This document shows, in pieces, positions 1 to 64,000 of a stretch of DNA of 64,000 bases. Positions within the stretch are counted from its first letter, which is position 1. Each line of letters starts with the position of its first letter. A model generated the notes under the pieces. The model had not been told where the DNA came from, ran no database searches, and saw only the letters and a list, made by a program, of their open reading frames with translations. The DNA lies in NCBI GenBank assembly GCA_902779125.1, contig CACZAC010000002.1, positions 62,001-126,000 of the forward strand, written 5' to 3'. The DNA is from an uncultured Bacteroidales bacterium. Its GTDB lineage: Bacteria; Bacteroidota; Bacteroidia; Bacteroidales; Muribaculaceae. The translations under genes were made by a program, and so were the position numbers.

Positions 1-1626
1 AACTTGCCCCGCTATGGGCACACAGTGCTGCTATTGAATGGCGAGCCTACGGTAATTGGAGGACACACCACCAACTTTGTGCCGACGCCAACCCTCGAAT
101 ACTATAAGGACGGCAAGTGGCATCTGGTGCAGACCGCATTCCCTCATGATGACGGCTGTGCTGTGGAACTATCGACAGGCAAAGTGCTTATCATGGGAGG
201 ACACAAGGAAAACATGGGCGTCGGGCAAAGTTTCGAAGTAGAACTCTATGATCCGTTGACGCACACGTCTGAGGGCCTCGCCAGTCTCGACATCAAGCGG
301 GCGATGCTATCAGCCCTTGCGCTGGACGATGGACGTGCAGTCATTGCTGGGAACTGGTACCATAAGGACGCCATCGAAATCTATGATGGCAATATTAGCT
401 TCTTGCCCGTGAAGGGCGTGAGTTTCGGTCGAGCCACCCCTTTCATCCTGCAAACAGCTAAAGACGACGCCATAATTATCGGTGGAATGGACACGGTTGG
501 CCATCAAATCACCCATCCTGTAGCCGACCGGCTGCAGGGAGAGCCCTGCCATGTACCATTACTCGAGGAGTGGAGAATCGCCCCGGTATACATATTGTGG
601 CCGTCATCCACTGCCTTTATCGGTGATAAATCCAAGGGTGACTATTCCTATCTGCTGCTCATCACCAATGACGAGGGGCAGCCAGCCATTGCCCGCGTCA
701 CCAATGGGGAGTTCACACTGCTGCCCACCGATGTGCCTATCCCGAGGTCAAGCCAATGGGGAGAAATCTACTATAAGGGCATCCTCGTGGACCAACATTC
801 TCAACGGGCATATCTGGTTGGTGACGATGCTAGTCATGAGGCTGTTAATCCCATTACCTCAACCCGTGCGTATGTTGTCATCATTGACTATACCAAAGAG
901 CCAGCTGGCCTAACATTCTGTTACACTGATGTGTTGGATGATACGGACATCGATAATATCATCCTTACCGCTGATGGAGACTTGATGCTGACTGGCGGGG
1001 TACCGCATGGTTCATATTTCAAACCCACCGCTGCCACTTGGCTGATACACATTAGCCCACGAAGCCAGGCGGCAGCCAGCAGCAAATCCTTCTCATTTTT
1101 ACCCCCTTGGGCATGGTTGCTCATTAGCATGTCCATCATGGCTTTATGTACTATTTTGATACTACAGGCCCGTCGCAGGAAAAGAAGCCATCCACAAGAA
1201 CCTGTCGCTGCAGTCCACGAGCAAGCTCCCGTTATCACTCAGGAGGCCCCAGCGACAGAGCACCTCGAGGACATGGATGGACAAGAGAACTACGCTGAAC
1301 TGATGCGTCGTATCTGCCAGTTGATGGAAGAGCAACGGCTCTACCTCAATCCCGCCTTGAAGATGACCGACATCGTCGTCGCCTTAGGCACCAGCCGCAC
1401 CACCATTTCCAACTGCATCAACTTGCAGCGCGGATGCTCTTTCCCACAGTTTGTCAACACCTACCGTGTTGCCCATGCACAGGAACTGCTTCGCAATCAG
1501 CCTGACCTCAAGATTACCGAGGTGAGCCTGTCATCGGGATTCTCCAGCGAAGCCTCCTTCTACCGCATCTTCAAGTCCATCACCGGCACTACGCCCACCG
1601 ACTGGCGCCTCGACAATAAGGCATAA
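1..1626 (+). CDS. Membrane-anchored kelch/AraC-type transcriptional regulator (5' truncated)
   Basis: The frame is open from the first base, so the gene starts outside the window and 541 codons are visible. Residues about 1-340 carry kelch-type beta-propeller repeats, with recurring glycine pairs such as VIGGH, IMGGH, IIGGM and LTGGV. A hydrophobic span at about 366-386 (WAWLLISMSIMALCTILIL) is followed by an Arg/Lys-rich stop-transfer stretch. A charged linker leads to an AraC/HTH_18 domain in the last ~100 residues (DIVVALGTSRTTISNCINL, then EVSLSSGFSSEASFYRIFK). The topology suggests an extracytoplasmic propeller coupled through one membrane span to a cytoplasmic DNA-binding domain. This resembles hybrid two-component regulators but has no kinase. 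It lies upstream of a secreted-protein operon on the same strand, which may be its target; that is inference. Confidence 0.85.
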   Translation, partial: NLPRYGHTVLLLNGEPTVIGGHTTNFVPTPTLEYYKDGKWHLVQTAFPHDDGCAVELSTGKVLIMGGHKENMGVGQSFEVELYDPLTHTSEGLASLDIKRAMLSALALDDGRAVIAGNWYHKDAIEIYDGNISFLPVKGVSFGRATPFILQTAKDDAIIIGGMDTVGHQITHPVADRLQGEPCHVPLLEEWRIAPVYILWPSSTAFIGDKSKGDYSYLLLITNDEGQPAIARVTNGEFTLLPTDVPIPRSSQWGEIYYKGILVDQHSQRAYLVGDDASHEAVNPITSTRAYVVIIDYTKEPAGLTFCYTDVLDDTDIDNIILTADGDLMLTGGVPHGSYFKPTAATWLIHISPRSQAAASSKSFSFLPPWAWLLISMSIMALCTILILQARRRKRSHPQEPVAAVHEQAPVITQEAPATEHLEDMDGQENYAELMRRICQLMEEQRLYLNPALKMTDIVVALGTSRTTISNCINLQRGCSFPQFVNTYRVAHAQELLRNQPDLKITEVSLSSGFSSEASFYRIFKSITGTTPTDWRLDNKA

Positions 1627-2019
1627 AATCACAAAAGAAACACCGCCCACTGTAGAGACGCAAAATTTGAGCAAACCGAACACCATGATGCTTGCATCGA
1701 TGGTTGAGGTGCCGCCAAATTTATCCAAAATCTTGCGTCTCCTGGGTTGTCGCGCCCAAGGACACATAAGGGTTATAGTTTATTAGTGTCCGCTAAAACA
1801 TCGAAGATGTTAGCGGTTCGAAGAACCGATTTCAATGTGAAAGACCATGCAAGAACCTCGTAGAGGTTCGCAGCTTGGTCCCTGAACGAGATGGGAATGT
1901 GCCTCGAAGAGGAACTTTATAATTTCCAGGCATTTTGCGTCGACACTGAGGAGGTAATGCAGTGAGGAGGTAATGCATAAAATGGGCAAATCGGAGGGAT
2001 AGATGCAAAAAACAGCTCA

Positions 2020-2082
2020 TTTTGTACGATTTGAGAGTCGCTTTGCACATTTTGAGAGTCGTTTTGTACGTTTTGAGAGCCC
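2020..2082. repeat. Three tandem 21-bp direct repeats
   Basis: Three contiguous 21-bp units at 2020-2040, 2041-2061 and 2062-2082 share the core TTTGnACnnTTTGAGAGtCg. Units 1 and 2 differ at four positions. The array sits 120-190 bases upstream of the secreted-protein operon and just upstream of a TAAATTTG box. On the minus strand it would encode a 7-residue repeat (SQNVQND-like), but nothing supports translation. It could be an array of regulator-binding sites; that is inference. Confidence 0.8.
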
Positions 2083-2151
2083 TCGAGAGCCCCTTTTTCA
2101 GTAAATTTGCAGCACGTAATACCCCGATAACATTTCTCCAAATTTATACGA

Positions 2152-2159
2152 TATATTTG
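2152..2159 (+). promoter_or_regulatory. Bacteroidales-type -7 promoter box for the secreted-protein operon
   Basis: TATATTTG fits the Bacteroidetes primary-sigma -7 consensus TAnnTTTG and lies 46 bases before the ATG at 2206. A second match, TAAATTTG, is at 2102-2109. No clear -33 TTTG is seen at the ideal distance, so which box is used is uncertain. Confidence 0.5.
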
Positions 2160-2205
2160 AATCTTCCCATCATACCTTATATTTATCTTTTAACCTGTTA
2201 CATTT

Positions 2206-2688
2206 ATGAAAAAATTACTCAAACTAACCCTGTTGCTACTGGCATCGATTGTGCTGGCAGTGCCGTTGCGTGCTGCCAACAATCCGGTAACGCTGGTAGT
2301 GCTGACTCGTGACAACGCGCAGCACATGTTTGTGCTCGCCGACAAGCCCGAGGTGACCTTTGAGGGCACTGATCTGGTGGTGACCTGCGTGAACTCCACG
2401 ACCACCTTCCCCCTGCCCGACGTCATCCGCTTCACCTACCTGAACACTACCGACGCCGTTGAGGAACTCAAGGCTGACGAGACGCAGGTCAATTTCAAGG
2501 ACGGCATGATTGTCATCAACCATCTCAAGGCTGGAGCCAACGTGGCGGTTTACTCCGTTGACGGCCGTCTGGTGCGCCAGCTCACTGCCCGAGAGTCCGG
2601 TTCCTACAGCCTGAACCTCTCGGAACTCCCCACTGGAGTATATATCGTCAAAGCAGACCGTGTCACCTATAAAATTGCGAAACGATGA
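2206..2688 (+). CDS. Small secreted protein with type IX-like C-terminal sorting tail
   Basis: This is a 160-residue protein. Residues 1-23 form a signal peptide (MKKLLKLTLLLLASIVLAV then LRAA). Residues about 27-85 form a short beta-rich segment. The last ~65 residues resemble a type A (Por secretion) sorting domain: VAVYSVDGRLVRQL, then LPTGVYIVKADRVTYKIAKR with a terminal Lys-Arg. The protein is therefore little more than a signal peptide, a small domain and a sorting tail. Its stop overlaps the next start by four bases (ATGA), so the two are translationally coupled. Similar short proteins recur next to large secreted proteins in Prevotella-like genomes. The function is unknown. Confidence 0.75.
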   Translation: MKKLLKLTLLLLASIVLAVPLRAANNPVTLVVLTRDNAQHMFVLADKPEVTFEGTDLVVTCVNSTTTFPLPDVIRFTYLNTTDAVEELKADETQVNFKDGMIVINHLKAGANVAVYSVDGRLVRQLTARESGSYSLNLSELPTGVYIVKADRVTYKIAKR

Positions 2689-5600
2689 AAAAGCAACACC
2701 TACTCTTAAGCCTCTTGGCCCTGCTGTTCACTGTGCTGAGCGTGCAGGAGGCGCTGGCCAAGACCGAGACGCGACAGGATGCGCTCTACATCTTCCGCAA
2801 CGACGGCGGGTTTGATTGTTTCTTCTACGGAGACATCGAACGCATATCCTACAGCAAGATTGACACTGCGGGCGTGGAACAGCCCGATTATGTCGTGCAG
2901 GAGGTATGGGCCCTGGACACTGTCTTCCGCATCCCGTTGACGGCCATCGACTCTGTAGCCTTCATCACTCCCGAGACAAAGGTGTGGCCCGACGTGTTCT
3001 GCCCCGACGACCGCATCGCCAACTACATCATCGACGGCGATTCTATCTGGTGGATTCGCCTATCTCACGACACACCACCCGAACTGCTGCCGACAGTGGG
3101 CGGAAAACTGCTGATTGAGGAGGGCGTCAGCCAGTTCATCCCCGATGGCTTCGGAGGCCGCGTGGCGGTAGTGGAGCATGAGGACGAAGGATGGCTCATT
3201 GCCACCGTGCCCACCGACGTGACCGAAATCTATGAGCGCCTGGTCATCAAGAACGCCGCCACCACCGCAGAGGTGCCGAGCAGAGCACCGAGCCGTGGCT
3301 TTGGAGTTGACCGCAACTTCTACTCTGAGGTTCCCACGGTAAACATTCCTTTGATTGACATTGACAATACGTACACCTTGACCTATGGAGCGGCTACTTC
3401 AGAGGGTGACAACTGGTCCATAGCAGCCAACCTGACAGGCTCGGTCCATCCCAAGTACAGCAACGACCTGACCGTACGTGCGTTTCTCTTTGTTGACGTG
3501 CCCAACAGGGTATTCAACTCTAATGCGGTGGTTATATGGCACCATACTGCGGAAACTGAGCTATCAGTCGCGGGAGAACTGAACGGCCGTATCGAAATAC
3601 CGTTTGGGGGCAAAATCAAGAAGAACATCGGTGGCTTTCTGATTGATATTGGGGCAGGACTCTTTATGGAGGGTTCTATCAGTGGCTACGAGGTAAAGCA
3701 GTCCACCAAGCTAGATGAGGAATACAAAGTCATCGCGGGAGAGACATGTGATGATTTCTTAAGCGTGCTGACTATGGGCTACAACGATGCCGTCACCCCA
3801 ATTTTCAAAGTCGGCCGTACAGTCAAAGAAAGCAAGTTTGAACGAACATCCTATCTGCCCTATCAGGACGGAGCATGGCATCTGCCCAACACCGCGAGCA
3901 TCACCTGCGGAGTTTTTGCCAAAGCCGAAACTCAAATCGCTATTCCGGTAGAGAAGGCATTGGAAGTGCTACCCAAGTGGCTGGTGAAATACATGCTGAA
4001 GTATGAGCACAATGAAAATAACGACACAACAGGATTCAAAATAGGTTTGGGATTCGAACTCGGTGGCAAACTCAGCATGAAAGCCCCGTGGCAAGCCTTC
4101 CTGAAGGAGGAGAGTCTTCTTGAATCCGGCGATTCCTATAACCAACTGAACAACGGTAGTGAGTTCAAATCCTCTCTGTTCGCCAGGGGTGGCGTTTCAG
4201 TCATCTTGGGGCCATGGAATGCTGCGAAACCCCAAGAAAGTGAAGTTCCCTTTAAAACACTAGGACTTGTGCCTCTCATCACCCATCTGAGAGAGTCCAT
4301 CGATCAGTATCAAGAACCCATTAAATCCTACTTGCACCGCTTTGTCTCGCCCATCACCCGCGATCTGATACTCCCAACAACCGTCGGCTTCGTGGTCTAC
4401 GATGACAAAGAAAAAATTCACGCCAAGGACTGCGGTATCCCCTGGAGCGGAGGTGACAGTTTTGAGAACGACCCGGGACACAACTTCTTCAACAACGGCA
4501 CCTATTTCCGTTCGCTGAGTATCGACCCCGGCAAGGGCGATAAAGCTCATTACACCGCTTATCCGATGGTAAAACTCATCAATGGCCACGAGATGATTGT
4601 GAAAGGTGCAGAACTGGTGTTTGAGGTGGATACCGCACGTTTCGACATCCCGCAGCGCACCCTTTTCCTGGGGCCCGAGGGGGGCAAGGTGCAGGGACAA
4701 TACGTTGGCAATATCGAGGTAAGTGTCACCCCCAACATGGAGAACGTGCAGGTGAGCGCCAAAGACGCTTGGCTGCATGACCTCACCTGGTTTGGCGACA
4801 GGAACAAACTCAGCATCTTCTGGAACGACTTGCCCGAAGGCGTGCAGAAGCGCCAAAGCACCATCTACTTGACTGGCCTGTCCAAGATGGGCGAGGAACT
4901 CACCGTGGACAGTATCTCCGTCATCCAGGCTAGGCCATACGTCATTGTTGAACCCAAAAAGATGGAATTTACCATCGAGGGCGGCACCCAGACGGCGACC
5001 ATCGTCGAGACCAGCCTCAGGAACATCACCCCTCATATTGCCTCCCCCGATATCTTTGTGAAAATCGATGGTGACATCATCACCGTGACCGCCACCAAGA
5101 ACACCGATGAGAGCAGCCGCTATGATTGGGTTATCCTGGAAGGCACCTCACCCGAAGGCCTCCAGGTTAGCTACCACGCTATCGAAATCACCCAGGAAGG
5201 CACAGGCGATGACCCCGGGCCTGATCCGGGGCTGCCTGATAAACCCATCAGTAAAAGAATGTTACGGCACACAGACCTTGACTATAAAGTGGCTCTTTAC
5301 TATTATGAACCCACTGGATTGTACGAATGGACATGGAATGACGGATATTTCGGTTATAAGGATGTGACAGACGATGACGAAGATGATGCTTATCGTTACT
5401 ACGAGGAAGTCACAGAGGACGGAAACAATCTCCATGTGATGCAAGTTCAACAACGCATATATTTAGATAATGGTGTAGCAACTGGCCAGTACAGATGTGA
5501 TACCCTCACGTTTGACATCTTGGATTATAAGAATCTTGCAGTAGGTCAGCCACAAATCGTTAATATGAGACATGCAGAAGAACGAGTGGACAATAATGGT

Positions 5601-6074
5601 GACAAAAATATTTGGGAAGTGAAAATGACCGACATCCCGATTAGTGAAATCGATATAGTTGATATGAGTTACGTCAATATACCAGGATGGCCAAATAAAG
5701 TGACTCTTGTTGTCGAAGCTACAGCAGATATGGGAGCTCGTTTTGTTGGTGGCACATGGGACTGGTATACTACTTATGATGGAAGTCCGCGTCATGCTCA
5801 CTTTGATTTAGTTCCTGATTATCCTAACTTTGAAATCGAATTAGAACTTAAGTTCTATGGTGAAGTAGGAGACTTATATTATTGGAACGATGAGTGGGAA
5901 AAATATTACCCCGAAGGTTTTGATCCTAATGATTATCTGCAGTCTAGCTCGTCCCATAATCCCGAGGATTCCAATAATCCGAATGGGGATAAAGCCAAAA
6001 TTCTTGACAAGATGAAGGCCAGGGATAATCAGCACATGTCAAAGAAAGAGAAAGGGCATCATCGCCAAGACTAA
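2685..6074 (+). CDS. Large secreted protein with BACON-like domain
   Basis: The protein has 1129 residues with a signal peptide ending near ALA (residue 25). The N-terminal ~85 residues (DALYIFRNDGGFDCFFYGDIERI ... IPLTAIDSVAFITPET) form a module I associate with families of Bacteroidales secreted proteins. Residues about 200-690 are a beta-rich region with no recognised fold. A BACON-like domain is near 750-840 (YVIVEPKKMEFTIEGGTQTA ... ISQEG-like end), followed by a PDPG linker at about 845. The last ~280 residues are unrecognised, Tyr/Asp-rich and basic at the very end (KKEKGHHRQD). There is no sorting tail, unlike the upstream partner. Base composition falls sharply after about 5260, which suggests a mosaic origin for the C-terminal part. 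The likely location is the cell surface or periplasm; the ligand is unknown. Confidence 0.75.
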   Translation: MKKQHLLLSLLALLFTVLSVQEALAKTETRQDALYIFRNDGGFDCFFYGDIERISYSKIDTAGVEQPDYVVQEVWALDTVFRIPLTAIDSVAFITPETKVWPDVFCPDDRIANYIIDGDSIWWIRLSHDTPPELLPTVGGKLLIEEGVSQFIPDGFGGRVAVVEHEDEGWLIATVPTDVTEIYERLVIKNAATTAEVPSRAPSRGFGVDRNFYSEVPTVNIPLIDIDNTYTLTYGAATSEGDNWSIAANLTGSVHPKYSNDLTVRAFLFVDVPNRVFNSNAVVIWHHTAETELSVAGELNGRIEIPFGGKIKKNIGGFLIDIGAGLFMEGSISGYEVKQSTKLDEEYKVIAGETCDDFLSVLTMGYNDAVTPIFKVGRTVKESKFERTSYLPYQDGAWHLPNTASITCGVFAKAETQIAIPVEKALEVLPKWLVKYMLKYEHNENNDTTGFKIGLGFELGGKLSMKAPWQAFLKEESLLESGDSYNQLNNGSEFKSSLFARGGVSVILGPWNAAKPQESEVPFKTLGLVPLITHLRESIDQYQEPIKSYLHRFVSPITRDLILPTTVGFVVYDDKEKIHAKDCGIPWSGGDSFENDPGHNFFNNGTYFRSLSIDPGKGDKAHYTAYPMVKLINGHEMIVKGAELVFEVDTARFDIPQRTLFLGPEGGKVQGQYVGNIEVSVTPNMENVQVSAKDAWLHDLTWFGDRNKLSIFWNDLPEGVQKRQSTIYLTGLSKMGEELTVDSISVIQARPYVIVEPKKMEFTIEGGTQTATIVETSLRNITPHIASPDIFVKIDGDIITVTATKNTDESSRYDWVILEGTSPEGLQVSYHAIEITQEGTGDDPGPDPGLPDKPISKRMLRHTDLDYKVALYYYEPTGLYEWTWNDGYFGYKDVTDDDEDDAYRYYEEVTEDGNNLHVMQVQQRIYLDNGVATGQYRCDTLTFDILDYKNLAVGQPQIVNMRHAEERVDNNGDKNIWEVKMTDIPISEIDIVDMSYVNIPGWPNKVTLVVEATADMGARFVGGTWDWYTTYDGSPRHAHFDLVPDYPNFEIELELKFYGEVGDLYYWNDEWEKYYPEGFDPNDYLQSSSSHNPEDSNNPNGDKAKILDKMKARDNQHMSKKEKGHHRQD

Positions 6075-6092
6075 TCCAAAAAAATTTGGATT
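6073..6092 (+). terminator. Small hairpin at the end of the 1129-residue gene
   Basis: AATCCAAA, then AAAA, then TTTGGATT forms a perfect 8-bp stem with a 4-base loop, beginning inside the TAA stop codon at 6072-6074. It is AT-rich and lacks a T tail, so it may protect the mRNA end rather than terminate. Confidence 0.45.
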
Positions 6093-6117
6093 GATGCAAT
6101 CACTCTAGTATGAAATG

Positions 6118-6150
6118 GGCTGGGGCCAAGTGCCTCAGCTCTTTTTATTT
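6118..6150 (+). terminator. Rho-independent terminator of the secreted-protein operon
   Basis: GCTGGGGC, loop CAAGT, GCCTCAGC forms an 8-bp stem with one G-T pair, followed at once by CTCTTTTTATTT. It lies 44 bases after the stop codon of the large secreted protein. Confidence 0.8.
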
Positions 6151-6175
6151 CCTTCAATTTTCTTGGAGTAAAAAA

Positions 6176-6255
6176 CACGAATGTTCATAAAATGACCATG
6201 AATGAACATAAATAAAGTTTTTTTGGACATTCGTGGAATTTTATGGACATTCGTG
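6176..6255. repeat. Long imperfect inverted repeat built from CACGAATG motifs
   Basis: The left arm (about 6176-6213) and right arm (about 6219-6255) are imperfect reverse complements over about 35 bases, each starting with CACGAATGT. The right arm itself holds two direct copies of GGACATTCGTG, at 6225-6235 and 6245-6255. The element is AT-rich and non-coding, and resembles a dispersed genomic repeat seen in Bacteroidales. It separates the secreted-protein operon from the nucleotide hydrolase gene. Confidence 0.65.
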
Positions 6256-6327
6256 TAAAATGGCTCAAAATGTTGCAGATTATGGCCGATTTGATTAATT
6301 TTGTGAAACAATTATTGAGATTTGACT

Positions 6328-6744
6328 ATGGCAAAGAAGATATATTTTGCGGGATCGATTCGCGGCGGACGCGTTGACGCTGACCTGTACCACCGCATCA
6401 TCACCTACATCCAGCGCACCGACGTGGTACTCACCGAGCATGTGGGCAAGAACAACTTGAGCCTTGTGGAACAGGGGCGCGAGCGTGATGCCCGCATCTA
6501 TGACCAGGACACGGCATGGCTGCGCGAGAGCGACGTGCTCATCGGCGAATGCACCTGCCCGTCGTTGGGAGTGGGCTACGAACTGGCCTATGCCGAGGCC
6601 CACGGCATCCCATGCCACATCTTCTACGACCGTGGCAAGACACAACTGTCGGCGATGCTCACAGGCAACCCCTACTTCCACATCCACCCCTACGCGCGGG
6701 AGGAGGACATCTACCCTGTGCTAGACAAGATTCTCAATCATTGA
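6328..6744 (+). CDS. DNPH1/Rcl-type 2'-deoxynucleoside 5'-monophosphate N-hydrolase
   Basis: The protein has 138 residues. It matches the DNPH1 (Rcl) branch of the nucleoside 2-deoxyribosyltransferase superfamily over its whole length. The N-terminal KIYFAGSIRGGR is the nucleotide-binding loop, VLTEHVG follows, and PSLGVGYELAYAEA holds the catalytic glutamate in the GVGYE motif. Family enzymes cleave the N-glycosidic bond of deoxynucleoside monophosphates in the cytoplasm, removing abnormal nucleotides. I chose the ATG at 6328 over a TTG two codons earlier because family members begin directly with a short lead-in to KIYFAGSI. It appears monocistronic. Confidence 0.85.
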   Translation: MAKKIYFAGSIRGGRVDADLYHRIITYIQRTDVVLTEHVGKNNLSLVEQGRERDARIYDQDTAWLRESDVLIGECTCPSLGVGYELAYAEAHGIPCHIFYDRGKTQLSAMLTGNPYFHIHPYAREEDIYPVLDKILNH

Positions 6745-6774
6745 TTATTTGTTTTATTTGTGCCGGTTTATTGG

Positions 6775-6782
6775 TAACTTTG
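6775..6782 (+). promoter_or_regulatory. -7 promoter box for the glycan-binding domain gene
   Basis: TAACTTTG matches TAnnTTTG and lies 42 bases before the ATG at 6825. TTTG motifs occur upstream at 6748-6751 and 6757-6760, but not at the ideal spacing. Confidence 0.55.
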
Positions 6783-6824
6783 CATATTAGATTCTATTTC
6801 GTGTAACAAATAAACTAAAGGATT

Positions 6825-7562
6825 ATGGCTAAATCGTTTATCTCTATTGTTATTGCCGGCATCCTGGCTTTGGGCGCAAACGCGAGTCTGAGTCAAGGAG
6901 AAAAGGCCACTGCACAAAGGACTTCGCTTGATGGCATCCAGAGAATCAAGCCCGCCTCGGTAGAAATCATGCCTGACATCACCATGGAGGAGTACAACCG
7001 AATGAGTCAACTGGCTGACCAGGGAAAAATCGATGAAGATAGTTTTTATAGTATACCCGTTTTTTCCTCATTGTATTTTCAGGGCTGCAGTTGGTATTGC
7101 GGCGGTTGGGTTGATACAATTACCGATTCGGGCCATCTTGCGCCCCAAGGCGATTTCACCTATGACGCCCAAAATGCACATGATTTTGACCACGAGAGCG
7201 TGTGGGCGACCAACGGGAACGGTGTGGGCCAGTATCTGACATTCACGTTTGCAGGCAATTGTCCCCGCGTCACGTCGGTTGCCATCCTCAACGGCCATGT
7301 CAAGACCGACCAGGCATGGCGTAACAATTCAAGGGTGAAGTCATTGCTGTTGTATTACAACGACAAGCCTTACAGGCTGCTGGAATTGGAAGACAGCCGA
7401 TCATTGCAGCATTTCGACGTGGATACTCTGGGCTACGGTCCCAATGCAGAGAACGCCCCAAAGTGGACTCTGAAGTTTGAAATACTTGAGGTTTACCCAG
7501 GCAAGAAATATAACGACTGCGTGATTGCCGACTTCATCTTCGACGGCATCGACGTTCACTAA
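6825..7562 (+). CDS. Secreted protein with NADase-type glycan-binding (discoidin-like) domain
   Basis: The protein has 245 residues with a signal peptide of about 21 residues (ISIVIAGILALGANA). A spacer to about residue 85 leads to a domain matching the NADase-type glycan-binding family. Its pattern is Ala/Asp-rich start, then ESVWATNGNGVGQYLTFTFA, then AILNGHVKTDQAWRNNSRVK, then YRLLELEDSRSLQHFDV, and finally GKKYNDCVIADFIFDGIDV. Family members carry this beta-sandwich next to varied effector or anchoring modules; here no other domain is seen. It is probably exported and may bind carbohydrate. It ends 16 bases before the AlkZ-related gene and may be co-transcribed with it. Confidence 0.7.
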   Translation: MAKSFISIVIAGILALGANASLSQGEKATAQRTSLDGIQRIKPASVEIMPDITMEEYNRMSQLADQGKIDEDSFYSIPVFSSLYFQGCSWYCGGWVDTITDSGHLAPQGDFTYDAQNAHDFDHESVWATNGNGVGQYLTFTFAGNCPRVTSVAILNGHVKTDQAWRNNSRVKSLLLYYNDKPYRLLELEDSRSLQHFDVDTLGYGPNAENAPKWTLKFEILEVYPGKKYNDCVIADFIFDGIDVH

Positions 7563-7578
7563 TCACACACAGAAAAAG

Positions 7579-8250
7579 ATGAACAGACTAGGGACGATAC
7601 ATAGTGCGACCGAGATGATGGACCTCATCCAGGAGGTGGGGTTCCTGCCGCTGCTGTACAGCGGAGTTAGCGGCTTCTCGGCCGAGGAGGTCGTGGACAA
7701 CGATTGCCGTTATGTGGTCTATAGCGACGGGGGCTGGGACTGGCCCATGTGGAAGTGGAAAGGTCCCATCGTGACCGAGGGCGGCTGTGTTTACGGCAAA
7801 TTCTTTGACAAGAAGGCAGGTTACATCAGTATGGACTGGTGGCCCGACTTTTACAACTATCGACGTCATGCCTACCCTGCCCCATCGCCCGGCTCCATCG
7901 AGGAAGCCATCGTACTTACCCTGCGCGAACACGGCAGCCTGATTACCCGTGACCTGCGCCGCCTGTGCGGTTTCACGGGGACGAAGATGCGCAGCCGCTT
8001 TGACGGCTATGTCACTCGCCTGCAGATGGCGTGCCGCATCGTCACCCAGGACTTTGTCTATCCGCGCGACAAGCACGGCCACGAGTACGGCTGGGGTTGG
8101 GCGCTGCTGACTACACCCGAGGACCTGCTGGGCAAGGAGGCGTGCCAGTGTGACCGCTCACCCGAGGAGTCGCTTGCCCGCATCATGGCGCACCTGAAGC
8201 AACTATTGCCCCACACGCCCGAAAATAAACTCATGAAAATCATCAAATAA
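7579..8250 (+). CDS. AlkZ-related protein
   Basis: The protein has 223 residues. The N-terminal half (LIQEVGFLPLLYSGVSGFSAEE, then WKWKGPIVTEGGCVYGKFFDKKAG, then WWPDFYNYRRHAYP) and the later winged-helix-like part (IVLTLREHGSLITRDLRRLC, GTKMRSRFDGYVTRLQMACRIV) fit the AlkZ-related family of Bacteroidales. This family is distantly related to the YcaQ/AlkZ DNA glycosylases. Catalytic QxQ/QxD motifs of true AlkZ enzymes are not evident, so glycosylase activity should not be assumed. I chose the ATG at 7579, 16 bases after the preceding stop; an in-frame start farther upstream would lie inside the previous gene. Confidence 0.7.
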   Translation: MNRLGTIHSATEMMDLIQEVGFLPLLYSGVSGFSAEEVVDNDCRYVVYSDGGWDWPMWKWKGPIVTEGGCVYGKFFDKKAGYISMDWWPDFYNYRRHAYPAPSPGSIEEAIVLTLREHGSLITRDLRRLCGFTGTKMRSRFDGYVTRLQMACRIVTQDFVYPRDKHGHEYGWGWALLTTPEDLLGKEACQCDRSPEESLARIMAHLKQLLPHTPENKLMKIIK

Positions 8251-8262
8251 ACCTATACTATT

Positions 8263-8631
8263 ATGAAAAGATTATTCATCGCCTTCATCATGCTCATGGC
8301 ATTCACCGCCCTGCAAGCCCAGAAAATCAGTTACATCGAGACCACCCGTTCGTGGCACTATGTCTATGACGAGAATGGCAAGAAAGTATACACCTTCAGC
8401 ACCACTCAGGGCGAAGTGGTCGCCTATAGCGAGTCATTCTATATCGTCAAGCACGGCAGCTGGTACTATACCTACAATGCCAAGGGCAAGAAACTGTACA
8501 CATTCTCGGTAAGCAACGTGGGCGAAATCCTATCGGCAACCGGCGACACCTTCACCAGCCGCAAGGGCAGTTGGATTTACACCTGGGACAAAAACGGCAA
8601 GAAAATCGCCACGCGCAGCGCTCAGCATTAG
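8263..8631 (+). CDS. Small secreted repeat protein
   Basis: The protein has 122 residues with a signal peptide (MKRLFIAFIMLMAFTALQA, then Q). The mature part is three copies of a ~32-residue repeat with the pattern SW-Y-Y/T-Y-x(3)-GKK-x-YTFS-x(3)-GE: SWHYVYDENGKKVYTFS, SWYYTYNAKGKKLYTFS and SWIYTWDKNGKKIATRS. It probably folds as a small beta structure in the periplasm or at the surface. It begins 12 bases after the AlkZ-related gene and may belong to the same transcript. The function is unknown. Confidence 0.7.
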   Translation: MKRLFIAFIMLMAFTALQAQKISYIETTRSWHYVYDENGKKVYTFSTTQGEVVAYSESFYIVKHGSWYYTYNAKGKKLYTFSVSNVGEILSATGDTFTSRKGSWIYTWDKNGKKIATRSAQH

Positions 8632-8674
8632 AACCCATTACTCCAACCAGACTAACAACTATTAACACGCCAAA

Positions 8675-8706
8675 TTTGAACATTTCAGAGATTTTTCCTA
8701 TATTTG
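8675..8706 (+). promoter_or_regulatory. Promoter of sbcDC
   Basis: TTTG at 8675-8678, a 20-base spacer, then TATATTTG at 8699-8706 matches the Bacteroidetes -33/-7 promoter closely. It lies about 73 bases before the sbcD start. Confidence 0.75.
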
Positions 8707-8779
8707 TGCATAGAAAATCAGATAAGGAGAAAATGAGTATGAAGTTTTCTCGGACACATTTAATTATAACCGCCACAAC

Positions 8780-9982
8780 ATGTTCAGATTCATTCACACC
8801 AGCGACTGGCATCTAGGCCAGAACTTCTACGGCTACGACCGCAGCGAGGAGCAGAGGGACTTCCTGCGGCAGTTGGCTGACATCGCACGCAAACACACTC
8901 CCGACGCCCTACTTGTTAGCGGTGACATTTTCCACACTGCGGCCCCCTCCAATGCCGCAGTGAACCTCTATGTCGAAGAGATGCTCAACATCCACAAGGC
9001 TTGCCCCACGATGGCGATTATCGTCATTGCAGGCAATCATGATAGTGCATCACGTCTCGACAGTGACAAGAAATTGTGGCAACTGGCAGGTGTAACCGTA
9101 CTGGGCGGCATTGCACGTGACGAGAACGGCTATGCTGACCTGGACCGCCACATCATCAAGGTGGGAGATAAGGGCATTGTCGCCGCGGTACCGTTTGCCT
9201 ACCCAACCAGTTTCCCATTGACAACAGATGCCCCCGATATCGAGCGCGACCAGCGGCAGCAGGCCTATTTCCAAGCCCTGCTTGACCGTGCTAATACCCC
9301 AAACAACGACAATCTGCCCGTGGTGCTGATGGCTCACCTTGCCGTGACCGACAGCGACTTCACCGGTCACGACCGAGACATGAAAATGGAGTGTGTTGAC
9401 GTCACCACACTGGGCACCGGCTTCGACTATGCAGCTCTCGGCCACATCCACCATCCACAGAACCCGAGTGACCGAGTGCGCTATTGCGGCACACCGATTC
9501 CCGTGAGTTTTGACGAACAATGCCAACACACGGTGAGCATCGTCACGATTGATGCCCATAACGCCCTGCCATTTATCGAGGAAAAAGCCATCAAGAACCT
9601 TAAACCGCTGCACACCGTGCCACCCGGCGAGCCTGTGGACTTTGAATCAGCACTGGAAGAACTTAAACACATCAAAGACAGCGAGCGCGCTTACATCCGC
9701 CTCAATGTCAAGGTCGAACGATATCTTCCCGAGGGGGCACAAGAGCAGGCTGTCCAAGCGATGAAGGACAAGGAATGCCGCTTCTGTGAAATCAAGAAGA
9801 CAGCCACCTTTGTCATCTCACGCAACCAGACGCAAATGACCGTCGAGGATTTCAACAAGAAAACGCCCCTCGAAATCGCCAACCAATACTTCATCGACAA
9901 GTATGGCAGCCCCATGAGCGAGGAGCAACAGGAAATGTTTAACTATATTTACCACTTAGTTCAGGAGGAAAACAGACAATGA
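8780..9982 (+). CDS. sbcD: Exonuclease subunit SbcD (Mre11 family)
   Basis: The protein has 400 residues, the usual SbcD length. Metallophosphoesterase motifs appear in order: HTSDWHLGQ at residue 5, SGDIFHTAAPSN near 46, AGNHDSASRLD near 84, MAHLAVTD, and GHIHHPQ near 220. Together these form the two-metal nuclease centre. SbcD is the nuclease of the SbcCD complex that cuts hairpins, cruciforms and blocked DNA ends. Its stop overlaps the start of sbcC by four bases (ATGA), giving coupled synthesis of the two partners. Confidence 0.97.
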   Translation: MFRFIHTSDWHLGQNFYGYDRSEEQRDFLRQLADIARKHTPDALLVSGDIFHTAAPSNAAVNLYVEEMLNIHKACPTMAIIVIAGNHDSASRLDSDKKLWQLAGVTVLGGIARDENGYADLDRHIIKVGDKGIVAAVPFAYPTSFPLTTDAPDIERDQRQQAYFQALLDRANTPNNDNLPVVLMAHLAVTDSDFTGHDRDMKMECVDVTTLGTGFDYAALGHIHHPQNPSDRVRYCGTPIPVSFDEQCQHTVSIVTIDAHNALPFIEEKAIKNLKPLHTVPPGEPVDFESALEELKHIKDSERAYIRLNVKVERYLPEGAQEQAVQAMKDKECRFCEIKKTATFVISRNQTQMTVEDFNKKTPLEIANQYFIDKYGSPMSEEQQEMFNYIYHLVQEENRQ

Positions 9983-12900
9983 AATTCAAGAAACTCACCA
10001 TCCACAATATCGCATCGATTGAGCACGCCGAAATCGACTTTGATGCAGCGCCCCTCTGCGACGAGCGACTTTTCCTGATTACCGGTGAAACAGGCTCAGG
10101 CAAATCGACCATCATCGACTGCCTATGCCTGGTGCTTTTCAACAACACACCTCGCCTGAAAGCCGCCATCGGTGCCAAATACGCCCGCAATCGTGCCGAA
10201 GACAACGAGAATGACCAGATTCAAACCAAAGACCCCAGGCAGTTGCTGCGTCGAGGTACCGGTAAGGCCGAAATCACGCTCACCTTTGAAGACAACAATA
10301 GCATTCCATATATCGCTAGATGGGAGGTGCATCGTGCCCGCAACCTCGTTGACGGAGCCATGCAGCCCGTTACCCGCGAACTATCAACCGAAGATGGTAT
10401 CACACCTGTAGTCCACTTGCGCAACTCCAGCGATATCAATGACCATATCACCGAACTCATCGGGCTGGATATGGATCAGTTCTTTCGCACCGTGGTACTC
10501 CCCCAAGGCAAATTTGCCGAATTTCTCAACAGTAAAGAGGACGAGAAGTCCAAACTGCTCAAAAACATCACCGGCACAGAGATATATGAAAAGATAGGTG
10601 CCAAAATCTTTGACGTGCGCCGTGACAAGGAAAGGGAATACAAGGCACTCGTGGAAGAACTGAAAAATATCACGCTGCTAACCGAAGTGCAAAAGGCAGA
10701 AATCGCCGAAAAAATAGCAAAACTCTCGCAAGAACAAGCCGAGACGGACAAGCAGCGGGACGGAGCAATGAAAATGGCTCAATGGATTGACGATAAAGCA
10801 AAAAACGAACAGGAACTCGCTCAAAAGAAACAAGAACTGGCTCAAAAGCTGGTATCGGCCAACGAGCCTGCACAACGCGAGAAACAACAACTGGTCAGCG
10901 ACTGGGATGCCACCAGCGAGCCCCGACGTGAACAGAAGGAAATCCAGCGAGCCGAACAGCAGATGCAGTTACTGCAAGAACAGGTTCCCGCCATGCAGGA
11001 AGAGTTTGACGACCTGTGTGCGGCACTGCGCGCCAAAGAAGAGCATCTTGCTGCAGACCTGAAAAAACTCGATGAAATCGAGAATTTCCTCAAGCAAGAA
11101 GCGCCCAACAGCGATATGTACAAGTCCATTAAGGGTATCCAGTCGCTGCTAAAGCAACGCAAGGATGAACAGAATAACACTTCGGCATTCACTATAGCCC
11201 TGCAACAGGAAGAGAAGCGCAAGCCACAGGTTGAAGCCGACGTGAAGCAGACCTTTGAAGCCCAGGAGCAACAGGACAAGCACGTCAAGCAGCTCGAGGC
11301 CGACTATGAGAAAATGGACGTAGAAGGCATCAACCGCGAGATGAATGCCATCAACGAAGCTACCCTGGCGCTCACCCAATTCAAGGCAGCCAACGACGCC
11401 GTTGTTCAAACGGCAGCGACATGCAACGGCTTCACTACCGAACGAGAAAACACGCAACAGGAACTTGAGAAATGGCTGGCGGTGGTTGAGGAGCAACGCG
11501 CACGTAAAGAAGAAACCAGCAAAGCAGTCGAACGAGAAACCGACTGGAACAACCTGCTTCAGCAAGCCCACAAGTCGCTGCACCAGGGCGAAACCTGCCC
11601 CGTGTGCGGTAATATCATCCAAGAATTAAAACCTCCCAAAGGGAAAAACGAACTCGACGAGTTGAGAAACAAGCTCGACCGTGCCACCCATGAACTGCAG
11701 GATACCGAGGCTAAAATCATTGCTGCCAAACGAAGCATAGAACAGGTCTCTAAGCGCATTGACGAGAGCCAAAAGGAATTGTCTGCAAAGAAGGCAGCCC
11801 GCGACGAGCAATGGCTATTGGCCAGCCAGAGGCTGGAGAAATGTGGCAAAATTGTCGATAAAATGGCCGAAAATGCGGTCGCAGACCTCATCATCAACGA
11901 CCTGAACAAACGTGCGAGCGAGCTTCAGAACCGTCTGGAACAGGTTACCGACCTCCAGAGAAAGACAAAGGCCGAACGCGACCGTCTCGACCTGCTCACC
12001 AAGGCTCACACAAACACCCAGTTGCAATTAAACAAGGTGAATGAGAGCATCAAGAGCCAACGTGAAGCCATTGGCATCAGCATCAAACGCGTGGAGTCAT
12101 TGACCCAGCAGCTCGATGGCATGTTCACCATGATTGATTGGCAGGAGCAAATGGCCAAAAACAGCGGTTTCATCGAAGATTTGACGCGCAAAGCCACTGA
12201 GTTCCAACAAAAGGAAGAATTCGCGCAGCAACTCAAAAGCGACATCAGCATCACCCGTGCTGTCATTCCAGGCATGCGTGACAACAAGAAAAATATCGTG
12301 GGCTTAACGGACAACGGAAAGACCAGTGACAAGATACCGAGGAATCTCGAAGAACTATGGCGACAGTTCGAGAACAAGAACATCGAATGGAACAACCGTC
12401 TCAACAACGAGAGGCAAAACGCCAAACGAGCCAAAACCGCCCTCGACAACTATTTGAGCGAGAATCCTGCCATGACCGTCGAACGCCTGACGCTGCTCGG
12501 CCAGCACCAGCAAAGTGAGATTGACACCATCAGGCAAGCCATCGAGAGCCTGAAAAACGCCATCACTCGCATGGAAGGCGAAATCGTTTCTCTCAACAAG
12601 CGTCATCAGGATATTGTTGCCAACAGACCCGATTTTACCGAGGATAACCGCGAGATTCTGGACAATATCATTCAGACGAGCCAAAGCAGGCACCAAGAAC
12701 TCACCGACCTGATTGCCGAACTCAAAGCGGACATCAAGACCGATGAAGAGAAGCAGAAGAGAGTCGGCGAGAAAAACGAAGCGAAAGAGAAGGCCAAAGC
12801 AGTCTTCGAGCAGTGGGACGAACTGAGCAACGACCTGGGTGATGATAAAGGAAAGAACTTCCTCAGGATTGCCCAGAGTTACCTCCTTGGAGAACTGCTC

Positions 12901-13317
12901 AACACGGCCAATGGTTACCTGAGGCAATTCAACAACCGATATGAACTCGAAGCCAATCCAGGCTCACTCGTCATTCTAGCACGCGACCAACTGCAAGGTG
13001 ACCTTACATCGGTCAACACCCTCTCGGGTGGCGAGAGTTTTATGGTATCGCTTGCATTGGCGCTGGCATTATCGAGTACATCGGGCAGAATATTCAGCGT
13101 GGACACGCTGTTTATCGATGAAGGCTTCGGGTCATTGAGTGATGACTATCTAGAAAAAGTGATGGAAACACTCAACCGCCTGTATGAGATTGGCGGAAGA
13201 CGCATCGGCATCATCAGCCATGTCGAGGCCCTCAAGAAAAGTGTAACCACCCAGATTCAAGTAACACGCGACCAAGGTAATACTACCGTCAGCCGCGTGG
13301 ATGTGGTCATCGTCTAA
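9979..13317 (+). CDS. sbcC: Exonuclease subunit SbcC (Rad50-type SMC ATPase)
   Basis: The protein has 1112 residues. The Walker A motif (TGETGSGKST) is near residue 35, and a long coiled coil rich in Gln/Glu/Lys/Arg runs from about 190 to 970. A zinc hook (CPVC, residues 540-543) is at its centre. The ABC signature (LSGGESFMVSLALALAL) is near 1015, and the Walker B/D-loop (DTLFIDEGFGSLSDD) near 1040. The protein dimerises through the hook and gates SbcD nuclease activity by ATP hydrolysis. The gene follows sbcD in a two-gene operon. Codon use and length look normal. Confidence 0.97.
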   Translation: MKFKKLTIHNIASIEHAEIDFDAAPLCDERLFLITGETGSGKSTIIDCLCLVLFNNTPRLKAAIGAKYARNRAEDNENDQIQTKDPRQLLRRGTGKAEITLTFEDNNSIPYIARWEVHRARNLVDGAMQPVTRELSTEDGITPVVHLRNSSDINDHITELIGLDMDQFFRTVVLPQGKFAEFLNSKEDEKSKLLKNITGTEIYEKIGAKIFDVRRDKEREYKALVEELKNITLLTEVQKAEIAEKIAKLSQEQAETDKQRDGAMKMAQWIDDKAKNEQELAQKKQELAQKLVSANEPAQREKQQLVSDWDATSEPRREQKEIQRAEQQMQLLQEQVPAMQEEFDDLCAALRAKEEHLAADLKKLDEIENFLKQEAPNSDMYKSIKGIQSLLKQRKDEQNNTSAFTIALQQEEKRKPQVEADVKQTFEAQEQQDKHVKQLEADYEKMDVEGINREMNAINEATLALTQFKAANDAVVQTAATCNGFTTERENTQQELEKWLAVVEEQRARKEETSKAVERETDWNNLLQQAHKSLHQGETCPVCGNIIQELKPPKGKNELDELRNKLDRATHELQDTEAKIIAAKRSIEQVSKRIDESQKELSAKKAARDEQWLLASQRLEKCGKIVDKMAENAVADLIINDLNKRASELQNRLEQVTDLQRKTKAERDRLDLLTKAHTNTQLQLNKVNESIKSQREAIGISIKRVESLTQQLDGMFTMIDWQEQMAKNSGFIEDLTRKATEFQQKEEFAQQLKSDISITRAVIPGMRDNKKNIVGLTDNGKTSDKIPRNLEELWRQFENKNIEWNNRLNNERQNAKRAKTALDNYLSENPAMTVERLTLLGQHQQSEIDTIRQAIESLKNAITRMEGEIVSLNKRHQDIVANRPDFTEDNREILDNIIQTSQSRHQELTDLIAELKADIKTDEEKQKRVGEKNEAKEKAKAVFEQWDELSNDLGDDKGKNFLRIAQSYLLGELLNTANGYLRQFNNRYELEANPGSLVILARDQLQGDLTSVNTLSGGESFMVSLALALALSSTSGRIFSVDTLFIDEGFGSLSDDYLEKVMETLNRLYEIGGRRIGIISHVEALKKSVTTQIQVTRDQGNTTVSRVDVVIV

Positions 13318-13328
13318 GATTTCCAGAG

Positions 13329-13347
13329 AAGGGTACAAGACACCCTT
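13329..13347. terminator. Weak hairpin between convergent genes
   Basis: AAGGGT, loop ACAAGAC, ACCCTT makes a 6-bp stem between the end of sbcC and the end of the DUF4251 gene. T tails are poor on both strands, so this is only a possible bidirectional terminator. Confidence 0.35.
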
Positions 13348-13363
13348 AAAGAGTCAAATTGTG

Positions 13364-13858
13364 TTAAAACACCATCTCGCCGTCAAATGAGATGGCGTCA
13401 CGGTCCTGTGCCATGATATCGATAATGGATTTACCGTTGTCGAACACATCAATGCGGAAGCGATAAACATCCTCGTCATTCCTAACGGTAAACTCGATTT
13501 GGGAACGATTGCTCGTCAGTTGCTGAATGGAATAGTTCTGGATTTGAGCCTTGAAATTCAAACCTTTACCGCCGCCATAAGGCAAGCGGTAAGCCCTACC
13601 AATGTAAGGCAGGTAACAATCCAGTTCTTCACCATTCACCTTCAATTCATAGTCAGAATTCACTTGACGCGGCACACCGCCCAAAGGTTTCATCCAATCT
13701 ACTGCTATGGTGTAATGCCGCGCGTCGAGGGCATCCTGCACCTGCTGTGCCATTGCTGCCTCTCGCTCCGCTTTGGTCAAGCTGTTAGTGGAACCGCACG
13801 ATGACAGCAATACCATCATCATCAACACAAAAAGAGAAGAAAATGTGGTTTTTCTCAT
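13364..13858 (-). CDS. DUF4251 family lipoprotein
   Basis: The protein has 164 residues. The N-terminus MRKTTFSSLFVLMMMVLLSSC is a lipoprotein signal with lipobox LSSC (Cys21). The mature part matches DUF4251: VQDALDARHYTIAVDWMKP, then DYELKVNGEELDCYLPYIGRAY, a glycine-rich YGGGKGLNFKAQIQNYS, and a closing FRIDVFDNGKSIIDIMAQDRD-IS-F-G. DUF4251 proteins are common Bacteroidales envelope lipoproteins of unknown function. It lies 38 bases after the first porZ-like gene and may share its transcript. Confidence 0.8.
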   Translation of the reverse strand: MRKTTFSSLFVLMMMVLLSSCGSTNSLTKAEREAAMAQQVQDALDARHYTIAVDWMKPLGGVPRQVNSDYELKVNGEELDCYLPYIGRAYRLPYGGGKGLNFKAQIQNYSIQQLTSNRSQIEFTVRNDEDVYRFRIDVFDNGKSIIDIMAQDRDAISFDGEMVF

Positions 13859-13896
13859 AACATCAAGCTTTTACAAATCAGTGAAAAGACAATCAA

Positions 13897-16200
13897 CTAC
13901 CTGATTACAGCTATCTTAGTAACGACAGACTCGCTACCTCCATTAGCGCGGGAGCAGATGACAAAATAAACACCGGTTTTGGCGGGTTCACCACGTTCGT
14001 CACAGCAGTCCCAAGTAGTCATACCACCAGTCGATTTGAGTTGGCGAATGACATTACCACTGGCGTCGGCAATCTTAACCAGCGAATTGTCCATCATACC
14101 TGTAATGGTCACATTGCCGCCATATTCCGGCCGCACAGGGTTGGGATAGGCATAGATGTTACTATAGCTGCTCTCGGCGGGGCTGGAATCACTGAAGTAC
14201 TCATACACACCAGTGGGCGTAGTCATATATACCGAGTTATTATTGGGGTTACAGCACACCTTGTAAACCGTATTGGATGCCAGAGGGCTGTTGGTCGTGT
14301 TGAACTTCTTGATAATCTGAGTACCATCGGCGCTCACGAGGAATACTCCCGACGTCTGTGTGGCAATCCACTTGCGGTTTGCGCCATCAATAGCGATGTC
14401 ATTGACTTGGATACCGCTCATCAGGTAATCTGCCATGCCCGTGCCATCGTTGCGGGGCACTTTGATGTGGTTCACCCTGAAATCCCCCGAGAACATCTGC
14501 ACGGGATTGAACGAGATAACGCCCTCGGTACTGCCTAACCACACGACGCCGTTCAAGTCCTCGGTCATGCACATGATATAGGTCCAAGAGTACACCAGTC
14601 CGTCCTGATCGATGAAACTGTTGAAATATGCCTGCTGAGGACGGCCAGTCACTTCACCCGAACTGTTCCATGCGGTAACTCCCGACTGGAAGTCGCCATC
14701 GGTAAACAACTTGATATCATGGTTTCCACGCTTGGTAGAAATCAGGATACAGCGTTGTGACTTTCCCGTATTGAGACCATCGACGATGGGCAGCGACCAG
14801 TCGTCGGCTGTAACAGCACTTTGTTTCAGCTTTGCGGCAGGGAGAACCATCACGGGTTGGGTGGGATTCTCATAGGTTTGTACAACCCACAAGTTACCGT
14901 TGCGGTCAATAGTGGTAATGGGATGCAGAACAGTGCTTCGAGCCTTCATCGGACTGTTCGACTCATCATAGGTCAGCACAATTTCATCGTTGACGACCCG
15001 ATGCAGACCTGTAGTCCAACCGGCAATAAGATATGTGTCAGGGTCACTGGGCAGGAATTCAATCCAATAGGTACCGGTGCTGGGTGCTTTGGCCGGTGTG
15101 ACATTTTTCCATGCAATGCCGTCATAGTTATTGACATAAGACGGCAACGCTGTCCTAAAAAACGCGTTGGCAGTAGGACTGGAAACATAGAGTTTATCAC
15201 GGTCCTTGTTATAAGTCATCCAGAACGGCTGAGCAAACGACAAGGCGTTGGGGAAAAAGTAATTCTCACTACCAAGTTGATGCAAGCCTTTGGCTCCAAC
15301 AGCCCAGGGCTTGCCATCACCCTCAGGATTAGCGCTGCACACTTCACCAGAAGTATCGAAAATCTCAAGTTCAGAACCCGCTTCATTGACCTTGACAGCT
15401 TCTTCAATCGACGGGATGCTCAAGAGAAAACCGCCCTTTGTCTTCTGCACTATAGTTGCCTTATTTTCGTACAGGGTTTTCGAGTCAAAATCAACTTCAT
15501 CGTTGCCTCGAGGCGTTATTTTGCACCTGAAAGTCCAACCCGTAACATTGAAAAAGGCCTCATCATTGATGGGGCGAATCTTGCCGTTTTTGTCGTTGAT
15601 ATTGGCCACATTGAATGACTCCAACTGCTCATAGTACTTGCCTGTCTTACCATAATAGACTGCATCCTCAGTAGTCAACAGCAGCAAGTTTCCAACTTGA
15701 GCCACCGATGACAGTTTTTCGCCATAAAGATGTGATTCCTTGACCACCATCTTGCTGTCATCAATCACGACATAGCCAAAGTCTGTGGCCAGGTACATCA
15801 ACCCAGGGGCAAATGTCACATCATTGATAGCCTTGCTCGAGGTCATTACAGCGTTTTTTATTTCAGGCATGTTCACTACCGAGCCATTGCTGCTAATCAC
15901 GTCAATGTTGGAGTTCACGTAAACGACCACAAGGTAATCCTTGTCACTGTTATAGTAAATGTTAGCAATGCCCATGTCACTCAAGTCGCCTGAGATAGTC
16001 ATCGCCTCGTTCTCCAGAGTGGACTTGTCCAAACGGAACAGATTACTGCCCGAGAGGTAATATACCCACTCGTGGCCCTCGGCAACACTGGTCACCTGAT
16101 TGCCCACAAACGAGGTATGGATAATCCAATCACCGACGGCATTCTGGGCACTGGCACACAACGCCACCAGCGTCACTAACATCAATAATATCTTTTTCAT
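13897..16200 (-). CDS. PorZ-like beta-propeller protein, copy 1
   Basis: The protein has 767 residues, against about 776 for Porphyromonas PorZ. The signal peptide is MKKILLMLVTLVALCASA. Two propeller regions follow, with repeats such as IANIYYNSDKDYLVVVYV, NSNIDVISSNGSVVNMPEIK and LMYLATDFGYVVIDDSK. The last ~85 residues form a type IX sorting-like domain (YPNPVRPEYGGNVTITGMM ... TGVYFVICSR). PorZ is part of the type IX attachment complex and delivers anionic LPS to the sortase PorU. I used the ATG at 16200; an in-frame ATG at 16206 is also possible. A paralogue lies at 19385-21736. Whether this copy or the other is the true PorZ cannot be settled here. Confidence 0.7.
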   Translation of the reverse strand: MKKILLMLVTLVALCASAQNAVGDWIIHTSFVGNQVTSVAEGHEWVYYLSGSNLFRLDKSTLENEAMTISGDLSDMGIANIYYNSDKDYLVVVYVNSNIDVISSNGSVVNMPEIKNAVMTSSKAINDVTFAPGLMYLATDFGYVVIDDSKMVVKESHLYGEKLSSVAQVGNLLLLTTEDAVYYGKTGKYYEQLESFNVANINDKNGKIRPINDEAFFNVTGWTFRCKITPRGNDEVDFDSKTLYENKATIVQKTKGGFLLSIPSIEEAVKVNEAGSELEIFDTSGEVCSANPEGDGKPWAVGAKGLHQLGSENYFFPNALSFAQPFWMTYNKDRDKLYVSSPTANAFFRTALPSYVNNYDGIAWKNVTPAKAPSTGTYWIEFLPSDPDTYLIAGWTTGLHRVVNDEIVLTYDESNSPMKARSTVLHPITTIDRNGNLWVVQTYENPTQPVMVLPAAKLKQSAVTADDWSLPIVDGLNTGKSQRCILISTKRGNHDIKLFTDGDFQSGVTAWNSSGEVTGRPQQAYFNSFIDQDGLVYSWTYIMCMTEDLNGVVWLGSTEGVISFNPVQMFSGDFRVNHIKVPRNDGTGMADYLMSGIQVNDIAIDGANRKWIATQTSGVFLVSADGTQIIKKFNTTNSPLASNTVYKVCCNPNNNSVYMTTPTGVYEYFSDSSPAESSYSNIYAYPNPVRPEYGGNVTITGMMDNSLVKIADASGNVIRQLKSTGGMTTWDCCDERGEPAKTGVYFVICSRANGGSESVVTKIAVIR

Positions 16201-16245
16201 AGTCATTCTAGCGGATTCTATAAATGTAACTATATAACGTAAAGA

Positions 16246-16272
16246 TAGCCCCTTAAATTGTGTGAGGGGCTA
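16246..16272 (-). terminator. Hairpin after the 152-residue membrane protein gene
   Basis: On the minus strand TAGCCCC and GGGGCTA form a 7-bp stem around a 13-base loop, followed by TCTTTA. It lies 18 bases after the stop at 16290 and before the start of the first porZ-like gene. It could end the MBOAT module transcript or attenuate read-through into porZ copy 1. Confidence 0.55.
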
Positions 16273-16289
16273 CAGACTTTAAACATCCG

Positions 16290-16748
16290 TCAAAACTTGA
16301 GGGTCACCCGCTTGAGGTCTGGCGAAGATGCGTCAAATGTAAACGTCGCCCAAGTACTCGTCAACTGGCTCTCATAGCGAATCCGATACTTGAGAGGACG
16401 CAAAAACTTGACAGTGACCTCTCCCCGCGCAGGGTTACCGATGGTTCCACGGCGCTTTATGCCTTTCTTCTCCACGACAAGGCACTCGTCATCGTGAATT
16501 GTAAACACAAGGTTCACCGTTTCCTCAGGCGCTAGTGAGAAGCCTTCACGCTTGATGAGTACACGGCCATTGCCCACGTGCTGCAAGGTGAGCACATCAT
16601 CATCTTCATTATCTCCATCCAAGGTAGTAGCCAGTTGCACGATATGGGTACTGCCAGGGCTTTTATCACGCTTTCCCATGAGCAATGCCACCAATGCCAT
16701 CGCTATTACAAAAGCCAGGGTATAAAACTCAGGGGAATTGAAATCCAT
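16290..16748 (-). CDS. Small membrane-anchored protein of the O-acyltransferase module
   Basis: The protein has 152 residues. A single N-terminal membrane span (FYTLAFVIAMALVALLM, residues 8-24) is followed by a ~125-residue beta-rich domain (VLTLQHVGNGRVLIKREG, then VNLVFTIHDDECLVVEKKG, then GEVTVKFLRPLKYRIRYES). No known family was recognised. I chose the ATG at 16748, five bases after the SGNH gene stop; longer starts would run far into that gene. The tight spacing puts it in one operon with the SGNH and MBOAT genes, so a role in O-acylation of a surface polymer is a guess from context. Confidence 0.65.
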   Translation of the reverse strand: MDFNSPEFYTLAFVIAMALVALLMGKRDKSPGSTHIVQLATTLDGDNEDDDVLTLQHVGNGRVLIKREGFSLAPEETVNLVFTIHDDECLVVEKKGIKRRGTIGNPARGEVTVKFLRPLKYRIRYESQLTSTWATFTFDASSPDLKRVTLKF

Positions 16749-16753
16749 GGGCT

Positions 16754-17797
16754 TTACTTGAGTTTCTTTGCCACCTCGGCAGCAATGAGACGCGACGAGG
16801 CAGGCGACCAATGGGTGTCATTGAATAGATAGACGTCTTTCACGCCCTGTTCGAGAAGAGGATGCAAAACCTGCTTGGCAATAACAAAGCGGTCGAGTTC
16901 GGGTGCCATCCATTTGGCGATATCCTCGTTAAGCGTCTTGGCTGGATAAGGATTATCGAGAATGAAGTCCTGGTACATATCATATTTGTCACATGCTATG
17001 AGAATAACCAGGTTCACCCCGCGTTCTTTAGCCAAATCGATGACAGCGTCAAAGCAATCCTTCACCTTCTGCAAAGCCTTATCATCAACATCAATTCCAA
17101 ACTTTACATCCTCATTATAGAAGTAGAGTCTGTCAGGCTGGGCGCCACCAAACATCGGCTGACGCAATTTCTCATCATAGATGGGATTGGCGCCAAAGCA
17201 ATGATAGAAAATATAATCCTTGACACGCAGCAGGGGACTCGCCTCGGCATTAGGCGTTGCAGGAGCCGTATTCTGCACAGTTTTGAGCTCAGGACGCGCT
17301 AATGACGTGTGTTGAGTCGTGAATTCGATATGACGACCAACAACATAGCGCTCTACCTCCTGTACAACAAGGTTCTTAATACACGTTGAATCAACGCCCC
17401 CCAATTTAAGCAGGTCATAAGCTATCTGCATGGGACTAGACAATGTGGGATCCAGCGGGGTATAAACAGTAACATGGCGCTCACTGTCATGGGCGAGATA
17501 ATTGACATAATCCCCCTCTTTGCCCACACCACCGCCATGCGAGAACGAATCGCCAATGACCAGAACGTCTCGCGTTGAAGCACGCATCACACTGTCGTTA
17601 TCCACGCTCTCATAATACACCCGAGGCAACAGATTAAGGCAAATAGAATCTCGGTACTCGGGTCCGCCCTTGATGAGCGCAAGACGCATAAGGTCGCCTG
17701 TATTGTCGCCTGTAGCCCACAAGTAAACGGCCAATGACACAAAAAACAGCCAAACAGGCAATACCGTGTATGATATTTTAATCAGGAACTTCCTCAT
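16754..17797 (-). CDS. AlgJ/AlgX-like SGNH protein, partner of MBOAT O-acyltransferase
   Basis: The protein has 347 residues with an N-terminal membrane anchor (VLPVWLFFVSLAVYLWA, residues 13-29). SGNH-type motifs follow: VLVIGDSFSHGGG near residue 80 with the nucleophile serine, and FNDTHWSPASSRLIA near 325 with the Asp/His pair. This arrangement is that of AlgJ/AlgX-type periplasmic proteins, which take acetyl groups passed across the membrane by an MBOAT protein and transfer them to polysaccharide. It begins three bases after the MBOAT stop, so the pair is co-translated. The substrate is unknown. Confidence 0.75.
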   Translation of the reverse strand: MRKFLIKISYTVLPVWLFFVSLAVYLWATGDNTGDLMRLALIKGGPEYRDSICLNLLPRVYYESVDNDSVMRASTRDVLVIGDSFSHGGGVGKEGDYVNYLAHDSERHVTVYTPLDPTLSSPMQIAYDLLKLGGVDSTCIKNLVVQEVERYVVGRHIEFTTQHTSLARPELKTVQNTAPATPNAEASPLLRVKDYIFYHCFGANPIYDEKLRQPMFGGAQPDRLYFYNEDVKFGIDVDDKALQKVKDCFDAVIDLAKERGVNLVILIACDKYDMYQDFILDNPYPAKTLNEDIAKWMAPELDRFVIAKQVLHPLLEQGVKDVYLFNDTHWSPASSRLIAAEVAKKLK

Positions 17798-17800
17798 GGC

Positions 17801-19246
17801 TCAGAACTGGAAATAAATGAATGTTTGTACCTGACCAGCGAAATAGAAGATAAGGAACACAATGAGCGCATACAATGCCAAGCGTGTCCACTGGAGCGAG
17901 AACAGGCGGTAGCCATCGAGTTGAAGCACATGTTCACGTTCACGCTGAAACCACTCGACGAGCAACAAGCCGGCACACCACATCAACATGGCGGCCATCT
18001 TCATGTTCAAGCCATGCCAGTTGAACAGCGACGAGGAGAAAAGGCGAGAAGTGAAGTCACAGAAACCGGCAAAATCCGGAGCACGGAAAAGTATCCAACC
18101 GAAATTGATGAGCAGGAACGTCACCAGCATCGAAGTGAACTCCCCTAACGAGGGCAGCAACCGACCATGGGCGACGGTATCTTTATAACGACGTGAATTC
18201 AGCAGAATGAGTGGGATGAAAAGCAATGCATGATACAGACCCCACAGGACAAACGTCCAGTCAGCGCCATGCCAAAGACCAGATAGTGCAAACACTATTA
18301 TCGTGTTCATGATAGTGCGGGCACGTGAGCAACGGCTACCACCCAATGGGAAATAGACATATTGGGTGAACCATCCCATCAAAGTAATGTGCCAACGACG
18401 CCAAAATTCCCGCACGTTGCGCGAGAAATAAGGCACCTTGAAGTTGGTTGTTAACCTGAATCCAAACAATTTGGCGCAACCGATAGCGATGTCACTGTAA
18501 CCCGAGAAGTCGGCATAAATCTGGAAGGTAAACAACAATGAGCAGACAAACAGGTTCAACCCAGGCATCGCATCCAGTGTATCCCACATATTATTGACCA
18601 CTTCGGCACAACCATCAGCAATGATGAGCTTCTTAAAGAATCCCCAAAGCATCTGACGCAAGCCGTCAACAGCCTTGCAATAGTCAAAATTGCGCTCCTT
18701 AAGCATCTGGGGCAGCAGGTTAGTCGCACGTTCAATAGGACCTGCCACCAACTGGGGGAAGAAACTGATAAACGAGAAAAAGGCTATAACGTCCCGAGTG
18801 GGCTCTATTTTGCGGGTATATACATCAATGGAGTAGCTGAGTGCCTGGAATGTATAGAACGAGATACCTACAGGAAGAATGATGTTGGCTGTAGGCCAAT
18901 CTATGGCAACACCCACCAGCGACAGCAAAGCCCCCAGGCTGTCCACAAAGAAGTTATAATATTTGAATGCCGCCAGGATGCCAAGGTTGAGAACGATATT
19001 GACAGCACTGACTACCTTCTGAAAGCCTCGCTGGCCCTCAAAATGCTTGATAAGCAAGCCACTGGCAAAACTGCTCAACGAGGTGATGACGATGAGAATG
19101 AGGAAACGCCAATCCCACCAGCCATAAAAGACATAACTCGCCACCAAGATGAGCAAATTTTGCCATCTCAACCGCTTGAAAGCGAACCAGTAGAGTAAAA
19201 ACACCACTGGCAGAAATATCATGAAAGTGAACGAGTTAAAAAGCAT
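17801..19246 (-). CDS. MBOAT family O-acyltransferase (AlgI-like)
   Basis: The protein is polytopic, with 481 residues and about 10 membrane segments. The MBOAT core is clear: FSGYSDIAIGCAKLFGF, then NVREFWRRWHITLMGWFTQY, then YFPLGGSR, and SGLWHGADWTFVLWGLYHAL with the conserved catalytic histidine. AlgI-type proteins move acyl groups from a cytoplasmic donor to a periplasmic acceptor protein. It is followed directly by the SGNH partner and then a small membrane protein. The module lies between two porZ-like genes, which is unusual context (see findings). Confidence 0.9.
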   Translation of the reverse strand: MLFNSFTFMIFLPVVFLLYWFAFKRLRWQNLLILVASYVFYGWWDWRFLILIVITSLSSFASGLLIKHFEGQRGFQKVVSAVNIVLNLGILAAFKYYNFFVDSLGALLSLVGVAIDWPTANIILPVGISFYTFQALSYSIDVYTRKIEPTRDVIAFFSFISFFPQLVAGPIERATNLLPQMLKERNFDYCKAVDGLRQMLWGFFKKLIIADGCAEVVNNMWDTLDAMPGLNLFVCSLLFTFQIYADFSGYSDIAIGCAKLFGFRLTTNFKVPYFSRNVREFWRRWHITLMGWFTQYVYFPLGGSRCSRARTIMNTIIVFALSGLWHGADWTFVLWGLYHALLFIPLILLNSRRYKDTVAHGRLLPSLGEFTSMLVTFLLINFGWILFRAPDFAGFCDFTSRLFSSSLFNWHGLNMKMAAMLMWCAGLLLVEWFQREREHVLQLDGYRLFSLQWTRLALYALIVFLIFYFAGQVQTFIYFQF

Positions 19247-19260
19247 TTCAAGATTAAAAT

Positions 19261-19380
19261 TAGCTGTTAGCTTTTAGCCACTAGCTTTTAGCATTTGGAG
19301 GCATCCGCCACCAGCTAATAGCAAAAGACTAAACGCTAACAGCTAAAAGCTAAGTGCTAACAGCTAGAAGCTAACAGTTA
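19261..19380. repeat. Degenerate TAGCTnnnAGC inverted-repeat cluster
   Basis: The 120 bases between the second porZ-like gene and the MBOAT gene consist largely of variants of GCTAACAGCTAAAAGCTAA in both orientations. The left part (about 19261-19291, tagctgttagcttttagc) is an imperfect reverse complement of the right part (about 19334-19378). A transcript would fold into a long hairpin. A related fragment (gctgatagctataggctaaaagct) is near 23855. The pattern looks like a dispersed non-coding element. Confidence 0.7.
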
Positions 19381-19384
19381 GTGA

Positions 19385-21736
19385 TTACTTTATAATCATG
19401 ATTGTGGCATGAGGTGTACCTGTAGTTACTGGTTGTCCACCCTGGGCACAATATATATTATACACTCCTGTAGGAAGACGCTCACCATCCTCACCGCAGG
19501 CATCCCACAATGCACTACCGACCACGGGACCCAGTTGTCCAACTACCAAACCATTGCGGTCGGTAATCGTCACGTAGGAATTCTCCATCAGGTTGACAAT
19601 TTTTACCATTCCTGTGAAGTCGGGCTCAACCGGATTGGGGAAAGCATATACATTATCAAAATTGATTGACGATGCATCACCAACCGAGATATACTCAGCA
19701 AAACCGTTATCGGTAGCAATATATACTCGGTCATTAATGGTGTCGCACTCAATGCTGTAAACCTCGTTACTAGGCACGTCACTGTTGGAAGTTGTGTAAT
19801 GAGCATACAGCTCAGAGCCATCGGGCGATACAAAGTAAACACCATCGTTGGTAGCAAGCCATTTGTTGTTGTAGCGGTCAACGCCAATATCATAAACGGC
19901 ATAACCCTCACACAACAGTCCAGTACCCTCAACAGACTTGGTCACCAGCGGGCGGACAGCCCTGGGTTGCTCGTCAAATACCACGTCAGGATCAAAGAGG
20001 AAAACACCCAACGTATGGCCGACCCAAATCATACCATCCTTGTCTTCAGTCATTCGAGTGAGGTAATTCCATACTACCTTCTGACCAGTCTGGTCGATAA
20101 AGGAAGAGAATTTGGAGAATCGATAGTTATCTACACTAACATCTTCACTACCGTTATCCCAGCACATGAAATATCCCGTACCTTGAGCGGGTTTAGGATA
20201 GTCTCCATCATTATAAATCTTATAATTATTCTTGGAGGCAACCAAGAAGCGCGAACGCTGCATACTTCCGGTAGTCAAGGCCAGAAGGCCACTGGGTTGG
20301 ATCCAATCAGATTTGCTAGCAGTCGTTTTAGCGACCTTATCCTTGGGAAGAACCGCTACAGGACAAGCATTGTTACCAAAAGAGCTGACAACCCACAAAT
20401 TACCATAATTATCAAATGCAGGATGAGCCTTATAGGTGCCTATGAGTGCATTATTCTTGGTATAAGTGGTCTGTAGAACATCATTCACCACCTTGTGAAG
20501 ACCCTTGTTCCAACTTGCACGGAAATACATAGTCGGATCAACGGGACTGAAAGCGAATTCATATCCTGAACCTGCAGCAGTATAAGCCGTTGCATTCGCC
20601 CATGTCACACCATCATAAGTGTTGATGACGTTGGCTGTAGTTTGACTACTTGTGCTGATTGCATTAGGCGCAGAATTCGCAACATAGAGTTTATTCATAG
20701 TGCCATTATAATGCAGCCAGTAGGGAACATCGGTCGTCAATGAGTTCAACATATAATTGGTTGAGGAGCCATTGATATGCAGACCATTGGCATCATTGAC
20801 CCACATAGTGCCATCACCAAGAGGGTTAGAGGTGGCAAAACTCTCGACTGAGAACAACTTGGTAGCAGTGGTTGCACTTGCATTGATGGAGTAACAGTAC
20901 TTTTGGCCCTCAAAGTTGGCAATAAAGCCATTAGGAGTCTTCTGAATATTTGTTGCCTTGTAATCAAGCAATTTTGTTGAAGTGGGTGACTCACCCGAGA
21001 AGTCATAACGATACAGTGAAGACTGCATCACAAACACCTGATGGTCGTCAATCGGATACAAATGCGCATCGGCGAAAGAACCACTCTTCTTAGCGTAAGT
21101 GTGAATGGGATCATCCACATCAGGCTCACCATAGTAAATGTAACCATTAGACATAATCAGCATCGTATTGCCAATGACAGCAACCGAGTTAATCGCAATG
21201 TTCATGCCCAAGTCGTAGCTCTTAACAATCTTCAAGGTTGACTCATCAATAACCACATAACCATAGCCGATAGCTACATATGCCTTTCCATTGGCAAAGT
21301 TAATGTCGTTGATGAGTTTACTTGAGTAGCTCGCCAAAGCACCATAGCCATTTGACGTGTCAAGCGTGTAGTTGTGAACCGGCACAACTATATCCTTGAT
21401 TCCGCTGATATTGGTCACATTGCCGTCAGCATCGATGACATCGATATTGGAAGTATAGTAAGCCACAAAGAGCAATTTGTTCTCCCAATCATAGTAAATC
21501 TGCCTGATGCGGTCATCAGAAAGGACATTCTGCCTACTCAGCGAAATTGTTTGACAGGTGGTCTTATCGAACTGGAACAAACGGTAACTGTTCAGATAGT
21601 AGATCCTGTCGCCCGTGTCAAAGACATTCTGAATCTTTTTGGCAACATAATAGTTGTGAATTTTCCATGTGCCTGCACTGGCTGTGGCTGCAACCATAAC
21701 CAATAGCAACACAAAAAGAAGATGTTTTTTTAACAT
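19385..21736 (-). CDS. PorZ-like beta-propeller protein, copy 2
   Basis: The protein has 783 residues with a signal peptide (MLKKHLLFVLLLVMVAATASA). Its architecture matches copy 1 throughout. Shared blocks include RIRQIYYDWENKLLFVAYY with SNIDVIDADGNVTNISGIKD, and KAYVAIGYGYVVIDESTLK, followed by a second propeller region. The C-terminal sorting-like domain (VYAFPNPVEPDFTGMVKIVNLM ... TGVYNIYC) also matches. The ATG at 21736 starts the signal peptide directly; an earlier ATG at 21763 would add nine residues. PorZ acts on the outer surface in the type IX attachment complex. Divergence from copy 1 is moderate, so this is an old duplication rather than a recent one. Confidence 0.7.
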   Translation of the reverse strand: MLKKHLLFVLLLVMVAATASAGTWKIHNYYVAKKIQNVFDTGDRIYYLNSYRLFQFDKTTCQTISLSRQNVLSDDRIRQIYYDWENKLLFVAYYTSNIDVIDADGNVTNISGIKDIVVPVHNYTLDTSNGYGALASYSSKLINDINFANGKAYVAIGYGYVVIDESTLKIVKSYDLGMNIAINSVAVIGNTMLIMSNGYIYYGEPDVDDPIHTYAKKSGSFADAHLYPIDDHQVFVMQSSLYRYDFSGESPTSTKLLDYKATNIQKTPNGFIANFEGQKYCYSINASATTATKLFSVESFATSNPLGDGTMWVNDANGLHINGSSTNYMLNSLTTDVPYWLHYNGTMNKLYVANSAPNAISTSSQTTANVINTYDGVTWANATAYTAAGSGYEFAFSPVDPTMYFRASWNKGLHKVVNDVLQTTYTKNNALIGTYKAHPAFDNYGNLWVVSSFGNNACPVAVLPKDKVAKTTASKSDWIQPSGLLALTTGSMQRSRFLVASKNNYKIYNDGDYPKPAQGTGYFMCWDNGSEDVSVDNYRFSKFSSFIDQTGQKVVWNYLTRMTEDKDGMIWVGHTLGVFLFDPDVVFDEQPRAVRPLVTKSVEGTGLLCEGYAVYDIGVDRYNNKWLATNDGVYFVSPDGSELYAHYTTSNSDVPSNEVYSIECDTINDRVYIATDNGFAEYISVGDASSINFDNVYAFPNPVEPDFTGMVKIVNLMENSYVTITDRNGLVVGQLGPVVGSALWDACGEDGERLPTGVYNIYCAQGGQPVTTGTPHATIMIIK

Positions 21737-21932
21737 ATCACTTAAGTTTAATATTATATTCATTATTTATAACATAGTGATAATCAGCAAGATGTGTGCA
21801 CTCAAAACACAAAACCCACTGAATCAAATGCCAAAGTTATAAAATAATAACGGGAATAGCGCCATTTTCATCTCAATATGATGCAAAATTTTTTCTTAAA
21901 AATTGCAAATTCCCAAAGCATGATTCATGCCT

Positions 21933-23675
21933 TTATTCCTGGGCTGCAGCGGCTGCTTCGACCCATTTCTTGACCTCGTCAACAACGGGAACCTTATAGC
22001 CCAGTTTATACTTCTTATTGATGTCCAGCAGGTCCTGGAAGAGCTTGCCGGGCTTCTCCAGAGCACCCAGGGCGGCAACAGTCAGGAAGCCGGCCTTCTG
22101 GATGGGAGCCACCCACTCTTCGGGAATACCCAGTGCCGTAAATGCCTCAACCTTGTCACGGGCGGGCACCTTCTCGGGACGCATCTGCGGGAACAGCAAC
22201 ACGTCCTGAATGTAGCTGTTGCCCGTCATGAGCATCACCAGACGGTCAATACCGATGCCGATACCGCTCGTGGGAGGCATACCGTATTGGAGAGCACGCA
22301 GGAAGTCGCGGTCAATGACCATGGCTTCGTCATCGCCCTTGTCGGCGAGGCGCATCTGCTCCATGAAACGCTCTTCCTGGTCGATGGGGTCGTTCAACTC
22401 ACTATAAGCGTTGGCAACCTCTTTACCGTTGATCATCAGCTCAAAGCGCTCGGTCAGGCCGGGTTTGGTGCGGTGCATCTTGGTGAGCGGCGACATCTCG
22501 ACAGGATAGTCAATGATGAACGTGGGTTGGATGAATGTACCCTCACAGAACTCGCCGAAGATTTCGTCAATCAGTTTGCCCTTGCCCATCGTGTCGTCAA
22601 TCTCAAGATTGAGCTTATGGCACACCTCGCGGATTTCGTCCTCACTCTTGTCCTCCAGGTCATAGCCTGTCTTCTCCTTGATGGCGTCAAGGATGGGCAG
22701 GCGACGATAAGGAGCCTTGAAGCTGATGACCTGGCCGTCGATTTCAGTCTCGGGTTTGCCGTTGACGGCAATGCAGATGGTCTCCAGCAACTTCTCGGTG
22801 AACGACATCATCCAGTTATAGTCCTTGTACTGAACATACAGTTCCATGCAGGTGAACTCGGGGTTATGGTTGCGGTCCATACCCTCGTTGCGGAAATTCT
22901 TACCAATCTCATATACGCCCTCAAAACCACCCACAATCAGGCGCTTGAGGTAAAGCTCGGTAGCGATGCGCATATACATGGGGATGTTCAGGGCATTGAA
23001 ATGGGTGATGAACGGACGGGCGGTAGCACCACCGGCGATGGCCTGCAGTGTCGGGGTTTCAACCTCGGTATATCCGGCATCATCAAGCACCTGGCGCATG
23101 GTCTTCACCACCAGTGCGCGCTTCAAGAAAGTCTCCTTCACGCCGGCATTGACTACCAGGTCAACGTAGCGCTGACGGTAACGCAACTCGGGGTCTTCAA
23201 AGGCGTCATAGGTCACACCGTCCTTCACTTTCACCACGGGCAGCGGCTTGAGCGACTTGCTCAGCAGCTTGATGGACTGGGCATGGACGCTGATTTCGCC
23301 CGTCTGGGTGCGGAACACGAAGCCCTGCACGCCAACAAAGTCGCCCATGTCAAGCAATTTCTTGAACACGACGTTATACAGATCCTTGTTCTCATCAGGA
23401 CACAGGTCGTCGCGGCTCACATAGACCTGCACGCGGCCACGCGAGTCCTGCAGTTCAAAGAACGAGGCCTTACCCATGATGCGGCGGTTCATCATGCGAC
23501 CTGCGATGCTCACCTGACGCGGCTCGGCATCGTCGTTGAAATTCGCCAAAATATAGTCGCTATAGGCGTTTACGACATACTCGTCGGCAGGATACGGATT
23601 GATGCCCATGGCCTTGAGCTGTTCCAAACTGTTACGGCGGATAATCTCTTGTTCGCTTAATTCAAGTACATTCAT
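21933..23675 (-). CDS. lysS: Lysyl-tRNA synthetase, class II
   Basis: The protein has 580 residues. An N-terminal OB-fold anticodon-binding domain (VSIAGRMMNRRIMGKASFFEL) precedes the class II catalytic core, with FRNEGMDRNHNPEFTCMELY (motif 2) and TSGIGIGIDRLVMLMT (motif 3). The C-terminal ~75 residues extend beyond the E. coli enzyme (PIQKAGFLTVAALGALEKPG, then a helical end), which is usual in Bacteroidales LysS. It charges tRNA-Lys in the cytoplasm. It stands alone with its own promoter. The opposite strand is open over nearly the whole gene, an effect of codon use. Confidence 0.98.
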   Translation of the reverse strand: MNVLELSEQEIIRRNSLEQLKAMGINPYPADEYVVNAYSDYILANFNDDAEPRQVSIAGRMMNRRIMGKASFFELQDSRGRVQVYVSRDDLCPDENKDLYNVVFKKLLDMGDFVGVQGFVFRTQTGEISVHAQSIKLLSKSLKPLPVVKVKDGVTYDAFEDPELRYRQRYVDLVVNAGVKETFLKRALVVKTMRQVLDDAGYTEVETPTLQAIAGGATARPFITHFNALNIPMYMRIATELYLKRLIVGGFEGVYEIGKNFRNEGMDRNHNPEFTCMELYVQYKDYNWMMSFTEKLLETICIAVNGKPETEIDGQVISFKAPYRRLPILDAIKEKTGYDLEDKSEDEIREVCHKLNLEIDDTMGKGKLIDEIFGEFCEGTFIQPTFIIDYPVEMSPLTKMHRTKPGLTERFELMINGKEVANAYSELNDPIDQEERFMEQMRLADKGDDEAMVIDRDFLRALQYGMPPTSGIGIGIDRLVMLMTGNSYIQDVLLFPQMRPEKVPARDKVEAFTALGIPEEWVAPIQKAGFLTVAALGALEKPGKLFQDLLDINKKYKLGYKVPVVDEVKKWVEAAAAAQE

Positions 23676-23714
23676 TGTATATCAGTTTTGATGTTGTTCT
23701 TCTTAACTAAACTG

Positions 23715-23722
23715 CAAAGGTA
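23715..23722 (-). promoter_or_regulatory. -7 promoter box of lysS
   Basis: TACCTTTG on the minus strand lies 39 bases before the lysS start, a perfect TAnnTTTG match. No good -33 element was identified. Confidence 0.6.
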
Positions 23723-23797
23723 CAAAAAGTTTTTCAGACTTTTGGCTTTAGACATCAGAGTTTAGTCTTTCGGGCTGAAATACAGGTAAGTTGTCTG

Positions 23798-23835
23798 CAA
23801 AAAGAGACATCCGCCCACCATAATGTGGACGGATG
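23798..23835 (-). terminator. Terminator of the giant secreted-protein gene
   Basis: On the minus strand CATCCG-T-CCAC, a loop, GTGG-G-CGGATG forms a 10-bp stem (23808-23835), followed by TCTCTTTTTGC. It lies 42 bases after the stop codon at 23878. Confidence 0.85.
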
Positions 23836-23877
23836 CCAAAAATCTAACTGAATAGCTGATAGCTATAGGCTAAAAGC

Positions 23878-26800
23878 TCATCTTAGCACCTTGAAGGTCG
23901 AGCTACTGCCATCACTGTAACGGGTAACAACGATGTTCACGCCCTCAAACGGGGTTTCGCTTTCCATACCCATGATGTTGTAGTAGCTGACGCTGACAAC
24001 CTGCTTGGCGTCTGTTACATTCTTCACAGTGGTGGGAGTAGGACGACCGCTGGGCAAGTCGGCAGGCGATACGCCGAAGCTGCCGTCGGGCGCAGCACCA
24101 GGACCCCTGCGAGGACCGCCATAGTTCCTGTCATTGCGTGTGATAATCACGTGGAACACGTAAGGCTCGCCCACCTGAAGTGCATCGGGATTCTCGTTGG
24201 TGATAGGACTACCATAGGAAGGATTGTTCTCAGCGTCCAATCCAAGCCTATTCCAATCCCAAGTGTGAACATTGAACGAACCACTCAGGTCATAACCGTT
24301 GATTGAATAACCGTCTCTTTCCAGTACATCAAAGCGGTCATTACCCATCCAGACAGCCCATACTTGAGCAATCTCCTGAACCTTAGGATTCATGAAGAAG
24401 ATGCTCTTGTTGGATACTGGCGATTGGGGACCAGGTTCGGCACCGTCACCGTAGGGAGCATTCAGATTCTCCTTCAGGAAGTTGGCAGGCGTGTAGTGGT
24501 TGTAGTAATAGATACCGTCACCATCATTCTCAGCATAATTGCCGTCATAGCCGGGATAACCCTGAACGGGATTCTCGTCCACCTTGATGGGCGATTCAGT
24601 CAACTTGATGGTGTAGTTCAGGTCATCGATGTAGTAACCCTTGACTGTAGCACTCATCAACTTGCGGCTCTCGAAGTCAAACGCGCTCACATTGTTCAGA
24701 CCGCTGAAGTCGAGAACGACCCAGTTGCTCTGATCCCAATCACGGGTCTGCAAGCCCAAGACATCTTTCACATAGTCGATTTGACCATCAACGATGCTGG
24801 TCTTGTCAATCGAGACATTGCCCTGGTCTTTAGCCCAAAGCTGGTTGATACCCTTCTGCGGATTGACAATAGCCCAAACACCAATCAGCTCATCGCTCAC
24901 GAGTACCTGCTTATTGCCCTCAACAGGCTCAACGGGCGTCTCGTTAGACTCGATATAAGCCAGCGGGGTTGCTTCCAGACCATACAGGTAAACATCCTCG
25001 TTGAGCGAGGCATCACTGTAGGTCGAGAATACACGGCCCTTAGCATAGTAGCGCAGGGTGCGGTTGGTACCGTCATAGTTGAACATGATGGTAGCGGGAT
25101 TGCCGTTATCCTGGGCGACGCTCACGCTGGCCTCGCTGTAAGTCGAGGTGGCGGCAGCAGTCTTCAGGTTGGCATTGTCGTTGGTGGTAACTACCAGATA
25201 GCCGGTGTTGTCACCGTTGATGTTCTTGAAGTAGTAGCGGCCGGCATTGGCTTTCTCCAGCACAAACTGGGCAAGCTCGTCGTTGCCGTAAACTTTCTCC
25301 TTGGTGTCATCAACAAACATCACACCGACCGAACCGCGGTTGTTCTCGTTCTGAGTAGTGCTCAGACCCATATTGGCCTGCTTGTTGACAATGACATAGA
25401 CATTGCCCTCCTGGGGCGCGGTCTTCACCAGGTCAAACACTACACTGTTCTTCTTGACGAAGGTGTAGGTGCAGGTCACGGGATTGCTCCACAGGGTCGT
25501 GATTACATTGCCCTGATCGTCCTTCACCTCCAGATAGGAGATGGCGGTCACGGTCGTGGTCTCGGTAATCGCATCATCACCCGTCAAGGTAATCTCGCCG
25601 TCGGTGACAACGGTGCCGTTCTCCAGGGTGGGAACTTCACCATTGAGCGTGTAGAGCGTTACGGTGCCAGGATCACTCTCCTCGTTGGTCGAGATGGTCA
25701 CATCTTCACTCTCATTACCGGTGACAATCTCAATCACTTGGCTCTCAGGTGTGATGACGGGATCCTTGATACCGATAAACTTGTAGTCGGCCTCAACGGT
25801 TTCTGAATGCATCATGTCGCCATAGGTCGAAGGCAACTCGGCATAGGCCTCGACATGGGTGTCGCTGTTGACAATGAACGGGCCAATGAACTCTGCCCAG
25901 TCGTCCATGTCATCGGTCTTGTAGTAGATGGTGGGCGTAACAGCGCCATTCCACTCGGGAGTCTCGACGGTGATGTCAACCACCTGCTGGGTGGTGCACT
26001 GGTCGTTAGACGCGGGCGTGATTACGGGCTTGTAAACCCACAGGAAGTCAAGAGGACAAATCTCGAAGGCCGGATCGTAAGGCTTGTAGTAGTCCACGAT
26101 GCCATAGACATCGAAGGTTGCGCCCTTAGCCTGCTTCTCATCAAAGAAGGCCTGGTCATAGTCACCCAGATGGTTGATGACATCATTGTGGTTATTATAA
26201 GAGCAGGTACCTGCACTCCAGCGATAGAACTTGTCATAGTAGTAAGCATCAGCGGTTCCGTCATTAATCAGACCAGTGTGCTTAGGATCACTAGCACTAT
26301 AGTCCTGAACATTGCGCAGTGTTGTATTGCGCAAGTGGACGTAATGTCCCCAAGAGTTGCTGCCATCGGCAGTACCAGCGACAATCACAGCATTGGTAAT
26401 CTCATCGGGAAGGATTTCACTATTACCCAGAGAGGTAGCCGGCCATGAGGTTACCTCATGGTTACCAGTACCCAGCTGGATATGGAAGTTGTTCTCCCAA
26501 ATATTGGTCACACCTGCAATTTCACTACCATCAAGCCAGTCACCCATCTCGAAGATGTGGTAGCCATGAGTGTCGCGCTTACCGAAGTAAACACAGGCAT
26601 AGTCGGTGTTGTCACGCAGATAGCAGTACTCTGCAAACTGGCCATTGTTGGTATAGGTTGAGTGGTAAACCACCTGAACAGGATTGACAAATGTAGCAGA
26701 AACACCGGTAGGACAATTGTCATTGAAGTCCTTCAGGTTCTGGTAAACATGACTGCCGCCCTGGAAAGGCAGGATGGTGTAGTAACCCTCGCTGATAGTG

Positions 26801-29800
26801 CTGGCATGGTCACCGATGTAGGCAATCGCCTTCACGCGGTAACTGTTGCCCACGGTCATCTGGTAGGGTTCACTGTAGTGAGTCGAGGACTTCGTGGGAT
26901 CGCTCACACTGCTGGGCGGGGTTGTTCCGCTCACCTGCTCAATCACGTAGTAGATATCGGCGTTGGCAGTGTTGGTAGCAATCTCCAGCGTCTGGTCACC
27001 GTAGTAGGTGCCGCTGTAACCGCCATCTTTACCCTCCAGCGGCGAGAAGAACGGTGCATTAACATTGATTACCTTCTCGGCATAGGTATAGCTGGCAACA
27101 TCAACAGCACTGGGCACGTTATCATCGTTATAGGCAATGGCCTTAACGGTAGCCTGGTCACCCAAACTAGCGAAGGTCAACTCGAACGGGCCTTCATACA
27201 GGGTGCCGTTCGACGAGCTGGGCTCGCTGCCATCGATGGTGTAATAAACAGTTGCATCAACAGGGTTGCAGCCGATGACAACCGTCAGAGTGGGATTATA
27301 AACCTCACGCGATGCGGGACGAATGGTCACCTTAGGAGCAATCCAGGTGTAAACCACCTCAGCGGGTGCACTCACATTGTCCTCGTCATCGACAGCGACA
27401 GCCTTGATGGTCGTGGGACCGTTAGCGTTATAGTGTACCGCAAACGTTCCCTCATACGGGGTGCTGCTGCTCGTAGGATCACTGCCATCAGTGGTGTAAT
27501 AGACGGTGGTACCGTCCTCAGCAGTAATAGTCACATCCTGATGCTCGGTATACTCACCAGTAGCGGGAGTAATCTCAGGAGCCATGACTGCAGGATGCAG
27601 CACGTAGAGATAGGCAGAAACGCCAGTGTTATTCGTATAGAGACGGAACGGACCACGGTCGGCTAACTGGGTATTGTAACGTAATTCACGTTCACAGGTA
27701 GTCAAGCCATAACCACTGCCAGAGCTAGGAGTTTGCCATTCATAGCCACTCGAGGCGTTATTATAAAAGCCCACACCTGTATCATCATTGGTTGACTCCA
27801 AATAACCTTGGGTGGCTTTCAGCGTCCAATTATCCTTAGTGCCACCAAGCGTGAAGACTATAGCATCGGTGTTGGCAATGTCAACAACTTGGTTCTGAGT
27901 TCGCCATGCCACATTAACACCAGAGCCAAAGTAATTATTGTTGCTTGAATATGTACCATTGAATGCAACAGGAGTAGCGCCCTCATAGACGATGACGTAC
28001 TTCTCGCCAGCTTTAATCTGGCTCTCGTCGGTCACCTTCTCGTAGAGGGTCTCACCCTTGGGTTGACGGGTGTAAGTCTCAGAAACCGTTGCACTGGTAT
28101 AGGTGTTGCCACCGGTAGTAAGAGTGGCGCGAGCCATCACGGTAACGGAACTGTTCACCTGTCCAATAGTGATAGTAATGCCATCAGTATAGGTCTGCCA
28201 AGTCGTACCGTTATCAAGGCTATACTCAATGGTTGCACCAGCCACATTTGCAGTGATGGTGACAGGCTCGCTCATGACACTGCCCACAAAGTTGCAGCTA
28301 GCGGGGCTGATGGTCACGGTCAGCGGCTCACGGGTAGCGTTGACGGTAACGGTAACATCGGCAGTGCCAGCACTCGACAGCGTGATGCTTGCCGTCTCGT
28401 CGGCACCCTGTCCATTATAGGTAACAGTCACCTCAACATTACCGGCAAGAGCAGCCTCTTTGCTGATGCTGTTGGTCGAGAGCGAGAAGCCCTTGGCCTG
28501 GTCCTCGGCGCTCAACGTCAGCGTCACACCCTCGCTCAAGTTGCGGCCACCCACAGTAAAGGTGTTGCTACCTTGAGCTTCTCCAGCAGCCAACTCGATG
28601 GAAACAGTAGTCGGATTAGCTAAAATAGCCGGAGTCGAGGACTCCTTATAAATATAGACGTATTGCTGAGTGGCTTTATAGCAAGCAAAACGATGCTGGT
28701 TATTGTTATTATTAAACTGGAGATACCTCTCGTTATAGGAATTTGACTGGATAGCAAACTTATTGCCTAAGTCATTACCATCGGCGTCCTTATCGCTGAT
28801 AGTCCATGTGTGGTTAGGATTGTCATAATACAGATTATTGGCATCATGTGCTGTAAGAACACCTTGACTGGTCAACAGCTTCCAATTGTCAGATTGACCT
28901 ATAAGGGTAACAGGAGCCATTGCTTCTTTCGAAGTGATGATACCGTTAGTCTCGGAAACACCTTCAACAGCAACACCAATATTATTTGATACGGGACCCA
29001 TGACGATGGCAGTCTCAGCATCATCATTCGACTTATAGACAATCAGATAAGTCTGGCCATGCACCAGGTCATTGATGTCAGTCAGCATCTCGTAGTCCTT
29101 GGCAACAAAAGGCGGAGTAATCAGATACTCTGCCGAGGCGACAGAGCTGGTCACGCCGTTGCTCACGGCCACAGCCTTCAAAGTAACAGACTCACTGATA
29201 CTGATGGCATTGCCGTCATAGAGGGTGCCGTTGTTCGCACTGGGTTCACTGCCGTCGGTGGTGTAATAGATAGCAGCACCCGGGGTAGCGCAAGTGATGG
29301 TCACCTCCTGAGTGCCCGAATAGGTACCCGATGCAAGAGAGATGACAGGTGCGTGTACCAGTGCCGAAATCGTGAACGTGTTATTATTCGGGTTGACTTG
29401 AACGGTATATTCACCAGGATTCAAGTGAATCGTAGCTGCATTAGATCCCGTATCGGCAGCATCAATCTGTACTGATTGACCAGTATAGTCGGTCTGTCCT
29501 TGCAGATACCACGGTCCATTTGAATCGGGACCGAACTTGGTTGATACAGCAGTAGATTCATCACCTTGACTCTTAGAGAAGAACATCCAGGAATCAGAGC
29601 CGCCATTTTCTCCCACGGCTGTGATATTCACCGAATAAGTCCCATCAGTGGTGTTTCTCGTCATCGCAACACCATTGGAGAAATCAAAATTGTTGATATG
29701 GTCAGCATCAACACCGATGTTACCAAAGAGGTAGATGGGACCCGTGTACAGGTAGTTCACGTCAACATTGGTGGTCACGTTACCACTGGCAAGCCTAATG

Positions 29801-31968
29801 ACGCCACTTTCACTCAGGGCATTACCATTATAGGTCACGGTAACAGTGCCATTAACAGCACCATTATAGCTGACGAAGCCCCAGCCTTGGTCACCAGAAA
29901 CGGTTCTCGAGAAGTTTCCAGACATCACATCCACACCCACGTTGCTAGGCAGGTTGGCACCAGTCACCGTAAAGTCACCAGTCCTACCGCCACTCGTATT
30001 ATCATCATTGATGTTAAGCGGGTTGGGCGATGCTGTCAACGACGGCGTGAGGTTGATGGTATAGGTTGCAGTAACCTGTTCACTGTCCTCATAGTCGGCC
30101 AACGTAGCCCAAGCCACGATAGTTGCGAACGAGTTGACATTAAGAGTAATGGGAGAAGTTCCGGTCTGCTCAGGACCACCATTATAAGTATAGTGAATCG
30201 TCGCGCCATCGGTAGGACACGAAATCGTCACCTCCTGTACCGAAGGATATTCACCAGGAGCAGGCGAGAACACAGGCGCCTCTACCGTAGGAGTAGTAGG
30301 TTCCTTAAAATAAATAGTGATGTATTGTATCTGTGCATTGTGGCTACTGGTAATCTTTAAAGAATATATATTACCTGCTGACTGATATTGATCAGCAATC
30401 AAGTATGTATTTGTACCAGTGGATCCAGTTGTGGCTGTACTGACTGCATTATCATCAACAAAAACATTCATTACTACTGATGAAGAAGCACCAGAATTAC
30501 CCTCCACTACAATCTTCTCAACATCTTTGTCAAATGCTGGGAACGTAATAGATGCTCCAGTTTTGCCAATCAACAAGCACTGGCTATTATAATAACGGTA
30601 TCCACCATTAGCTGCTAGAATAATGTCATAAGTTCCGTCGTTGTATGTGACTGTCGTTGTCGTAGAACTAGTGGGCAAAGCAGGTGTCCAATGGTCGTTT
30701 TCTCTAAAGTCGATAACGACATAGTCGGAGGGACTGCTAGGATTGATGGTGAATGACTGGCTGGTAACGATAGCACTGGGGGCCATGCCGTCCTTGGCAG
30801 CCAGCGCCTTGAGCGTACAACTCTCGGTAAGGGTAACCGAGCCGCCATTGGCGATGGTGCTGGTTGCTCTGCTGTTCACCACGGGGTCGTTGCCATCAGT
30901 TGTGTAATAGATGGTTGCCCCTTCTGTTGGACTGGTGATAGTCACCACAGCCGAGCCCGTAAACGTACCACCATCCGGATTAATCACCGGAGCGCCACAA
31001 GGCTCCAATGTACCGCCAGTATCTTGAACGTAAATCTGAGCCAAAGGCCCACTAGAAGTTAGCAGTCCAAAATAATTAGAGGAATTACATCTGAGGTAAC
31101 GTGATGCTTGATTATTCATAACGTTGCCATCAGCATCTATCGTCCATTTCAAGTCAGCACCATTTGGTGTTCCACTAGTGGCAAGACCATCTGAGGATGA
31201 TGAAGGACGTCCAAGGTATCTATTGTCGGGATTCAAGAATGTCCAGGCATTCGTTGACCCGCCAAGTGTAAATTCGACAACACCCGTGCCCCCGATATCC
31301 ACACGATTGTTATCAATGGATATACCTACAGGGGTACCATAGGAATTATTACTATTGATGGCGCCCATACCAAATGACGAAGCACCATTCTCTTTCACAA
31401 AGATATACTTTTTACCAGCAACAAGGTCACTAGTGCTGGTCACCTTACGATACCAATTAGGCTCAGAAGGAGAACTGTTTTCTTCATAAGTAACCGTGAA
31501 CTTGTTGACATAAACCGAGTTGGCGCTTGCCGAAACAGTAAGAACAAGATCACTGCCATTAAACGGTGTTTCCGTAAAGTTCAACACCGCATCTTTAAGA
31601 TTCGTGCCTCCGCTTGACGGTTTTACAATGGAGTAACTATCAAGCTGGGTGTTGCCCAATGAAGCAGTAAAAGTGCCACTTCCTTTACTTGAGTTTGTGC
31701 AATAAGTAAGCGTAATACCTGTTAACTTGTAGCTTGATGTAAAACCTCTTAGCGTTAAAGTCAGAGAATTACCGGCTGTAAGTTGGGCTCCTTGACCGCT
31801 TGTTAACTGGCTAGCTTGAGAATCAAGTAAGTAAGATACCCCTGACGGTTCACCAGCTAATGTGCCAGCATTCTTCGATGTCATTGTGAACGTCAGCGTT
31901 TCTGTTTCTGCCCAGCCGACGCCGAAGGCCAGTAGGGCAGTCAATAAAAAAGTAAGTAATTTCTTCAT
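23878..31968 (-). CDS. Giant secreted multidomain protein with chitobiase C-terminal-like repeats
   Basis: The protein has 2696 residues with signal peptide MKKLLTFLLTALLAFGVGWA. At least nine modules resemble the chitobiase/beta-hexosaminidase C-terminal domain (pattern APxIxPxxGxY...VTIT...YYTTDGSDP), near residues 330, 565, 870, 1215, 1460, 1545, 1635, 1975 and 2065. Four modules of about 150 residues start like YEKVTDESQIKAGEKYVIVY (near 155, 990, 1310, 2150). Two BACON/Ig-like modules lie near 640 and 1120, a SusE/F-like YLFGNIG module near 750, and an OB-fold-like module near 1755. The end (VVSVSYYNIMGMESETPFEG ... FKVLR) is a short type IX-type tail. The likely role is a surface adhesin or glycan-interacting scaffold. 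No enzyme domain was recognised. Confidence 0.85.
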   Translation of the reverse strand: MKKLLTFLLTALLAFGVGWAETETLTFTMTSKNAGTLAGEPSGVSYLLDSQASQLTSGQGAQLTAGNSLTLTLRGFTSSYKLTGITLTYCTNSSKGSGTFTASLGNTQLDSYSIVKPSSGGTNLKDAVLNFTETPFNGSDLVLTVSASANSVYVNKFTVTYEENSSPSEPNWYRKVTSTSDLVAGKKYIFVKENGASSFGMGAINSNNSYGTPVGISIDNNRVDIGGTGVVEFTLGGSTNAWTFLNPDNRYLGRPSSSSDGLATSGTPNGADLKWTIDADGNVMNNQASRYLRCNSSNYFGLLTSSGPLAQIYVQDTGGTLEPCGAPVINPDGGTFTGSAVVTITSPTEGATIYYTTDGNDPVVNSRATSTIANGGSVTLTESCTLKALAAKDGMAPSAIVTSQSFTINPSSPSDYVVIDFRENDHWTPALPTSSTTTTVTYNDGTYDIILAANGGYRYYNSQCLLIGKTGASITFPAFDKDVEKIVVEGNSGASSSVVMNVFVDDNAVSTATTGSTGTNTYLIADQYQSAGNIYSLKITSSHNAQIQYITIYFKEPTTPTVEAPVFSPAPGEYPSVQEVTISCPTDGATIHYTYNGGPEQTGTSPITLNVNSFATIVAWATLADYEDSEQVTATYTINLTPSLTASPNPLNINDDNTSGGRTGDFTVTGANLPSNVGVDVMSGNFSRTVSGDQGWGFVSYNGAVNGTVTVTYNGNALSESGVIRLASGNVTTNVDVNYLYTGPIYLFGNIGVDADHINNFDFSNGVAMTRNTTDGTYSVNITAVGENGGSDSWMFFSKSQGDESTAVSTKFGPDSNGPWYLQGQTDYTGQSVQIDAADTGSNAATIHLNPGEYTVQVNPNNNTFTISALVHAPVISLASGTYSGTQEVTITCATPGAAIYYTTDGSEPSANNGTLYDGNAISISESVTLKAVAVSNGVTSSVASAEYLITPPFVAKDYEMLTDINDLVHGQTYLIVYKSNDDAETAIVMGPVSNNIGVAVEGVSETNGIITSKEAMAPVTLIGQSDNWKLLTSQGVLTAHDANNLYYDNPNHTWTISDKDADGNDLGNKFAIQSNSYNERYLQFNNNNNQHRFACYKATQQYVYIYKESSTPAILANPTTVSIELAAGEAQGSNTFTVGGRNLSEGVTLTLSAEDQAKGFSLSTNSISKEAALAGNVEVTVTYNGQGADETASITLSSAGTADVTVTVNATREPLTVTISPASCNFVGSVMSEPVTITANVAGATIEYSLDNGTTWQTYTDGITITIGQVNSSVTVMARATLTTGGNTYTSATVSETYTRQPKGETLYEKVTDESQIKAGEKYVIVYEGATPVAFNGTYSSNNNYFGSGVNVAWRTQNQVVDIANTDAIVFTLGGTKDNWTLKATQGYLESTNDDTGVGFYNNASSGYEWQTPSSGSGYGLTTCERELRYNTQLADRGPFRLYTNNTGVSAYLYVLHPAVMAPEITPATGEYTEHQDVTITAEDGTTVYYTTDGSDPTSSSTPYEGTFAVHYNANGPTTIKAVAVDDEDNVSAPAEVVYTWIAPKVTIRPASREVYNPTLTVVIGCNPVDATVYYTIDGSEPSSSNGTLYEGPFELTFASLGDQATVKAIAYNDDNVPSAVDVASYTYAEKVINVNAPFFSPLEGKDGGYSGTYYGDQTLEIATNTANADIYYVIEQVSGTTPPSSVSDPTKSSTHYSEPYQMTVGNSYRVKAIAYIGDHASTISEGYYTILPFQGGSHVYQNLKDFNDNCPTGVSATFVNPVQVVYHSTYTNNGQFAEYCYLRDNTDYACVYFGKRDTHGYHIFEMGDWLDGSEIAGVTNIWENNFHIQLGTGNHEVTSWPATSLGNSEILPDEITNAVIVAGTADGSNSWGHYVHLRNTTLRNVQDYSASDPKHTGLINDGTADAYYYDKFYRWSAGTCSYNNHNDVINHLGDYDQAFFDEKQAKGATFDVYGIVDYYKPYDPAFEICPLDFLWVYKPVITPASNDQCTTQQVVDITVETPEWNGAVTPTIYYKTDDMDDWAEFIGPFIVNSDTHVEAYAELPSTYGDMMHSETVEADYKFIGIKDPVITPESQVIEIVTGNESEDVTISTNEESDPGTVTLYTLNGEVPTLENGTVVTDGEITLTGDDAITETTTVTAISYLEVKDDQGNVITTLWSNPVTCTYTFVKKNSVVFDLVKTAPQEGNVYVIVNKQANMGLSTTQNENNRGSVGVMFVDDTKEKVYGNDELAQFVLEKANAGRYYFKNINGDNTGYLVVTTNDNANLKTAAATSTYSEASVSVAQDNGNPATIMFNYDGTNRTLRYYAKGRVFSTYSDASLNEDVYLYGLEATPLAYIESNETPVEPVEGNKQVLVSDELIGVWAIVNPQKGINQLWAKDQGNVSIDKTSIVDGQIDYVKDVLGLQTRDWDQSNWVVLDFSGLNNVSAFDFESRKLMSATVKGYYIDDLNYTIKLTESPIKVDENPVQGYPGYDGNYAENDGDGIYYYNHYTPANFLKENLNAPYGDGAEPGPQSPVSNKSIFFMNPKVQEIAQVWAVWMGNDRFDVLERDGYSINGYDLSGSFNVHTWDWNRLGLDAENNPSYGSPITNENPDALQVGEPYVFHVIITRNDRNYGGPRRGPGAAPDGSFGVSPADLPSGRPTPTTVKNVTDAKQVVSVSYYNIMGMESETPFEGVNIVVTRYSDGSSSTFKVLR

Positions 31969-32375
31969 AAAAAAGCTGAATTAAATGTTATTAAATAATG
32001 TTGATTCTATTTCTACTGATTCAAACCCTGCTAACGGCTGCACACACTTTGCCCCCCTAAGGAAACGAACCGATGGACAGGTGGCAAATTGACACATAAT
32101 ATTATAAAAAAAGGCACTCACAATCTCCTCACACCGCCAAGACTGTGTCTCCAAACGGCTGAAAAGGAATGAGTCCCATCCAATAAGCTATTATGTTCAT
32201 AATTTTTCACCACAGATGCCCAATCATGAGCATGTTAGTAATTTGGCGACAAAATTACTCATTATATATAATACACACAATACTTCTCAAAATATTTTTT
32301 TAAAAAATGAAAAATCAACCCATAACTGCAAGAAACACAGGCATGTCGACGCTAGAGACACATTCCACTACCGAT
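31969..32375. other. Long AT-rich leader and spacer upstream of the giant gene
   Basis: No gene was found. If the promoter at 32250-32280 is used, the giant gene has a 5' untranslated leader of about 275 bases. That leader holds a GC-rich patch near 32030-32060 (on the plus strand gcccccctaagg) and poly-A stretches. No known riboswitch was recognised. From 32281 to 32375 there is AT-rich spacer. Confidence 0.5.
32250..32280 (-). promoter_or_regulatory. Promoter of the giant secreted-protein gene
   Basis: On the minus strand TTG (32280-32278), a 20-base spacer, then TAATTTTG (32257-32250) matches the Bacteroidetes -33/-7 pattern. It implies a leader of about 275 bases before the start codon at 31968. 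Confidence 0.55.
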
Positions 32376-32628
32376 GGGACAGCACTCGACGCACTGGCCG
32401 TGGCAGGAGCCCCGGCATAGATTAACCCTGACACACGGGCAAGACAGAAAAGGGACAGCAGCGTAGACCAAGCCGTGGCAGGAGCCCCGGCATAGATTGA
32501 CCCTGACACACGGGCAAGACAGAAAAGGGACAGCACTCGACACACTGGCCGTGGCAGGAGCCCTGGCATAGAACGACCCTGACACACGGGCAAGACAGAA
32601 AGGGACGGCAGCGTTGACCATGCCGTGG
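32376..32628. repeat. Tandem 75-bp repeats with REP-like palindromes
   Basis: Units start at 32376, 32452 and 32527, with lengths 76, 75 and 75; a partial fourth unit starts at 32602. Each begins GGGACAGCA and ends near CACACGGGCAAGACAGAAA. Each full unit contains an imperfect palindrome GCCGTGGC-AGGA-GCCCCGGC (8-bp arms, 4-base loop, one mismatch; the third unit has GCCCTGGC). The partial unit carries the perfect form GCCGTGGC-TCCC-GCCACGGC at 32622-32641. Confidence 0.9.
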
Positions 32629-32727
32629 CTCCCGCCACGGCCACCACTAGGCAAGGAACACCTCCCGCCACGGCCACCACCAGGCAAGGAACATCTCCCG
32701 CCACGGCCACCGCAGGCAAGGGCGGCT
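32629..32727. repeat. Three tandem 33-bp repeats
   Basis: Units start at 32629, 32662 and 32695 with the pattern CTCCCGCCACGGCCACCACC then AGGCAAGGAACAT; the third degrades at its end. They continue directly from the palindrome at 32622-32641 and end about 10 bases before the transposase stop codon. There are no spacers between units, so this is not a CRISPR array. Confidence 0.9.
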
Positions 32728-32737
32728 CCCAACCGAG

Positions 32738-33718
32738 TTACTCCTGGGACTGGTTGCAGATAGCAGCGGCCATGTCGTTGAGTTGCCAGCATTGTTGCTG
32801 CTTGATGGTGCGACGGTCATTGTGGTGCTCCCAAGGGGCAAGCAATAACAAGCGGCCACGGGTGCAAGCGTCAAATCGCTTGCCTCCTGGCTTTGCCAAT
32901 GGAGCGAAGCCATTTTCTTGCAGGATGATGATGGGATAACCGTTTTCAAAGGCCGCCCTCATCACTGCCTTCTCTCCTGGGCTAATGCTGGGCGACACAA
33001 GGACAGCCCCATTAGCAGCACATGACAGAAAATAGCGTCGCGTGTCGTCAATTTCTTGGAGGGTTAATTTACGAGTACATTGCACTTGCAGTAACTGCGG
33101 TGCTCGCAAGAGGAACAGGTTTCCCAACGCGGCAAAAGTCAAACCAGCCACCTGGATACTACGTTGCACCTGAAAGTACTCAGGGTGATTACGTTTGATG
33201 GCCAAGCGGCGCGGATTGTCATCTAGATAGTCCATCATGCGCTGCAGGTGGTTTTTCCCTTCGAGGATACGGTCATTGTAGCCATCTTCCCACAAGATAT
33301 CGTCGAGGACATCAACCAGCCCTTGCTGCTTGAGCTGGCGGTACACCCGCGTGCATCCACCTTTATAACCATTGATAACTTGGCTCAGATGGCGGTCAAT
33401 CCTCTCTTTCACAAAGATGATGAAGTGCAGGTGATCGGGCATTAACTGCTGCGAAATGACAGCAACGGCTGGATAATGGAGGGTGATGGCGCCTAATTCG
33501 TCGAGAACCGCCTTGCCAAGCGGGGTTGGATGCATGATGGCAGGCTCACGCTCGCCATCGCCAGTGACGCACCCGAATAACGGACGACGCCCCTTAACGA
33601 CAAGTGTAACCATGTAGATGCATCGACCGTGATAGTCGTGCCCCACACGGCGCCGCTTCATCGACGGGATGGCTTCGCCAGCCCACTGCTTCTTGCCTTT
33701 GAACTGCTCTCTATCCAT
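32738..33718 (-). CDS. REP-associated tyrosine transposase (RAYT) with SLOG-like C-terminal domain
   Basis: The protein has 326 residues. Residues about 30-180 are a Y1 (HUH) nuclease domain: MPDHLHFIIF holds the metal-binding H96-x-H98 pair, and INGYKGGCTRVY supplies candidate catalytic tyrosines Y118 and Y126. Residues about 195-326 are not part of a usual RAYT. They contain NGAVLVSPSISPGEKAVMRA, then AFENGYPIIILQENGF, then KPGGKRFDACTRGRLLLLAP and WEHHNDRR. This pattern recalls the nucleotide-binding SLOG/DprA fold, a tentative assignment. I chose the ATG at 33718 because a promoter box lies 14 bases upstream; the open frame beyond it runs into repeat DNA. The protein should nick or join palindromic single-stranded DNA of the flanking repeats. 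Confidence 0.8.
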   Translation of the reverse strand: MDREQFKGKKQWAGEAIPSMKRRRVGHDYHGRCIYMVTLVVKGRRPLFGCVTGDGEREPAIMHPTPLGKAVLDELGAITLHYPAVAVISQQLMPDHLHFIIFVKERIDRHLSQVINGYKGGCTRVYRQLKQQGLVDVLDDILWEDGYNDRILEGKNHLQRMMDYLDDNPRRLAIKRNHPEYFQVQRSIQVAGLTFAALGNLFLLRAPQLLQVQCTRKLTLQEIDDTRRYFLSCAANGAVLVSPSISPGEKAVMRAAFENGYPIIILQENGFAPLAKPGGKRFDACTRGRLLLLAPWEHHNDRRTIKQQQCWQLNDMAAAICNQSQE

Positions 33719-33731
33719 AATGGTAACCACG

Positions 33732-33739
33732 CAAAGGTA
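33732..33739 (-). promoter_or_regulatory. -7 promoter box of the RAYT gene
   Basis: TACCTTTG on the minus strand lies 14 bases before the ATG at 33718, with TTGTTGG about 20 bases farther upstream. It implies a very short leader and supports the chosen start. Confidence 0.65.
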
Positions 33740-33807
33740 GTGAAACCACTGCAGCCCAACAAGTAAAAACGGGAAAATCAACAGGAAAGACACAAGATTG
33801 CTACCAG

Positions 33808-33951
33808 GCCGTGGCAGGAGCCCCGGCATAGATTGACCCTGACACACGGACAAGAAAAAAAGGGACAGCAGGGTTGACTATGCCGTGGCTCCCGCCACGG
33901 CCACCACCAGGCAAGAAACATCTCCCGCCACGGCCACCGCAGGCAAGAGCG
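33808..33951. repeat. Upstream copy of the REP-like repeat module
   Basis: It repeats the 32376-32727 module in the same orientation but shorter: one imperfect palindrome (33808-33827, GCCGTGGC-AGGA-GCCCCGGC), the GATTGACCCTGACACACGG segment, and the perfect palindrome GCCGTGGC-TCCC-GCCACGGC (33882-33901). Two copies of the CTCCCGCCACGGCCACC unit follow. It ends within about five bases of the acyltransferase stop codon (33956-33958). Confidence 0.9.
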
Positions 33952-33955
33952 GCAC

Positions 33956-34951
33956 CTAGCGGCGCTTTCCAAGCATCCAGGGGAGGTAGCGCTCGAACAA
34001 GAGCGCGAGGGGATAGAGAACTGCCATCACGACCAGTGCTATGACGACCTTCAAGAGGATGTTGTCGTCGAAGATGTCGGGCCCGGTGAACTTTGCCACC
34101 AGCATCTTCATGACGCCGATGAGGTAGTTCTGCAAGGCAAGATAGGTGATACCTGTGATGGCAACGGTCTGGGCTATACGGCTGGTACCGCAATGGGCCT
34201 CTAACCACTTGCACACCGCGGTATAGAACGGCAAGGTCAGAATGACGGCCTCGGGAGCGAGGACGTAGGCCACGTCACGATTGATGGTCAACGGAGCAAC
34301 GATGAGGAAACCTAAACCCAAAACTGCCAGCAATACCCACAGCAGGGAGCGCATCGGATTGGCAAAGGAAAACTTGCCCACCAACGAGTGGCAACAGTTA
34401 CCCAGCGCGTATATGGGCATATACAGAAAGGCCTTGTCCAGATTCCAATAACGGAACCAGGGCAAATCAGGCATGATGAGCAAGAATAAGCTCAACAGCA
34501 GAGCGACGGCCAGCGGCCAATAGCCACTAAGCCATTTTTTTATCGGATAATAGATGACCTGCATGGTAAACAGGGCAGCCAGGAACCAGAAAGGCCCCAA
34601 AACGACGCCGGGTGTTCCTTGCAGGTACTGCCACAGCGGCGTGAGGGTGTCGATAGCCTGTTCCTCGGGGCCAGCCATGCGGCGCCCCACGACGAGCCAC
34701 AGGGCATAGAAGAGGATGAAAAAGGTGGTGTAAGGAATCAGAATCTGACGGGCACGGTGGCGCAGGAAGGAAAAGAAATTCTGCTGCTTGGCGATGTTGA
34801 ACAGGTAGCCCGCGGCAAAGAAGAACACTGGCGCGCCCATGTTGAAGAGCGCCACCTCGTGGGCGGTGTCATAGCGTGGCGGTGTGTGATAGACCACCAC
34901 GAGAAACATCGCGATGAACTTGATGTAGTCGAGCCACGCTTTCCTTTCCAT
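33956..34951 (-). CDS. Acyltransferase family 3 membrane protein
   Basis: The protein has 331 residues and about 10 membrane segments. The start MERKAWLDYIKFIAMFLVVVYH is the Acyltransferase_3 signature, with the conserved His22 in VVYH. FNMGAPVFFFAAGYLF and HRARQILIPYTTFFILFYAL follow. Family members O-acetylate sugars of surface polysaccharides or lipids at the inner membrane. The sequence ends RYLPWMLGKRR, right against the repeat module, and the reading frame is intact. No partner gene is adjacent, so the substrate is unknown. Confidence 0.85.
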   Translation of the reverse strand: MERKAWLDYIKFIAMFLVVVYHTPPRYDTAHEVALFNMGAPVFFFAAGYLFNIAKQQNFFSFLRHRARQILIPYTTFFILFYALWLVVGRRMAGPEEQAIDTLTPLWQYLQGTPGVVLGPFWFLAALFTMQVIYYPIKKWLSGYWPLAVALLLSLFLLIMPDLPWFRYWNLDKAFLYMPIYALGNCCHSLVGKFSFANPMRSLLWVLLAVLGLGFLIVAPLTINRDVAYVLAPEAVILTLPFYTAVCKWLEAHCGTSRIAQTVAITGITYLALQNYLIGVMKMLVAKFTGPDIFDDNILLKVVIALVVMAVLYPLALLFERYLPWMLGKRR

Positions 34952-34966
34952 ATATCTCTTACTAAA

Positions 34967-35044
34967 AAGAAAACAATAAGTACAATAAAAACAATTATCG
35001 TGTTGCGGTCAACAAATTGTCATTATTGTATTTATTGTTTTCTT
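34967..35044. repeat. 30-bp near-perfect inverted repeat
   Basis: The arms 34967-34996 and 35015-35044 match as reverse complements at about 27 of 30 positions (AAGAAAACAATAAnTACAAT pattern) around an 18-base loop. The element is very AT-rich and fills most of the gap between serS and the acyltransferase gene. It may be a structured terminator region or a small non-autonomous element. Confidence 0.8.
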
Positions 35045-35062
35045 GCGTTGACTTTTTACCTA

Positions 35063-36334
35063 TCAGTCAATGATATCGAAGCCAGTGTAACGCTGCAGGG
35101 TGGCGGGGATGCGGATGCCCTCGGGCGTCTGGTTGTTCTCGAGCAATGCGGCTACGATGCGCGGCAGAGCGAGTGCCGAACCGTTGAGGGTGTGGCACAG
35201 GTGGGTCTTCTTGTCGTCGCCACGGTAGCGGCACTTGAGGCGGTTGGCCTGGTAGGTCTCGAAGTTGGAGACACTGCTCACCTCGAGCCAGCGTTGCTGG
35301 GCTGCCGACCACACCTCGAAGTCGAAGGTGATGGCACTGGTGAAACTCATGTCACCACCGCACAGGCGCAGGATGTGCCACGGCAGTTCCAGTTTCTCGA
35401 GCAGTCCCTGTACATGGTCCTTCATCTCCTCGAGAGCGGCATAAGAGTCCTCAGGCTTCTCGATGCGGACGATTTCGACCTTGTCGAACTGGTGCAGGCG
35501 GTTCAAGCCACGCACGTCCTTGCCATAGGAGCCAGCCTCGCGGCGGAAACATGCCGAGTAAGCACAATTCTTCTTGGGCAGTTCCTCCTGGGGGATGATG
35601 ACGTCACGGTACATGTTGGTCACGGGCACCTCGGCCGTGGGGATGAGGTAGAATTCGTCAAACTGGCAGTAGTACATCTGACCCTCCTTGTCAGGAAGCT
35701 GTCCCGTACCCAATCCAGAGGCCTCGTTTACCACGAGAGGCGGTTCTATCTCGGTATAGCCAGCCTTGCCAGCCTCGTCGAGGAAGAACTGAATCAGGGC
35801 ACGCTGCAAGCGTGCACCCTTGCCCACATACACGGGGAAACCTGCACCGGTAATCTTCACACCGAGGTCAAAGTCGATGAGATTATATTTCTTGGCCAGG
35901 TCCCAATGGGGCAAGGCATCCTCGGGCAGTTCGGGCATCTTGCCACCGGTCTTCTCGACCACGTTATCCTCGGCGGTCTTGCCCTCGGGGACGCCGCTGT
36001 AGGGGACGTTGGGAATGCCCAGCAGGAGCTGGGTAATCTCGTCCTGGGCGGCGCTGAGGTTGTCGTCAATCTTCTTGTTGGCGGTCTTGAGTTCGGCCAC
36101 TTGGGCCTTGACGTTTTCGGCCTCGTCACGGTTACCCTGCTTCATGAGGGCACCGATTTGTGCAGCCATTTTATTGAGCACAGCGGCGTTGTCGTCGCGT
36201 TGTTTCTGCAGTGCACGGCGCTGCTTATCCAGTTCCACGATGCGCATGATGTCCTCACGAGCGTCAAAGCACTTGACGGCAAGGCGGCGAATCACTTCCT
36301 CGGGGTCCTGGTTAATCAATTGTAATGTCAGCAT
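35063..36334 (-). CDS. serS: Seryl-tRNA synthetase
   Basis: The protein has 423 residues, typical of the family. The N-terminal ~110 residues form the antiparallel coiled-coil arm that binds the long variable arm of tRNA-Ser (IMRIVELDKQRRALQKQRDD, then AENVKAQVAELKTANKKIDD). The class II core includes YTEIEPPLVVNEASGLGTGQL, CFRREAGSYGKDVRGLNRLHQFDKVE (motif 2) and GSALALPRIVAALLENNQ (motif 3, with the conserved arginine). It charges tRNA-Ser in the cytoplasm. It reads in the same direction as the YqeY-like gene, 42 bases downstream of it. Confidence 0.98.
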   Translation of the reverse strand: MLTLQLINQDPEEVIRRLAVKCFDAREDIMRIVELDKQRRALQKQRDDNAAVLNKMAAQIGALMKQGNRDEAENVKAQVAELKTANKKIDDNLSAAQDEITQLLLGIPNVPYSGVPEGKTAEDNVVEKTGGKMPELPEDALPHWDLAKKYNLIDFDLGVKITGAGFPVYVGKGARLQRALIQFFLDEAGKAGYTEIEPPLVVNEASGLGTGQLPDKEGQMYYCQFDEFYLIPTAEVPVTNMYRDVIIPQEELPKKNCAYSACFRREAGSYGKDVRGLNRLHQFDKVEIVRIEKPEDSYAALEEMKDHVQGLLEKLELPWHILRLCGGDMSFTSAITFDFEVWSAAQQRWLEVSSVSNFETYQANRLKCRYRGDDKKTHLCHTLNGSALALPRIVAALLENNQTPEGIRIPATLQRYTGFDIID

Positions 36335-36376
36335 TTTTTATTTTTTGTTTCTAGTCCCTAGTTTCTGGTTGGTGTT

Positions 36377-36832
36377 TTAGTTCGCGGATAGAAGTTCTTT
36401 TACCTTGGCGCTGATGGCGCGACCCTCGGCACGTCCGGCAAGCTGCTTGGTAGCAATACCCATCACCTTGCCCATGTCCTTCATGCTGGTGGCGCCAACC
36501 TGCTCGATAATCGACTTGACATGGGCAGTGAGTTCCTCGTCATTCATCTGCTTGGGCAGGAACTCCTCGATGACGGCAGCCTGCAAGAGTTCCACATCAG
36601 CCAAATCCTGACGGTTCTGGTCGATGTAAATCTGGGCGCTCTCCTTGCGCTGTTTGGCCATGCGCACGAGCACCTTGAGGGCATTCTCATCACTGACCTC
36701 GCCGTTGTTGCCCGGTGCGGTCTTGATAATCAGGAACTCAGCCTTGATACCTCTGAGCGCCTCGAGCCGGCCCTTGTCATGAGCCTTCATGGCTTCCTTG
36801 ATGCCATTGTTTACTTGATCAAAGATACTCAT
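36377..36832 (-). CDS. GatB/YqeY domain-containing protein
   Basis: The protein has 151 residues and matches the YqeY family over its length: KEAMKAHDKGRLEALRGIKAE, VLVRMAKQRKESAQIYIDQNR, VIEEFLPKQMNDEELTAHVK, and KDMGKVMGIATKQLAGRAEG. The fold is the helical tail domain of GatB, the tRNA-dependent amidotransferase subunit. A free-standing copy probably binds tRNA, but its task is not established. It follows ftsZ by 26 bases on the same strand, a conserved neighbour at the end of the dcw cluster. Confidence 0.9.
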   Translation of the reverse strand: MSIFDQVNNGIKEAMKAHDKGRLEALRGIKAEFLIIKTAPGNNGEVSDENALKVLVRMAKQRKESAQIYIDQNRQDLADVELLQAAVIEEFLPKQMNDEELTAHVKSIIEQVGATSMKDMGKVMGIATKQLAGRAEGRAISAKVKELLSAN

Positions 36833-36858
36833 GTTGTAACTTGCTCGTTTACAGTGTT

Positions 36859-38250
36859 TTACTCACCAAAATTAATAGTCTGAGTGTCACCACCGCCACT
36901 GCGCTTGGGCGTCTTGGGCACCTCGACGGGCTTCTCCTGAGTAACAGCCTGCTGGCGTTCCTTGATGAGGTTGCGGAAGTCGGGTTTGCGCTTGTAGGTC
37001 GGCGTCTTCTCAATCATGTCGATGACATCGTCGTCGTCCATTTCCTCGGGGGTAAGCACGATGTAGCGGGCGCGGTTCTGGGCCAGGGCCTGCTTGGTGA
37101 TAGCCTCCTCGCCATATTCCTTAATCAGGCGTCCGCTGTTGTCGGTAACAGTGTTGGGTACCGAAATCGATTCGCGGCGCTGCGGAACATTCTGTACCGG
37201 AGCCTCCTTGTCAAGCGACACATTGAAACCGGCAGCCAGCACGGTCACCTTGATTTGCTCCTCCAGGTTCAGGTCGTGGGCAGTACCCCAGATGACATCA
37301 ACCTCCTGGTCGAAGTTGGCCATAAATTCCTGAATCTCGTTCAACTCCTTCATCAGCAGCGGTGAGCCACTGTTGGGATTGAAATAGACGTTCATCAAAA
37401 TCTTGCGGGAACCATAGACGTCACGGTTCTTGAGCAGCGGCGACTCCAGGGCATCCTCGATGGCCTTGGTCACACGTCGCTCACCAGTACCGTAACCCGA
37501 GCTGATGATGGCAGCACCACCATTGCGCAGAGTGGTATTCACATCGTTGAAGTCGAGGTTGATGACACCACGCACGGTAATCAGGTCACTGATGCTGCGG
37601 GCAGCAGTGGTCAAGGTATCATCGGCCTTACCAAACGCGTTGGTGAAGTCCAGGTCGCTGTAAATCTCGGTCAGGCGCTGGTTGTTGATGATGAGCAGGG
37701 CGTCAACATACTTGCCCATTTCATCGGCACCGGCAAGAGCCTTGAGAATCTTCTTGGGTCCCTCGAACAGGAACGGGATGGTCACGATACCGATGGTGAG
37801 CACGCCCTTCTCGTGGGCAATGCGAGCCACAACAGGCGCGGCTCCCGTACCGGTACCACCACCCATACCAGCGGTGATGAAGACCATCTTGGTGTCATCA
37901 TCAAAGAGGGCAGCGATTTCGCTCTCACTCTCCTCGGCGGCACGCTTGGCCGTCTCGGGAATATTACCGGCGCCCAGGCCGTGGGTCGTGTTGGGACCCA
38001 GCAGCACGCGGTTGGGAACCGGCGACTCGTTGAGCTGCTGGCGGTCGGTATTGAGGACGACAAACGAGACGCCCTCGATGTTCTGCATGTACATGTGATT
38101 GATGGCGTTGTTACCACCGCCACCGACGCCCATCACCTTGATGATGGTGCGGGTATTCTCCTTATCCTGGAATCCCGAGTCCTTATCCAGCGTGGACATA
38201 ATGTCGTGGCCACGGTCGTGCGACTCATTAAATGAAATCTTTTCTTCCAT
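36859..38250 (-). CDS. ftsZ: Cell division GTPase FtsZ
   Basis: The protein has 463 residues. A ~30-residue N-terminal extension precedes the core. The tubulin signature GGGTGTG is at 130-136, MGVGGGGNNAI near 40 begins the GTP-binding site, and the T7 loop is around LDFTNAFGKADDTL. A long variable linker is followed by a short conserved end (TQTINFGE). FtsZ polymerises at midcell into the Z ring that recruits the division machinery. It is last in the dcw cluster, after ftsA, and a 66-base gap before it could hold its own promoter. Confidence 0.98.
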   Translation of the reverse strand: MEEKISFNESHDRGHDIMSTLDKDSGFQDKENTRTIIKVMGVGGGGNNAINHMYMQNIEGVSFVVLNTDRQQLNESPVPNRVLLGPNTTHGLGAGNIPETAKRAAEESESEIAALFDDDTKMVFITAGMGGGTGTGAAPVVARIAHEKGVLTIGIVTIPFLFEGPKKILKALAGADEMGKYVDALLIINNQRLTEIYSDLDFTNAFGKADDTLTTAARSISDLITVRGVINLDFNDVNTTLRNGGAAIISSGYGTGERRVTKAIEDALESPLLKNRDVYGSRKILMNVYFNPNSGSPLLMKELNEIQEFMANFDQEVDVIWGTAHDLNLEEQIKVTVLAAGFNVSLDKEAPVQNVPQRRESISVPNTVTDNSGRLIKEYGEEAITKQALAQNRARYIVLTPEEMDDDDVIDMIEKTPTYKRKPDFRNLIKERQQAVTQEKPVEVPKTPKRSGGGDTQTINFGE

Positions 38251-38316
38251 ATATCTTATCGTTTTGTTTTTGTTCTTAATAATTTGGATGATAGTTTTCC
38301 AGACACGCCGGATAGT

Positions 38317-39639
38317 TTACTGATCGTCTTCCTCCTCGTCCTCGGACATAATGCGAGCGAAACGATCGGCCAGGCCCTTCATCCAACCCGGTTTCTTCTT
38401 CTCCCTTGCGGGTTTCTTGGGCTCCTCGGTTACCTCGGTCTGACGGGGCTCCTTGATATTGACATTACCACCCTCAAAGACAGGACCGTCCTCATACTTG
38501 TTGAGCTCAACGCAGGTCTCCCTGTCCTCAATCATTTCGGCAGCCTGGGCAAGAAGTGCAAACACTTCGATATACTCCATGCGGTTGATGCTCGAGTTGA
38601 GGATATTGATTGAAAGCGGGTTCTGTCCCATGCGCACTTTAATCTTGATGGTCTCTTCCATCTTCTGCTGCAAACCGCCCAGGTGTGCACCGCCACCAAT
38701 CAGGACGATGCTCTGGATATCATTGGAAGTCACACCTGCATCAGCCAGCTGCTGGTTGATATTGGCGATGATTTCACCGGTTCGCGCGCTGATGTAGTTG
38801 GCAGCTTCACGTGCATTGACACCCTCGATGACAACGTTGCTCACGTTGCTGGGGTCGAGCGGATTGTTGATGTTCTTCTTGACGTTCTCGGCAGTCTCCT
38901 CGAGCACGTTCATACCGTTCATCACGTCACGCGTGAGGTTGCGGCCACCCAGGGGCAGCGTGTTCAGGAAGATAAGCGCCTTGTTCTTGTAGATGGAGAC
39001 GGTTGTCGTCTCGGCACCCATATCCACGAGCATGCAACCCAGTTCACGGTCACTCTCGCTCAAAATCTGCTCGGCGACAGCCAGCGGGGTAACGATAAAG
39101 CCCTTGGCAGACACGCCGAATGTCATCAGTCGGTTCAGGTTGAGTTTGAGGGCGGGCTTAGCCACAATCAGGTTGACCTTGATTTTTATGGACGAACCAA
39201 ATTGTCCTGCGGGGTTCAGTGTATTCACCTTGTCAACATAGTAGGCGCGAGGCACGATGTCCACGGTATCGTGGTTCTTGATGGGGCTACTGCTTGCCTC
39301 GTGGATGATAAGGTCAATCAGGTCTTTGGTGATAGGCTTGGTGTTGTCAACGCTGCGGTTCACCTCGCTGACCATGCTGTGGAGCGAACGTCCGCTCACA
39401 CCCAGATATACCTGTGTGATGCGGCCATCGACCATGCCCTCGAGCGTCTTGAGGATATGATTGATGCTCGTCTTGATATTCTCCACATTCTGCACGATGC
39501 CATATCTCACGCTATTGAGATGCTTTTCTTCTTGCAGGTGTTTTACGCTCAAGTATCCAGCCGAAGTCTTCTCGGCAATAGCTCCGACAATTTTGGAGCT
39601 TCCGATTTCAAGTGCTACAATATATTGGTTCTTTTCCAT
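38317..39639 (-). CDS. ftsA: Cell division actin-like protein FtsA
   Basis: The protein has 440 residues. The actin-like ATPase begins MEKNQYIVALEIGSSKIVGA (phosphate 1 loop). The SHS2 (1C) region and LGCMLVDMGAETTTVSIYKN (phosphate 2) follow, then SIVLIGGGAHLGGLQQKMEE (adenosine motif). The C-terminus is a charged linker and an amphipathic basic helix (KKPGWMKGLADRFARIM), the membrane target sequence that tethers FtsZ filaments. I chose the ATG at 39639 because the conserved N-terminus starts there; the frame stays open 44 codons farther, into ftsQ. Confidence 0.95.
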   Translation of the reverse strand: MEKNQYIVALEIGSSKIVGAIAEKTSAGYLSVKHLQEEKHLNSVRYGIVQNVENIKTSINHILKTLEGMVDGRITQVYLGVSGRSLHSMVSEVNRSVDNTKPITKDLIDLIIHEASSSPIKNHDTVDIVPRAYYVDKVNTLNPAGQFGSSIKIKVNLIVAKPALKLNLNRLMTFGVSAKGFIVTPLAVAEQILSESDRELGCMLVDMGAETTTVSIYKNKALIFLNTLPLGGRNLTRDVMNGMNVLEETAENVKKNINNPLDPSNVSNVVIEGVNAREAANYISARTGEIIANINQQLADAGVTSNDIQSIVLIGGGAHLGGLQQKMEETIKIKVRMGQNPLSINILNSSINRMEYIEVFALLAQAAEMIEDRETCVELNKYEDGPVFEGGNVNIKEPRQTEVTEEPKKPAREKKKPGWMKGLADRFARIMSEDEEEDDQ

Positions 39640-39667
39640 AAAACTGATGAAATATTTTATTTGGTTG

Positions 39668-40588
39668 TTAATTACTCTTTTTGTTATTCTCTTGTTTTTT
39701 GTTCTCTTGGTCACGCTTGCCCTGATTATCCTGTTCGGGCTTGGATTCGTTCTGCTTGGCGCGATTGGCATCGGCTACCGAGCCCACGGTCATAGTCTCG
39801 ATGTCGGGCGCCTGCTCATCATCCTCAGGATCGTACTGGATAGACTGCTGTACTGCCTTGACGCGGCGGGTTGCCACAATCTGGTGGTTCCATTTCACCG
39901 AGATGGTGTCATAGGTCTCCCACCCTTTCTTGGGCATCACCTGGCGATAGAACTGCATGAGTTTGGCAAACTTGTTCTCAAAGCCATCGGCACTGCCGAT
40001 ATTGATAACATGGCCACTGATGTTGGGAACGATGATGATGTTGTTGGTGTCCTTGACACAATACATCGACACCAGTGAGTGCAACAACGAGTCATTCTCG
40101 ACATAGTTGATGAGCGGCAGCAGCCTCGTGGCAGGATACTTGCGGGTGAAGTGTCCCTGCACGACGGGCACATCGCTGTGGTAATACACATTGGCGGACA
40201 TGTGCTTGCCCGAGCGGTTCACATAGTAGGAACTCTCGCCGTCAAAGACCCTGAAAATGGGCACCAACTGGCTCACACGAATCAGCAGACGTCCATTCTG
40301 GCACTTGACGATATCAGCACTCTCGAGATAAGGCGAAAGCTTGAGTGCCTCCTCTATCTCGCTGGCATCGATGCTGCCCATACGCTTGCCCACAAGTTTG
40401 ATGCCTTGACTCTGCAGCTCATCGAGCACGCCCTGTGGCGTCACAAACGAAGTGCTGTCGGCATTGACGATTTCAACGTCAATCTGACTGCACACCTCGC
40501 CTTGAGACCTGTTGCGTGCCCAGACAATGCCTACCACCAGCATGATGGCCAGCACTGCCAAAATGATATTCTGTATCAGCCGTTTCAA
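39668..40588 (-). CDS. ftsQ: Cell division protein FtsQ/DivIB
   Basis: The protein has 306 residues. A short cytoplasmic start and one membrane span (IILAVLAIMLVVGIVWA, residues 8-24) precede a POTRA-like segment (VNADSTSFVTPQGVLDELQS ... GSIDASEIEEALKLSPYLES) and a beta domain. The C-terminal ~50 residues are hydrophilic (Asn/Lys/Gln-rich). FtsQ links the early and late division proteins in the periplasm. The start is TTG at 40588, inside the TTGA overlap with the murC stop; the first ATG is inside the membrane span and would destroy it. Confidence 0.88.
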   Translation of the reverse strand: MKRLIQNIILAVLAIMLVVGIVWARNRSQGEVCSQIDVEIVNADSTSFVTPQGVLDELQSQGIKLVGKRMGSIDASEIEEALKLSPYLESADIVKCQNGRLLIRVSQLVPIFRVFDGESSYYVNRSGKHMSANVYYHSDVPVVQGHFTRKYPATRLLPLINYVENDSLLHSLVSMYCVKDTNNIIIVPNISGHVINIGSADGFENKFAKLMQFYRQVMPKKGWETYDTISVKWNHQIVATRRVKAVQQSIQYDPEDDEQAPDIETMTVGSVADANRAKQNESKPEQDNQGKRDQENKKQENNKKSN

Positions 40589-41967
40589 TGCTTCTGTTTC
40601 TTGAATTCATCGCGTATTTCAGGCAGCAGATTGGCGATATCGCCAGCACCTGCCGTCAATAAGACGTCAAAATTACTCAAATGTATTGACTTAATCAAAT
40701 TTTCTTTCGAGTAAATGATTTTTTTTGCACTTGTTACCTTTTCCAGGATGATTTCACTGGTCACTCCGGGTATGGGTTCCTCGCGGGCGGGGTAAATGGG
40801 GAGCAGAATCACCTCATCGGCAAGCGACAGTGCCGATGCAAACTCGGGAGCAAAGTCACGCGTGCGCGTGTAGAGATGGGGCTGGAAAATCACCGTCAGG
40901 GTGCGGTCGGGATACAAATCACGCACCGACGAGATACTCGCGCGCAACTCACCAGGATGATGGGCATAGTCATCAATCATCACCTTACCATGGTCACCCG
41001 GCTCCTTGAGCCAGAACTCAAAACGACGCTTCGGACCCATGAACGTGGCAATGGCTTCTCGCATCACATCGCCAGGCACGTCAATCAATCGGCAAGCCGC
41101 CATAGCAGCAATGGCGTTCTCGATATTGATGGAAACAGGCACGCCCAGGTTGATGTCGCTAATCGTCTCCCACGGGGTCACCAGGTCAAAGATAATCTCT
41201 CCGTTGCCCTTGCGGATGTTGGCAGCGTGGAAGTCGCCCTCGTCGCGGCTATAGGTGTAAGTGGTCACCTGCTCGCCCACCCTGGGTTTCAGGGCCAATC
41301 CTGTGTGAATGATGAGTGAGCCGCCTGGTTGAATCAATTCAGTGAAATGGGCAAAACTCTCCAGGTAATTCTCGGCAGTGCCATAGATATCCAAATGGTC
41401 AGGGTCGGTCGAGGTCACAACAGCGATAAAGGGGCGCAGGTGATGGAACGAACGGTCAAACTCATCGGCCTCGATGACCGAATACGGACTCGTCGTTGAC
41501 AGCAAGAAATTGCTGTCGTAGTTGCGCAGCACTCCGCCCAGAAAGGCATTGCATCCCAGCGGAGAAGTGTGCAGGATATGGGCCGCCATACTCGATGTGG
41601 TAGTCTTTCCATGGGTACCGGCAAAACACAAGCCCTTGCTATGGGCAGTCACGACGCCCAACAATGCGGCACGCTTCACTACTTCAAAGCCGTTGGCACG
41701 GAAGTAGGTCAGTCCCTGATGGCTGTCGGGGACGGCAGGGGTATAGACTACCAGAGTGCGCTGCGGGTCGCGGCAGTAGTCTGGTATCAGGTTGGGGTCC
41801 TCGTCAAAGTCGATGTGAATACCCTCTTGCTGGAGCGCCCGTGTCAGGTCGCTCGGGGTGCGGTCATAGCCTGCCACACGCTTTCCTTTAGCAAGAAAAT
41901 AGCGTTCCAGGGCTGCCATCCCAATGCCCCCGGCACCGACAAAATACAATGAATCAAAATCTTTCAT
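40585..41967 (-). CDS. murC: UDP-N-acetylmuramate--L-alanine ligase
   Basis: The protein has 460 residues. Mur ligase motifs appear in order: the N-terminal Rossmann part FVGAGGIGMAALERYFLAKG, the ATP-binding P-loop FAGTHGKTTTSSMAA near 115, EADEFDRSFHHL, TSTDPDHLDIYG, and DDYAHHPGELRA near 335. It adds L-Ala to UDP-MurNAc, the first step of the stem peptide, in the cytoplasm. It follows murG and overlaps ftsQ by four bases. Confidence 0.97.
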   Translation of the reverse strand: MKDFDSLYFVGAGGIGMAALERYFLAKGKRVAGYDRTPSDLTRALQQEGIHIDFDEDPNLIPDYCRDPQRTLVVYTPAVPDSHQGLTYFRANGFEVVKRAALLGVVTAHSKGLCFAGTHGKTTTSSMAAHILHTSPLGCNAFLGGVLRNYDSNFLLSTTSPYSVIEADEFDRSFHHLRPFIAVVTSTDPDHLDIYGTAENYLESFAHFTELIQPGGSLIIHTGLALKPRVGEQVTTYTYSRDEGDFHAANIRKGNGEIIFDLVTPWETISDINLGVPVSINIENAIAAMAACRLIDVPGDVMREAIATFMGPKRRFEFWLKEPGDHGKVMIDDYAHHPGELRASISSVRDLYPDRTLTVIFQPHLYTRTRDFAPEFASALSLADEVILLPIYPAREEPIPGVTSEIILEKVTSAKKIIYSKENLIKSIHLSNFDVLLTAGAGDIANLLPEIRDEFKKQKH

Positions 41968-42013
41968 TCCTCTATTTATTATCCAGTTTTTGTGTTTTTT
42001 AATATGTTGTCTA

Positions 42014-43135
42014 TCAACGCCTTTTGACGACTTTTTCTACTTCATCGACAATGCGCTCGGCGGCATCCCGCAGGGCCATCTCTTTCACATTGCGGCCCAG
42101 GATGCTGATCTGCTGATCGTTTTGGACGGTTTCGAGCATCGTGTTGATAAGACTGGCCGACGCATCGGCATCAGTTACCATAATGGCGGCACCGCGCTTG
42201 ACAAGAGCCAGAGCGTTCTTGGTCTGATGGTCCTCGGCAACATTGGGCGAAGGCACCAGAATGACAGGCTTGCCCAGCAACTGCAGTTCGCTGATGGAAC
42301 TTGCCCCGGCACGCGAGACGACGAGGTCAGCGGCACGATAAGCCATATCCATATTGCTGATGAACGGCATCTGGAACACATTCTTCACGCCTGACGCTTC
42401 GAGAGCCTCACGACACGGCTGGTCGTAGTTCTTGCCCGTTTGCCAGATGACCTGCACGCCATAGGTATCGCCAATCTGCTTCAACCCTTGGATGATGGCA
42501 TTATTGATGGTGCGGGCACCCAGGCTGCCACCGATGATGAGAATCGTCTTCTTGACAGGGTCGGCGCCCATAGCCTGACGGGCTTGTTCGGGCGTGGCTC
42601 CACACTCGAGCAGGTTGCGCCTCACGGGATTGCCGGTAAGCACAATCTTGTCCTGGGGGAAGAAACGTTCCATGCCCTCATAGGCGACACAGATGCAGTC
42701 GGCCTTGGCAGCGAGCAGCTTATTGGTCACACCGGCATAGGAGTTCTGTTCCTGAAGCAAGGTGGGGATGCCCTGTTTCTGGGCCTCCTTGAGCATGGGG
42801 CCACTGGCATAACCGCCCACACCGATGGCGATATCGGGGTTGAAATCCTTCAGAATCTTCTTGGCCAGGCGCATACTCTTGAGCAATCGCGCCACGACCT
42901 TGAAATTGCGCAGCAGGTGCTTGCGGTCAAAACCGCTCACTGGCAAACCGATGATGTTATAGCCCGCAGCGGGCACTTTCTCCATTTCCATGCGGCCCTC
43001 GGCTCCTACAAACAGGATTCTTGCATCGGGATAGCGACGGCGCACTTCATTGGCGATGGACAAGGCGGGGAAAATGTGTCCGCCGGTGCCACCACCACTG
43101 ACCAAGACGTTGAGTTGTTGTTTATTTCCAGACAT
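42014..43135 (-). CDS. murG: UDP-GlcNAc:lipid I GlcNAc transferase MurG
   Basis: The protein has 373 residues and a GT-B fold. LVSGGGTGGHIFPALSIANE near residue 10 is the N-terminal glycine-rich loop. GVGGYASGPMLKEAQ and LQEQNSYAGVTNKLL follow, then the second glycine-rich region ILIIGGSLGARTINNAI and RAGASSISELQLLGKPVILV with donor-binding residues. It makes lipid II on the inner face of the membrane. I chose the ATG at 43135 because the conserved core starts 10 residues later; it overlaps the ftsW end by 14 bases. Confidence 0.96.
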   Translation of the reverse strand: MSGNKQQLNVLVSGGGTGGHIFPALSIANEVRRRYPDARILFVGAEGRMEMEKVPAAGYNIIGLPVSGFDRKHLLRNFKVVARLLKSMRLAKKILKDFNPDIAIGVGGYASGPMLKEAQKQGIPTLLQEQNSYAGVTNKLLAAKADCICVAYEGMERFFPQDKIVLTGNPVRRNLLECGATPEQARQAMGADPVKKTILIIGGSLGARTINNAIIQGLKQIGDTYGVQVIWQTGKNYDQPCREALEASGVKNVFQMPFISNMDMAYRAADLVVSRAGASSISELQLLGKPVILVPSPNVAEDHQTKNALALVKRGAAIMVTDADASASLINTMLETVQNDQQISILGRNVKEMALRDAAERIVDEVEKVVKRR

Positions 43136-44483
43136 TTTTAGCAGGTATTTCGGTTGGGTTTTCGGCATCAAGGCCCTCGATGACAAGGGTCTCTTCTACC
43201 TTGTTTTTCTTGTTTCCGTAGTTGGCGATGGTGCGGCTGACGCTCAACATCACGCCAAAGGCGATACTGATCACGAGAATCGACGTTCCACCCTTGGAAA
43301 TGAGGGGCAACGGCTGACCCGAGACGGGGAACACGCCCACATTGATGGCCATGTGGAACAGGGCCTGGAATGTGATGAATGAAGCCATTCCGATGACCAG
43401 CAGCGAGGGCAGTACACGCTTGCTGCGACGCACAATCATGGCAGCACGACCCAGCAGCGACAAGTACAGCAGCATGACAAACAATCCGCCAATGAAGAAG
43501 CCTAGCTCCTCGACGATAATCGAGTAGATGTAATCACTGAAGGCCAGCGGCAGGCGGCTGCACTCGCGTGACTTGCCAATGCCAACGCCTAACAGGCCTC
43601 CGTGAGCCTGGGCCATGCGGGAGAACATCTCCTGCTGGTTCTTGGTCGTGATGGGACGATACACCAGCGAATCGCGGTTCATCCATTCCCTGACACGACT
43701 GGACCAAGTGCTGGAACGGCCAAACTCTTCCTGGGAGGCGCCGTCACCAGCAGGTTGCTCATCGATGAGCAGCCCGTTATCGGTCGATGCCACCTGCATC
43801 TCATTGAGGACTTCATCCTTCTTCTCATTGTTGTGCTTGATGATAACAAAGAAGCCGAACATGATGCCAAAGACAATCATCAGGATGCCGATTTTCTTCA
43901 GTTTGGCACCGCCGATAAGCAGCATCGAACCGCTGATGGCAATGAGCAGCAGAGTGTTGGTCAGACCGCTCTTAATCATCAACGCGCCATACACGCCGAC
44001 GGCAACTGCTGCCACTATCAAACCCGTGTTGCTGATATCATGATTCTTTTGTGTTTTAGCGAAAATATAGGACAGCAGGGTGACAATGGACAACTTGGCC
44101 AATTCGGCAGGTTGCAGCGTGAGGAAATGGGGTATAAGCGTCATTGCACGGCGGGCACCGTTGATGGTCTCGCCGAAGAGCATCACATAAACCAGACTGA
44201 ACACGGTGAAGACCGCCAATCCAGGCACCATGGCATAGAGGAACCTGGGTTTGTTGTAGTCCACACGCTGGAGCAGAATCACACACGCCAAGCCAAGGCC
44301 CAAGAAGGCGCACTGCTTGATGACGGGCATGTAGATGCCCTGGGTGGCGATTTCACGGCTCGATGCGCTGTAACTCTCTACAATCGAGATGAGGAGCAGC
44401 ATGATATAGATGCCCCAAATCCAAGGGTCACCGTATTTCTGTGACAATTCGTTGTATCTATTTACTTTCTCGGTGGGTGACAT
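43122..44483 (-). CDS. ftsW: Septal peptidoglycan glycosyltransferase FtsW (SEDS family)
   Basis: The protein has 453 residues and about 10 membrane spans. SEDS features include TLQPAELAKLSIVTLLSYIF near 140, IKSGLTNTLLLIAISGSML, and GVGIGKSRECSRLPLAFSDYIYSIIVEELGF near 300. Near the end come INVGVFPVSGQPLPLISKGG and TSILVISIAFGV. A large hydrophilic loop (about residues 212-290) lies between spans and contains a Gln/Glu/Asp-rich insert. FtsW polymerises lipid II at the septum together with the class B PBP encoded upstream. An MurG overlap of 14 bases suggests coupled translation. Confidence 0.96.
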   Translation of the reverse strand: MSPTEKVNRYNELSQKYGDPWIWGIYIMLLLISIVESYSASSREIATQGIYMPVIKQCAFLGLGLACVILLQRVDYNKPRFLYAMVPGLAVFTVFSLVYVMLFGETINGARRAMTLIPHFLTLQPAELAKLSIVTLLSYIFAKTQKNHDISNTGLIVAAVAVGVYGALMIKSGLTNTLLLIAISGSMLLIGGAKLKKIGILMIVFGIMFGFFVIIKHNNEKKDEVLNEMQVASTDNGLLIDEQPAGDGASQEEFGRSSTWSSRVREWMNRDSLVYRPITTKNQQEMFSRMAQAHGGLLGVGIGKSRECSRLPLAFSDYIYSIIVEELGFFIGGLFVMLLYLSLLGRAAMIVRRSKRVLPSLLVIGMASFITFQALFHMAINVGVFPVSGQPLPLISKGGTSILVISIAFGVMLSVSRTIANYGNKKNKVEETLVIEGLDAENPTEIPAKNVWK

Positions 44484-44543
44484 AATAGTATAGTTCTCTT
44501 TACTGATAGTTAAATGGGGTTATAGTTTTCTTGCAAATTATCA

Positions 44544-45887
44544 TCAGCCTTTCATTTTCTTGACACATTCCTTGAACTGGTTACCGCGGTCGGCCATGCC
44601 GTTAAACAGGTCGAAGCTGGCACAGCAGGGCGAGAGCAGTACGGTGTGACCCGATTGGGCAAGCTGGCGGCACTTTTCCATGCACTCAGGCATACTGGAA
44701 GCATCGGTCACCACAGGCACCTTGCCGTCAAAGAAGTCATGCAGCTTGGCATTGTCCACGCCCAGGCAGACAATGGCAGTCACCTTCTCCTTGACCAGAG
44801 GCTCAATCTGGCTGTAGTCATTGCCCTTATCGATGCCACCCAAGATGAGCACACACGGCTCATTGACGCTCTCCAGGGCATACCAGCAAGCATCGACATT
44901 GGTTGCCTTGCTGTCGTTGATGTAGCGCACGCCGTCCACAGTATCAACATACTCCAGACGATGGGGCACTGCCTCGAAATCGGCCAACGCCTCACGGATA
45001 ACGTCCTTGCGGATGTCGAACACCTGGGCCGACAGTCCTGCCGCCATGGTATTATAGACGTTGTGCAGGCCCTTGAGTGACAAGTTGTCTCGAGCAATGT
45101 CCCAACGGTCACCATCGACATTGAAATTGAGCACGCCCTCATGCACCCAAGCCGCATTGCTGTTGTCATCGTCGGCAGTGAAACTCAACAGCCTCGACTC
45201 GAGGTGATGCTGATGGAGTTGGGAAGCAATGATGGGGTCATTTTTCCAGAAGATGAATGAATCATCACCGGTCTGGTTGCGGGTGATGCGGAACTTGGCA
45301 GCGGCATAGTTCTCCATCTTGTAATCATAGCGGTCCAGATGATCGGGCGTGATGTTGAGCAACACGGCCACATTGGCCTTGAACTCATACATGTTGTCCA
45401 GCTGGAAACTGCTCAACTCGATGATATACACATCGTGATGCTCGGTAGCCACCTGCAAGGCCAAGCTGCGACCCACATTTCCGGCCAAGCCCACGTTCAA
45501 GCCGGCTTTCTTGAAGATATGATAGGTCAGCTTGGTGGTCGTGGTCTTGCCGTTGCTGCCAGTGATGCACACCATCTTGGCGTCGGTATAGCGGCCTGCG
45601 AACTCAATCTCGCTCACGATGGGGATACCTTTCTCGATGACTTGGGCGACCATGGGTGCCGTGTCGGGGATGCCGGGGCTCTTGACAATCTCGTCGGCAT
45701 TGAGGATTTTCTCAGGGGTGTGTCCGCCTTCCTCCCATGCGATGCCATACTTGTCAAGCAAGTCCTTATAGTCCTGCCCTATTTTGCCGGCATCACTCAG
45801 CCACACGTCCATGCCTTTAACCTTAGCAAGCACCGCAGCACCGGCACCGCTCTCGCCTCCGCCTAAAACTACTAATCGTTTAGTCAT
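44544..45887 (-). CDS. murD: UDP-N-acetylmuramoylalanine--D-glutamate ligase
   Basis: The protein has 447 residues. VVLGGGESGAGAAVLAKVKG starts the N-terminal Rossmann domain. CITGSNGKTTTTKLTYHIFK near 110 is the ATP-binding loop, followed by LAGNVGRSLALQVA, ELSSFQLDNMYEFKANVAVL, NITPDHLDRY, and INDSKATNVDACWYALES near 320. It adds D-Glu to UDP-MurNAc-L-Ala. Its position between mraY and ftsW is standard for the cluster. Confidence 0.97.
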   Translation of the reverse strand: MTKRLVVLGGGESGAGAAVLAKVKGMDVWLSDAGKIGQDYKDLLDKYGIAWEEGGHTPEKILNADEIVKSPGIPDTAPMVAQVIEKGIPIVSEIEFAGRYTDAKMVCITGSNGKTTTTKLTYHIFKKAGLNVGLAGNVGRSLALQVATEHHDVYIIELSSFQLDNMYEFKANVAVLLNITPDHLDRYDYKMENYAAAKFRITRNQTGDDSFIFWKNDPIIASQLHQHHLESRLLSFTADDDNSNAAWVHEGVLNFNVDGDRWDIARDNLSLKGLHNVYNTMAAGLSAQVFDIRKDVIREALADFEAVPHRLEYVDTVDGVRYINDSKATNVDACWYALESVNEPCVLILGGIDKGNDYSQIEPLVKEKVTAIVCLGVDNAKLHDFFDGKVPVVTDASSMPECMEKCRQLAQSGHTVLLSPCCASFDLFNGMADRGNQFKECVKKMKG

Positions 45888-45914
45888 ATCGTTATTTACC
45901 TTTTATTCTTGAGT

Positions 45915-47174
45915 TTAACGTATTTTAAGCGTCACAAATGTCAATGCCGCCAACAGAATGCTCACCAGGAAGAAGCGCATCACAATCTTGGCCTCGGGGA
46001 TGCGATGGTCGGGCGTCTTAATCTTATAGTCCCAGGTAATCTTGGCGGGGTCGGCAGTGAAATGATGATGCAAGGGCGTCATCTTAAACAGGCGCATATT
46101 CTTCCCCTTATGACGCTTGACATACCATACCTGCATGATAACCGACAATTCCTCGATGAGGAAGATACCGCACAGCAGGGGAATGAGCCACTCCTTGCGG
46201 ATGAGCACGGCAAACACCGCGATGATGCCACCCAGACACAGACTGCCCGTATCACCCATGAACACCTGGGCCGGGAACGAATTGTACCACAGGAAGCCGA
46301 TGGTTGCTCCGATAAATGCCGCGGCATATACTACCAGTTCACTGCTATCCGGGATGTACATGATATTCAGGTAGGACGAATAGATGACGTTACCACCCAG
46401 ATAGCACATGATGGCTAGGGCAACTCCGATGATAGCCGACGTACCGGTAGCCAGACCGTCCACACCGTCGGTCAAGTTAGCACCATTGCTCACAGCAGTG
46501 ATGACAAAGATGGTCATCAGGATGAACAGAATCCAACCGCCAGCCTGCTTGTATTTGCCCATCCAGCCCGTGAAGTAAGCGTAGTCAAAGTTGTGGTTCT
46601 TAACAAAGGGCAAAGTAGTCTTAGTGGCCTTTACAGCCTGTGACTTGTGGATTTCCACCAGTTCGGGCGTCTCGTTTCGGTTAGTGACATGCACTTGCTC
46701 GTTCATTACGATGGCGGGACTCAGATACATGGTGAGGCCCACAATCAGTCCCAGACCCACCTGACCGACAATCTTGAATTTGCCTTTCAGACCTTCCTTG
46801 TTGTGATGGAAGACCTTGATGTAGTCATCGGCAAAACCCAGAGCGCCGCACCACAGGGTAGAGACAATCATGAGCAGCATATAGATGTTGTTCAGCTTAC
46901 CCAACAGGAGGATAGGCACCAGAATCGAGATGATAATGATGAGACCTCCCATAGTGGGCGTACCCTGCTTGGCGGAATTGCCGCCCAGTTTTTCTTCGCG
47001 TTCCTTGTCACACATCTGGCGCTCCTTGAGCTTGAAGATGATGCGACGGCCGATGACTATGCCGATAAACAGCGACAGGATGAACGCGAATCCTGACCTG
47101 AACGTAATGTACTCGAACAGTCGTGCACCTGGCACATGATACTGCTGGAGGAAGTGGAAAAGATGGTATAACAT
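45915..47174 (-). CDS. mraY: Phospho-N-acetylmuramoyl-pentapeptide transferase MraY
   Basis: The protein has 419 residues with about 10 membrane spans, longer than the E. coli enzyme (360). Signature elements are KQGTPTMGGLIIIISI near 70, FADDYIKVFHHNKEGLKGK near 115 with the aspartate pair, TDGVDGLATGTSA near 240, FMGDTGSLCLGGIIAVFAV near 310, and PLHHHFTADPA near 375. The extra length is a periplasmic segment around residues 165-215 (VHVTNRNETPELVEIHKSQA). It transfers phospho-MurNAc-pentapeptide to undecaprenyl phosphate, giving lipid I. Confidence 0.97.
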   Translation of the reverse strand: MLYHLFHFLQQYHVPGARLFEYITFRSGFAFILSLFIGIVIGRRIIFKLKERQMCDKEREEKLGGNSAKQGTPTMGGLIIIISILVPILLLGKLNNIYMLLMIVSTLWCGALGFADDYIKVFHHNKEGLKGKFKIVGQVGLGLIVGLTMYLSPAIVMNEQVHVTNRNETPELVEIHKSQAVKATKTTLPFVKNHNFDYAYFTGWMGKYKQAGGWILFILMTIFVITAVSNGANLTDGVDGLATGTSAIIGVALAIMCYLGGNVIYSSYLNIMYIPDSSELVVYAAAFIGATIGFLWYNSFPAQVFMGDTGSLCLGGIIAVFAVLIRKEWLIPLLCGIFLIEELSVIMQVWYVKRHKGKNMRLFKMTPLHHHFTADPAKITWDYKIKTPDHRIPEAKIVMRFFLVSILLAALTFVTLKIR

Positions 47175-47206
47175 AACCTGTAACTTGTTAAGTTATTAAT
47201 AATCAG

Positions 47207-48667
47207 TTATTTTTCTATCGAGAACACCTCAGCAATCTGCTCACGGTCATCAAAATGATGTTTCACGTGGTTGATTTCCTGATAATCCTCGTGACCCTTG
47301 CCCGCTACAAGCACTACATCACCGGGCTGAGCCAGTTGGCAAGCGGTACGGATGGCCTGACGCCTGTCGGTGATGATAAGCGTGCGGGGACGTGCATCCT
47401 CGGGCAGACCGGTCTCCATCTCGCGCAGGATGGCGTCGGGATCCTCGGTGCGGGGGTTATCGCTGGTAAGCACCACACGGTCACTGCGCACGGCTGCTTC
47501 ACGGGCCATGATGGGACGCTTGCCACGGTCACGGTCACCGCCACAACCACACACGGTGATGATGTTGCCACTGGTGCCCACCACCTCGCGGATGGTATCG
47601 AGCACGTTGACCAGAGCATCGGGGGTGTGGGCATAGTCCACGATAGCGGTATAGCCACGGGGAGAGCGCATCGTCTGGAAACGACCGGCTACCGGTTCGA
47701 GCAGGCTCATCTTCACAAGCACTTCCTGCAGGTCAAAGCCGAGCAACAGCGAGGCGCCATAGACCGACAGCAGATTATAGGCATTGAAACGGCCTGTAAA
47801 CAGCACCTCCACCTGATTGCCGTTCAGTTCCAGGGTTGTACCGTCAAGGCGTGACTCCACGATGCGGCCCTTATAATCTGTGAGGGTGCGCAGGGAGTAG
47901 CGGTACTTGTCGGCACGGGTGTTCTGCAACATCACTTCACCCACCTTGTCATCGGCATTGACCAGGGCAAAGGCGCCGGCGGGCAATGCGTCAAAGAACA
48001 TCTTCTTGGCAGCGATATAATTGTCCACTGTCTTGTGGAAATCCATGTGATCACGGGTGAGGTTGGTGAAAATGGCTCCAGCAAAGGTGATGCCCTCGAT
48101 GCGGCGCTGAACACACGCATGCGAGCTCACCTCCATGAAGGCATACTCACAACCCGCCTCGACCATCTCGTGCAACAGCCGGTTAAGGGTCAGATGGTCC
48201 GGGGTCGTCTGTTTGGCCTCCACTGCCTCTTTGTCAACGATATTCCTGACAGTGGACATCAGTCCGGCCTTGTGGCCCAAGAGTTGTGCCATCTCATAGA
48301 GCAGCGTGGCCGTCGTTGTCTTGCCGTTGGTACCCGTTACTCCCACCAGGCGCAGTGAGCGCGAGGGATGGTCAAACCACTCGTCGGCAAGATGAGCCAG
48401 GGCGATGATGGCGTCATCAACCTGGATATAGGTAACCTTGTCGCTTAACGTCTCGGGCAGGTCTTCACACACGATGGCAGCGGCACCGGCAGCCACCACA
48501 TCGGGGATGAAACGGTGGGAGTCCACCGCAACGCCTTTCACGGCGACAAACATCACACCAGGCGCTGCCTTGCGGGAGTCGTTAATCAGGTCAGTTATTT
48601 CGATATTGGTGTCACCAACCACCTTCAGTGGCTTGATAGACGTGAGCAATTGTGACAGATTCTTCAT
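47207..48667 (-). CDS. murE: UDP-MurNAc-L-Ala-D-Glu:meso-diaminopimelate ligase
   Basis: The protein has 486 residues. The ATP loop GVTGTNGKTTTATLLYEMA is near residue 110, then VSSHACVQRRIEGITFAGAI, NLTRDHMDFHKTVDNYIAAK, and VDYAHTPDALVNVLDTI. TSDNPRTEDPDAILREME near 400 is the DNPR motif that selects meso-diaminopimelate rather than L-lysine, so the peptidoglycan should be of the DAP type. It acts after MurD in the cytoplasm. It follows ftsI by 15 bases. Confidence 0.97.
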   Translation of the reverse strand: MKNLSQLLTSIKPLKVVGDTNIEITDLINDSRKAAPGVMFVAVKGVAVDSHRFIPDVVAAGAAAIVCEDLPETLSDKVTYIQVDDAIIALAHLADEWFDHPSRSLRLVGVTGTNGKTTTATLLYEMAQLLGHKAGLMSTVRNIVDKEAVEAKQTTPDHLTLNRLLHEMVEAGCEYAFMEVSSHACVQRRIEGITFAGAIFTNLTRDHMDFHKTVDNYIAAKKMFFDALPAGAFALVNADDKVGEVMLQNTRADKYRYSLRTLTDYKGRIVESRLDGTTLELNGNQVEVLFTGRFNAYNLLSVYGASLLLGFDLQEVLVKMSLLEPVAGRFQTMRSPRGYTAIVDYAHTPDALVNVLDTIREVVGTSGNIITVCGCGGDRDRGKRPIMAREAAVRSDRVVLTSDNPRTEDPDAILREMETGLPEDARPRTLIITDRRQAIRTACQLAQPGDVVLVAGKGHEDYQEINHVKHHFDDREQIAEVFSIEK

Positions 48668-48682
48668 GATTTATCATTAGTT

Positions 48683-50812
48683 TTAGGAATTCTTTAATCT
48701 TAAATTAACACGTTGGCCTCGGGAATAGGCCGAGCCTGCAACGGGATTCTGACTGGTCACCATACCCGAACCCGTGAAGTTCACGATAAGCCCGGCACTC
48801 TCCAGCACATTGATGGCATCGCGTACGTTCAGGCCGATGACATTGGGAACACCCTTCTCGACCTTGGACGGACTGGCATAACGATGCGTGGACTTGATGT
48901 TGAAAGCACGCTGGATATAGTTCACCGCATTCTTGTTCTTAGTGGCAAACAGCGTGGGATAGGCCTTGGCTCCGGCTTTGGGCTTTTCCAGAGCGAAGTC
49001 AGGCTCATTGCCCAACAGGCCGCGGGCATACATCTTGCGGGCGATGTTCCTCATGACCATGCCGCTGCAAGCACCGGCGCCACGGTCGGCACCCAACATG
49101 AGCACGATGCAGGAGTACTTGGGCTTCTCAAAGGGGAAGAAGCCACAGAAAGCCAAGCGCTTCTGCGTACCGTACTGTCCCTTGGCATTGATGTAGGCGG
49201 TACCCGTTTTTCCGGCAATCTTCACCACCGAGTCCCTCACCCAATGGCGGGCAGTTCCATGAGAGCCCCACACCACGTCGTAGAGCATGGTGCGCAACTT
49301 GCGCGCATTCTCGGGAGAGCACACCTGGTCGCGGATGTAGGTCACGGGAATGATGGAATCGGGTTCTCCGTCACGCGAGAGTTTCTTGAACAGGTGGGGC
49401 CGAACAAACTTACCGTCATTGGCGATGGCGTTGTACATGGCCAGCGTGTACAATGGGGGAATCGTTGTTGCATATCCGTAGGCCTGACGCGTGAGCGACA
49501 GTTTATCCCAGTTCTTGTTTCCCAACTTGGGGTAGTTGGGCGGTGTCTCGCCGGCGATACCCGAGTGGAAAGGCTCAAAGAAGCCCATCTGCTCCAGACG
49601 CTGGCGGAAACCGCCAGGATTCTGGCCATAATCCTTCACGATGAGTTTGGCCATACCGATGTTGGATGACGTCTCAATGATTTCGCGAGGGGTACGCGTG
49701 GCAGCACCGTGGGGGCGGTCACTGATGTTGCGTCCGGCATACATCCAGTCCGAGCCTGTTTGAATCGGTGCATTGATGTCAGTGACGATGCCATCCTCGA
49801 GAGCCACCATCATTGAGATGGTCTTGACCACCGAACCCGGCTCGTAGGCCAGCACCGCGTGGTTGCGGCCCTCGACATACAGACCGGACTCCTCATCGAG
49901 CTCCAGGTTGCTGATGGCTTTGATTTCACCAGTCGCCACCTCCATGAGCACACAGGTGCCCCACTTGGCTCCGCTCTCGATGCACATGTTATTGAGCTCG
50001 TTCTCCACGATGTCCTGCAATTGCACATTGATGGTCGTGGTGATGTCATAACCCTTGACGGCAGGCACGCTCTCGGCCTTGATGATGCTGTTGGTGAGCT
50101 GCAGGCTCTGGGCTATGCCAGGCTTGCCGTAAAGCAGCGAGTCGAGCGCCATCTCAAGACCCGAACGGCCGTGTTCGCTGGAACTGAGGGAGTCCTGACC
50201 CACGCTGCCGATGCTTCGTCCCGCCATGTTGCCATAGGGCTTGATGCGGCGGTTATGCTTCTCGGTCACCAGACCGTTTTTGTTTTTGGCTAGGCACAGG
50301 AACGGGAACTGGCGTATGCGCTTGTACTCATTGTGGGTGAGCATACGGGGGAACAACTTGTAAGCACGATTCTTGCGCCCTTTCTTCCCGGTGGAATCGG
50401 TCTTCTCGGCAGCGTCAAGAATATTCTTGCGGTCCTCAAGGATTTTTTTCTTCCACTGCTGGGCGGTCATCGAGTTGTCAAATTTGGCAAGGCTGTCGCA
50501 CAGGGGGCCGATTTCCTTCATCAGGGTAGAGTCCTTGATGCCCTCGGTGAACCAGTCAATGCGCACCACATAGAACTGCAGGTTGGCGGCAAGCACCGAT
50601 CCGTCATCGGCAAGCAACTGGCCACGTTCGGGTTCAATGGGCACGTTCTTCATCAGCACCTCGTCAGCCTTCTTGTTCCACAAGGTGGCTTGAACGGCGG
50701 TTGTCTTGAACAGATTCCAGCAAATCATTGCCGAGAAAGCAAGCATGCAACCCACCACGATGGCATAACGCACAAGGATATGTCTCTTGTTGGTATGTTG
50801 TTTCATTGTCAT
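48683..50812 (-). CDS. ftsI: Class B penicillin-binding protein (FtsI/PBP3-like) with PASTA domain
   Basis: The protein has 709 residues. One N-terminal membrane span (residues 13-33) and a dimerisation domain (VPIEPERGQLLADDGSVLAA) precede the transpeptidase domain. Its motifs are S327-V-V-K330 in YEPGSVVK, S382-S-N384, and K535-T-G537 in IAGKTGTAYI. A PASTA domain closes the protein at about 648-709 (VPNVIGLNVRDAINVLESAG). It cross-links septal peptidoglycan with FtsW. The PASTA domain is usual for Bacteroidetes and absent in E. coli FtsI. The start could also be the second ATG two codons in. Confidence 0.95.
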   Translation of the reverse strand: MTMKQHTNKRHILVRYAIVVGCMLAFSAMICWNLFKTTAVQATLWNKKADEVLMKNVPIEPERGQLLADDGSVLAANLQFYVVRIDWFTEGIKDSTLMKEIGPLCDSLAKFDNSMTAQQWKKKILEDRKNILDAAEKTDSTGKKGRKNRAYKLFPRMLTHNEYKRIRQFPFLCLAKNKNGLVTEKHNRRIKPYGNMAGRSIGSVGQDSLSSSEHGRSGLEMALDSLLYGKPGIAQSLQLTNSIIKAESVPAVKGYDITTTINVQLQDIVENELNNMCIESGAKWGTCVLMEVATGEIKAISNLELDEESGLYVEGRNHAVLAYEPGSVVKTISMMVALEDGIVTDINAPIQTGSDWMYAGRNISDRPHGAATRTPREIIETSSNIGMAKLIVKDYGQNPGGFRQRLEQMGFFEPFHSGIAGETPPNYPKLGNKNWDKLSLTRQAYGYATTIPPLYTLAMYNAIANDGKFVRPHLFKKLSRDGEPDSIIPVTYIRDQVCSPENARKLRTMLYDVVWGSHGTARHWVRDSVVKIAGKTGTAYINAKGQYGTQKRLAFCGFFPFEKPKYSCIVLMLGADRGAGACSGMVMRNIARKMYARGLLGNEPDFALEKPKAGAKAYPTLFATKNKNAVNYIQRAFNIKSTHRYASPSKVEKGVPNVIGLNVRDAINVLESAGLIVNFTGSGMVTSQNPVAGSAYSRGQRVNLRLKNS

Positions 50813-50846
50813 GACTAGGGGAATTTTTCTGATTGAGGTAAATGAA

Positions 50847-51197
50847 TTAGTTCTCTGAAGTCAACTGGTAAGGGGGCTCCATCGGAGCACACAAGTCGAT
50901 GTGCCTCTCACGCATCAGCTTGGTCATTTCGCTCTCGAGAATCATCGAGTTGTACTTGGCACTCGAGTTAACCAGGTCGGTCTGGGCATCGGCCAACTCA
51001 GTCTTTAACGTAATCAGTTCCTGAACGCCGCTCTGATACATAAACTTGTTGGCGATGTAGGCCAGCGCCATCAGTACCACAAAAACGATGTACTTGGCGT
51101 TGCGCTTGAAGAAATCAAGCGATATGAAACGGCCTTGGAAGAAGTCCTTACCAGCCTTCTTCCTCTGAGATGACATACTGTTTTTCTTTTCGCTCAT
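50847..51197 (-). CDS. ftsL: FtsL-like cell division protein
   Basis: The protein has 116 residues and a bitopic topology. A basic cytoplasmic start (about 35 residues) is followed by one span (YIVFVVLMALAYIANKFMY, about 36-54) and a coiled coil (ELITLKTELADAQTDLVNSS). The short end is LCAPMEPPYQL. The family name in Bacteroidetes is FtsL-like putative cell division protein. The sequence is not close to E. coli FtsL, but size, topology and the place between rsmH and ftsI all fit. It should join FtsB/FtsQ in activating the septal synthase. Confidence 0.85.
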   Translation of the reverse strand: MSEKKNSMSSQRKKAGKDFFQGRFISLDFFKRNAKYIVFVVLMALAYIANKFMYQSGVQELITLKTELADAQTDLVNSSAKYNSMILESEMTKLMRERHIDLCAPMEPPYQLTSEN

Positions 51198-51241
51198 CTT
51201 GTTGTAATGCTTTAATAGTTAATCTGTTGGGGTTAATATTG

Positions 51242-52168
51242 TTATTTCATACTATGGGCTGTGGGTGTGGCAATCAGCTCGGCAACACGCAACTTGGCGC
51301 TGCGGGAACGGGGGTTACGCGCAATTTCGTCGGCACTGGGTACCACCACTTTGCCTGTGATGACACGCCATGGTGTAGCCACGCGGCCAAAGAAGTCCTT
51401 CTCCTGCTTGCCCTCAACATTGCCGGTGCGCATAAAGTTCTTCACCAAGCGGTCCTCCAGGGAGTGATAGGTGATGATGGCAAGTCGGCCGCCCGGGTTG
51501 AGTACCTGGAGCGACTGGTCGAGCAGTTTGCGCAGGACATCCAGCTCGCCGTTCACCTCGATGCGCAAAGCCTGAAAAACCATCGACAGTTCTTTTTTCT
51601 CCTGCGCCGGTTTCAACAATGGCCTCACGGCATTCACCAAATCGCCTGTAGTGGACAGCGGACGCGCTTTGACAATCGCGGCTGCCAAGCGGCGGGACTG
51701 GCGCAATTCACCGTACAGGTATAGCACATCGGCAAGGCGCTCCTCACTGTAGCTGTTGACCAACTCGCGAGCGGTGAAAACGGCACTGCGGTTCATGCGC
51801 ATGTCCAACGGTGCATCGGCACGGAACGTGAAACCACGGTCCACGTCGTCAAAATGATGGAACGACACACCCAAGTCGGCAAGAATACCGTCAACACCAT
51901 CCACGCCATAATAGCGCATAAAGTTGCTGAGGTAGGCAAAATTCCCGTGAACAAACGTGAATCGTTCATCCTGCAAACGGTTTTGGAATGCGTCAATATC
52001 CTGGTCCATACCCAGAAGATGACCCTCTGGGCCCAGTCGGTCCAGGATAGCACGACTATGGCCGCCGCCACCAAAGGTGGTGTCAACATAGGTGCCTGCA
52101 GACTTTATCGCAAGCCCGTCGATAGTCTCCTGCAGGAGCGCAGGTACGTGATACACAGGTTGTTCCAT
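51242..52168 (-). CDS. rsmH: 16S rRNA (cytosine(1402)-N(4))-methyltransferase RsmH
   Basis: The protein has 308 residues. Family motifs include YHVPALLQETIDGLAI at the start, TYVDTTFGGGGHSRAIL (SAM-binding loop), GMDQDIDAFQNRL, ILADLGVSFHHFDDVDRGFTF, RMNRSAVFTARELVNSYSEE, RIEVNGELDVL, and AIITYHSLEDRLVKNFM. It modifies C1402 in the ribosomal P site. It is the first gene of this dcw cluster; mraZ, the usual first gene, is not present upstream. Confidence 0.97.
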   Translation of the reverse strand: MEQPVYHVPALLQETIDGLAIKSAGTYVDTTFGGGGHSRAILDRLGPEGHLLGMDQDIDAFQNRLQDERFTFVHGNFAYLSNFMRYYGVDGVDGILADLGVSFHHFDDVDRGFTFRADAPLDMRMNRSAVFTARELVNSYSEERLADVLYLYGELRQSRRLAAAIVKARPLSTTGDLVNAVRPLLKPAQEKKELSMVFQALRIEVNGELDVLRKLLDQSLQVLNPGGRLAIITYHSLEDRLVKNFMRTGNVEGKQEKDFFGRVATPWRVITGKVVVPSADEIARNPRSRSAKLRVAELIATPTAHSMK

Positions 52169-52221
52169 AACTTTGACTTTGCCGTTGCGTGTGTTATTTA
52201 CCCATTATTTTTTTGGGACTT

Positions 52222-52229
52222 CAAAAGTA
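52222..52229 (-). promoter_or_regulatory. Probable promoter box of the dcw cluster
   Basis: TACTTTTG on the minus strand lies 54 bases before the rsmH start and fits TAnnTTTG. A TTG about 22 bases upstream may be the -33 element. Gene spacing below it allows one long transcript through ftsZ. Confidence 0.55.
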
Positions 52230-52569
52230 CAACTTTTTTTTGAATAATTTACAATTTCAAACCTAAAATTTACAATCAAAAAAATATTTTTTATTAACAA
52301 CCACTGTTAATAACTTTATGATATCTGATTTACAGATACTTAAAATAACTTGTCAAAAATTTACAAGTGCAAAATAACTGATTCTGTTTTCTATATGAAA
52401 GATTTTTACCTATACTAATCAAAATTACATGACCCTTCACTTTAAATGGCGTGCCCATACCGCACACTCAATGAGTTTAAATTTCTATATGACAATCAGT
52501 TAACCAAAAACTAGTAAAAAAAACAAAAAAATTATTACTGAAACCTATAGCAACATGAAAAAAAATATC

Positions 52570-52577
52570 TACATTTG
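52570..52577 (+). promoter_or_regulatory. -7 promoter box of the Lrp-type regulator
   Basis: TACATTTG lies 25 bases before the ATG at 52603 and fits the TAnnTTTG consensus. Confidence 0.6.
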
Positions 52578-52602
52578 CAATTGATAAGAAAAATTTGATT
52601 TC

Positions 52603-53067
52603 ATGGAAAAAATTGATACACTTGACAAGAGAATTCTGGAAATTGTAATGAATAACGCGCGCATTCCTAGCAAAGATGTTGCTCAAGTTTGTGGCGTGTC
52701 TCGAGCTGCCGTTCATCAACGTATCCAGCGTCTCATCGACGATGGTGTCATCACCGGTTCAGGATACAACGTGAACCCAAAACTGTTAGGATACTCCACC
52801 TGCACGTTCATCGGACTGACGCTTGAACGTGGTTCCATGTACCGCACGGTTGTTCCCGAACTCCTGAAAATCAAGGAAGTCGTGGAGTGCCACTTCACCA
52901 CCGGCCACTACACGATGATGATTAAAGTCTATGCTCGTGACAACGAGCACCTGATGTCGCTGGTCAACGACCGCATCCAGCACATCGAGGGTGTAGCAGC
53001 AACCGAGACTCTCATCTCTCTGGAGCAGAGCATCAGCCGCACCCTTCCCATCTACTACGACGACTAA
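52603..53067 (+). CDS. Lrp/AsnC family transcriptional regulator
   Basis: The protein has 154 residues. The N-terminal HTH is LDKRILEIVMNNARIPSKDV ... VCGVSRAAVHQRIQRLIDDG, followed by the typical VITGSGYNVNPKLLGY linker. The C-terminal RAM/AsnC ligand domain (CTFIGLTLERGSMYRTVVPE, then VVECHFTTGHYTMMIKVYARD) covers the rest. Such proteins form octamers and respond to amino acids. The gene is alone on the plus strand, divergent from the dcw cluster, with its own promoter box. The regulon cannot be deduced from the sequence. Confidence 0.93.
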   Translation: MEKIDTLDKRILEIVMNNARIPSKDVAQVCGVSRAAVHQRIQRLIDDGVITGSGYNVNPKLLGYSTCTFIGLTLERGSMYRTVVPELLKIKEVVECHFTTGHYTMMIKVYARDNEHLMSLVNDRIQHIEGVAATETLISLEQSISRTLPIYYDD

Positions 53068-53167
53068 ACTGAACCTAAATCAGCCTTTTACACGCTCGGC
53101 TACGGCTTGAAGTGTGCAATTAAACCTCTTATCTCATTTTTTAAGCACAGAATCTGTTTTTTATTTG

Positions 53168-53175
53168 TACCTTTG
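53168..53175 (+). promoter_or_regulatory. -7 promoter box of manC
   Basis: TACCTTTG fits TAnnTTTG and lies 55 bases before the ATG at 53231. An upstream -33 element is not obvious. Confidence 0.6.
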
Positions 53176-53230
53176 CGACAAATAATAATCCATTGTGTGA
53201 AATTGCAATACAAACGACAGACAATCAATT

Positions 53231-54310
53231 ATGAACAATAACCGATACTGCGTCATCATGTGCGGCGGTGTAGGCAGTCGTTTTTGGCCCTTCAGCAAAG
53301 CCGCCAAGCCCAAACAGTTCATCGACTTTTTCGGCACTGGCAGGAGCCTGTTGCAGATGGCATTTGACCGCCTTCAGGGCATTGTCCCTGTCGACAATAT
53401 CATCTTGATTACCAACGAGAACTACGAACCGCTCATCAAGGAGCAACTGCCTGAAATCAAGAGCCATCAGATACTGCTGGAACCCGCACGTCGCAACACG
53501 GCACCTTGTATCGCATGGGCTGCTCACCACATCAAGGCAATCAACCCCGACGCCAAGATGATGGTTGCTCCCAGCGACCATCTGATAATCAACGTGCCTA
53601 AGTTCCAGCAAAGCGTCATCAAAGCCTTTGAATTCATCGACTCGCGTGATGCGCTCGTGACCATGGGCATCAAGCCAAGCCGACCTGAGACCGGTTATGG
53701 ATACATCCAGGTGGGCGAACACATCGAGGGGGATTTCTCGGCGGTAAAGACCTTTACCGAGAAGCCCGATGAAGACCTAGCCCGCGTATTCCTGAAATCG
53801 GGCGAATTCTTCTGGAACTCGGGGATGTTCTTCTGGAGCGCCGACAGTATTCTCAATGCACTCAACGCCTGCGCGCCCGAGGTCAACACTGTGTTTGAGC
53901 GTGGAATCCAATACTTTGGCACTCCACAGGAGAGGGAATACATTAACAACAACTTTGAGGCCTGCCCCAGCATCAGCATCGATTTTGCCGTGATGGAAAA
54001 GGCGCCCAATGTCTATGTCGAGACGGTCGATTTCGGTTGGAACGACCTCGGCACATGGCGGTCGCTTTATGACCACTCTCCCAAGAACAAGGAGGGCAAT
54101 GTCACTCAGAACTGCAAAGCACTGATGTTCAACAGCCACAACAACATTGTGGCCATCAAGGGCGATAAACTCATTGTGGCATCAGGCCTCGACGGATACA
54201 TCGTTGCCGATGTAGATGACGCCCTGCTCATCGTTCCTCTGGAAGAAGAGCAGAGAATCAAGCAATATGTCAACGATGTGAAATCCAAGTTTGGCGACAA
54301 GTTCCTGTAA
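53231..54310 (+). CDS. manC: Mannose-1-phosphate guanylyltransferase
   Basis: The protein has 359 residues, the one-domain form without the fused mannose-6-phosphate isomerase. IMCGGVGSRFWPFSKAAKPKQF near residue 9 is the nucleotidyltransferase signature. LEPARRNTAPCIAWAA, MMVAPSDHLI, RPETGYGYIQVG, TEKPDE and FFWNSGMFFWSAD follow, all typical of GDP-mannose pyrophosphorylases. It makes GDP-mannose for mannose and fucose units of surface glycans. It stands alone between its own promoter and a strong terminator. Confidence 0.94.
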   Translation: MNNNRYCVIMCGGVGSRFWPFSKAAKPKQFIDFFGTGRSLLQMAFDRLQGIVPVDNIILITNENYEPLIKEQLPEIKSHQILLEPARRNTAPCIAWAAHHIKAINPDAKMMVAPSDHLIINVPKFQQSVIKAFEFIDSRDALVTMGIKPSRPETGYGYIQVGEHIEGDFSAVKTFTEKPDEDLARVFLKSGEFFWNSGMFFWSADSILNALNACAPEVNTVFERGIQYFGTPQEREYINNNFEACPSISIDFAVMEKAPNVYVETVDFGWNDLGTWRSLYDHSPKNKEGNVTQNCKALMFNSHNNIVAIKGDKLIVASGLDGYIVADVDDALLIVPLEEEQRIKQYVNDVKSKFGDKFL

Positions 54311-54344
54311 GAAGCCACCAACACATCGGGAAATTCTGATACAC

Positions 54345-54378
54345 TAACGGGGCCCCTGGCATGCCAGGAGTCCCGTTA
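54345..54378. terminator. Bidirectional terminator between manC and ssb
   Basis: TAACGGG, then CCTGGC with its complement GCCAGG, and CCCGTTA form a stem of about 15 bp with one small internal mismatch. It lies 34 bases after manC and 33 bases before the end of ssb. The palindrome serves both convergent transcripts. Confidence 0.85.
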
Positions 54379-54410
54379 ATATTAGTCTGAATGAAGTGTA
54401 GGTGCTACGC

Positions 54411-54782
54411 TTACTGTGCAGCCGGCTGCTGGGGTGCCATATTCTCACGAGGACGCGCCAGCAGTTCAAAGGAATCTACGTAAATCTCTGTGATATAGCG
54501 CTTCACCTTGTTAGCGTCTTCCCATGAACGGGTGCGCAATCTACCTTCCAGGTAAATCTGGGTACCTTTGCGGATATAACGTTCGGCCACCTCGGCATTT
54601 TTGCCCCACATGACAATGTTGTGCCACTCGGTGCGTTCGGGCACCTGCACACCATTAGCATTGGTGTAAGCACGGTCTGAAGTAGCTAGTGTGAACGATG
54701 CAACGGGCTGATTTTGTGCAACATAACGCACATCCGGGTCTCGGCCCACACGGCCCAGCAGAATGACTTTATTCACTGACAT
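54411..54782 (-). CDS. ssb: Single-stranded DNA-binding protein
   Basis: The protein has 123 residues with one OB fold: MSVNKVILLGRVGRDPDVRY, VASFTLATSDRA, EWHNIVMWGKNAEVAERYIRKG and IYLEGRLRTRSWED. The C-terminal tail is only ~15 residues and ends PQQPAAQ. The acidic tip (DDDIPF-like) through which SSB recruits other repair and replication proteins is not there. A second SSB elsewhere may hold the housekeeping role. It lies 54 bases after the argC-like gene on the same strand. Confidence 0.93.
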   Translation of the reverse strand: MSVNKVILLGRVGRDPDVRYVAQNQPVASFTLATSDRAYTNANGVQVPERTEWHNIVMWGKNAEVAERYIRKGTQIYLEGRLRTRSWEDANKVKRYITEIYVDSFELLARPRENMAPQQPAAQ

Positions 54783-54836
54783 GATTTAATGGTATTTGTT
54801 TGATTATATATAATGTTAATGTCTGTTTTGTCGCTG

Positions 54837-55796
54837 TTAACACCCTGTGCCCTTCAGGGCAAGTCCCACGCGCTCATGCAGTCCATACATCAGGTTCATC
54901 GCATGTACCGCAGTGCCGGCACTGCCCTTGAGCAGGACGTCCATCACTGCATGGATGGAGAGATAGCCGCTATGGTCATCCTTGTCAATGCTGATGAGGC
55001 ACTTGTTGGTGTTCTCGACTTCGGCAGTGGCAGCAGGACGGTCAACCATGAACACAAAGTTATGGTCATCGTAGTATTGCTCGTAGAGCTGATGCACCAT
55101 CTCGGCATCGATACCGCACTTGAAACGTGCATCGACAGTGAGTGTGCGACGTTCAGCCAGCGGTGTAACCGTCAAGGTAACGGGCTGGTCAAAGCTCGAC
55201 TGGCATTGAAGCAAAGCGCAGACAATCTCCTGTTGCTGGTCATCAGCCCAAGCGGTGGTATCCAAACCGTCAACTGTCTTGCCCTCATTGGTCATGGCAC
55301 TGGTGCCCAACGCCACTTTCAGTTCAATAGGGCTGTTCAAGAGCAGGTTACGAGCCATCGGCATCAGAGCGAGCAACGATGCCGTTGCAACATCGCCAGG
55401 CACAGTCACCAGCCGCGTGTCATGCACGAGCACACGTCGTTGCATCTCAGAGAGGCCATATTTCCATGACGCTGCGCTGTCGCCATAATCCAGATTGTGA
55501 ATGCCACTCATATCGATGACCGACAAACCCTCGGGCAAGTCCGTTGCCGACAGCCATTCGACGGCCTCAACGCGTTTGCCACACAAGTAAATCAAATCAA
55601 CATCATCGAGCGCACCCTGAGGTCCTGTCCTAAGGTCACATTCACCCACCAGACCTGACACGATGCTATCTAACCGCATACCTACAGGAGCGCTGCCTGT
55701 CACCCATTTCAACTCCACATCGGGATGGTTGATGAGGACACGTACCAGCTCAGCGGCACGCATGTTGTCACACCCAATAATGCCTACTTTAATCAT
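54837..55796 (-). CDS. ArgC-like protein lacking catalytic signature residues
   Basis: The protein has 319 residues and is homologous over its length to N-acetyl-gamma-glutamyl-phosphate reductase. The start MIKVGIIG, LVRVLINHPDVELKWV, the C-terminal ENTNKCLISIDKDD and LLKGSAGTAVHAMNLMYGL all match. The active parts do not. The NADP loop normally GASGYTG is GCDNMRA. The PGC(F/Y)xT motif with the catalytic cysteine is PGDVAT, with Asp in place of Cys. The GSTGAG and HQH/HRH segments are not recognisable. It is probably not a working reductase. The ATG at 55796 overlaps the argR stop by eight bases. A regulatory or structural role beside ArgR is inference. Confidence 0.8.
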   Translation of the reverse strand: MIKVGIIGCDNMRAAELVRVLINHPDVELKWVTGSAPVGMRLDSIVSGLVGECDLRTGPQGALDDVDLIYLCGKRVEAVEWLSATDLPEGLSVIDMSGIHNLDYGDSAASWKYGLSEMQRRVLVHDTRLVTVPGDVATASLLALMPMARNLLLNSPIELKVALGTSAMTNEGKTVDGLDTTAWADDQQQEIVCALLQCQSSFDQPVTLTVTPLAERRTLTVDARFKCGIDAEMVHQLYEQYYDDHNFVFMVDRPAATAEVENTNKCLISIDKDDHSGYLSIHAVMDVLLKGSAGTAVHAMNLMYGLHERVGLALKGTGC

Positions 55797-56361
55797 CAAC
55801 AAGAGGCGTTTGAGCCGAGCCGAGGACATGGGGCGAGTTCTTGGGCATGAACTGCTCAAAGACGGCCCTGGCCTCGTCGTGGGTCACTCCCTCAGCAAGG
55901 ATAGCAACCACTGTATCGGCGCCAGCAATCGTTCCAAGCACCTCGGGAGGACGACTCATGTCAATGTCGTATGCCAAACCGGGAGCATAGCCGTTGCGCG
56001 TCTTGATGACAGCCAGATTGCCCGAGAACGTCACCGACACAAGACCCACCTGCTTAGCAGCATGGGCATCGGTCTGGCGCATACTCAACAACCTGTCTTG
56101 CAACTGATTGCTGTCAGGAATGATATACATGTAAGTGTTACGGTCGGTAGCGACCTTAGAAATCTTCAAGGCCTTCAAGTCGCGGGACAATGTAGCCTGA
56201 GTCACATTGATATTGTGCTCACGCAACATGTCGGCCAACTCACTTTGGCTACCAATGCAATTCGTCTTGATCAGATCAGTGATCAATTGTAAACGGTCAC
56301 GTTTTCTTTTCACGAGCGCTTTCTTTTTTCTTGGTTTTTTTGTTAATGTTGTAGTCTCCAT
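55789..56361 (-). CDS. argR: Arginine repressor ArgR
   Basis: The protein has 190 residues, longer than usual because of a basic N-terminal stretch of ~20 residues (KKPRKKKALVKRKRDR). The winged HTH (GSQSELADMLREHNINVTQA, then TLSRDLKALKISKVATDRN) contains the SRDL motif. The C-terminal oligomerisation domain has LAVIKTRNGYAPGLAYDID and IAGADTVVAILAEGV; GADTV holds the Asp that binds arginine. I chose the ATG at 56361, after which the basic tail begins. It is followed at once by the degenerate argC-like gene and not by the usual arginine pathway genes. Confidence 0.9.
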   Translation of the reverse strand: METTTLTKKPRKKKALVKRKRDRLQLITDLIKTNCIGSQSELADMLREHNINVTQATLSRDLKALKISKVATDRNTYMYIIPDSNQLQDRLLSMRQTDAHAAKQVGLVSVTFSGNLAVIKTRNGYAPGLAYDIDMSRPPEVLGTIAGADTVVAILAEGVTHDEARAVFEQFMPKNSPHVLGSAQTPLVDD

Positions 56362-56396
56362 TTGAACAAATATACTTAAAAATTTGGTTTGAGTTG

Positions 56397-56427
56397 CAAA
56401 GATAATGACACTCTGCAAATATGCCAA
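56397..56427 (-). promoter_or_regulatory. Promoter of argR
   Basis: On the minus strand TTG (56427-56425), a 20-base spacer and TATCTTTG (56404-56397) fit the -33/-7 pattern and lie 36 bases before the argR start. Confidence 0.6.
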
Positions 56428-56634
56428 CATATTTATAGACTTTTTTCAATGAAAATTCAATATTTTATTCGTTATCCTTCAATTATTCATCATATTCAGT
56501 AAGTGTATTTCACCCTACACATTATTTATAATTATAATTACCTATCAAAAAGTGAGAGGGCCAGATTTGGTGCAAATTCTTATCAGTAATAGTGACACCT
56601 CTGTCTTGGAAAAACACTTTTTAGTCTAAAATAG
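56428..56634. other. AT-rich divergent spacer between argR and the kinase
   Basis: No gene was found in the argR/kinase gap (56362-56695). Outside the two promoters it contains AT-rich stretches (attatttataattataatta near 56521) suited to ArgR-type operators, but no site could be assigned with confidence. Confidence 0.4.
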
Positions 56635-56665
56635 TTGTACATGATGAGTCAGTTGATTATCTTTG
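56635..56665 (+). promoter_or_regulatory. Promoter of the LytS/LytTR operon
   Basis: TTG at 56635-56637, a 20-base spacer, then TATCTTTG at 56658-56665 fits the consensus. The start codon follows 31 bases later at 56696. Confidence 0.7.
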
Positions 56666-56695
56666 CATTATAAACCATATAAACTGATTACTGAT

Positions 56696-57775
56696 ATGAG
56701 TGACCCACTCAAAGGGAACAAGACCCAATACCGCTACCTGCTGCTGCACATCCTGTGCTGGTCGGTGGTCATCATCGCGCCATTGTTCTTCCATAGTTCT
56801 GAGAATTCTTGGACGCAGGCATGGGCACGATATGCACGCGCGCTCGGTGCGCCTCTCTCATGCATGATTGTTTTCTACCTGAACTTTTTATGGCTTGTAC
56901 CGCGTTACCTGGTCAAGAATAAAGACTGGAAGATATTCATCGCCCTCAATATACTGGTACTGGTTTTGGGCGTATTATTTACTGACGTGTGGCGTTGGAC
57001 CAATCACCAGTTACTGTCTGATTTGATTGATTTCGGCAACAGGGGGCCAAAGAATCATCCTCCACGCATTCAAGGTTACTTTTACCTGTTATTGTGGTAC
57101 ATCCTGTTTATTGCGCTTTCGGTGGCGGTACGCATGTATCAGCGATGGCAACACCTGGAAGAGGTGAGAAAAGAAGTCGAAGCGGCACGCGCCGAGGCTG
57201 AATTGAGCAACCTACGCAACCAGTTGAATCCACATTTCCTGCTGAACACGCTCAACAACATCTACGCGCTCATCGCCTTTGATCAGGACAAGGCACAAAC
57301 AGCAGTAGGTGAGCTGAGCAAACTGCTGCGTCATGTACTCTATTTGAACCAGCAGGACTTTGTGCCACTTTCCAAAGAGGCCGACTTCATGAAGAATTAC
57401 ATTGAACTGATGAAGATACGAGTAACCGACAATGTGAAAATCATCAACAACATCAATGTACAGCCCAATGACTCCACACCGGTTGCTCCGATCATCTTCA
57501 TCTCACTTCTTGAGAACGCATTCAAGCATGGCATTTCACCTCAAGGTAAAGGCGAAATCAAGATAGACTTGAATCAGGCCAATGGTGAAGTCTCGTGTGA
57601 GATTCGCAACTCCTACTATCCCAAACGAGAAAACGACAAGAGCGGCTCGGGCATCGGGCTGGAACAGGTGAGCCGTCGCCTGGAACTCATGTACCCTGAC
57701 CGTTACACCTGGGAGAAAGGATTGACTGACGATGGCAAGGAATATTACTCTAAAATTATTGTTAAGACCAGATGA
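56696..57775 (+). CDS. LytS-family sensor histidine kinase
   Basis: The protein has 359 residues. Four membrane spans lie in the first ~150 residues (LLLHILCWSVVIIAPLFF, LGAPLSCMIVFYLNFLWL, FIALNILVLVLGVLF, YLLLWYILFIALSVAV). A short coiled coil follows. The His_kinase domain has LRNQLNPHFLLNTLNNIYAL with the phospho-accepting His near 187, and the ATP-binding N box LLENAFKHGISPQG. No extracytoplasmic sensor domain is present, so the signal may come through the membrane. I chose the ATG at 56696; an upstream TTG in frame lies on the promoter box. It overlaps the regulator gene by four bases. Confidence 0.93.
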   Translation: MSDPLKGNKTQYRYLLLHILCWSVVIIAPLFFHSSENSWTQAWARYARALGAPLSCMIVFYLNFLWLVPRYLVKNKDWKIFIALNILVLVLGVLFTDVWRWTNHQLLSDLIDFGNRGPKNHPPRIQGYFYLLLWYILFIALSVAVRMYQRWQHLEEVRKEVEAARAEAELSNLRNQLNPHFLLNTLNNIYALIAFDQDKAQTAVGELSKLLRHVLYLNQQDFVPLSKEADFMKNYIELMKIRVTDNVKIINNINVQPNDSTPVAPIIFISLLENAFKHGISPQGKGEIKIDLNQANGEVSCEIRNSYYPKRENDKSGSGIGLEQVSRRLELMYPDRYTWEKGLTDDGKEYYSKIIVKTR

Positions 57776-58491
57776 TTATCAAGTGTGCTATAGTTGACGA
57801 TGAGCCGCTGGCCGTGGAGCTGCTGGCAAGTTATGTGAAGAAAATACCGTTCCTCGAACTCTGCGGGAAATACAACAACGCTACCGATGCCCTGCATGGT
57901 ATCGGCAATGCACCTGTGGACCTGCTGTTTCTGGACATCCAGATGCCGGAGTTAAACGGATTGGAACTGAGTAAAATGATTCCCGAGAGCACCCGCATCG
58001 TTTTCACCACCGCTTTCAACCAGTATGCAGTGGACGGATTTAGGGTCAATGCGCTCGATTACCTGTTGAAACCTATCAGCTATGCCGACTTCCTGGAGGC
58101 CTGCAACAAAGCGCTGCAATGGTTCCAACTCGTGCAGCAGAATGAACAATCCTCGATGTCTGCCCAGGAGGAGCCGACCAGCATCTTTGTCAAGAGCGAG
58201 TACAAACTGCTGCAAATCCAACTTGACGATATCAAATACATTGAGGGGCTAAAAGACTATGTGAAAATCTACACCGAGCAATCGCAGCACCCCATCCTCA
58301 CACTGATGAACATGAAGGCAATCGAGCAGATGCTGCCCCCATCGCGATTCATCAGGGTTCACCGCTCATTCATTGTGCAGAAAAGCAAAATACGCGAGAT
58401 TGAGCGCAACCGCATCGTCTTTGGCGACGTGTACATCCCCATCGGCGACAGCTACAAACAGGCGTTCCAGGATTTCATCAACTCCAAGTAG
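57772..58491 (+). CDS. LytTR-family response regulator
   Basis: The protein has 239 residues. The receiver domain has CAIVDDEPLAVELLASYV, the phospho-accepting aspartate in LLFLDIQMPELNGLEL near residue 54, and VNALDYLLKPISYADF. The C-terminal LytTR DNA-binding domain covers about 138-239 (IFVKSEYKLLQIQLDDIKYI, then RFIRVHRSFIVQKSKIREIE). It is the partner of the kinase just upstream, with ATGA overlap. Targets are unknown; LytTR systems in this phylum often control envelope functions. Confidence 0.94.
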   Translation: MIIKCAIVDDEPLAVELLASYVKKIPFLELCGKYNNATDALHGIGNAPVDLLFLDIQMPELNGLELSKMIPESTRIVFTTAFNQYAVDGFRVNALDYLLKPISYADFLEACNKALQWFQLVQQNEQSSMSAQEEPTSIFVKSEYKLLQIQLDDIKYIEGLKDYVKIYTEQSQHPILTLMNMKAIEQMLPPSRFIRVHRSFIVQKSKIREIERNRIVFGDVYIPIGDSYKQAFQDFINSK

Positions 58492-58498
58492 GCCCATA

Positions 58499-58509
58499 CC
58501 CCGTAGGGG
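58499..58509. terminator. Small hairpin after the LytTR operon
   Basis: CCCC, GTA, GGGG forms a 4-bp GC stem eight bases after the regulator stop codon. A T-rich tail is missing, so the function is doubtful. Confidence 0.3.
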
Positions 58510-58576
58510 CTAACGCGAGCCTTTATCTCGATGAAATTACGTTTTAAAAATGTAAAGACTCTATAGCTCAACTTTT

Positions 58577-58999
58577 TTACGGCTGTTTCACGAGATGATA
58601 GGCATAGGCTGTGCCTGTCTCGTCGCTTTTGGTAAAAGTCACTTCCCTTGATGACTTGGAAGTAATGGTGAAATCGTTGTAGTCTTCCAAACCCGGCATC
58701 ACGATATAATACACTGTGGGGTCAGGGAAAGATACGGTCATTTTGCTACCGCCATCGCTCTCCTCCCATGTGCCGTAACTTGCCACCATTTGCTCGTGGC
58801 CATACACCTGCGACACCCTGAAGACCTTGCTCTGGAACTGGAAGAAGTAGTCGCCTTCGACGTTGACGGGCGTGCCGTTGGCAGTAATCTGCTCAACGTG
58901 CCAGGTGCCGAACCAAATGCCGATGTCGCCGTGGTTGCGGGTGCAAGAGCACAACACCAGCACCGACAGGATGGATATTATAAATAATGTCTTTTTCAT
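58577..58999 (-). CDS. Small lipocalin-like lipoprotein
   Basis: The protein has 140 residues. The N-terminus MKKTLFIISILSVLVLCSC is a lipoprotein signal with a CSC lipobox (Cys19). The mature part, GIWFGTWHVEQITANGTPVN, GDYFFQFQSKVFRVSQVYGH, GTWEESDGGSKMTVSF and VTFTKSDETGTAYAYHLVK, has the G-x-W and beta-strand rhythm of lipocalin-like domains. The exact family was not recognised. Its start overlaps the stop of the wzi-like gene by four bases (ATGA), so it is the last gene of the glsA-glsB-wzi operon and probably acts in the envelope. Confidence 0.65.
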   Translation of the reverse strand: MKKTLFIISILSVLVLCSCTRNHGDIGIWFGTWHVEQITANGTPVNVEGDYFFQFQSKVFRVSQVYGHEQMVASYGTWEESDGGSKMTVSFPDPTVYYIVMPGLEDYNDFTITSKSSREVTFTKSDETGTAYAYHLVKQP

Positions 59000-60708
59000 C
59001 GTTTCTTGAAGTTAAAAGTACCGCTGTAGGTAATTCCCAGCATAGCGCCCCAGTTGTTGCCGTAGAGCGAACCGCGATCCATAGCCACTGTGGCATTCAC
59101 ACGCCACGGCCCATAAAACGACGGACGATAATTGAGTTGGAGAGCCATCGAAAAGTCGTCGACACTGCCAGCACGGGGAATGATGGGTGTGCCCCATGCC
59201 TTGCGGTAAGAGACCTTCAGTCTGTAAGACCAGGCCTCGTGTAGCCAACCGCTGACAGCGGCGTGGAAACCGCGCAGCACATTGTCACGGTAGCGCATGT
59301 AGCCGTCCTGGTTGTAGAGCGGCGACTTGACAAAGGGCGAGCCGATTGACATGCCGCGGCTCTGGTAGCCGTTGTAGATGTAGTTGTTGTAGTAATCGTC
59401 GGCACCCGATGAGTGGCTGGTGATGGGTGTGCCTGGATTGTCGTTGGGTGTCCAATGGATGGGACCGCTCTGGTTGGTGAAGTCAATGTACTCGATGACA
59501 GCGCCTTCAATCAAGGATCCCCCAAACGCATTGCGGTATTCCAGTCCCCACAGGCCGTCAAAGCCGTTCATTTTGCCGATGCCAGAGCCGTCTTCCCACA
59601 GCCACTGGGTATAGGCACGAAGGGTGCGGTGAGTAGCTAATTTGTATTCCAGTGCGATGTCCCAAGAGCCCAGATGGTTGCCCTCGACAAACGAATCTCC
59701 GGCACTCTTCCCACCACTACCGGCAATAAACGTGCGGAAGAAGGCCTTCGCATCGGTTTTCATTTTGACGGTGTTAGTCACCTGACCATCCTCATAGTAA
59801 GTGGCGTTTCCACCAAACTGGCAAGCCGACTGGGCGCCGATGGTGAACACGACGGGCTGATTTGGGTTGGTGCGGAAGTGCAGGCTCTTGTAATGCAGCC
59901 ACAAGCCGGTGGTGATGAAGTGATTGTAGTAGTTATAATGGTTCTCCAGCCACTTGTTGTCGAACTGGCGGAAGTAGCCGAATTCACCGTTTATCTGCAC
60001 CCATCCCTTGGTGAACGGAATGTTCTGGAAGTCGAAGAAACCGGCACGCAGTCCCACTGGCGGGCGGGCATTGTTGCTCCACACGAGATCGCCACTGCTC
60101 AATTCCCCGTTAACAATGGGTGAAGATTTGTATTTCTGTCCCGCCACGGCATAGATGCTGCGGTACTTGCCCTCAACGTAGGCCTGCTGAATCCATGCTA
60201 CTGCAGGGTGTTGTTTCTGCACCTCAAACTGACCGTTGCCAGTATACCGTTCATAGCCTGTACTGGAGGAATAACCGCCCCAAGCTTCAAAGCCTGCACC
60301 CCAGGTGACACGTTTGTAATCATAGAGGGGGTGGCTAATGCTAGCTTGCACAAGTGCCGAATACTGCTGCGTAAAGATGCCGCCATTGTTGCTGGCAATG
60401 TAGTAGGGCGCCAATTCGCTGTTGCCGGCATTGGCAAAAAAGCCCAACTTATACTTCGGTCCCATCCACGTATCAAAATTGTAGACAGGATCAATAATTG
60501 AACCGGTAGGATCTCCATGCACCGTTTCTTGGAACCACTTATACTTTAGATTAGGAGTGCAGCCGACACAATTCAAAACTTGAGTAGTAGTATCTACCTG
60601 GAGAACACGCAAGAGGGTTGAGTCTGCTGGCACCTGTGCCGATGTGGCAATAGCACAACACAAGGTAAGAGCGAAGATAAAAGATGTTAGGACTTTTTTT
60701 GCCATCAT
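58996..60708 (-). CDS. Capsule assembly Wzi family outer-membrane protein
   Basis: The protein has 570 residues with a signal peptide (VLTSFIFALTLCCAIATSA). The beta-barrel domain carries the Wzi family pattern: SSGDLVWSNNARPPVGLRAG, FDFQNIPFTKGWVQINGEFG, then the HFITTGLWLHYKSLHFRTNP segment and GLWGLEYRNAFGGSLIEGAV, ending in an aromatic-rich strand (GITYSGTFNFKKR). Wzi anchors or organises capsular polysaccharide at the outer surface. It lies 12 bases after glsB. The first two codons are both ATG; either may be used. Confidence 0.85.
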   Translation of the reverse strand: MMAKKVLTSFIFALTLCCAIATSAQVPADSTLLRVLQVDTTTQVLNCVGCTPNLKYKWFQETVHGDPTGSIIDPVYNFDTWMGPKYKLGFFANAGNSELAPYYIASNNGGIFTQQYSALVQASISHPLYDYKRVTWGAGFEAWGGYSSSTGYERYTGNGQFEVQKQHPAVAWIQQAYVEGKYRSIYAVAGQKYKSSPIVNGELSSGDLVWSNNARPPVGLRAGFFDFQNIPFTKGWVQINGEFGYFRQFDNKWLENHYNYYNHFITTGLWLHYKSLHFRTNPNQPVVFTIGAQSACQFGGNATYYEDGQVTNTVKMKTDAKAFFRTFIAGSGGKSAGDSFVEGNHLGSWDIALEYKLATHRTLRAYTQWLWEDGSGIGKMNGFDGLWGLEYRNAFGGSLIEGAVIEYIDFTNQSGPIHWTPNDNPGTPITSHSSGADDYYNNYIYNGYQSRGMSIGSPFVKSPLYNQDGYMRYRDNVLRGFHAAVSGWLHEAWSYRLKVSYRKAWGTPIIPRAGSVDDFSMALQLNYRPSFYGPWRVNATVAMDRGSLYGNNWGAMLGITYSGTFNFKKR

Positions 60709-60720
60709 GATGAGTTCTGA

Positions 60721-61659
60721 TTATCGTACGATGTTTGCCAGATAGGAGTCGATGTGACGTCGCTTTTTCTCGTCGGCAATTTCGTCCAGGTTGATGAGAA
60801 TGCCCGTTTCCTCCACGTCGCCAAATTCGCGATTGATGGCGGTGCCCAGCAATAGCATCTTGGGCGACAGGCCCATGTAGGCGTTGACCAGCGGCGGGAT
60901 GTTAATGCCGTGCTGGCGGATGAACGCGTTCGCCCGCTTGTAGTCCTCACGGAAGTCGTTGCCCACAAATTGAGACATCAGTTCGGGATCATCGTTACGG
61001 GTGTCGGGCAGCGGGTCGATGGGCACTACCAGGCCTTCCTTGTCCTTGAAGTAGAGGTTGAGGAAGCACAACAGCATGTCGCGGCAGTCGCGCACGTAAC
61101 TCGGGTACATCGTCATCTTGCCGAACATGTACTTGACCTTTGGGTAGATGATGGTCAATGCGCCCAGGCCGTCCCACAGGTTGTCGAGTGCAAACAGAGC
61201 TCGCACGCCCTCGCGCGTCGATTGGTACTCGGGACGCACAAACGAGCGTCCCAACTCGATGGTGACGGGCAGGATTTCATTCAGGAACCTGTCGCTGAAC
61301 TTGAACATGTGCCCAGTGGCGATGCGCGGCACACCGTTTTCCACCTTCACGTCCCAACCGCAGATAAAACGGTAGGCTCCGATGATTTCCTTTTTATCGG
61401 GATTCCACACGAGCAACTGCTGGCAAGGTGGCTCCATCAGGTCAAACTCGTCGATATCACACGCCTTGCCAGTGCCGCCACCTGCGGCACGGAAAGTAAT
61501 CTCGCGCAGGCGTCCAATCTCGCGCATCGTGTTGGGCGCATTGTGAGCGGAGACCACATAGATGTCGTTCTCAGCCTTGTTGGTGTGACGCAACAAACGT
61601 TCGGGCGTGAGTTCCTGCTCAATGAGTTCAACGGGGATGGGATTAATAATCTGTTCCAT
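60721..61659 (-). CDS. glsB: Glycine lipid synthesis N-acyltransferase GlsB (GNAT type)
   Basis: The protein has 312 residues and matches the Acetyltransf_5/OlsB-like family: YVVSAHNAPNTMREIGRLRE, ITFRAAGGGTGKACDIDEFD, LLVWNPDKKEIIGAYRFICG, ELGRSFVRPEYQ and WDGLGALTIIYPKVKYMFGK. GlsB-type enzymes add a 3-hydroxy fatty acid to glycine, giving N-acylglycine, the first step of glycine (and related serinoglycine) lipids in Bacteroides. I chose the ATG at 61659, eight bases after glsA; the usual partner being adjacent supports the assignment. Confidence 0.85.
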   Translation of the reverse strand: MEQIINPIPVELIEQELTPERLLRHTNKAENDIYVVSAHNAPNTMREIGRLREITFRAAGGGTGKACDIDEFDLMEPPCQQLLVWNPDKKEIIGAYRFICGWDVKVENGVPRIATGHMFKFSDRFLNEILPVTIELGRSFVRPEYQSTREGVRALFALDNLWDGLGALTIIYPKVKYMFGKMTMYPSYVRDCRDMLLCFLNLYFKDKEGLVVPIDPLPDTRNDDPELMSQFVGNDFREDYKRANAFIRQHGINIPPLVNAYMGLSPKMLLLGTAINREFGDVEETGILINLDEIADEKKRRHIDSYLANIVR

Positions 61660-61667
61660 AGGCAATT

Positions 61668-62501
61668 TTACGGTTTAGTTGCTCTAGGCGCCATTGCATA
61701 GACAATATCACGCAATCGCGCCGCCTCCTGTTTGGGCTTGAACATATCAAGTTCAGACCAGGGGATAGGATTTCCAATTAACACATGCAGGGTCGCGCCA
61801 CGCTGCTTGAGCATCTCCTTGGGAAGGAATATCAATTCAATGTTGAACTTGATGCCCAGACGCTTGCGCCACTTGGCAAAACGGTAAAAGAACTTCGAAT
61901 TGCGGGCATCAAAAAATACGGGCACGATGTCGCGTTGAGAGTTCACAGCCTGGACAACAGCCGACTTTTGCCACGGCAAGTCGGCAATGGACCCATCGGG
62001 CTGCATGCGGGAGCACAATCCCGCCGGGAATGTGATAAACTGGCTGTCACTGTTCAACGCTTCTTCAATCTGGGAGGCATTGGTACGCGACTGCTTGCCA
62101 TACTTGTTCACGGGAAGGAACACGTCGCGCAGAGGCTCTACTGCCATCAGCAGGTCATTGACCAGGAACTTGATGCGACGGTCATAACGGTGTCCCAGCA
62201 GCGAAATCAGCGCCAAGCCGTCAAGTCCGCCCAGCGGGTGGTTGGACACAAACATGAAGCGTCCCTCGGGCAGACGGTCAAGCCCGGTAGCATCCACCTT
62301 GACGTCCATTTCGTTAAGGGCAGCAGTAGCAGCATCAACACCGTTTTTACCTGCCATCTTCGTGAGGATGTCATTAAGCTGGTCCTGACAGATTGTGCGT
62401 TCGAGCCAACGTATAGCAAACCGCGGTATATAGCGATAGTGCGCGGACAGTCTTTTCCTGAGCACGCTATCGACATCTATTTTCAGTAACCCGTTAGCCA
62501 T
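61668..62501 (-). CDS. glsA: Glycine lipid synthesis O-acyltransferase GlsA (PlsC-like)
   Basis: The protein has 277 residues. The acyltransferase core is FMFVSNHPLGGLDGLALISL near residue 80 (catalytic His and Asp in HPLGGLD), KFLVNDLLMAVEPLRDVFLP, ITFPAGLCSRM (block III-like), and VPVFFDARNSKFFYRFAKWR. GlsA-type enzymes esterify the hydroxyl of the first acyl chain with a second fatty acid, completing the glycine lipid at the inner face of the membrane. It is first in the glsA-glsB-wzi-lipoprotein operon. Confidence 0.85.
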   Translation of the reverse strand: MANGLLKIDVDSVLRKRLSAHYRYIPRFAIRWLERTICQDQLNDILTKMAGKNGVDAATAALNEMDVKVDATGLDRLPEGRFMFVSNHPLGGLDGLALISLLGHRYDRRIKFLVNDLLMAVEPLRDVFLPVNKYGKQSRTNASQIEEALNSDSQFITFPAGLCSRMQPDGSIADLPWQKSAVVQAVNSQRDIVPVFFDARNSKFFYRFAKWRKRLGIKFNIELIFLPKEMLKQRGATLHVLIGNPIPWSELDMFKPKQEAARLRDIVYAMAPRATKP

Positions 62502-62577
62502 AAGACAGTGTTTTCAACCGAATCAAACATACAAAATTAGATATTTTGCCCGAAAAAATAAAGCATGAAGCAAAAAA

Positions 62578-62609
62578 TTTGTCAATGACAACTAAAAGTT
62601 CTACTTTTG
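62578..62609 (+). promoter_or_regulatory. Promoter of the polytopic membrane-protein gene
   Basis: TTTG at 62578-62581, a 20-base spacer, then TACTTTTG at 62602-62609 is a full match to the -33/-7 consensus. The start codon follows at 62685, giving a leader of about 70 bases. Confidence 0.75.
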
Positions 62610-62684
62610 CAATGAATAATCAAGCCTTTTCAAAGCGCATTACACCTCAGTAACGCCTGTGAATCAGTTGGAACAGATAGGATA

Positions 62685-64000
62685 ATGACTAAAGGAAACA
62701 GATTGACAATGCCGCAATTAGTGTTGATGCTCGTCGAGTTGACAGTATTTGCTGTACTCGCCGTGTTGGCATCCTTGCATTATGGCATTGACGACGGGAT
62801 TCGCATCACTGCGGCCAATGCCGTGGCCTATATCATTCCCCGCATCGTGCTCACTCGCGCCCGTGGAAGCAACACAGCATCACTCATCCTGCTGCTTGTG
62901 CTCACGGTTTTCCTGATAGCCATTGACTATACCCGCATGTACAACTGGAGCCATGTAGAGGATTACTCCCTGAGAATACCTAATGTTCAGAACGATGCCC
63001 GCGGCTATTATGGATGGGCGCTGGACAGTTATTACGGCAATACACGACTGGGAGAAATCCCCTTCCCTGGATTCCCGCTGATGATGGTCGCCCTGTGGAA
63101 ACTGTTCGGCATCAGTGTCGTGTGGCCCGTAGCCATGAATATGTCATTCACGCTTCTCTCGGTCGTACTCACCGGTATGTTCACTCGCCGGTTGCTGATA
63201 GGGCGCGTTTCGGCATCTCCAACGGTTCTGCTCAACGGCGGCATGTTCCTGACAGCCATCCTTTTCTACTACCTGATGATTGGCACCAGTGTCTTGAAGG
63301 AAGGCTCTATCTACCTGTCTATGACTATGGCGGCATTTGCGTTGGCTTCTATGACGGCAATCGACGAGGAGCGGCACCGCCCATGGCTTGACTTTGCGCT
63401 CTTTGTGATTGCTTGTTTGCTCATGGCGGGCGTGCGCACCACCTATCTGTATTTTATCGCTTTGGGCATCATCGTCATGGCATTGCCCAACTGGCGCCGC
63501 GACTGGATGATGTCACTGGCGATGTTTGCTGTGTTCTTTATAGCATTGCTTGTAGGAGACCATTTCGCCTCCTATTCGTTTGAGCGCCACGCCGAGATTA
63601 TCGGTGGCGGTTGGGATATGCAGCGGTTTTATATTACGGGCGAGTCGCAGCTCCTCTACCGCGAGGTGCTTGACTATTATTTCCTCTACTCTCCATGGCA
63701 CCGCATGTTGATGCTGCCCCTCACCATGTCTGTCCAGTTTATCATTCCTCTGCCCTGGAATTATTATGAGCACCATTCTTTTCTGAACCTTCTCAGCAGG
63801 ATGACTTGGGGCTGGTATCTGGTGGGCGGCACTGCCCTGTTCTATTTTGCGGTCATCAGTTGGCGACGACGCGAGAACATGGGGGTATGGCCCTGGTGGC
63901 CCGCCATTTCCTTCGCGGCAATGGCCTATGTCATGGCAGGCTCCACAGCACGCTATGTCCTGCCCATCGAACCGTTGTTTGTACCCGTAGCCATGTTTGT
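62685..64000 (+). CDS. Polytopic membrane protein, GT-C glycosyltransferase-like (3' truncated)
   Basis: The frame is open from the ATG at 62685 to the window edge, 438 codons. About ten hydrophobic segments are visible (LVLMLVELTVFAVLAVLASL, LILLLVLTVFLIAIDYT, MNMSFTLLSVVLTGMF, LDFALFVIACLLMAGV and others). The first large loop contains NDARGYYGWALDSYYGNTRL, followed by GEIPFPGFPLMMVALWKLFG. An acidic residue in this loop and the PGFPLMxxxWKLFG segment recall GT39/GT83-type (GT-C) glycosyltransferases that use polyprenyl-linked sugars. The family is not certain. A start at 62709 would give MPQLV. It is divergent from the glsA operon. Confidence 0.65.
   Translation, partial: MTKGNRLTMPQLVLMLVELTVFAVLAVLASLHYGIDDGIRITAANAVAYIIPRIVLTRARGSNTASLILLLVLTVFLIAIDYTRMYNWSHVEDYSLRIPNVQNDARGYYGWALDSYYGNTRLGEIPFPGFPLMMVALWKLFGISVVWPVAMNMSFTLLSVVLTGMFTRRLLIGRVSASPTVLLNGGMFLTAILFYYLMIGTSVLKEGSIYLSMTMAAFALASMTAIDEERHRPWLDFALFVIACLLMAGVRTTYLYFIALGIIVMALPNWRRDWMMSLAMFAVFFIALLVGDHFASYSFERHAEIIGGGWDMQRFYITGESQLLYREVLDYYFLYSPWHRMLMLPLTMSVQFIIPLPWNYYEHHSFLNLLSRMTWGWYLVGGTALFYFAVISWRRRENMGVWPWWPAISFAAMAYVMAGSTARYVLPIEPLFVPVAMF

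Follow-up and report, generated by a model that had tools for sequence, protein, structure and literature searches.

The closest described systems are the RAYT/TnpAREP proteins, such as the E. coli TnpAREP (PDB 4er8), and the proteins comprising DprA-like domains. According to the RAYT classification published in 2018 (PMC6006769), the Y---NP motif is the class 2 signature and the HUH enzymes use lagging-strand ssDNA, while the way in which REPs spread is described as poorly understood (PMC8266576). The DprA-like domains are known from transformation (PMC4489622, PMC4066776) and from toxin-antitoxin pairs (PMC4670107, PMC12593503). The word DprA is absent from the main text of the 2018 classification and from those of PMC2817692 and PMC8266576, and we found no paper joining RAYT/HUH with DprA among the titles and abstract beginnings of the open-licence literature, a description elsewhere being possible. 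RAYTs with other added C-terminal domains are known; a RAYT/HUH-DprA fusion appears to be new within the open-licence literature.

The gene presented here lies in a window (the whole stretch of 64,000 nucleotides that was analysed) from an uncultured Bacteroidales bacterium. The gene and its nuclease half are as follows:

32738..33718, minus strand: RAYT-type Y1/HUH protein with a DprA-like C-terminal domain, 326 aa (P0001), stop codon included
33185..33637, minus strand: Y1/HUH nuclease domain, residues ~28-178 (Pfam, Foldseek, VIA)
33425..33433, minus strand: HLH (HUH) motif, residues 96-98, with H96 and H98 kept in 61/61
33212..33229, minus strand: YLDDNP, with the catalytic tyrosine Y164 and N168 of the class 2 Y---NP signature, kept in 61/61

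The reading frame is the one claimed by the earlier note (326 aa, minus strand), with its stop codon at 32738-32740, and it contains the two motifs quoted there, GAVLVSPSISPGEKA and GGKRFDACTRGRLLLLAP. The assignment of residues 30-180 to a Y1/HUH nuclease with an H96-x-H98 motif was equally borne out, as Pfam Y1_Tnp matches P0001 with an E value of 1.7e-6, the Y1 transposase fold was found in the structure model of P0001, and H96, H98, Y164 and N168 are identical in the 61 aligned long homologues; N168 is followed by P169 in P0001. In a set of 44 long forms (32 from the window and other loci, 12 from the 120 listed homologues) Pfam finds the Y1 part in 34 members and DprA (PF02481, E 6.5e-4) in one. 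P0001 did not reach the equivalog cut-off of 80 of NCBIfam NF047646 (43.8 bits), and would by this model be at best a diverged member of the RAYTs. Several diverged copies of the long RAYT occur in the same genome, which totals five such genes. We propose that residues 182-326 of this RAYT-type protein form a shortened DprA-like Rossmann domain, which likely binds the ssDNA that would be cut at REP hairpins, a model-based reading that we hold to be somewhat more probable than its negation.

The features of the C-terminal half are as follows:

32741..33175, minus strand: DprA-like Rossmann (SLOG) domain, residues 182-326 (structure model, Foldseek, VIA, hhalign)
33071..33073, minus strand: R216, aligned to R115 of the S. 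pneumoniae DprA, which contacts ssDNA (R52 in the H. pylori protein)
32969..32998, minus strand: VSPSISPGEK loop, residues 241-250, aligned to the DprA VSGxAxGID, with E249 in 61/61
32864..32893, minus strand: KPGGKRFDAC, residues 276-285, in the region of the DprA YP motif, with P277 in 61/61

The extra domain, which had been placed at residues ~195-326, does exist, and it starts slightly earlier, at about residue 182. The following lines of evidence agree with its earlier assignment as SLOG/DprA-like. First, the structure prediction that had been set beforehand as the refuting test returned a Rossmann (DprA) core fold, the best solved matches of which are DprA-family proteins, with ShosA at the top (Foldseek, VIA). 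Second, the profile searches of the PDB with the extension retrieved DprA at E values of 0.01-0.06. Third, the profile of the extension aligned to 24 Bacteroidota DprAs (of 31 picked frames; the short frames and one with a stop were left out) with an hhalign score of 74.4%, collinearly over 102 columns, versus 0.6% for 11 LOG proteins (of 25 loci; 14 were missed by the motif filter). Nor was the LOG-type sequence profile (the LOG branch of the SLOG superfamily) matched by the extension. A LOG/TRPM/ThsA-type SLOG as the nearest kin is ruled out by the hhalign value against LOG together with the Foldseek and VIA results. The structures 1wek and 1weh, entitled conserved hypothetical protein in the PDB, are presumably LOG-like. 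The sequence evidence agrees with the predicted fold, yet is weaker for single sequences: no Pfam or NCBIfam DprA model, PF02481 included, matches P0001 at E values up to 10; an HMM of the 24 Bacteroidota DprAs matched none of the fusion ORFs at E 1e-3; and an NCBIfam scan of the C-terminal part gave chance-level matches only.

When 395 genomes of the phylum were searched with the profile of the extra domain (up to 10 candidates being scored in each), matches were found in three of them, namely the genome under study (five genes) and two others (E 1.2e-8 and 2.5e-6), which encode a 662-aa protein with a double DprA repeat (PsyrA according to PADLOC) and a plain DprA. As neither is fused to Y1, no fusion was found among the candidates scored in the other 394 genomes. 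The nearest non-fused relative found in sequence is the PsyrA-like tandem DprA protein: BLASTP of the window domain against it gave an E value of 2e-7 (25% identity over 130 residues), and hhalign of the fusion domain against the second repeat of eight PsyrA-like proteins gave 92.8%. In both the fusion domain and the PsyrA-like second repeat, SP...E replaces the SG...D of DprA, and this common change points to a possible PsyrA-like origin; thus, the fusion domain may stem from a PsyrA-like repeat and not from DprA itself. The 662-aa protein, with the SP...E motif in the second of its two repeats, is encoded at G570:C86:51500-55000 (L235).

This kinship bears on the main rival of our reading, in which the DprA-like domain would be, by analogy with the antitoxins PsyrA/RqlI and ShosA, a built-in restraint or docking module curbing the fused nickase. 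The PsyrA-like nearest relative and the top fold match to ShosA argue for it, as does the report that RqlI, which has a region of DprA homology, counters the toxicity of RqlH (PMC4670107). Nevertheless, we consider it unlikely, on the following grounds. Short RAYTs exist without such a domain; PADLOC PsyrA matches only one of the 44 members (E 1.9e-4); P0001 itself has no PADLOC PsyrA or ShosA match at E 1e-3, nor up to 1; and no toxin-like partner was recognized by Pfam among the five neighbours of the window gene (an acyltransferase, SerRS, YqeY, FtsZ and a chitobiase-domain protein). As to the surroundings, the RAYT gene is near a division gene cluster, the minus strand of the window carrying at 35063-41967 SerRS, YqeY and FtsZ, followed by what look like FtsA, FtsQ-like and MurC frames.

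Coming back to the proposal of an ssDNA-binding DprA core, the position of the arginine that contacts ssDNA in DprA (SpDprA R115, HpDprA R52; PMC4066776) is occupied by R216 in P0001, and by R, S and H in 46, 12 and 3 of the 61 aligned rows, respectively. Six residues of the extra domain (G199, L204, E249, P277, L291 and N314) are identical in all 61 rows. P277 is not aligned exactly to the proline of the DprA YP motif, and we counted no kept DprA position there. Several invariants of DprA appear to be changed, namely the VSG glycine and the AH histidine, judging from the hhalign alignment, and the RNR arginines, judging by eye. The domain could also be a sensor of a nucleotide ligand that would switch the nuclease on and off, as in signalling SLOG proteins. 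Its fold belongs to the SLOG superfamily, and E249, P277 and N314 show the invariance expected of pocket residues; we nonetheless regard such a sensor as quite improbable.

As regards the extent of the putative ssDNA-binding core, the alignment to SpDprA (3uqz_C) covers residues 70..218, where P0001 also ends; the whole-model row for 3uqz_A reaches residue 283 with 132 instead of 129 aligned residues, i.e., at most a few end residues beyond 218. Two regions of SpDprA lie past this point, namely its acidic triad (235/243/265) and its dimer zone (249-275; PMC4066776), and the DprA tail with the dimer interface and the EDE triad (SpDprA 235-275) is absent from P0001. There is no SAM or winged-helix part before or after the DprA-like domain. 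From the end of the alignment at 218 and the lack of these parts it follows that the domain is a shortened DprA core. Contact with ssDNA by such a core is plausible, while DprA-like dimerisation and, since the region involved is missing, RecA loading are not to be expected from P0001.

The surroundings of the gene contain the following REP-like elements:

32397..32417, plus strand: REP-like hairpin
32472..32492, plus strand: REP-like hairpin
32547..32642: REPIN-like inverted hairpin pair, downstream of the gene (hairpins 32548-32568, plus strand, and 32621-32641, minus strand)
33807..33902: REPIN-like inverted hairpin pair, upstream of the gene (hairpins 33808-33828, plus strand, and 33881-33901, minus strand)

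The window gene is thus flanked by REP/REPIN hairpins. The six hairpins around it have the form GCCGTGGC-NGGA-GCC.CGGC (0.02 expected in the window), and each inverted pair is about 95 nt long and REPIN-like in appearance. The upstream pair belongs to a direct repeat of 132 nt that shares 91% identity with 32547-32678, and the folding of the 33800-33945 strand has a z value of -5.7. Genome-wide, the hairpin has 52 matches within 3 mismatches (one place being counted on both strands) versus 6 for the reversed pattern, and paired stem changes (T-A to C-G) in genomic hairpins keep the stem folded. The hairpins are of a different kind at two or more other paralogues of the genome. Below the hairpin array, a 2696-aa protein with repeated chitobiase C-terminal/Fn3-associated domains, encoded on the minus strand at 23878-31968, ends at a distance of about 400 bases. 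In another long RAYT gene of this genome (L004, G000:C43), a perfect palindrome (TGTTGCGTTGTCAACGCAACA) occurs at 2082-2115 and 2576-2609, i.e., once within the gene, in the gap that separates its matched halves, and once next to it, giving the impression of a REP insertion into the gene.

With flanks taken from the start codon, 12 of 39 long loci have repeats common to both gene flanks, nine of these loci being among the 11 of the window's clade (window gene included). The far-flank controls (n=29) had a maximum score of 12, and the cross-locus controls (n=302) had a 99th percentile of 17 and a maximum of 56, the top scores probably arising between near relatives. With flanks taken from the preceding stop and the window gene left out, the counts are 11 of 60 for the long and 4 of 29 for the short loci; flanking repeats are therefore no marker of the long form. 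L009, L026 and L030 pass only in the first count, and L148, L220 and L226, which are not among the 39 loci, pass in the second; the shared flank stretches of L026 and L030 are unlike REP hairpins.

The inverted hairpin pairs flanking the gene also raise the idea that the domain widens the recognition of REP/REPIN hairpins, for instance by gripping the second hairpin of a pair, in keeping with the report that the C-terminal tail of the E. coli TnpAREP contacts REP DNA (PMC8266576). We hold this to be very improbable, as the hairpins differ strongly across paralogues and relatives whereas conservation is about equal in the domain and the nuclease. Indeed, in eight of ten pairs dN/dS was 0.062-0.108 for Y1 and 0.041-0.101 for the extra domain, values that come from pairs sharing members and with some dS near saturation. 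The nearly identical L023-L024 pair, with very few changes (0.48 and 0.53), and the WIN-L010 pair, saturated in its C-terminal part, give no support for constraint. On this sequence evidence, the extra domain appears to be about as constrained as the nuclease, and its conservation in a large family together with the purifying selection in eight of ten pairs makes it more than a product of chance.

As for the distribution of the DprA-like fusion, P0001 has 3104 homologues at E values up to 1e-3, the 120 listed being 315-364 aa long. Matches to the whole-protein profile occur in 155 of the 295 genomes of the order that were surveyed (up to 7 candidates being scored in each). The extra domain is reached by at least 27 of these matches, in 12 genomes that include the one under study with its five genes, while all others among the matches listed end at profile position 191 or before. 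The survey of Bacteroidales homologues called for by the earlier note thus shows that the extension does not occur in all RAYTs, in line with its statement that known RAYTs usually end soon after the nuclease. Among 51 loci from named genomes, nearly all metagenome-assembled, the long forms occur in Bacteroidales (Prevotellaceae, Muribaculaceae and others) as well as in bins named Kiritimatiellae, Victivallales and Akkermansia, and the short forms in Clostridia and others. The length following Y1 falls into two classes, 0-31 aa (including the split L027 and L036 at a contig end) and 144-288 aa, with the truncated L040 (100 aa) in between. Five of the Kiritimatiellae/Victivallales-type fusions (L022, L023, L024, L033 and L041) have a further, similar-looking tail past the DprA-like domain (GDGAAEINYRG in L041, for example).

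When 89 Y1 domains were placed in a tree, the 61 long forms stood together with a single short row behind a branch with an SH-aLRT value of 100, and the long/short label changed twice. One change is owed to L194 (G199:C35), a decayed long form, since a remnant of the extra domain persists in another frame (E 6.7e-15). L027 is likewise a split long RAYT gene, its nuclease and DprA-like parts being in different frames. Left out of this tree were L139, which duplicates the window gene, the split L027 with its two ORFs, L036 and L040, which are cut short, and the short or distant L053-L058. The tree is of a quick kind, supported by SH-aLRT only and midpoint-rooted, with several long branches; hence, a single origin is likely, not proven. 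The simplest reading of these sequences would be one ancient acquisition, followed by spread to other phyla or by mis-binning of contigs. Several independent fusions are not needed, given two label changes of which one is the decayed L194. Stand-alone copies of the domain (149-242 aa), some of which are among the 120 listed of 3197 matches, are mostly on contigs below 5 kb (P0123 and P0130 being on 15 and 22 kb) and are perhaps gene fragments. No full-length match was found in phages (no match in 50,697 records), plasmids (one Y1-only match over 48% in 72,556 records) or viral contigs (19 matches to one peptide pattern, a weak test, none being confirmed).

That the extension would be a regular RAYT component with no DprA-like fold has next to no chance of being right: other RAYT classes do bear C-terminal additions (PMC6006769), as perhaps does L082 in the genome under study, but the fold and sequence results and the two sharp length classes oppose it, and the order survey, Foldseek and VIA refute it. 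L082 (G000:C40:36019-36375) is a second kind of Y1 in this genome, a 270-aa frame outside the fusion family, which by eye resembles a RAYT of subclass 2.1, its end being HTH-like.

A strand pattern was observed on another contig of the same genome, G000:C21 (L214, L215, L216, L231 and L232), which carries 27 of the 52 genome matches on 2.6% of the bases. These REP-like hairpins, mostly of a sister type, extend over 3.8-65 kb with a single strand switch, with 12/12 on the minus strand at 3.8-21.6 kb and 15/15 on the plus strand at 39-65 kb. The chance of this pattern is about 5e-4, counted as 12 clusters. Adjoining the switch, the cumulative GC skew reaches its lowest value at about 36-39 kb and remains flat to 45 kb. 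The strand of the hairpins does not follow that of the neighbouring frames (20 of the 27 hairpins examined), several of the examined hairpins lying inside a predicted frame, possibly spurious. There are 25 DnaA boxes with at most one mismatch, one being perfect, in the 87 kb of the contig, with no clear cluster. Outside C21, the hairpin strand agrees with the sign of the local skew at 5 of 6 loci, the exception being at 28.5 kb on C3, and the window's own hairpins face both ways. The C21 pattern is likely to reflect replication-strand-specific insertion, with a dense REP cluster near a possible origin. If the skew minimum is an origin, the C21 hairpins lie in the template of the lagging strand, which is what the use of lagging-strand ssDNA by HUH enzymes (PMC6006769) would predict, the strand logic being that of this analysis. 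As no long RAYT is present on C21, it is through the likeness of the hairpins alone that the pattern is tied to the window gene.

The analysis shows the sequence kinship of the domain, its predicted fold, a distribution in line with one acquisition, purifying selection and the hairpin pairs flanking the window gene; from these data, we infer the following order of events for the RAYT-DprA protein. The Y1 domain would recognise and nick a REP hairpin presented in single-stranded form, probably on the lagging-strand template; the fused DprA-like domain would keep hold of the freed strand, as an ssDNA grip; and the held strand would then be rejoined or annealed. The points against the grip are the absence from P0001 of the mapped region through which DprA dimerises to bind ssDNA (PMC4066776), the lack of a DprA Pfam/NCBIfam match and of fusion ORFs among the matches of the DprA HMM, the occurrence of R216 in only 46 of 61 rows, the changed DprA invariants, the two pairs lacking dN/dS support, and the presence of flanking repeats at a minority of the long loci and at some short ones. 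A bolder version is conceivable, though we find it doubtful, in which a lineage of REP transposases with a built-in DprA-type chaperone would free the REPIN on the lagging strand, then hold and anneal it at a new site without RecA. Concerning the earlier proposal of a link between REP maintenance and single-strand DNA handling, natural transformation or nucleotide signalling, the first link appears plausible, while the other two have no support here. A role in transformation is made less likely by the separate DprA that the genome encodes (G000:C50:9411-10031) and by the lack of the dimer/RecA part.

A natural fusion of a nickase with a module of the ssDNA-binding kind offers a direct, testable lead on the spread of REPs, and it adds a DNA-mobility setting to those in which DprA-like domains are known. 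It also lends meaning to the second half of the proteins in this large set of homologues. Were the chaperone version true, REP spread and single-strand annealing would be the work of one enzyme.

Together, these data place the window protein as follows with respect to the known systems. Like RAYT/TnpAREP, it has the HUH motif, the Y---NP signature and the Y1 fold, hairpin pairs beside the gene and several diverged genomic copies; unlike them, it adds a DprA-like domain of about 145 aa. It resembles the RAYTs of subclass 2.1 (DnaA-like/HTH C-terminus) in being a RAYT with an added C-terminal domain, whereas the addition in subclass 2.1 is described as helix-turn-helix in type, not Rossmann (PMC6006769). 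ShosA and PsyrA/RqlI are separate proteins with a toxin partner, whereas in P0001 the domain forms one protein with a Y1 nuclease. Similarly to DprA/Smf (HpDprA, 4ljk; SpDprA, 3uqz), the fusion domain has the Rossmann core up to SpDprA residue 218 and keeps the GN..LL, V...R and S....E/D positions, but it has no SAM or winged-helix part, ends before the strands of the dimer/RecA surface, and is fused to a nuclease.
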